From: a virus | Virus record (IMG/VR): IMGVR_UViG_3300037585_003076 | Location: 1 to 26,018 of that record | Direction: 5' to 3' (one strand) | Length of the DNA: 26,018 nucleotides | Shown: piece by piece, positions 1 to 26,018 of the stretch | How positions within the stretch are numbered: position 1 is the first letter of the stretch | Layout of the letters: each line of letters begins with the position of its first letter | Notes under the pieces: model-generated | The model's input: only the letters and a program-made list of their open reading frames with translations | Database searches by the model: none | What the model was told of the DNA's origin: nothing | Position numbers and translations under genes: made by a program

Positions 1-29
1 AGTGGTCAAAACCTTTAAATAAAAAAATT

Positions 30-683
30 ATGGCATTTAAAATGAACGGCATGAACTTTGGCACAGGAACAGGTTCCGCACTAAAAAAAACAAATGATCT
101 AGCGAAAGCAGGAGCTTCGGCCGCTAAAAATACTAAGACAAATGATCTAGCGAAAGCAGGAGCTTCGGCCGCTAAAAATACTAAGAAATATAAAGAGCTG
201 AGAGAGAAGAGAGAGAAAACACAAGCGACTAAGGATAAAAGGTCTGAGTATACACCTCAAACGCAAACTAGAAAAGATATTAAAACAGATGCTACTCCGC
301 AGAGTACTATGAAAAAATCAGTTTACAAAAAGAACGGGAATGACGATAAAAAGAATGAGACACAAGAAGAACGTGATGCTAAAATAAATCAAAAACTAAC
401 TGACCATTCTAAAAAAGTTAAAGATGCAACCGGTATGGATTTTTCTGATAGTTATATGGGTGGAGAATATAATGAAGATAATGAAGCAGATAGACTGCAT
501 GACGTAAAAGTTCAAGACGCTTATGACTCTAGACCGCCTAATGAAAAAACAGGTGACAAAGGAGGGAACTATTATCATATGGTAAGAGATCCTAAAATGT
601 TAACATCTGGAAATGTTTCACTAGAAAACTACAAAGGTCCAGCGGTTAAAGGAGTTACGCCTGACGACTACGTTCAACCATAA
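30..683 (+). CDS. Lys-rich MAFKM-family phage protein (unknown function)
   Basis: The product is a 217-residue, hydrophilic, Lys/Asp/Glu-rich protein with no signal peptide or membrane segment. Its first residues (MAFKMNGMNFGTGTGSA) closely match the start of the 319-residue protein encoded at 1123, so the two are paralogues or share an N-terminal tag. Residues about 21-52 are two identical 16-residue units caused by a perfect 48-bp duplication. The middle is charged and probably disordered; the C-terminal 70 residues (motifs GGNYYHMVRDP and DDYVQP) look more ordered. The start at 30 is preceded by ATT, like seven other genes here; this frame is open upstream to the window edge, so a longer form cannot be excluded. 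The gene lies 10 bp before the metallopeptidase-like gene. Function is unknown; a virion-internal or head-associated role is only inference from position and charge. Confidence 0.75.
   Translation: MAFKMNGMNFGTGTGSALKKTNDLAKAGASAAKNTKTNDLAKAGASAAKNTKKYKELREKREKTQATKDKRSEYTPQTQTRKDIKTDATPQSTMKKSVYKKNGNDDKKNETQEERDAKINQKLTDHSKKVKDATGMDFSDSYMGGEYNEDNEADRLHDVKVQDAYDSRPPNEKTGDKGGNYYHMVRDPKMLTSGNVSLENYKGPAVKGVTPDDYVQP
90..185. repeat. Perfect 48-bp tandem duplication inside the first MAFKM gene
   Basis: Bases 90-137 and 138-185 are identical. The unit is a multiple of three, so it adds 16 residues (core TNDLAKAGASAAKN) without breaking the frame. The absence of any mismatch, even at third codon positions, indicates a very recent duplication. 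Confidence 0.97.
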
Positions 684-693
684 GTAAACAATT

Positions 694-1089
694 ATGGCAT
701 TTAGACTAGGATCAGAGAGAAGAGACATAAAGGGCTCTAGTAATGTTAGCATAGCAAAAGGAGGGTCATTTAACTCTAGTAATGTTAAAATCATAAACAC
801 CCCTTTAGATAAAGGTACTATAGCAGAAGCTAATAATGACGGTACTATATCTATTAACTCTGAGGCTAAAATTAGTAAACCTCTAATGAAAAGAGTTATT
901 AAACATGAAATGAAGCATCTTAAAGATATGGAAGAAGGTAGAGCAGATTACGGAGAAAATTGGGTGATGTGGGAAGATAACATTTACTTCCGAAGAAATG
1001 GTATGATTGATGGACCAAATGGTAGATTACCTGAAGGACATAAAGATCACCCATGGGAGCAAGAAGCTATTGCTGCCGAAAAAGAATAA
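694..1089 (+). CDS. Small putative zinc metallopeptidase (HExxH)
   Basis: The product is 131 residues. Residues 71-75 are HEMKH, the zincin HExxH motif (two zinc-binding His and a catalytic Glu), inside a predicted helix preceded by MKRVIK. Further on, W121-E122-Q123-E124-A125 resembles the E-x-x-A type helix that supplies a third zinc ligand in small phage and bacterial metallopeptidases. The N-terminal 60 residues (beta-prone, with a GTI...GTISIN pattern) precede the catalytic helix, as in minimal zincins. There is no signal peptide or membrane segment, so it would act in the cytoplasm or in the virion. It begins MAFRL, echoing the MAFKM start of both flanking genes, and starts 10 bp after the upstream gene with ATT before the ATG. 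The substrate is unknown; processing of virion proteins is a guess. The motif is clear, enzymatic activity is inferred. Confidence 0.68.
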   Translation: MAFRLGSERRDIKGSSNVSIAKGGSFNSSNVKIINTPLDKGTIAEANNDGTISINSEAKISKPLMKRVIKHEMKHLKDMEEGRADYGENWVMWEDNIYFRRNGMIDGPNGRLPEGHKDHPWEQEAIAAEKE

Positions 1090-1098
1090 ATAAAAAAA

Positions 1099-1110
1099 TT
1101 AATCGATTAA
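1099..1110. promoter_or_regulatory. CG-centred 12-bp palindrome TTAATCGATTAA
   Basis: This perfect inverted repeat lies in the 33-bp gap before the second MAFKM gene. It resembles the 16-bp palindrome at 17144 (TTAAT, central CG, ATTAA). It could be an operator, but A/T-rich spacers generate such palindromes by chance. Confidence 0.25.
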
Positions 1111-1122
1111 ATATATATACAA

Positions 1123-2082
1123 ATGGCATTTAAAATGAAAGGGTTTAATCCCGGTACTGGGACAGGCATGGGCTCAGCTTTCCATAAAGACGTAACAAAA
1201 ACTATACCACGGAATGATGGTTCGACTAAAACAAAAGATAGAAGGGGTACTCAAACAAAAGAAGTTACTGGTTCACAACCTTTAATGGGTGATGGCGCTA
1301 AAGAAAAAAAGTCTAGTTTTCCAAAGAACAAAGAGCACGAGACATCAGGTAAGTCTAACGTAGGTAGTCACAAAGGAATGGATGACGAGAAAGGTAGAAA
1401 GGTGATGAATGAAAAGAAGGGGAAATATTATGATGATTTTATGGCATCTGACGCTGGTAAAAAACAGTTTAATGCTGACATCAAGAAAAACATGGCGGAT
1501 GGCATGAGCGAAAAAGATGCAGTAGCAGCAGCTCAAAAGGGCTTTACCGAGAGAGAAAGGAAAGCTGTTGGTACTAAAATGAATAGAGATTATTCTTGGG
1601 CCGCTGATTCTAATCTGTCTACTCTTGTAAAACGAAGAAATGAGTTAAGAGATGGTGGCGACACATCTTCTAAAGAATACCAAGAGGTTCAAAATAGAAT
1701 TAACATGTCTTACGGTGATAAAACAAGACATGGTGAAACTTCGGAGACTAAAACGAAAAAAGGTGGTAGAGTTACTGAAACAGTAACCCATACTCCAGGT
1801 GTAGGTACAAAAACTACCAAGATTAAGAAAAACAAAAAGGGTGAAACTACTAAAGTAAAAGAATTTCAAACACACGATGATTACTATGGTGGTGAAAAGC
1901 ACAAAATAAAGCTTAAAGGAGATAAGGTAGATAATGCGAAATATACTGATAAAGGTAATTTGGACCACGACACTGGTGAAACTACTAAAGAAAAAAAGCA
2001 AAAGCAGTACAGAGACACTAAATTTGGTCAAAGTAAAGTAGGTCAACTTTTTGTTAAGAAAAGTAGGAGAAAAAAGAAGTAG
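1123..2082 (+). CDS. Large Lys-rich MAFKM-family phage protein (unknown function)
   Basis: The product is 319 residues, very rich in Lys, Thr and Gly, strongly basic at the C-terminus (ends FVKKSRRKKK) and probably largely disordered. The N-terminus MAFKMKGFNPGTGTGMGSA matches the protein at 30. Residues about 100-150 (FMASDAGKKQFNADIKKNM then ERERKAVGTKMNRDY) look helical. A Thr/Lys-rich stretch near residues 205-245 (GGRVTETVTHTPGVGTKTTK) is repetitive. No catalytic motif is visible. A strongly basic, disordered protein is compatible with nucleic-acid binding or a head-internal protein, but this is inference. The start has an A-rich leader (ATATACAA before ATG) rather than the ATT-ATG context used by several other genes. 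It is followed 46 bp later by groEL. Confidence 0.75.
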   Translation: MAFKMKGFNPGTGTGMGSAFHKDVTKTIPRNDGSTKTKDRRGTQTKEVTGSQPLMGDGAKEKKSSFPKNKEHETSGKSNVGSHKGMDDEKGRKVMNEKKGKYYDDFMASDAGKKQFNADIKKNMADGMSEKDAVAAAQKGFTERERKAVGTKMNRDYSWAADSNLSTLVKRRNELRDGGDTSSKEYQEVQNRINMSYGDKTRHGETSETKTKKGGRVTETVTHTPGVGTKTTKIKKNKKGETTKVKEFQTHDDYYGGEKHKIKLKGDKVDNAKYTDKGNLDHDTGETTKEKKQKQYRDTKFGQSKVGQLFVKKSRRKKK

Positions 2083-2128
2083 AACTTTAAATCTACAACA
2101 AATATAATTTAATTAAATCAAATACATT

Positions 2129-3694
2129 ATGGAATACAACTTACCAAGCGAATTGGTTAAGAACTTAGACTTCGGTGGTGAAGCTAAAGAAAGAGTTATC
2201 ACCGGAGTTAATAAGTTAGCCCAAGCTGTTAAATCAACATTAGGCGCATCAGGTAAATGCGTTATTTACGAAGATGGTAGAGGCAAGCCGGTCATTACAA
2301 AAGATGGAGTAACCGTTGCAGAAAGCGTAGTCTTATATGACCCGGTCGAAAATATGGGTGCAACACTCATAAAAGAAGCTGCCAGAAATACAGTAAAAGA
2401 TGCTGGTGATGGTACAACAACCGCCACAGTATTAGCAGAGGCAATAATCAAGCAAGTAGACGCTGCGGTCGCAGATGGTCTTACAATCAGAGAAATTAAA
2501 GATGGAGTAACAGAAACACTAGATAGTGTCATTGGCTATTTAAATGATATAGCTATTGATGTAGAAGGTGATATGCTTAAATCTGTTAGTGCTATATCTT
2601 GTAACAATGATCATGAGTTAGGAGCTATTATAGCTGAGGCTTATGATAAAGTTGGGAAGAATGGTGTAGTACTTATGGAGGAAAGTGAATCAGAGGATAC
2701 ATACGTTGATATAGTTGACGGTGTTAAAATAGATTGCGCTATGACTTCTCCACATTTTGTTACTAATACCGAAAAACAAACGTGTGAATTAGATAAACCA
2801 TTAGTTTTTATATGTTCATCTGAAATACCTAATGTTCGTAAAATACAGTCAATATTAGAATATGTTATAAAGAACAATAGGTCTTTACTAATTGTAGCAC
2901 CAGTAGCACAGCAAGTTAAAGCTGCTCTACTTATGAATAAAGTAAAAGGTACTATAAAAGTTAATGTTATTGACTTACCAGGCTTTGGTCCTACTAAAAA
3001 AGATGCTACAGAAGATTTAGCTATATTAACTGGAGCTACAGTACTTAATGAAGAACTTGGTGATGATTTAGATTTGATGAAACCTGAACATTTAGGTGAA
3101 GCTGATTTTTCTGTTACTGATGATAAAAACACAGTACTAACGTTAGAAGGTATGACTGATGATATTGAAGATAGAATAGATGAGTTAAACAAACATATAT
3201 CTGAAGAACAAAATGATTATATAAAAAGAAAACTAGAAGATAGATTAGCTATGTTATCAGGTAGTGTAGGTATAATAAGAGTAGGTGCTAACTCTAAGGT
3301 TGAGTTAAAAGAAAAGAAAGATAGAGTAGAAGATGCTATATATGCTACTAAAGCTGCATTACAAGAAGGTATTGTTCCAGGTGGTGGTATTGCATTATTA
3401 AACGCATCTCAAAAAATTTCGACCAGCAAAGCTGGTGAAGTGTTACTTAATGCTTTATCTTCTCCATATGAAGTAATTATGGACAATGCTGGATTAATGA
3501 TGAATCCTAGTAATCTAAAAGAAGGTTATGGTTGTAACGTAATAGATGGAACGTTTCCTAATATGGTACGTGAAGGAATAATAGACCCAGTACTTGTAAC
3601 TAAATCTGCACTTAAGAACGCTGTAAGTGTAGCATTAACTATAATGTCAGCAGATTGTGTAATCTCAAATATAAGAGTAAATGAAGGCAGTTAA
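2129..3694 (+). CDS. groEL: Phage group I chaperonin GroEL
   Basis: The product is a 521-residue Cpn60. These proteins form ATP-driven ring complexes that enclose and fold client proteins with a GroES lid. Equatorial signatures are intact: TKDGVTVA (residues 57-64) and AGDGTTTATVLAEA (92-105), with D59 and D94 matching E. coli D52 and D87. RVEDAIYATKAALQEGIVPGGG (399-420) carries D402, matching the catalytic D398, and GIIDP (483-487) carries the nucleotide-pocket Asp (D486). The apical domain (about 195-380) keeps hydrophobic helices of the client/GroES-binding type (QSILEYVIK; VKAALLMNKVKG) and the LPGFGP loop. It is slightly shorter than the bacterial protein and lacks the Gly-Gly-Met tail, ending VNEGS. 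The start follows ATT. The last 14 bases overlap groES. GC is about 42% before roughly 2525 and about 30% after. Likely clients are capsid or tail proteins (inference). Confidence 0.97.
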   Translation: MEYNLPSELVKNLDFGGEAKERVITGVNKLAQAVKSTLGASGKCVIYEDGRGKPVITKDGVTVAESVVLYDPVENMGATLIKEAARNTVKDAGDGTTTATVLAEAIIKQVDAAVADGLTIREIKDGVTETLDSVIGYLNDIAIDVEGDMLKSVSAISCNNDHELGAIIAEAYDKVGKNGVVLMEESESEDTYVDIVDGVKIDCAMTSPHFVTNTEKQTCELDKPLVFICSSEIPNVRKIQSILEYVIKNNRSLLIVAPVAQQVKAALLMNKVKGTIKVNVIDLPGFGPTKKDATEDLAILTGATVLNEELGDDLDLMKPEHLGEADFSVTDDKNTVLTLEGMTDDIEDRIDELNKHISEEQNDYIKRKLEDRLAMLSGSVGIIRVGANSKVELKEKKDRVEDAIYATKAALQEGIVPGGGIALLNASQKISTSKAGEVLLNALSSPYEVIMDNAGLMMNPSNLKEGYGCNVIDGTFPNMVREGIIDPVLVTKSALKNAVSVALTIMSADCVISNIRVNEGS

Positions 3695-3938
3695 TGACTA
3701 CGTTATAGTTGATATAGTAAAAGAAGGGCCAAAGAAAGTCGGAGGCTTTATATTAACAGACGAAACAGATGAAACAAACCGATATAGAAAAGCTAGTATT
3801 ATTTCTGTTGGAAACCTTGTGGAAGTGGTTAAAACTGGGGATACTATATACTATGATGCTATTGCTGGTCATGATATTAGTTACAATGATAGTATGTACC
3901 GGGTAATACGATCTAGGGATATAGTTATAGTAGAATAA
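3681..3938 (+). CDS. groES: Phage co-chaperonin GroES (Cpn10)
   Basis: The product is 85 residues, somewhat shorter than typical bacterial GroES (about 95-97). It forms the lid that caps GroEL. The start VNDYVIV (4-10) matches the first strand of the Cpn10 barrel. Residues 14-33 form the mobile loop, with GGFILT (21-26) where E. coli has GGIVLT, so the hydrophobic tripeptide that docks on GroEL is kept as FIL. SVGN (42-45), TGDTIYY (52-58) and the end MYRVIRSRDIVIVE (72-85) match the VGDxVxF and 'DIL' strands. The part that forms the roof of the dome is short. The gene overlaps groEL by 14 bases and comes after it, the reverse of the usual bacterial groES-groEL order; translational coupling would match their amounts. 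No terminator follows directly; a hairpin without a T run lies 19 bp on. Confidence 0.93.
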   Translation: MKAVNDYVIVDIVKEGPKKVGGFILTDETDETNRYRKASIISVGNLVEVVKTGDTIYYDAIAGHDISYNDSMYRVIRSRDIVIVE

Positions 3939-3956
3939 TTACTATTCGCTAAAAAC

Positions 3957-3985
3957 GTGTAATCTCTATTAAAGAGATTATACAC
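3957..3985. promoter_or_regulatory. Hairpin in the spacer after groES
   Basis: The 8-bp stem TAATCTCT/AGAGATTA (3960-3967 and 3973-3980) has a 5-base loop ATTAA and a further GTG/CAC helix (3957-3959 and 3983-3985) after a two-base bulge. No T run follows on the + strand, so it is not a classic terminator in the direction of the genes; on the - strand the arm is followed by TTTTT. It sits in the 117-bp spacer between groES and the next structural gene and could be an RNA-processing, mRNA-stability or terminator element. Confidence 0.5.
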
Positions 3986-4035
3986 AAACCATAACCCACA
4001 ATCCGGGAACAAAAAATCATAAACAAATTATTAAT

Positions 4036-4058
4036 AACTTAAAAAATTTAAAATTATG
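4036..4058 (+). promoter_or_regulatory. A/T-rich translation leader shared with the capsid gene
   Basis: These 23 bases, ending at the start codon, match the 23 bases before and including the capsid ATG (14664-14686) at 21 positions: AACTT, then an A-run, TTTA and AATTATG. There is no Shine-Dalgarno. The likely role is ribosome recruitment for strongly expressed genes, as with A-rich leaders in Bacteroidota; the role is inferred. Confidence 0.5.
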
Positions 4059-4814
4059 AGCAAATATGTTTATATAAAAACAAGCGACAATAACGCTTAC
4101 ATGAATACAGCCGATAACTTTAGAGGAGCTGTACATAGTGGTAACACAACTGTAGATCTTTACTTTAATGCTGCGGGTAGTGGTGTTGAAGGAGCTTTTG
4201 ATAATATCACGTTAAATATAACCGCTGCAAAAGAGCAAGAGGTTATGGATAACATTGGTGGTGCTTTAGCTGGAACACATTCAAAAGGAATGATTGTTAT
4301 AGCTGATGACGTTGCAGGCGAATACGTTAATGGTAACATTACGTCTGTTGATGCTTTTGCATTAGCTTCAACTGGAACATTAATGAAAGCTAATGTACAA
4401 GGCGCAGTAACAGCCGATGCTACTTTAACTGCTTCTGATTCAGGAAAAACGTTTGTATTTACAGATGCTGCAGCAATATTAACTTTACCAGATTCTGGTG
4501 CTGGAGATATTGTTGGTTGGACTGCTACATTCATTTCTAATTTCCAAGGAACTGGTCAAGAGGTTATATGTGCTGATACAACTAATGAAAAAATAATTGG
4601 TGCACTAGTGGTTGCTGATACTGATGACATAACGTCAGCGGGAACATTTACTGCAGAAGCTGGTCAAAGTTTTTCATCTGTAGAAATCACAGGTACAACT
4701 GAAGGTGAACCAGGGTGTATATGGAAATTAACAAACATTGCAGCCGACGTTTGGTTTATTGAAGGTACTATGTTATCTGCTGGTACTTCAGCTACTCCAT
4801 TCGCTACTTCATAA
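4056..4814 (+). CDS. Putative virion surface/decoration protein, beta-rich
   Basis: The product is 252 residues, rich in Ala, Thr, Gly and Val, acidic, with almost no Lys/Arg in the C-terminal half. Two parts are suggested. Residues 1-90 (YIKTSDNNAYMNTADNF ... LTLNITAAKEQEVMDNIGGAL type pattern) resemble small phage head-associated domains. Residues 110-252 carry TLTASDSGKTFVFTDAAAIL then TLPDSGAGDIVGWTATFISN, a pattern seen in beta-sandwich domains of phage decoration proteins and fibres (LTxxDSGKTF...TLP...G). There are no membrane segments or catalytic motifs. It shares its leader with the capsid gene, consistent with an abundant virion component. It opens the 4056-7508 cluster and lies 6 bp before the winged-helix gene. 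A head fibre or capsid decoration role is inference. Confidence 0.6.
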   Translation: MSKYVYIKTSDNNAYMNTADNFRGAVHSGNTTVDLYFNAAGSGVEGAFDNITLNITAAKEQEVMDNIGGALAGTHSKGMIVIADDVAGEYVNGNITSVDAFALASTGTLMKANVQGAVTADATLTASDSGKTFVFTDAAAILTLPDSGAGDIVGWTATFISNFQGTGQEVICADTTNEKIIGALVVADTDDITSAGTFTAEAGQSFSSVEITGTTEGEPGCIWKLTNIAADVWFIEGTMLSAGTSATPFATS

Positions 4815-4820
4815 TAGCAA

Positions 4821-5261
4821 ATGCGATTAACAAGTCACGATTTACGTGATTTACAAATCCTTAAGTATTACAGGCTCGTTAGAAAATGGGCCTGTAAGAC
4901 TTACGGGTTAACAGACGCAGATCTAGAACTTCTTATTTACTTAGATTGTAAAGGAAGATTTACGCGTCAAGAATTTATCGACGGTACATATACCATGAGT
5001 TGGGATAAGAACCGTTGGGAGAAATTAAAGAGGAATGGTTGGATAGAAACGTGGAGACACAGAAACAGAACAACCATCAAATACTCTGTATTCAAAACCT
5101 CTTTTAAATGCTCACACTTAATTAGTAGGATATACCGAATATTATTAGGAGAGGAGGATATACCTACTTCGGGAAAGAGTGTGTTTTTTAATAACCAATC
5201 ATACACTGATAAGGTCATGAATAAGTCTATCGATGATATGATAAAAGATAATGAAAGATGA
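4821..5261 (+). CDS. MarR-like winged helix-turn-helix protein
   Basis: The product is 146 residues. LTDADLELLIYLDCKGRFT (30-48) fits the MarR-type helix that precedes the HTH, residues about 48-72 (RQEFIDG...SWDKNRWEKLKRNGW) fit the HTH and recognition helix, and GWIETW-RHRNRTTIKYSV (73-90) fits a two-stranded wing ahead of a C-terminal helix (SHLISRIYRILLGEED). The N-terminal helix (DLQILKYYRLVRKWACKTYG) is of the dimerisation type. The fold would bind DNA and act as a transcription regulator, or it may be a structural or packaging protein that reuses the fold. Its ATGA stop/start overlap with the holin gene couples the two. GC is about 38-43% over much of the gene, above its neighbours. 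The fold assignment is from pattern only; the DNA target is unknown. Confidence 0.6.
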   Translation: MRLTSHDLRDLQILKYYRLVRKWACKTYGLTDADLELLIYLDCKGRFTRQEFIDGTYTMSWDKNRWEKLKRNGWIETWRHRNRTTIKYSVFKTSFKCSHLISRIYRILLGEEDIPTSGKSVFFNNQSYTDKVMNKSIDDMIKDNER

Positions 5262-5686
5262 TAAAAAATTTAGTAGGTGGCTTATTCGGTAAAGTAGTAG
5301 AAAATGCAGAAGGAATACTTGATAAAGTTATTACAACAGACAAAGAGCGAGATGAAGCCAAGCTCGCGCTTAAAAGATTATTACTCGAGGCCGAAGCTGA
5401 AGCTTTCGCGAAAGAAGTCGAAGACAGAAAGAGCGCTAGAGATATGTATAAAGACGATGCACTTATTCAAAAGATACTTGCCACACTCTTCACGGTAGCG
5501 TATTTCGCTTTAAGTTTCGTAATGTTTAGATTCTTCATGATGGGTGATATAGACCTAGGAGAATTCGAAATAAGCTTTATATCAACAATATTCGGTGCTA
5601 TGAGTGCTAAGGTAAATACGGTTGTCGATTTCTTTTTCGGCGGATCGTCTAAGAAAAATGAACAACAACAAATAAATAATAAATAA
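5258..5686 (+). CDS. Holin-like membrane protein
   Basis: The product is 142 residues. Residues about 28-62 form a charged amphipathic helix (TTDKERDEAKLALKRLLLEAE) ending in the motif EVEDRKSARDMYKDD (53-67). Two hydrophobic segments follow, about 69-94 (LATLFTVAYFALSFVMFRFF) and 104-128 (ISFISTIFGAMSAKVNTVVDFFFGG), then a short polar tail rich in Lys and Gln. This is the layout of phage holins of the GTA-type '3TM' family, whose members contain the DRKSAR motif before the membrane segments. Holins open the inner membrane at the set time of lysis. No endolysin is visible next to it. The start overlaps the winged-helix gene by four bases. GC reaches 45-50% in 5341-5460, clearly above the surrounding structural genes. 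Confidence 0.75.
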   Translation: MIKNLVGGLFGKVVENAEGILDKVITTDKERDEAKLALKRLLLEAEAEAFAKEVEDRKSARDMYKDDALIQKILATLFTVAYFALSFVMFRFFMMGDIDLGEFEISFISTIFGAMSAKVNTVVDFFFGGSSKKNEQQQINNK

Positions 5687-6346
5687 ATGGGAATAAATTC
5701 AACAGAAGTTTCATACGGCTTCGGACAATTTGGTAGTGCAATAACAGATAGTACTTCAGCAAGATTATTACCACCAGAAGGTTTAGTTATAGTAGCTATA
5801 ACATCTTTAGAAGCTGCTACATTTGACGCTTCTGGAGGTTTAGTAGCTGAATTAAATACTGATAATCCAGGTGGGATATCAGTTTCTAATTATATAACAA
5901 CTGAATCAGCGGCTCATGGAACTGGTGAAATAACAGATACAGATCCACATACTGGAGGTAGTGCTACTGGAACTGGTGGCGTAACAGGTGTAATAACTAC
6001 TAACGCTGATATGTTAGCAGCAGGTGTAAAACCTGGAATGCTTGTTCACACTGACGCTAACACAATGCTGCCTTATAGTTTGACAGATCCTTTTATAGTT
6101 AAAGCTGTAACTAGCACAACGTTTACTGTTACTAAAGGTGATTATAGATCAGCTGCTGTCGCACCAGGCGCGGCTGCTGCAGACGGAGATAATAAAGCTT
6201 GCTTCTTTTATACTGAACATGGGCAAGGACACGGTGGTTTAGAAATGGATGCTTCTGATTCAATTCCAGTTGGTGTAACTATTTACGGTAGATGGACAGA
6301 GTTAGATTTAGCAGGTGGTAGAGTAATAGCATACTTTGGAAAATAA
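5687..6346 (+). CDS. Putative phage virion structural protein, Gly/Thr-rich
   Basis: The product is 219 residues, starting MGINSTEVSYGFGQFGSA and ending VGVTIYGRWTELDLAGGRVIAYFGK. The opening and the 'GVTIYGRWT' closing beta strands are patterns I associate with small virion proteins of marine tailed phages. The middle (about 70-100) is Gly/Thr/His-rich and low-complexity (HGTGEITDTDPHTGGSATGT). There are no membrane segments or enzyme motifs. The start is immediately after the holin stop, and its own stop overlaps the next start (TAATG). It probably forms part of the capsid or tail surface together with the two downstream jelly-roll proteins; this is inferred from order and composition. Confidence 0.55.
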   Translation: MGINSTEVSYGFGQFGSAITDSTSARLLPPEGLVIVAITSLEAATFDASGGLVAELNTDNPGGISVSNYITTESAAHGTGEITDTDPHTGGSATGTGGVTGVITTNADMLAAGVKPGMLVHTDANTMLPYSLTDPFIVKAVTSTTFTVTKGDYRSAAVAPGAAAADGDNKACFFYTEHGQGHGGLEMDASDSIPVGVTIYGRWTELDLAGGRVIAYFGK

Positions 6347-6936
6347 TGTTAGGATTAAGTTCTGGGTTAACTCACCAAAATGCTGTTAAAAAACTGATTA
6401 CTATATACGAAAGTGATTTTAGTAGTGGTACTGATGGATGGGCTGGTAATTCAATACAAGGAACTTTAAATCTTGATAGCAACGAAACTATAGATGGTTC
6501 TAGTGGTTGGTTAAAGTTAACATTCGATGACGCTCAAACAAACTCTTGGAGTATAGGAAAAGATCTTTCATCAACAACCGAGAGCAATGTCGGTGACGAG
6601 TATTTTGTTACTTTTAAAGCTGTTTTTATAGATGACGGCGGAAAATGGGATGCGGATGACGATGATGATCATGTGGCATCAAAAATGGAGTACATGGGCG
6701 GTCTTGGATTACTTTTTAGTTATCCTTATAATAGTTATGGTTCTTCTGTTAGTTTAGATTCTAATGAGACATATAGTGGAGCTAATGTAACACGTAGAAC
6801 AATTGTTAACGATTCTGATCTTGTAAGGTTTTTAAGGTTTTCTACTTATGTAACTGATGATTACCCAAAAGCTGGTGCTATTTGTTATATCAAAGACGTT
6901 AAATTACAATTATTAACATTAGCAACACAACCATAA
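6346..6936 (+). CDS. Jelly-roll (carbohydrate-binding-like) virion protein A
   Basis: The product is 196 residues. After a short N-terminal tag (MLGLSSGLT) a beta-sandwich domain begins at DFSSGTDGW (24-32), the first strand typical of carbohydrate-binding-module-like jelly rolls. SGWLKLTFDD is an inner strand, and the domain closes with CYIKDVKLQLL. The Asp-rich loop WDADDDDDHV (about residues 101-110) could bind calcium. The downstream protein has the same MLGL tag, the same DFSSG-x-D-x-W strand and a matching KD-(V/I)-x-L-K ending, so the two are paralogues. The start lies in a TAATG overlap with the previous gene. Binding of host glycans or surface polysaccharide is a reasonable inference; no catalytic residues are visible. 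Confidence 0.6.
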   Translation: MLGLSSGLTHQNAVKKLITIYESDFSSGTDGWAGNSIQGTLNLDSNETIDGSSGWLKLTFDDAQTNSWSIGKDLSSTTESNVGDEYFVTFKAVFIDDGGKWDADDDDDHVASKMEYMGGLGLLFSYPYNSYGSSVSLDSNETYSGANVTRRTIVNDSDLVRFLRFSTYVTDDYPKAGAICYIKDVKLQLLTLATQP

Positions 6937-6938
6937 GT

Positions 6939-7508
6939 ATGTTAGGATTAGGAAATTCAATAATAAAAGGAGGTGTAGATGCTCTAACGCTTTGGGGAAC
7001 TATAACTAGTGATTTTTCTAGTGGAGTTGATTCTTGGGTAGCTCACTCTGTAGAAGCTAGTAGTAGTGATTTGACACTATCTTCTGCGACAGGACCTGAT
7101 GGAGAAAGCGGATGGTTAAAAGGTGTTTATGGCGCAGACCAAACTGATACTCGTTCAGGTGTAGTTCTAGTTGGTGGTTGGAATGGAAACACAAGTGGAA
7201 ATAGTTTAAATGGTGCTAAAAGAGTTGAGGTTTCAGCAAGAATATATTTAGAGGACGATTGGGGTGGCTCTGGTGCTGTTGCCACTTACTTTCATCCAGG
7301 ATCCGTCTCCGTCTCTCAATCACCACCATCTGCACTTCTTTTTGGAGTAGCACAAGATACAATAACAACTATATCAGAAACATTAGACTTGTCAGATGCC
7401 ACTGGTAGTAATAGTTCAATATATATAACTTGGGGAGGGGGTAGTGGCGGTCCACAAAATGGAGCTATATTCTGGCTTAAAGATATAGTATTAAAAGTTT
7501 ACGGATAA
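6939..7508 (+). CDS. Jelly-roll (carbohydrate-binding-like) virion protein B
   Basis: The product is 189 residues, paralogous in layout to the protein at 6346. Tag MLGLGNSIIKGG, first strand DFSSGVDSW (25-33), inner strand SGWLKGVYGADQTD, and final strand FWLKDIVLKVYG. The Gly/Ser-rich loops (GGWNGNTSGNSLNG; ITWGGGSGGPQNG) are typical of the variable face of jelly-roll lectin-like domains. It starts 2 bp after the stop of protein A. Similarity between A and B is confined to the tag and core strands, so the duplication is old or the loops have diversified. A virion-attached adhesin role is likely but unproved. Confidence 0.6.
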   Translation: MLGLGNSIIKGGVDALTLWGTITSDFSSGVDSWVAHSVEASSSDLTLSSATGPDGESGWLKGVYGADQTDTRSGVVLVGGWNGNTSGNSLNGAKRVEVSARIYLEDDWGGSGAVATYFHPGSVSVSQSPPSALLFGVAQDTITTISETLDLSDATGSNSSIYITWGGGSGGPQNGAIFWLKDIVLKVYG

Positions 7509-7510
7509 TA

Positions 7511-7530
7511 AATTAAATAAAATTAAATAA
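7511..7530. repeat. Two tandem copies of AATTAAATAA as a leader
   Basis: Bases 7511-7520 and 7521-7530 are identical and lead directly to the AATG start at 7532. The unit gives an A/T-rich, structure-free leader of the kind used in place of Shine-Dalgarno here. Confidence 0.85.
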
Positions 7531-7531
7531 A

Positions 7532-7813
7532 ATGACAAAAAAAGAAGAGTTGGTTGACTTAAAACCAAAAGCAGATAAAATATCTGAAGAGCATTTAAAA
7601 GAAATGCAAGAAATAGTAAACACAATAAATAATGTACAATTTAATATTGGTAAAATAGAAGGACAAAAACACTCGTTATTACATGAGTTAGGTGCTTCAC
7701 AAGGAAAAATTCTAAAGTTACAAGAAACATTTACTAAAGAATATGGCTCTGCTGATATCAATATAAAAGATGGAACTATTAATTGGGAGGAAAGCAAAGA
7801 AGATGAAAAATAA
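7532..7813 (+). CDS. Small coiled-coil phage protein
   Basis: The product is 93 residues, hydrophilic. Residues about 10-72 are predicted from heptad spacing to be one long helix or helical hairpin (HLKEMQEIVNTINNVQFNIG ... KILKLQETFTKEYG). A short beta-like end DINIKDGTINWEE follows. There is no membrane segment or catalytic motif. The gene overlaps the next by 11 bases if that gene starts at 7803. Function is unknown; small coiled-coil proteins of this type are common near phage packaging genes. Confidence 0.65.
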   Translation: MTKKEELVDLKPKADKISEEHLKEMQEIVNTINNVQFNIGKIEGQKHSLLHELGASQGKILKLQETFTKEYGSADINIKDGTINWEESKEDEK

Positions 7814-8027
7814 TATTATAAGAAAGATCACTATAGGTAGAGACTACAAAAATGATTCCATGCATTACGCTGTTGATCAAGAAGTATATGGTGGTCATAA
7901 GATATGTGATATAATAGAAGAAGAGGATAAGTACTGTATTTACATTAAAAAAGGTGATATAGTTATTCCGTGGAAAGACTTCAATAAAAATATGGCTATA
8001 TCTATTGAGTATAACTTAGAATACTAA
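7803..8027 (+). CDS. Small conserved-looking phage protein, unknown function
   Basis: The product is 74 residues from the ATG at 7803 (MKNNIIRKITIGRDYKNDSM); an upstream in-frame ATG at 7770 would add 11 residues but overlap the previous gene by 44 bases, so 7803 is preferred. Alternating strands (IRKITIG; KICDIIEEEDKYCIYIKKG; ISIEYNL) suggest a small beta barrel. The motif GRDYKNDSMHYAVDQEV looks like a conserved signature but I cannot name the family. Its stop overlaps the next start (TAATG), so it is coupled to the GroES-like protein. Confidence 0.6.
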   Translation: MKNNIIRKITIGRDYKNDSMHYAVDQEVYGGHKICDIIEEEDKYCIYIKKGDIVIPWKDFNKNMAISIEYNLEY

Positions 8028-8605
8028 TGAAAGCTTATAAAGATTTTATAGTATCACCAATAGGTGAAAGATATAATAATTCTAAAAAAGTTGATGGTAA
8101 AGAGCTTGTATTAAATACTGAGATTTTTAATCATCAATTTATAAATAGATTAGCTTTAGTACTAGAAGTCCCGATGCTATTTGATACTCCTATAAATAAA
8201 GGTGATGAGATAGTAGTGCATCATAACATTTTTAGAAGATGGAATGATGTTAAAGGTAAAGAAAGAAATAGTAGATCTTATTGGAAAGAAGATAAGTACT
8301 TTATATCTACAGATCAAATTTTTCTTTATAAACAAAAAGAATGGAAAGCTACACCAGGATATAGTTTTGTTCAACCTATAGTTTCTGATAACAAATTAAC
8401 TAACGAATCAGAGCAACCATTAGTTGGTATTATAAAATACTCTGATGGTACGTTTAATGAAAATGAATTAGTTGGTTTTACGCCTAATAGTGAATATGAA
8501 TTCATTATAGAAGGTAAAAGATTATATAGAGTTTTAAATAAATTTATTACAATTAAATATGAATATCAAGGAAACGAAAAAGAATATAATCCAAGCTGGG
8601 CATAA
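8027..8605 (+). CDS. Putative duplicated GroES-like (Cpn10 fold) protein
   Basis: The product is 192 residues that read as two Cpn10-like halves. Half one: KAYKDFIVSPI (2-12), ELVLNTEI (26-33), RLALVLEVP (41-49), INKGDEIVVHHN (56-67), then YFISTDQIFLYK (91-102), which follow the order of GroES strands, including the glycine-Asp turn and the DIL-like strand. Half two: GYSFVQPI (111-118), PLVGIIKYSDG (131-141), ELVGFTPNSEYEFII (147-161) and LYRVLNKFITIKYE (166-179). The last segment aligns with the end of the true GroES at 3681 (MYRVIRSRDIVIVE). No clear GroEL-docking tripeptide is seen in either half, so it may be a structural or regulatory relative rather than a working lid. It overlaps the next gene by 47 bases. 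The fold is inferred from pattern, not from a search. Confidence 0.5.
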   Translation: MKAYKDFIVSPIGERYNNSKKVDGKELVLNTEIFNHQFINRLALVLEVPMLFDTPINKGDEIVVHHNIFRRWNDVKGKERNSRSYWKEDKYFISTDQIFLYKQKEWKATPGYSFVQPIVSDNKLTNESEQPLVGIIKYSDGTFNENELVGFTPNSEYEFIIEGKRLYRVLNKFITIKYEYQGNEKEYNPSWA

Positions 8606-8831
8606 AGCGGTTGAAGAGCTAATTAAAGTCGCTAGAGAAGAGATAGTTGATTCAGACGAAGACATATCAGCAGATAGATTAAAGAATGCTGCGGCTACAA
8701 AGAAGTTAGCTATATTTGACGCATTTGAAATATTAAACAGAATCCATGAGGAAGAGAACATGTTAGAAGGTAAGGTTGAGGAAAAGAAAGAAAACAAGTT
8801 TAAAGGATTCGCAGAAGGTAGATCTAAATAA
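8559..8831 (+). CDS. Candidate small terminase subunit
   Basis: The product is 90 residues, helical and charged (NIIQAGHKAVEELIKVAREE; SADRLKNAAATKKLAIFDAF; ILNRIHEEEN) with a basic end (FKGFAEGRSK). Position directly before the large terminase (TAATG overlap), small size and all-helical character fit a TerS, which recognises phage DNA and regulates TerL, but there is no sequence motif that proves it. The start at 8559 lies 47 bases inside the previous gene, an unusually long overlap; both frames look genuinely coding up to 8605. Confidence 0.45.
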   Translation: MNIKETKKNIIQAGHKAVEELIKVAREEIVDSDEDISADRLKNAAATKKLAIFDAFEILNRIHEEENMLEGKVEEKKENKFKGFAEGRSK

Positions 8832-11065
8832 TGTACGAACAAACATTAGTTAAGGTCGTAGAACCTATAAGATTAAACACCATTAAAAGACTTAACAAAT
8901 CTAAGAAATGGATGTATGGTTATAATAAAGAAGCTGATACAGTTTGTATATCTAAAACTGGGCAAATTGGAGAAGTTATAGAAATACAAGGATTTCAAAT
9001 AGCTTTACCTAAGCAACCAAAAGAAATATATAGTTGTAGTAAGATAAAAAAAGAACAGAAATGGAAACAGTTTCCAGCTAATCCTGATTTTAAAAGAATT
9101 AAAACTGTATTTGATTGGCAAGATTATCCAGATGACTTTAAAGAAAAGCATTATGGATATATAGACGAAGAGTTTAGAAGAAGAGAAGAAGGCTTTTGGT
9201 TTATGAATAATGGTAAACCAACTTACATAACAGGTACACACTATATGTACTTACAATGGAGTAAGATTGATGTTGGGGCTCCAGATTATAGAGAAGCAAA
9301 TAGGTTGTTTTTTATATTTTGGGAAGCTTGCAAAGCAGATAAAAGAAGTTACGGGATGTGCTACTTAAAAAATAGACGTTCTGGTTTTTCATTTATGAGT
9401 TCAGCTGAAACTGTTAATTTAGCTACATTAGCTAGTGATAGTAGATTTGGGATACTTTCTAAAACTGGTGCCGATGCAAAGAAAATGTTTACTGATAAGG
9501 TAGTACCAATTAGTTTAAATTACCCATTCTTCTTCAAACCAATACAGGACGGTATGGACCGGCCAAAGTCCGAACTCGCTTATAGAGTCCCTGCAAAGAA
9601 GTTTACTCGTAAAAAAATGAGGGAACGAGAGGAGCAAGATGATATGGAAGGACTTGATACAACTATTGACTGGAAAAATACAGGTGATAATAGTTATGAT
9701 GGTGAGAAACTTTCTTTATTAGTACATGATGAGAGTGGTAAATGGGAGAGACCTGATAATATAAAAAATAACTGGAGAGTTACAAAGACTTGTTTAAGAC
9801 TAGGTAGTAGGGTAGTTGGTAAGTGTATGATGGGTAGTACTAGTAACGCTTTAGATAAAGGGGGAGATAATTTTAAAAACTTATATAATAATTCAGATGT
9901 TACAAAACGAAACAGAAATGGACAGACTAAGTCAGGATTATATTCTTTGTTTATTCCTATGGAATGGAATTACGAAGGCTTCATTGATGAATACGGACAA
10001 CCTGTATTCAGCACTCCTAGAGAGTCCGCATTTGATCCACAAGGATTAGAGATAGATTATGGCGTTATAGACCACTGGGAAAATGAAGCTGAAGGCTTGA
10101 AAGATGATCAAGATGCCTTGAATGAATTTTATCGCCAATTTCCAAGAACAGAAGAGCACGCATTTAGAGATGAGACTGGTAATAGCTTATTTAACTTGGT
10201 CAAAATATATGAGCAAATAGATTATAACGAAGGAAATAGAAATTCGTCTGTATTAACAACTGGTAATTTTCAATGGCAAAACGGTGTTAAAGATACTCAA
10301 GTAACTTTTAATCCAGACCCAAAAGGAAGATTTAAAGTAAGTTGGGTACCAAATAAAAGATTACAAAATAACGTTATATTAAAACATGGCGTAAAATATC
10401 CGGGTAATGAGCACATGGGGGCGTTTGGTTGTGACTCATATGATATATCTGGAACAGTAGATAGTAAAGGATCTAAAGGAGCTTTACATGGGTTAACGAA
10501 ATACTCAATGGAAGATTCTCCGGCTAATACTTTTTTTTTAGAATACATAGCAAGACCACAAACAGCTGAAATATTTTTTGAAGATGTTTTAATGGCATTA
10601 GTATTTTATGGTATGCCGATACTTGCGGAAAATAATAAACCAAGATTATTGTACTATTTACGAAGAAGAGGTTATAGAGGGTTTAGCATGAATAGACCAG
10701 ATAAGATTTGGAACAAACTATCCGTAGCAGAAAAGGAAGTTGGTGGAATACCAAACTCTAGTGAAGATATAAAACAGGCTCATGCTGCCGCTATAGAAAT
10801 GTATATTAATGATCACGTTGGTTTACTAGAAGATGGCACTTATGGCGCTGTGTATTTTAACGAAACACTAAACGATTGGTCTAAGTTTGATATAAATAAA
10901 AGAACAAAACATGACGCTTCTATTAGTTCTGGTTTGGCAATAATGGCTTGCAATAGACATTTATATAGACCAAATCCAAAAAGAGAAAAAAGATCATTAA
11001 ACTTAAATATAGCAAAATATAATAACAAAGGATTTTCATCACAGATAATTAAAAGTAAAATATGA
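8831..11065 (+). CDS. Terminase large subunit (ATPase-nuclease)
   Basis: The product is 744 residues. It pumps DNA into the procapsid with ATP and cuts the concatemer. An N-terminal region of about 170 residues carries the THYMYLQW motif (136-143). The ATPase centre has a deviant Walker A (KNRRSGFSF, 180-188, Phe in place of the usual Lys), Walker B LSLLVHDE (294-301) with D300/E301, and a coupling motif MMGSTSNA (333-340). The RNase H-like nuclease shows FGCDSYDISG (532-541, D535), FFEDVLMAL (582-590, E584/D585) and KHDASISSGLA (693-703, D695). Length and this Walker A variant resemble crAss-like terminases more than lambda or T7 types. The start is in a TAATG overlap with the candidate TerS; the stop overlaps the portal start by four bases. 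A 60-bp island of about 50% GC lies at 9541-9600. Confidence 0.9.
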   Translation: MYEQTLVKVVEPIRLNTIKRLNKSKKWMYGYNKEADTVCISKTGQIGEVIEIQGFQIALPKQPKEIYSCSKIKKEQKWKQFPANPDFKRIKTVFDWQDYPDDFKEKHYGYIDEEFRRREEGFWFMNNGKPTYITGTHYMYLQWSKIDVGAPDYREANRLFFIFWEACKADKRSYGMCYLKNRRSGFSFMSSAETVNLATLASDSRFGILSKTGADAKKMFTDKVVPISLNYPFFFKPIQDGMDRPKSELAYRVPAKKFTRKKMREREEQDDMEGLDTTIDWKNTGDNSYDGEKLSLLVHDESGKWERPDNIKNNWRVTKTCLRLGSRVVGKCMMGSTSNALDKGGDNFKNLYNNSDVTKRNRNGQTKSGLYSLFIPMEWNYEGFIDEYGQPVFSTPRESAFDPQGLEIDYGVIDHWENEAEGLKDDQDALNEFYRQFPRTEEHAFRDETGNSLFNLVKIYEQIDYNEGNRNSSVLTTGNFQWQNGVKDTQVTFNPDPKGRFKVSWVPNKRLQNNVILKHGVKYPGNEHMGAFGCDSYDISGTVDSKGSKGALHGLTKYSMEDSPANTFFLEYIARPQTAEIFFEDVLMALVFYGMPILAENNKPRLLYYLRRRGYRGFSMNRPDKIWNKLSVAEKEVGGIPNSSEDIKQAHAAAIEMYINDHVGLLEDGTYGAVYFNETLNDWSKFDINKRTKHDASISSGLAIMACNRHLYRPNPKREKRSLNLNIAKYNNKGFSSQIIKSKI

Positions 11066-13452
11066 GATTAGAACACTCCATGCATTTTCCATCACAGGCA
11101 GTTAGCGATTTAGAGAAACTAAGTGAGGAATACGGTTTAAAAGTAGCAAAGGCAATAAGACACGAATGGTTTTCAGGCACGACGTCTAAATATAATAGTC
11201 ATAAAAATAATTTCCATACACTGCGTTTATATGCTAGAGGTGAACAATCTGTACAAAAATATAAAAATGAATTATCTATAAACGGTGATTTATCATATCT
11301 TAACTTAGACTGGAAACCTGTTCCAATTATTCCTAAGTTTGTCGATATTGTGGTAAACGGTATGGCACAAAGATCGTATGAAATAAATTGTTTTTCTCAA
11401 GATCAATTTGGTGTTAGTAAAAGAACTGAGTACATGGAATCCATGTTACGCGACATGCGGGCTAAAGAATTTGATAAAATAGCTAGAGAACAATTTGAAG
11501 TAGAATTAACAGAAAATGATCCAGAAACATTACCAGATACTGAAGAAGAATTAGCACTTCACATGCAACTTAATTATAAACAAGCTGTTGAACTAGCAGA
11601 AGAGCAAGCTATTAATACTTTAATGGAAAACAGCGATTATGACTTAATACGAAGAAGATGTTTATATGACTTAACCGTATTAGGTGTTGCGGCAACAAAA
11701 ACTACTTTTGATTTTAGTAGTGGTGCTGAGGCTAAATACGTAGATCCAGCGAGTTTAATATACTCATACACTGAATCTCCGTACTTTGAAGATATATATT
11801 ATATTGGTGAGGTGAAAGAATTACCAATAAATGAATTAGTAAAAGAATTTCCTGAGTTAACGGAAGGAGATATAAAAGATTTAATTGACAAAAGATACTA
11901 TCCTTATAGTTATAATCGTAATGATGATAAAAACAAAGTACAAGTAATATATTTTAATTATAAAACGCACATGAATAATGTGTATAAACTAAAGACTACT
12001 GGATCTGGCGGTGATAAAATTATAAAAAAAGATGATACATTTAATCCACCAAAAGATAAAGATGGTAAATTTCAAAAATTAGAAAGAGTTGTTGAAGCTT
12101 TATATGAAGGTGTTTATGTAATTGGAGCAGACAAGATGCTAAGATGGAGAATGTGCCCTAATATGATGCGATCAGATTCCGATTTTAATAAAGTAAAAAT
12201 GAACTACCAAGTTGTGGCACCTAGAATGTACGAAGGTAGAATAGAATCTTTAGTTGGTAGAATAACTAGTTTTGCTGATATGATTCAACTTACTCATTTA
12301 AAGCTACAACAAGTTATGGCAAGAATGGTACCCGATGGTGTTTACCTTGATGTGGATGGTTTAGCTGAAGTTGATTTAGGTAATGGTACAAATTACAATC
12401 CACAAGAAGCTTTAAACATGTTTTTCCAAACAGGTAGTATAGTTGGTAGAAGTTTTACATCTGAGGGTGACATGAACCCAGGTAAAGTACCAATACAACA
12501 AATAAGTAATGGGGTAAATAGCGGTAAGTTACAAAGTTTAATAACTACTTATAATTATTATTTACAGATGATAAGAGATACTACAGGGCTTAATGAAGCT
12601 AGAGACGCTAGTACTCCAGATAGAAACGCTTTAGTTGGTGTTCAAAAAATAGCAGCTGCTAATTCTAATACAGCAACAAGACATATATTACAATCTATGT
12701 TGTATATAACGGCTGAATTAGCCGAGTGTTTATCTCTTAGAATATCCGATATTATAGAATACTCTCCTACGAAAGATGCTTTTGTAAGAGCACTAGGTGC
12801 TCACAACGTTGCTACGCTGCATGAAATGAAAAATTTACATCTTTATGACTTTGGTATATTTATAGAATTATTACCAGATGAAGAAGAGAAAGCTATATTA
12901 GAAAATAATATACAAGCTGCCTTACAGCAGCAATCAATAGATTTAGATGATGCTATTGATTTGCGTAATGTTAGAAATTTAAAATTAGCTAATCAGCTTC
13001 TTAAAGTTAAAAGAAAAAAGAAGCAAGAGAGAGATCAACAGATGCAACAACAAAATATACAAGCTCAATCTCAAGCAAATCAACAAGCCCAACAAGCAGC
13101 CGCTCAAGCTGAAATGCAAAAGAACCAACAAAAAATGCAAATGGATGCTCAAATGGAGCAAGCTAGAAACGAAATGAAAATACAATACTTACAACAAGAA
13201 GTTGCTTCTAAAAAAGAACTTATGCAGTTTGAGTTTGAATTAAATTCAAAGTTAGAACAAATGAAGCAATTTAGCAACAGTCAAGTAGAGAGTGGTAGAG
13301 AAAATAGAAAAGATCAAAGAATTGAAAGACAAGCTGAACATCAAAAAGATATGATAGATAGAAGAAAAGAGGGTGATTCACTTAATAATTTCGAATCCTC
13401 AGGTAATGATATACTTACAGGGGGAGCCAATATGGAAAGATTCCAAGTTTAA
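11062..13452 (+). CDS. Portal protein
   Basis: The product is 796 residues. Portals form the dodecameric ring at the capsid vertex through which DNA enters. The position after the large terminase and before scaffold and capsid, and the pattern LNLDWKPVPIIPKFVDIVVNG (about 90-110), an acidic helical wing (residues 135-200) and DTTGLNEARDASTPDRNALVG (about 509-529) near the stem and tunnel region support the call. Residues about 640-770 are a very Gln-rich coiled coil (QQQNIQAQSQANQQAQQAAA), like the long C-terminal barrel helices of P22-type portals. It ends NMERFQV. The start overlaps terL by ATGA. Size is in the range of P22 and crAss-like portals. Confidence 0.85.
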   Translation: MRLEHSMHFPSQAVSDLEKLSEEYGLKVAKAIRHEWFSGTTSKYNSHKNNFHTLRLYARGEQSVQKYKNELSINGDLSYLNLDWKPVPIIPKFVDIVVNGMAQRSYEINCFSQDQFGVSKRTEYMESMLRDMRAKEFDKIAREQFEVELTENDPETLPDTEEELALHMQLNYKQAVELAEEQAINTLMENSDYDLIRRRCLYDLTVLGVAATKTTFDFSSGAEAKYVDPASLIYSYTESPYFEDIYYIGEVKELPINELVKEFPELTEGDIKDLIDKRYYPYSYNRNDDKNKVQVIYFNYKTHMNNVYKLKTTGSGGDKIIKKDDTFNPPKDKDGKFQKLERVVEALYEGVYVIGADKMLRWRMCPNMMRSDSDFNKVKMNYQVVAPRMYEGRIESLVGRITSFADMIQLTHLKLQQVMARMVPDGVYLDVDGLAEVDLGNGTNYNPQEALNMFFQTGSIVGRSFTSEGDMNPGKVPIQQISNGVNSGKLQSLITTYNYYLQMIRDTTGLNEARDASTPDRNALVGVQKIAAANSNTATRHILQSMLYITAELAECLSLRISDIIEYSPTKDAFVRALGAHNVATLHEMKNLHLYDFGIFIELLPDEEEKAILENNIQAALQQQSIDLDDAIDLRNVRNLKLANQLLKVKRKKKQERDQQMQQQNIQAQSQANQQAQQAAAQAEMQKNQQKMQMDAQMEQARNEMKIQYLQQEVASKKELMQFEFELNSKLEQMKQFSNSQVESGRENRKDQRIERQAEHQKDMIDRRKEGDSLNNFESSGNDILTGGANMERFQV

Positions 13453-13471
13453 TATTTTATAAAATTTTATT

Positions 13472-14665
13472 ATGATAGAACAAAATGAAGAAGTTGTTGA
13501 AGAAACAACTGACTCTGTAGAACAAACAACAGAGGATAATATAGAACAACCTGTAGAAGAGGTTGTCGAAGAAACAATAGACGAGTCTAAATTTGAAAGC
13601 GCTGGAGATGATAGCGTTATAAAAGTAGATTTAGACAAACCTCTTAAGCAAAATAAAGAGGAAGATATAACAAAAGTAAATATAGTTGAAGAGTCAAGGG
13701 TTGAAGAACCCGCAAAGATTACTTCTGAAGAAACTCCAGTAATGGAAGAAATTACAGAAGAAGTCACAGGGCAGGTTCAAGAAGTTGTTGAAGAAGTTAT
13801 AACTGAGGCAGAAAAAACTGGTGAACCACTTCCTGAGAATATACAGAAACTTGTAAATTTTATAGATGAAACAGGTGGTGATATAAATGACTATGTCAAT
13901 TTAAACAGAGATGTTGAAAAAATGGACGACTCTGATGTATTAGACGAATACTATCGTGAAACAAAATCTCATTTAACTTCAGAAGAAAGATCTTATTTAT
14001 TAGAAGATTCTTTTGGGATTAATGAAGAGGTAGACGATGAGAGGACATCACGAATGAAAAAGATAGCCCTTAAAGAGCAAGTTGCCGAGGCTAGAGCCTT
14101 TTTAGACGGGCAAAAGTCTAAGTACTATGAAGAAATCAAAGCTGGGTCAAAGTTGACCGATGAACAACAGAAAGCTATTGACTTCTTTAATAGACACAAT
14201 CAAGAATCTGAAGAACAGAAGAAATTAACTGAAGCAAGTAAAAGATCGTTTTTAAATAAAACTAATAGTCTATTCAATAAAGATTTCAAAGGTTTTGAAT
14301 ATAATGTTGGAGACAAGAAGTATAGGTTTAACGTAAAAGATGCTGATAAAGTAAAGACAACTCAAAGTGATATTAATAATCTTGTCAACAAGTTTGTTGG
14401 TGAAGATAAATCGACTTTGGAAGATGCCGCTGGGTATCATAGATCTTTATTTACAGCTATGAATGCTGATAAAATTGCTCAACATTTTTACGAGCAAGGT
14501 AAAGCTGATGCGATAAAAAATCAAGTTGCTAAAGATAAAAATATTAACTTAGATCCTAGAAAAACACACGGCGAAGTAAACGTTGATGGTATTAAAGTTA
14601 GGGCTATAGGTGAATCTTCTTCTGATATCAAAAACAGATCCTTTAAAATTAAAAAGAAAAATTAA
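13472..14665 (+). CDS. Capsid scaffolding protein (putative)
   Basis: The product is 397 residues. The first ~120 residues are extremely acidic and repetitive (VEEVVEETIDES; EEITEEVTGQVQEVVEEV), the centre is helical (LKEQVAEARAFLDGQKSKYY), and the C-terminus is basic (ENRSFKIKKKN-like end, RSFKIKKKN). An acidic, helical body with a basic C-terminal capsid-binding tail, directly upstream of the capsid gene, is the standard scaffold layout. Scaffolds guide procapsid assembly and then leave or are cleaved. No protease catalytic motif is visible. The start is in ATT-ATG context 20 bp after the portal stop. Confidence 0.75.
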   Translation: MIEQNEEVVEETTDSVEQTTEDNIEQPVEEVVEETIDESKFESAGDDSVIKVDLDKPLKQNKEEDITKVNIVEESRVEEPAKITSEETPVMEEITEEVTGQVQEVVEEVITEAEKTGEPLPENIQKLVNFIDETGGDINDYVNLNRDVEKMDDSDVLDEYYRETKSHLTSEERSYLLEDSFGINEEVDDERTSRMKKIALKEQVAEARAFLDGQKSKYYEEIKAGSKLTDEQQKAIDFFNRHNQESEEQKKLTEASKRSFLNKTNSLFNKDFKGFEYNVGDKKYRFNVKDADKVKTTQSDINNLVNKFVGEDKSTLEDAAGYHRSLFTAMNADKIAQHFYEQGKADAIKNQVAKDKNINLDPRKTHGEVNVDGIKVRAIGESSSDIKNRSFKIKKKN

Positions 14666-14686
14666 CTTTAAAAATTTATAATTATG
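14664..14686 (+). promoter_or_regulatory. Capsid-gene translation leader
   Basis: The 23 bases to the capsid ATG match those before the gene at 4056 at 21 positions. The first bases overlap the scaffold stop codon, so the leader is functional at the RNA level rather than a promoter, if functional at all. Confidence 0.5.
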
Positions 14687-16216
14687 GCAATTACAGGTGG
14701 AAGTTTGCTGAACAGTGTTCCGGCACCTACTAAGGCAACTTTACAATCAAACTATTTAGACTTAGCCAACAGTACAAATGCTGGCTGGAGTCAACAATAC
14801 ATTCCTGATCTAATGGAGAAAGAAGCAGAGGTTTTCGGACCGAGAACTATTTCTGGTTTCTTATCTAAAGTTGGAGCAGAAGAGGCTATGCAAGCTGATC
14901 AAGTTGTATGGTCTGAACAAGGTAGATTACATTTATCATATACTGGGGAAATCACTGATGGTGATGCTGGTACTGTAGCTGGTGGACAAATTACATTAGC
15001 TAAAGATATTGATGGTGTAGGATTATCAGGTAATAATCACGGTATTAGAATTAACGATTTAGTTATCGTTGCTTCTTCAGAAGCTGTAGCAAAATGTATC
15101 GTTACTAAAACTAACGTTGGATCAAGTTACGTTATTGAAGTAGCTCCATATGGTGCTGCTACTTTAAACGCTGCTGGTTTTACTGATGATCAAGGAACTA
15201 ATTCTGTTACTGTATTAGTTTACGGTTCTGAATACAGAAAAGGTGATAACTATCAAGGAAATTCAACAAGACAAGCTAATGAGCCTGACTTTAAGTCATT
15301 CTCTAACAAACCAATCATATTAAAAGATTACTACGAAGTATCAGGATCTGACACTTCTAAAATTGGTTGGGTTGAAGTTTCTACTGAAGCTGGACAAAAC
15401 GGTTTCCTTTGGTATTTAAAAGCTGAATCTGACACAAGAGCTAGATTTACTGATTACTTAGAAATGGCAATGTTAGAAGCAACTATGGGTGGTGACGCTT
15501 CAGACGTTATGTCTGGTGCTGCTGTCGCTGCAGATGATTTAGTTGATGATTACTTAGAAGGTGAATCAGCTACTTTCTCTGGAGCTCTTCACGGAACTCA
15601 AGGTTTATTTGATGCTATTACAACTAGAGGTAATGTTACTTCAGGTGTAACTGGTGTTAACGCTGCTACTGACTTAGCTGAATTCGATGCTATATTAGCT
15701 GAATTTGACAAACAAGGTGCTATTGAAGAATACATGATGTTTGTTAACAGATCAACTAGTCTAGCAATCGATGACATGTTAGCTTCTATGAATTCTTATG
15801 GAGCTGGAGGTACTTCTTATGGAGTATTCGACAACTCAGAAGATATGGCATTAAATTTAGGTTTCTCAGGATTTAGAAGAGGTTCTTATGACTTCTACAA
15901 ATCTGATTTTAGATACTTAAATGATAAAGCTACAAGAGGTGGTATTAACGATGCGGCTGGAGCAAACGCAATTAGAGGTGTTATGATTCCTGCTGGTGTA
16001 TCTACTGTATACGACCAAGCTGTAGGTAAGAATATAAAAAGACCATTCTTACACGTTAGATATAGAGCTTCTCAAACAGACAATAGAAAAATGAAAACTT
16101 GGACTACTGGTTCTGTTGGTGCTGCTACATCTGCGCTTGATGCTATGCAATTACACTTCTTATCAGAAAGATGTTTAATTACACAAGGTGCAAATAACTT
16201 TATGTTAATGCAGTAA
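14684..16216 (+). CDS. Major capsid protein
   Basis: The product is 510 residues, of neutral to acidic composition, and is expected to have the HK97 fold. The start WSQQYIPDLMEKEAEVFGPRTISG-type segment (about residues 35-60), then EEAMQADQVVWSEQGRLHLSY (about 66-86), are patterns of capsid proteins in this phage group. The position after portal and scaffold and a strong terminator after it support this. Codon use is more biased than in neighbouring genes: AAC, TAC, TTC and GAC are frequent, and GGT, GCT and ACT dominate, as expected for a very strongly expressed gene. It shares its leader with the gene at 4056. No cleavage site can be assigned from sequence alone. Confidence 0.85.
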   Translation: MAITGGSLLNSVPAPTKATLQSNYLDLANSTNAGWSQQYIPDLMEKEAEVFGPRTISGFLSKVGAEEAMQADQVVWSEQGRLHLSYTGEITDGDAGTVAGGQITLAKDIDGVGLSGNNHGIRINDLVIVASSEAVAKCIVTKTNVGSSYVIEVAPYGAATLNAAGFTDDQGTNSVTVLVYGSEYRKGDNYQGNSTRQANEPDFKSFSNKPIILKDYYEVSGSDTSKIGWVEVSTEAGQNGFLWYLKAESDTRARFTDYLEMAMLEATMGGDASDVMSGAAVAADDLVDDYLEGESATFSGALHGTQGLFDAITTRGNVTSGVTGVNAATDLAEFDAILAEFDKQGAIEEYMMFVNRSTSLAIDDMLASMNSYGAGGTSYGVFDNSEDMALNLGFSGFRRGSYDFYKSDFRYLNDKATRGGINDAAGANAIRGVMIPAGVSTVYDQAVGKNIKRPFLHVRYRASQTDNRKMKTWTTGSVGAATSALDAMQLHFLSERCLITQGANNFMLMQ

Positions 16217-16226
16217 ACTATTTATT

Positions 16227-16260
16227 TATAAGGGCGGTCTAGTATCGCCCTTATATTTTT
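16227..16260 (+). terminator. Intrinsic terminator after the capsid gene
   Basis: A perfect 10-bp stem (TATAAGGGCG, 16227-16236, with CGCCCTTATA, 16246-16255) encloses a 9-base loop and is followed at once by TTTTT (16256-16260). It begins 10 bp after the capsid stop and should end or attenuate capsid mRNA. Confidence 0.9.
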
Positions 16261-16284
16261 ATTAATTATATTATATATTATATT

Positions 16285-17130
16285 ATGGCAAAGAAAAAAG
16301 TAACAACTAAGGTTGAGGAACCTGTAGTTGAAGAAACGGTTATTATGGAAGAACCTGCGATTGAAACTCCTAAGATAAAAAAAGAAGTTAAATCCGAACC
16401 AAAAGAAGAAAAGTGGGAAATAAAAGATAGAACTTACTTTTTAAAAGGAAGAACAAGACCACTAACAAGAAGTATAAAATCAGCTAATATATATTGGTTT
16501 GACGAAGAAAAGGGTTACGAAAGAGAACTAAAATACTGTGAAAATCAAAGAACATGCTTTGTTGACGAAATGAAAGGTGATCAAAGATTAGCACATATAG
16601 TTTTTAAAAATGGAGTTCTTCATGTCCCTAAAAATAAAACAATACTTCAAAAGCTAATGTCTTTATACCATCCATTAAAAGACAAAATCTATCATGAGCA
16701 TAAACCAAAGGTTATAGCTGAAAACCATTTAGAAATACTTGAGATGCAGACAGACGCACTCATAACAGCTAGACAAATGGATATTGATATGGCTGAAGCG
16801 ATAATGAGAGTTGAAATGGGTTCTAGAGTATCAGAGATGAGCTCTAAAGAACTTAAAAGAGATCTACTATTATTTGCTAGAAATAACCCTAGATTGTTAT
16901 TAGAACTAGCTAATGATAGTAACGTTCAACTTAGAAACTTTGGTATTAAAGCTGTTGAGGCTAATATATTAAAATTGTCACAAGACCAAAGGTATTTTAT
17001 GTGGGGATCTACTGATAGAAAAGTAATGACAGTTCCTTTTGACGAACACCCATATACAGCATTAGCTCATTGGTTTAAAACTGATGAAGGTATGGAAGTA
17101 TATTCAAATATAGAAAAAAGAATGAATTAA
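16285..17130 (+). CDS. Conserved-looking phage protein after the capsid gene
   Basis: The product is 281 residues. Residues 1-45 are a low-complexity Val/Glu/Lys tail (KVEEPVVEETVIMEEP) similar in style to the scaffold N-terminus. The rest is folded: RTYFLKGRTRPLTRSI (49-64), YWFDEEKGYEREL, CENQRTCFVDEMKGD, LHVPKNKTILQKLMSLYHP, then a helical domain (LITARQMDIDMAEAIMRVEM; SSKELKRDLLLFARNNPRLL) and a close FDEHPYTALAHWFKTDEGMEVY. No enzymatic motif is recognised. The gene stands alone between two intrinsic terminators (16227-16260 and 17166-17193), so it is probably transcribed as a single-gene unit or by read-through from the capsid. The position suggests a virion or head-assembly protein; function is unknown. 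The start is in ATT-ATG context. Confidence 0.75.
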   Translation: MAKKKVTTKVEEPVVEETVIMEEPAIETPKIKKEVKSEPKEEKWEIKDRTYFLKGRTRPLTRSIKSANIYWFDEEKGYERELKYCENQRTCFVDEMKGDQRLAHIVFKNGVLHVPKNKTILQKLMSLYHPLKDKIYHEHKPKVIAENHLEILEMQTDALITARQMDIDMAEAIMRVEMGSRVSEMSSKELKRDLLLFARNNPRLLLELANDSNVQLRNFGIKAVEANILKLSQDQRYFMWGSTDRKVMTVPFDEHPYTALAHWFKTDEGMEVYSNIEKRMN

Positions 17131-17143
17131 AAATAAATTACTA

Positions 17144-17159
17144 GTTAATTCGAATTAAC
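17144..17159. promoter_or_regulatory. Perfect 16-bp palindrome before a terminator
   Basis: GTTAATTCGAATTAAC is a perfect inverted repeat with no spacer, in the gap between the 281-residue gene and its terminator. It could be an operator or an RNA hairpin arm. It is related in pattern to the palindrome at 1099. Confidence 0.4.
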
Positions 17160-17165
17160 AAAACT

Positions 17166-17193
17166 ATAGCCACCTTAACGGGTGGCTATTTTT
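17166..17193 (+). terminator. Intrinsic terminator before the connector genes
   Basis: A 9-bp stem (ATAGCCACC, 17166-17174, with GGTGGCTAT, 17181-17189) encloses a 6-base loop and runs into TTTTT (17189-17193). It begins 35 bp after the 281-residue gene and separates it from the connector and tail genes. Confidence 0.9.
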
Positions 17194-17256
17194 ATTTAAG
17201 TGCTAACCTTTCACTTTATTATGTAACTATAATATAGTAAAATATATTATAAAGAA

Positions 17257-18021
17257 ATGGTAAATATAAATAGTGTATATCAAAAGGTTTTAGCTTTAGC
17301 AAATAAGGAACAAAGAGGTTATGTAACACCTCAAGAGTTTAACTTATTCGCTGATAAAGCTCAACTTGAGATATTTGAAAATTATTTTCATAAAATAAAA
17401 ATGTCTGAAGTAAAACCAAAAAATCAAATGGACTACGCGGATGAATTGGAAATGACAGAGGAAAAACTACACGCTTTTCATGTAGACGCATTTGTTAACT
17501 GGGACACAACAAATAATTATTTATCTTTACCTACTATTGATGGAAATTCTAATGTATACAAAATAATTAGTATAACAAGAAATGGTAATAAGGTTACGCA
17601 AGTAAATAAGAATGAAGTAGCATATACTCAAAATCATCCGTTATTAAAAGCTAATAAAACAAGATCTGTTTTTGTTAGAGAGGATTCTGGTATAATATCT
17701 ATACATCCACAATCTACAGAATCTGATTACAATTGGAATACTATTACTGCGTCAAATACTGAACCTAATGATACAGAGCGATTTGAAGTTAGTTATTATA
17801 AAAAACCCTCTCAACCAAAATGGACATATACTATTATCCAACAACAAGCATTATTCAATGCTTCATCTCCTGGTTTGCAACATTTTGAATTACATTTTTC
17901 AGAAGAAGAGAACTTAGTATATAAAATACTAATGCTAGCTGGGTTAACAATAAAACAACCTGAAGTGCAACAAAGCGCCGCGGCAGGTATAGAAATGAAT
18001 CAACGAGAACAAAATAGTTAA
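17257..18021 (+). CDS. Putative head-tail connector/ring protein
   Basis: The product is 254 residues. The start MVNINSVYQKVLALANKEQR and TPQEFNLFADKAQLEIFENYF (about 24-44) form helices seen in small phage connector proteins, followed by a beta-rich middle (YKIISITRNGNKVTQVN; RSVFVREDSGIISIHP) and a helical end. No enzyme motif is visible. Placed after the capsid block and immediately before the 300-residue adaptor-like protein and the giant tail protein, it is likely part of the ring stack below the portal. It has a typical A-rich leader (AAAGAAATGG). The assignment rests on order and remembered pattern. Confidence 0.5.
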   Translation: MVNINSVYQKVLALANKEQRGYVTPQEFNLFADKAQLEIFENYFHKIKMSEVKPKNQMDYADELEMTEEKLHAFHVDAFVNWDTTNNYLSLPTIDGNSNVYKIISITRNGNKVTQVNKNEVAYTQNHPLLKANKTRSVFVREDSGIISIHPQSTESDYNWNTITASNTEPNDTERFEVSYYKKPSQPKWTYTIIQQQALFNASSPGLQHFELHFSEEENLVYKILMLAGLTIKQPEVQQSAAAGIEMNQREQNS

Positions 18022-18023
18022 TT

Positions 18024-18926
18024 ATGGGATTACTAGACGGAACAACTCAAGCTCAGTATTACGCATCAAGTAATAGCGGTAATTATGGTAATTATCAGTT
18101 TACTACATTAGAAAATATAATAAATGCATTTATGTATATTTACGTAGGTGAAGGAAAGATAATATCTAAAGCTAATAGAACTGATATTCAATTTCACGCT
18201 ATGAGAGCTATACAAGAATTATCTTATGATGTTCTTAAATCTTTTAAATCCCAGGAAATAGAAGTACCAAATACTTTATCAATGATACTCCCACAAGATT
18301 ACGTTAATTATATTAAGTTAGTTAGAGTAGGTACTGATGGTATAGAAAGAAGATTATATCCAGCTAATAAAACATCTGATCCTTTTGCTATAACGCAAGT
18401 GGATGGTGTTTATCAATATACAGATACAGATGACGACGAAATTACAGATACTTTAACGGAACAAACACCAAGTAATACATCTGATAATTTTGATGATGCA
18501 ACGCCTACTAATTACCATTTATATGATATTAATTATTCTTCTGATATAGATATATCTGTAGAAGGTAGAAGATATGGATTAGATCCTCAACACGCTCAAA
18601 TAAACGGTAGTTTCTTTATAGATAACTTAAGGGGTTTAATTAAGTTTGGCTCTACATTAGCTGGGGAAACAGTAACATTACATTACGTAAGTGATGGGTT
18701 AGGAACGGATAGTGAAATGATTGTGCATAAGTTTTGTGAAGAAGCTTGTTATAAACATATAGCGTATGGCATGTTATCCACTCGATCTAATGTGCCAGAG
18801 TATTTAGTCCAAAGATATAAAAAAGAAAGATTTGCTGAAACTAGAAAAGCAAAAATAAGATTATCAAATATTAAAATAGAAGAGTTCACTCAAGTACTTA
18901 AAGGTATGAGTAAGCAAATAAAATAA
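18024..18926 (+). CDS. Putative adaptor (tail-tube A / P22 gp4-like) protein
   Basis: The product is 300 residues. The helical start (TTLENIINAFMYIYVGEGKI; RTDIQFHAMRAIQELSYDVL) is followed by MILPQDYVNYIKLVRVGTDG (about 88-107), a beta-strand pattern in adaptor proteins that contact the portal, an acidic linker rich in Asp/Thr (DTDDDEITDTLTEQTPSNTS), then SFFIDNLRGLIKFGS and a C-terminal helical bundle (CEEACYKHIAYGMLSTRSNV; RYKKERFAETRKAKIRLSN). This helix-beta-helix layout fits the gp4/gp11 adaptor role between portal and tail nozzle in podoviruses. It starts 2 bp after the previous gene in ATT-ATG context. Confidence in function is moderate. Confidence 0.5.
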   Translation: MGLLDGTTQAQYYASSNSGNYGNYQFTTLENIINAFMYIYVGEGKIISKANRTDIQFHAMRAIQELSYDVLKSFKSQEIEVPNTLSMILPQDYVNYIKLVRVGTDGIERRLYPANKTSDPFAITQVDGVYQYTDTDDDEITDTLTEQTPSNTSDNFDDATPTNYHLYDINYSSDIDISVEGRRYGLDPQHAQINGSFFIDNLRGLIKFGSTLAGETVTLHYVSDGLGTDSEMIVHKFCEEACYKHIAYGMLSTRSNVPEYLVQRYKKERFAETRKAKIRLSNIKIEEFTQVLKGMSKQIK

Positions 18927-18932
18927 TAAAGT

Positions 18933-21900
18933 ATGCCTGAGATTAAACACAATTTTACATCCGGGAAAATGAACAAAGATCTCGATGAGAGACTTGTTCA
19001 AAACGGCGAATATAGAGACGCTTTGAATATCCAAGTTAGGACTACTGATGGTGCGGGCTCTGGTATAGGTGAAGCCGGTACAGCTCAAAATATTCAAGGT
19101 AATACAAATATAGCAGAAGCATATTTAACTAAAGGTTATGAATATACTGAAGATTGGAATACCACTAGATTCGTGGGTAGTGTTGCTGATGAGAAAACTG
19201 ATAAAGCATATTTCTTTGCTGCGGCTCCTACTCCAGAATCTGATAAAGGTTGGTTGACTGAGATCATAAACCCAATAACTGCTCTTAATTTAATATCTAG
19301 TGATCAAATAGACGAAGATGATTTTCCTAACGCTCAGTGGATAACTGATTACCAAGAAGTGTTACCAGGAATGAATGGTCCTGGTAATTTTGACTCTAAT
19401 GATAACTACTGGGACGCTTATGCTCAATCTATATATTCTGGTGATACTAAAAAACATTGGATAGATAGTATAATAGAAGTTGATGCTAAAATAGAAGAAG
19501 GTGAGCATATATTTGTTGATAAGTTTGCTGTAACGGGTAGATGGATAGATGTTATGGGGGTAGCACTACCATCAATAGTAGGTCCCGGATCTGGAGTTAA
19601 TCAAATTACAGTTACAAATGGTTCTCATTATAGAGTAGGAATGATTGTTAGATTTTTTAATGACGGCAATCAGGATTTATTTTTTGAAAATGGTGTAGAC
19701 TCAAGTGATGGCGTAGGGGTGGAAATAGTTAATATACAAGGAAATGTACTATCTTTTGCCACACCACAGCAAGTTAATATAAATGGCTTAGCAAGTATGA
19801 CTAATCCAACGGTAACTTGGAAAAGCGCTTTTGTATTCGAATACAGAGAAAGAGTATTACAGTTTAATCCCTTTAGATTAATATCTAGTATAAATATTAT
19901 TGATAAATTATTATTCTGGACAGATGGTTTTACTGAACCTAAAAAAATTAATATTGAAAGATCTAAAGAAGGTACAGAACCAGTTAGTAATATAGAGCCA
20001 GTTCCAAAGCATACTAAACTTACCGTTTACGATAATGAAGAAAATGAACCCGATTTAGTAGAAGTCATGGACATGGAGTGGAGTTTAAAAACTTCAGATA
20101 TAAAGAGAGAACACGTTACAGTAATAAGACGAGCACCAATTTCTGCGCCAACTTTAGAAATGCGGGATACGGATAGATTAGGTGATATTAGCTTTAGTAT
20201 TGTAAACAACTTTATTGATGGTGAAAATTATACACCAGCCGTTCCTCAAGCAGGGGACACAAGAATAATAGATTTTGATATAAATCCAGATATTAGAGTA
20301 GGAGATATTTTAATATTTACTAGTGCTAATAATACTTTAGATCCGGTAATAATAACAGCTAGAGTAAAGATAATTACAGATGACGCTGTTGAAGGATATG
20401 TACATTTTGAAATTCTGTATGTTGACCCAGAATTATCAATTTATAACCCACAAGAATGGAACGTGGAGTTACAGCAGCAAAAAGCTTTGTTTGAAACTAA
20501 ATTTGGTAGAGTTGGTTATAGATATAAATATGAAGATGGTGAATATTCTTCTTTTTCACCTTGGTCTGAATTAGCGTTTTTACCTGGAGAATTCTCTTAT
20601 ACTCCAAGTCAAGGCTTTAATAATGGTATGGAAAACCAACTTAGATACTTAGCTATTAAAGATTTTATACCAGACGATTCTATAAGACCAAATGATGTTA
20701 GATCAATAGATTTACTTTGGAAAACCACAGATGATCAAAATGTCTATATTATAAAAAGTATATCAAGAGGTAGAAGTAGAGAATGGAAAGATTTTGATGC
20801 GGAGGAATTAGAAACAACTGGAAAAGTTATAGTAACATCTGAGATGATACACAAGGTGTTATCTTCAAATCAATTGTTTAGAGCATGGGATAACGTGCCT
20901 AAGACCGCGGTGACTCAAGAAATAACAGCTAATAGATTAGTTTATGGAAATTATAAACAAGGTTATGATATAAGTAAAGATGTTGGCTTAATTCAAAATA
21001 TAATATCATCACCAGTTACTTTTCCTTTTCCAAGAAAATCTGTAAAATCAATAAGAAAATATAAATGGGGAATTGTACTTGGAGATAAATACGGAAGAGA
21101 GACATCTGTATTAGTAGATGGTTATGAAAGTGGTAATAATGAAGTTATAACTGGGGATATAACTGTTGACAAATCATTAGCTCATTTAAAAAATAAATTC
21201 CAATTACAGCAAGATTGGGGGTTTTCGCCTGGTAATATACTTTATTGGGCAGAATACGTTAAGTATTATGTTAAAGAAACGTCTAATGAATATTATAGCT
21301 TAGTATTAGATAGATGGTATGATGCTGGTGATGGTAATATATGGTTAGCATTTCCATCTGTTGACAGAAATAAAATTGACGAAGAAACTTATCTTATACT
21401 TAAAAACCAACATGGTTCTCAAAAACCAGTAGAAGTTGAGGCTAGATATAAAGTTTTAGCAATAGCTAGTGAAGCACCTGATCATGTTAAAACTAGATAC
21501 AATAAATTTGAAAGAGTAGAAATAGATCAATTTGGTGTTTATGGTGTTGGGGAAAATGGAACAGATCTTGAGCCAAATGAAAGTACTGGTGAGATAACGG
21601 ATGGTATTCCAAGTAATTTAATTGGTAAAATAAAAATAAGGACTACTAAAACTCTTTGGGACGACGTAGATATAGATAACAACAATTTTAAGGGTAACAA
21701 AAAAGTAAGAATAGTAGGTGTCAACGAATATTACAGTGTAGAGGCGTTTAGTCCGTGGAGAGATGTTAGTAGAATAAAAAGAGCGTGGCAAGCAGGAGCT
21801 AGGAGTGGTTGCGACTTACCCTACCCATTTGAATCAGGAGAAGTTAACATGTACACCAAAATCTCTGCTATGTTACCACCTGGTGAAATAATCTCTCAAA

Positions 21901-24900
21901 CATCAGTTGACGATGGCCCTTGGGATGATAATCCAGGTAGCAATAGTTATATAAAATATTACATGGAGTTTAGAGATGAGGTTGTAGAAAATAGACCTCA
22001 ATTTGACGGTAGATTTTTTGTAAAAATAGAAAAAGATGACATACTAACCGAGCAAGTTTTAAACCAAGCTGGAGCCAATGGTGTTGATTATGTTGTTGAT
22101 GTGGATGCTGGCGTCGCCGTTTATGAAATAGCTTATATAGATAATAGAACAACTAATCCAGGTGTTGGTGGTGGTTTTGGTGGTGATAACTGGGAGAGTT
22201 ATATGGAGACAAATGGTTTTTCGGATTCTTTAATTGGATACGTAACACCTCCTATACCACTTCCGTGGAATCCAGGTAATAATCAACCAAGTACATTTTA
22301 CAATTACCCTCTTTGGGGGTCAACACAAACAAATCCTTGGTCAATGGATGGATATTGGGGGGACGTTGCTATGAACGAGTCTGCTAACTTTACATCAGAT
22401 GGTGTTCCATGGTTTGGACCTGGTGGTCCTGTAGACACAGAAAACTTTTGGTACTGGTGGTTAGAACAAGGTGAAGGAGATAGTCCAGCAAGAACAGCAA
22501 GTATATTTTTAGATTCAGCACCTGCGTTTGCCGCATTTCATTGGTGGGGTAAAGTATATGCAGAATATACCTCGATGGAGGGAGGATTTTCTGAGTATCA
22601 ACCAAGGTATTACCCTACTGCTCTAAGTCATTTTGATTGTGATATAATAAGTAATTATGTTGGTAATCCATCTCTCGTTAATTTTGGCGATACTTATCTT
22701 AATAGTAATGGGGTTTATGACGCATCTTTAAATGGTACTGGTATATATGGTAACGATAGTGGCTTTTGGCCAGGATACAGGGACGGTAATGCTGTTATTG
22801 ATGGAGATTATTATCCAGAAAATTTTAAGTCAACATTAAATTATAATCCACCAGGATTATCACAAGGTAAAGCAATTGACGGTGAATTAGGGCAAATGTG
22901 TTTTTCTATGATTAATATAGAACCAGGTGCTTTTGGTTTTGGTCCAGAGGGTTTGTTTAAAGCTAAAATGCAAACACCGGGTACTTTTTTTAGATTTGTG
23001 GAAGATCCATATCAAACTGTTTATAAAGTAACAGAAATTGATGAGCCAACACCTAACTACCAACAAACTGGTATTCAAGATGACGATGGTGATGGATTTC
23101 CGCAAGGGATTGATTATACAGAGTACGCTAATATGAAAGGTCCTATATCTATAGATAGTATAAACTTCCCTGATAATGATACTAGTAATTTAGTTAGAAA
23201 CAGGCACTCTATAATAGTTCAATTTGCAAGGGTAGAAGATAATGTTCAAATACCTGGAAGTGGTATAAAAACAGATTCATGGGATCCAAGAGGTGCGGTA
23301 AAACATAATGGTTTAGGTAGTTTTTCTATAGAATTTTTATTAAAAGCTAATGAAGGTGAATTAGCTTCAGATGAAGTTATAACAGAGGGTGCTTGTTGGG
23401 AAACGGAACCTAAAGAAGATATAGATGTAGATATATACTACGAGGCTAGTAATGCTATACCTATGAAATTAAAACAAAATAATATTAAATTATACGTTGA
23501 TCCAAGTAGTGATAGAGCAGAAGCTAGTACAATTAATATACAGTCTAGGACACTTTCAAGTACCGATATAAACGGTAATGCTATTATAGAGCCTGTGAAT
23601 TTAAATGGTTATTATAAAATAAATAATTATTCTACTGTTAGTGCTTTTGGTGGTGATGGAGGAAACACGTATGTATATAGAACTATTAGTGACGATGTTA
23701 TAAATATTAAAGGTGGTACTTTAAATTATGATTTTCAATATCTTGCTACACCAATTGGATATGATACGGATTCACCATGGTCTATGTGGGGTATAGCAAT
23801 AGGTGATATAATTTCTTTTACACATACGGATGGTACTATTACTAGATCTAAAATATTAGATCACGTATTACCTATTGATTCTACTAGCACATATGCTTGG
23901 GATTTAACCTCACAAGACTACACGGCGTTAAATAGTTTCGATACTTACACACCTACGGATAGATATACCCTTACTGATGCTACTTCAATAGATACAATTA
24001 CTAATCCAAATCATCCTATAATAAATTTCCCAAGTAATCAACTTGATGATTTTTTTGCTATAGGAGGAAATAATATACAGGTTGGAATGGAAGTGATAGG
24101 TAATGGTGTAGAAAAAGGTACATTTGTTAAAGAAGTTGATATAGCGAATTTTGGAATTTACGAGCCACCTCATAAAATACATTTAAGTAAACCTCTTGTG
24201 TCAACTGCTTTACCTAACGATTTTACTTTTATTAGTGTTACAGGGTGGTACCAAATAGATAGAGATGTTTGGAGATATCCAGTTGATCTACCTTGGTTTA
24301 ATTGTTATTCATTTGGTAACGGCGTTGAGTCAGATAGAATAAGAGATGATTTTAACGCTCCTCAAATAAATAATGGAGTTAAAGCTTCTTCTACATTTTT
24401 AGAATACGGCGAAGAGCGTATGGGTAGTGGACTAATACATTCTTCAGAATTATATAATGCAACATCTAGTATAAATGGTTTAAATGAGTTTAGCATGGCT
24501 CAAAAAATAACTAAAAATTTAAATCCAATATATGGTTCTATACAAGCTTTAAAAACTAGAGATACTGATGTTGTTGTATTAGCAGAAGATAAGATACTAA
24601 AGGTTTTAGCTAATAAAGATGCCGTTTACAATGCTGATGGTAATATGCAATTAACAGCTACTGATAATGTATTAGGTCAAACTATACCATTTGTTGGTGA
24701 TTATGGTATATCTAAAAACCCAGAGTCACTAGCTTGGGATCAGTATAGAATATATTTTGCTGATAAGCAAAGAGGCGCTGTATTAAGATTATCGCGAGAC
24801 GGGTTAACGCCTATATCTAATGTAGGTATGAAAACTTACTTTAGAGAGTTTATGCCTAAATGTGATAATCTAGTTGGTACATTTGATGTTGTAAGTGGAG

Positions 24901-26018
24901 AATATAATCTTAAGCTTGGAACAAATGAAATAAACGAAACTGAGATGGTGTGTACCCCAGCTGGGTGTAATGTCGCTGCTCAACCAATAACCGTGACGTT
25001 TAATGAAGGTTCTAAGGGTTGGGTTAGTTTTAAGTCATTCATGCATTCATGTGGTGTCTCTGTAACCGGTAAGTATATTACCGCTCCAACAAATAAGCAC
25101 AGCAACACTCATAAAATATGGAAACATCATGACAAAGATGTTGGTAGAAATAACTTTTATGGATCTGGTAATGCCTCTACAATAGACATATTATTCAATG
25201 ATTTACCTTCTACAGTCAAATCTTTTAAAACTATTAATTACGAAGGTTCTAGAGCAAGAGTAAATGTTAGCTTACAAGATAATAATTATTACAACTTACA
25301 AAGTAGTTCTGGATGGTATGTGTCAAGTATTATTACAGACTTACAATCTGGTAGTGTGCCTGAGTTTATTAAAAAAGAAAGCAAGTTTTTCAACTATATA
25401 GTAGGAGAAGAAACAACTTATGATAACATGGATACTAGTGATATCTCTGTACTAGGAATAGGTTATCCTATACAAATAGGTGCAACAACTGATGATTCCA
25501 CAACTTCAGTATCTAATATTCAAACAGGTACTATTAGTATAGGTGGCGAACCTGATCTTGGTAGTACTGAGAGTGGTGGTGAGGTTGTTACTGGCGGTGG
25601 CTCTGAAGAAGGTAGTGAGGGTGTTGTTGTTGGTAACGACCCTAATACAGAGGAGACACAAGAAGATGTTGACACTGAAATAGAAATCGAGGAAACAGAA
25701 TCTGAAGACAGTCTTCCAACTATTAATGAAGTTGGGTTTATGACTGCGTATAATAACGAAGACGGCGAAAATAAAGGTACTTTTCTATTTAAAGTTTCTG
25801 GTGGTAGTGGTAATTACGTATTTAGATTGCATGCTAGGTATGCAAACGGTATTAATATGCCTACTCCTTTTCCTAATGGTATAAATTATAGTGCAAACAC
25901 TTGGGACGATACAGAAATTAATCAAGTTAATAATTTTTGGTGGACGGATCAATTGCTTTCTACAGGAGAAATGCAAGTTCCAGATGATTTTGATTGGAGC
26001 TATGGCGAATGGGATTTC
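18933..26018 (+). CDS. Giant tail hub/nozzle protein, 5' part (runs off the window)
   Basis: The frame is open from the ATG at 18933 to the window end: 2362 codons without a stop, so the gene is 3'-incomplete. The start HNFTSGKMNKDLDERLV then GEYRDALNIQV (about 6-34) is the opening signature of podovirus tail-hub/nozzle proteins of the T7 gp12/P22 gp10 kind. Later conserved-looking parts are IYGSIQALKTRDTDVVVLAE (about 1865-1884), YGISKNPESLAWDQYRIYFA and RGAVLRLSRDGLTPISNVGM (about 1925-1965), and KGWVSFKSF, IWKHHDKDVGRNNFYGSG with INYEGSRARV (about 2028-2110). A Trp/Tyr/Gly-rich region occupies about 1073-1290, a DDDGDG calcium-loop-like motif is at 1383-1388, and an acidic Gly/Glu linker (about 2185-2267) leads to an Ig-like strand GTFLFKVSGGSGNYVF. 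It likely forms the tail tip and may hold host-binding modules. Confidence 0.75.
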   Translation, partial: MPEIKHNFTSGKMNKDLDERLVQNGEYRDALNIQVRTTDGAGSGIGEAGTAQNIQGNTNIAEAYLTKGYEYTEDWNTTRFVGSVADEKTDKAYFFAAAPTPESDKGWLTEIINPITALNLISSDQIDEDDFPNAQWITDYQEVLPGMNGPGNFDSNDNYWDAYAQSIYSGDTKKHWIDSIIEVDAKIEEGEHIFVDKFAVTGRWIDVMGVALPSIVGPGSGVNQITVTNGSHYRVGMIVRFFNDGNQDLFFENGVDSSDGVGVEIVNIQGNVLSFATPQQVNINGLASMTNPTVTWKSAFVFEYRERVLQFNPFRLISSINIIDKLLFWTDGFTEPKKINIERSKEGTEPVSNIEPVPKHTKLTVYDNEENEPDLVEVMDMEWSLKTSDIKREHVTVIRRAPISAPTLEMRDTDRLGDISFSIVNNFIDGENYTPAVPQAGDTRIIDFDINPDIRVGDILIFTSANNTLDPVIITARVKIITDDAVEGYVHFEILYVDPELSIYNPQEWNVELQQQKALFETKFGRVGYRYKYEDGEYSSFSPWSELAFLPGEFSYTPSQGFNNGMENQLRYLAIKDFIPDDSIRPNDVRSIDLLWKTTDDQNVYIIKSISRGRSREWKDFDAEELETTGKVIVTSEMIHKVLSSNQLFRAWDNVPKTAVTQEITANRLVYGNYKQGYDISKDVGLIQNIISSPVTFPFPRKSVKSIRKYKWGIVLGDKYGRETSVLVDGYESGNNEVITGDITVDKSLAHLKNKFQLQQDWGFSPGNILYWAEYVKYYVKETSNEYYSLVLDRWYDAGDGNIWLAFPSVDRNKIDEETYLILKNQHGSQKPVEVEARYKVLAIASEAPDHVKTRYNKFERVEIDQFGVYGVGENGTDLEPNESTGEITDGIPSNLIGKIKIRTTKTLWDDVDIDNNNFKGNKKVRIVGVNEYYSVEAFSPWRDVSRIKRAWQAGARSGCDLPYPFESGEVNMYTKISAMLPPGEIISQTSVDDGPWDDNPGSNSYIKYYMEFRDEVVENRPQFDGRFFVKIEKDDILTEQVLNQAGANGVDYVVDVDAGVAVYEIAYIDNRTTNPGVGGGFGGDNWESYMETNGFSDSLIGYVTPPIPLPWNPGNNQPSTFYNYPLWGSTQTNPWSMDGYWGDVAMNESANFTSDGVPWFGPGGPVDTENFWYWWLEQGEGDSPARTASIFLDSAPAFAAFHWWGKVYAEYTSMEGGFSEYQPRYYPTALSHFDCDIISNYVGNPSLVNFGDTYLNSNGVYDASLNGTGIYGNDSGFWPGYRDGNAVIDGDYYPENFKSTLNYNPPGLSQGKAIDGELGQMCFSMINIEPGAFGFGPEGLFKAKMQTPGTFFRFVEDPYQTVYKVTEIDEPTPNYQQTGIQDDDGDGFPQGIDYTEYANMKGPISIDSINFPDNDTSNLVRNRHSIIVQFARVEDNVQIPGSGIKTDSWDPRGAVKHNGLGSFSIEFLLKANEGELASDEVITEGACWETEPKEDIDVDIYYEASNAIPMKLKQNNIKLYVDPSSDRAEASTINIQSRTLSSTDINGNAIIEPVNLNGYYKINNYSTVSAFGGDGGNTYVYRTISDDVINIKGGTLNYDFQYLATPIGYDTDSPWSMWGIAIGDIISFTHTDGTITRSKILDHVLPIDSTSTYAWDLTSQDYTALNSFDTYTPTDRYTLTDATSIDTITNPNHPIINFPSNQLDDFFAIGGNNIQVGMEVIGNGVEKGTFVKEVDIANFGIYEPPHKIHLSKPLVSTALPNDFTFISVTGWYQIDRDVWRYPVDLPWFNCYSFGNGVESDRIRDDFNAPQINNGVKASSTFLEYGEERMGSGLIHSSELYNATSSINGLNEFSMAQKITKNLNPIYGSIQALKTRDTDVVVLAEDKILKVLANKDAVYNADGNMQLTATDNVLGQTIPFVGDYGISKNPESLAWDQYRIYFADKQRGAVLRLSRDGLTPISNVGMKTYFREFMPKCDNLVGTFDVVSGEYNLKLGTNEINETEMVCTPAGCNVAAQPITVTFNEGSKGWVSFKSFMHSCGVSVTGKYITAPTNKHSNTHKIWKHHDKDVGRNNFYGSGNASTIDILFNDLPSTVKSFKTINYEGSRARVNVSLQDNNYYNLQSSSGWYVSSIITDLQSGSVPEFIKKESKFFNYIVGEETTYDNMDTSDISVLGIGYPIQIGATTDDSTTSVSNIQTGTISIGGEPDLGSTESGGEVVTGGGSEEGSEGVVVGNDPNTEETQEDVDTEIEIEETESEDSLPTINEVGFMTAYNNEDGENKGTFLFKVSGGSGNYVFRLHARYANGINMPTPFPNGINYSANTWDDTEINQVNNFWWTDQLLSTGEMQVPDDFDWSYGEWDF

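Follow-up and report, generated by a model that had tools for sequence, protein, structure and literature searches.

The groEL and groES genes

The DNA analysed (the window) is an IMG/VR virus record of 26,018 bases, with positions counted from its first letter. Comparison with PHROGs placed the genes for the terminase large subunit (TerL), the portal and the head in one block on the + strand, and the record is a fragment of a marine tailed phage with kinship to Bacteroidota phages of the Pervagoviridae and of Elemovirus. The open reading frame (ORF) at the right end (18933-26018) leaves the record unfinished after more than 2,362 residues and matched the Crassvirus muzzle C-terminal domain near residues 2072-2156 with a score just over the cut-off (8e-7). 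The ORF upstream of groEL (1123-2082) encodes a basic, low-complexity protein of 319 residues rich in Lys, Gly and Thr, for which no match was found in Pfam or PHROG. The features that bear on the chaperonin genes are listed in Table 1.

Table 1. Positions of the chaperonin genes, their notable segments and the neighbouring terminase gene in the window.
Feature	Position	Strand	Evidence
groEL, group I chaperonin, 521 aa	2129..3694	+	Pfam Cpn60_TCP1 1.9e-53; phrog_5725 1.9e-133
GroEL equatorial inter-ring segment, shortened (residues ~421-469; ends approximate)	3389..3535	+	48-51 residues in the clade vs 61-66 in bacteria
groEL/groES overlap, 14 nt	3681..3694	+	14 nt in 88/98 clade loci
groES, co-chaperonin, 85 aa	3681..3938	+	Pfam Cpn10 2.2e-11; phrog_3188 1.5e-14
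Docking motif GGFILT in the GroES mobile loop (residues 21-26)	3741..3758	+	Clade consensus GG(L/F)ILT
Tandem GroES-fold protein, Cpn20-like co-chaperonin candidate, 192 aa	8027..8605	+	phrog_13932 'co-chaperonin GroES' 3.2e-18
TerL	8831..11065	+	phrog_6681 7.7e-171

The Pfam scores for Cpn60_TCP1 and Cpn10 both exceeded the curated cut-offs. The Cpn60 match spans residues 30-514 of GroEL, as expected of a whole-length family member, and the AlphaFold model of the protein (pLDDT 77) matched GroEL/Hsp60 structures at E values down to 3e-45. Alignment with E. coli GroEL revealed that D59, D94, D402, D486 and G418-G420 correspond to D52, D87, D398, D495 and G414-G416, the aspartates and Gly-rich loop that characterize the group I ATPase. 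The four aspartates and the first two glycines, the residues covered by the tally, are invariant in 99 of 99 members of the phage clade to which this GroEL belongs. The GroES combines its Cpn10 score with the hydrophobic mobile-loop motif typical of the family, and the loop consensus, derived from 104 clade sequences, aligns with GGIVLT of E. coli GroES.

An IMG/VR scan with the phage GroEL as query returned 125 confirmed relatives, 80 of which were fetched, and groES was found downstream of groEL in all 80. The gene order, reversed relative to that of E. coli, is constant, with groEL first in each of the 98 clade loci in which both genes are whole. Where the overlap is not of 14 nt it is of 17 nt (seven loci) or 1 nt (one locus), and in the other two an ORF is inserted at the junction. 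The overlap probably reflects translational coupling of the two genes. One insert (L155, 5637-6095) encodes 152 residues with an HxD...H pattern, recognized by eye, that looks like that of a 2-oxoglutarate/iron oxygenase; the other (L058, 2843-3298) encodes a basic protein of 151 residues. Since the two inserts are unlike each other, at least two separate insertions have taken place at the junction. The median pairwise dN/dS was 0.13 for groEL, 0.12 for groES and 0.21 for the gene of the tandem protein described below, with maxima of 0.30, 0.40 and 0.42, respectively; groEL and groES are under strong purifying selection. Exactly one Cpn10 was detected by Pfam in each of nine longer related records (52-71 kb).

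These results bear on an earlier note, made from the sequence of the window, which had described a complete phage-encoded pair in reversed gene order with a 14-base overlap, conserved ATPase residues and an intact docking loop. The coordinates and the overlap proved exact, both ORFs are intact with low dN/dS, the residues and loop named there were all recovered in the alignments, and the gene order holds across the clade.

Origin of the pair

A tree of 71 GroELs united the sequences of this phage group in a single clade with 100/100 support. This clade, together with the GroELs of Pervagoviridae, elemo phages, Caudoviricetes sp. MW202828 and crAss-like phages, lies outside a branch with 98/97 support that contains all sampled bacterial GroELs; the branching order among the phage lineages, which include several long branches, is not resolved, and the tree is therefore read as evidence of separateness and not of a common viral origin. 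The GroELs of phiKT1024, 2.275.O and DAC20 group among bacteria in the same tree, consistent with separate captures.

The earlier note had proposed a tree as the means of recognizing a decayed recent host copy, and the clade stands apart from every sampled bacterial GroEL. A recent host copy of groE is ruled out by the tree position together with the identity gap: among the matches in bacterial and archaeal genomes without neighbouring phage genes, identity to the phage GroEL does not exceed about 42%. That the pair is a recently captured and decaying groE is thus hardly credible, as no point in its favour was found, the clade lies outside the all-bacteria branch, the best true bacterial match reaches 42%, and decay is not seen in the dN/dS values.

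The six nearest matches assigned to genomes (L178-L183) are 53-71% identical to the phage GroEL and have been binned into MAGs of Maricaulis, Sphingobacteriales, Alphaproteobacteria, Aliivibrio and Euryarchaeota. All six carry the phage groES immediately downstream and one also carries the tandem gene. They look like contigs of the phage clade or its near kin that were mis-binned as contamination into bacterial and archaeal MAGs.

Occurrence of GroEL and GroES in other phages

Eighteen other GroEL-bearing phage records from diverse groups were searched whole, counting Cpn10 matches over the Pfam cut-off. Twelve of them also encode Cpn10, either adjoining GroEL or distant from it, and in 68 elemo phage records, which also carry the pair, groEL likewise precedes groES. 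Both proteins were also reported in the genome paper of Maribacter phage Panino. Cpn10 matches were obtained for the ORF adjoining groEL in DAC20, for the Cpn10-annotated ORFs of Calle_1 and for ORFs of Panino, while a search for a hidden GroES in the hypothetical ORFs beside groEL of phi14:2, cr108 and Calle_1 gave no Cpn10 match. The rarity that the earlier note had attributed to a matched phage pair is accordingly not upheld, while its account of the pair as phage-encoded, complete, under purifying selection and separate from host copies stands. The unusual aspect is the presence of a matched GroES when set against the biochemically studied phage chaperonins of EL, OBP and AR9, all of them jumbo-phage proteins reported to need no co-chaperonin.

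Ring interface and apical face of GroEL

The residues that join the two rings of bacterial GroEL were compared in a joint alignment of 99 clade members and 73 bacterial GroELs. The K105-D435 salt bridge is possible in none of the clade members and in all 73 bacterial proteins. The R452-E461 bridge is possible in 11 of 99 versus 70 of 73, Glu448 of the phage GroEL occupying the place of E. coli R452. Gaps occur at V464 in every clade member and at S463 in 91. The segment corresponding to E. coli 417-478 is 11-14 residues shorter than in bacteria, 72 of 73 of which have the bacterial length given in Table 1; the alignment within this segment is uncertain, which leaves the exact partner of E461 unsure and the shortening itself sure. 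R452, E461, S463 and V464 are positions altered to engineer single-ring GroEL, and the single-ring state of mtHsp60 has been explained by the absence of both salt bridges (PMC5575113).

The lost contacts and the shortened segment suggest that the phage GroEL probably works as single rings. Loss of the bridges does not prove this state, since the double rings of the phiEL chaperonin come apart with ATP (PMC7185714) and mtHsp60 can also pair as footballs (PMC5575113). An ordinary viral GroEL/GroES with the usual double-ring cycle, merely adding folding capacity, would agree with the group I fold and ATPase residues and with the existence of phiEL double rings that lack the bacterial bridges. This alternative is considered somewhat unlikely, given that both conserved salt bridges and 11-14 residues of the interface are gone across the clade. 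In the GroELs of MW202828, Panino, phi14:2 and cr108 (L002, L005, L170 and L172), too, at least one of the two inter-ring salt bridges is absent, and many phage GroELs may have lost the double-ring interface.

The apical face on which GroES docks is altered as well, with L234Q and L259K in 99 of 99 clade members and Y203H in 96. These changes could weaken a hydrophobic contact with GroES; engineered single-ring GroEL stalls unless that contact is weakened (PMC5575113). The loss of hydrophobic residues at positions 234 and 259 would also fit a GroEL that acts without a lid, as do the phage chaperonins of EL, OBP and AR9 characterized in the literature, leaving the GroES to serve the host GroEL or nothing. 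That arrangement appears very unlikely in view of a groES that overlaps groEL, is kept in all relatives, has a dN/dS of 0.12 and retains its docking motif.

A predicted tandem GroES-fold protein encoded before TerL

The earlier account was right that the pair is real and incomplete in two respects: the loss of inter-ring contacts and a second GroES-related protein, encoded at 8027-8605, were missed. The 192-residue protein matches the N-terminal two thirds of the phrog_13932 profile, of which the 85-residue GroES matches the C-terminal part. Profile-profile comparison with the GroES family gave p = 1.5e-4 for its first half and 2.6e-3 for its second, each weak alone. An AlphaFold model built from 40 phage sequences with templates off (pLDDT 79) was compared with solved structures using Foldseek; the best match was 7ekq_R (E = 3.8e-4, 206 columns), a Cpn20 co-chaperonin subunit according to its depositors, and nearly all of the next matches were Cpn10/GroES chains. 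Among named viral proteins the best match is the 'Chaperonin cpn10' of phi18:3, and the C-terminal half of the phi38:1 ortholog alone exceeds the Pfam Cpn10 cut-off. Taken together, the PHROG, profile, model and ortholog evidence indicates a predicted tandem GroES-fold protein, with two such domains in one chain as in Cpn20. At the place of the GroES mobile loop, the first domain carries a conserved loop that is long and poorly ordered and contains the hydrophobic stretch KELILNT, and the second domain has only about nine residues. Because the second domain is without a mobile loop, the protein is described as Cpn20-like in build and is not classed as Cpn20.

The tandem gene precedes TerL in this clade and in elemo phages, MW202828, phi38:1 and Panino, so that the protein is kept in the clade and four other phage groups with GroEL and GroES; all five other carriers surveyed encode GroEL and a single Cpn10. 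The gene was found in 70 of 80 clade groEL loci; in the remaining ten the stretch stops short of its expected range or inside it, and one of these belongs to a contig that has the gene further on. Relatives of the protein are encoded on at least 599 IMG/VR stretches. Its tie to GroEL is inferred from co-occurrence among related phages with shared ancestry. A GroES fold reused as a packaging or head-assembly part, with the folding machine consisting of GroEL and GroES only, is a possibility held at below even odds: the tandem gene always lies close before TerL and away from groEL, the second domain lacks a mobile loop and the sequence match to GroES is weak, yet the first domain keeps its conserved long loop with KELILNT at the docking-loop place and GroEL with Cpn10 accompanies the protein in every surveyed carrier.

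The position before TerL also raised the small terminase subunit as a candidate identity, which is not favoured for an all-beta protein of GroES fold. The ORF at 8559-8831, between the tandem gene and TerL, encodes an apparently helix-rich protein of 90 residues and is the better candidate for that subunit.

A different tandem Cpn10 adjoins the divergent GroEL of Flavobacterium phage MaF61 (L174, 1948-2511). Both of its halves exceed the Pfam cut-off, it has no match to phrog_13932, and the MaF61 record encodes another Cpn10 at 91662-91916. Since this protein is of another kind, tandem co-chaperonins may have evolved more than once. In the open-access literature searched, no report was found of a tandem phage co-chaperonin, of a Cpn20-like phage protein or of the loss of inter-ring contacts together with GroES.

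Proposed folding machine

The preferred reading, to which a probability of about 0.65 is assigned, is a dedicated phage group I folding machine composed of GroEL and GroES, probably single-ring, plus a tandem co-chaperonin candidate encoded by the packaging block. It builds on the observed genes, fold class, conservation, co-occurrence, purifying selection and lost contact residues; for single-ring action, lid composition and clients we infer the following. The two proteins would be produced from one message, on which the groES start lies within the 3' end of groEL, and the GroEL chamber with its GroES lid would fold phage proteins during infection, driven by ATP. Because the ring-joining residues are lost, GroEL would probably work as one ring of seven subunits, or as a loosely joined pair of rings, much like mtHsp60, and be capped by its own co-adapted GroES. 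By analogy with T4 and lambda, and from the gene position, head proteins are pointed to as possible clients; the earlier note had suggested that capsid or tail proteins may fill this role. The tandem protein might join a mixed lid, for example of 1 + 3x2 = 7 domains, like that of plastid Cpn10/Cpn20, or might make up a different and larger lid that serves a client in the head or in packaging. Mixed seven-domain lids are formed by Cpn10 and Cpn20 in algae and plants (PMC3542282).

A more specific version, judged unlikely, is a group I chaperonin that naturally acts as a single ring and has a composite lid: GroES and the Cpn20-like double GroES would form an asymmetric seven-domain cap, and the weakened lid contact would solve the release problem of engineered single-ring GroEL. 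If true, this cap would be the viral counterpart of the plastid lid of Cpn10 and Cpn20.

Overall, phage GroEL/GroES pairs are fairly common and the three-part set with a seemingly single-ring chamber is an unusual variant. Marine et al. 2017 reportedly surveyed virioplankton chaperonins and may already describe this clade. The results identify a large uncultivated group of small phages that encode a GroEL with its matching GroES as well as a Cpn20-like candidate, and in which the double-ring interface has apparently been lost. They make testable whether a natural bacterial-type GroEL can cycle with GroES as a single ring, and what would lead a tandem co-chaperonin to arise outside plastids.

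Comparison with known systems

The closest counterparts are found in Flavobacterium phage elemo (Elemovirus), Caudoviricetes sp. MW202828, Cellulophaga phages phi38:1/Calle (Pervagoviridae) and Maribacter phage Panino, which likewise encode GroEL and one Cpn10 and have the tandem gene ahead of TerL; groEL also precedes groES in elemo and MW202828. Their GroELs are only about 35-37% identical to that of the window, and the present clade is separate from them in the tree. The phage pair shares with E. coli GroEL/GroES the ATPase residues, the three-domain fold and the GroES mobile loop, and differs in the reversed gene order, the absence of inter-ring bridges and of a GGM tail, the altered apical docking face and the additional tandem protein. 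The chaperonins EL gp146, OBP gp246 and AR9 gp228 are also phage-encoded and GroEL-like, with single-ring forms reported for them, but belong to jumbo phages, are distant in the tree and are reported to be co-chaperonin-free. T4 gp31 and RB49 CocO are phage-encoded co-chaperonins too, but, as cited in PMC9598537, they substitute for host GroES and depend on host GroEL. The Cpn20 of plastids and apicoplasts, the best solved match to the model of the tandem protein, also has two fused GroES-like domains; it carries mobile loops in both (PMC3542282), whereas the predicted phage protein has room for one in the first domain only.
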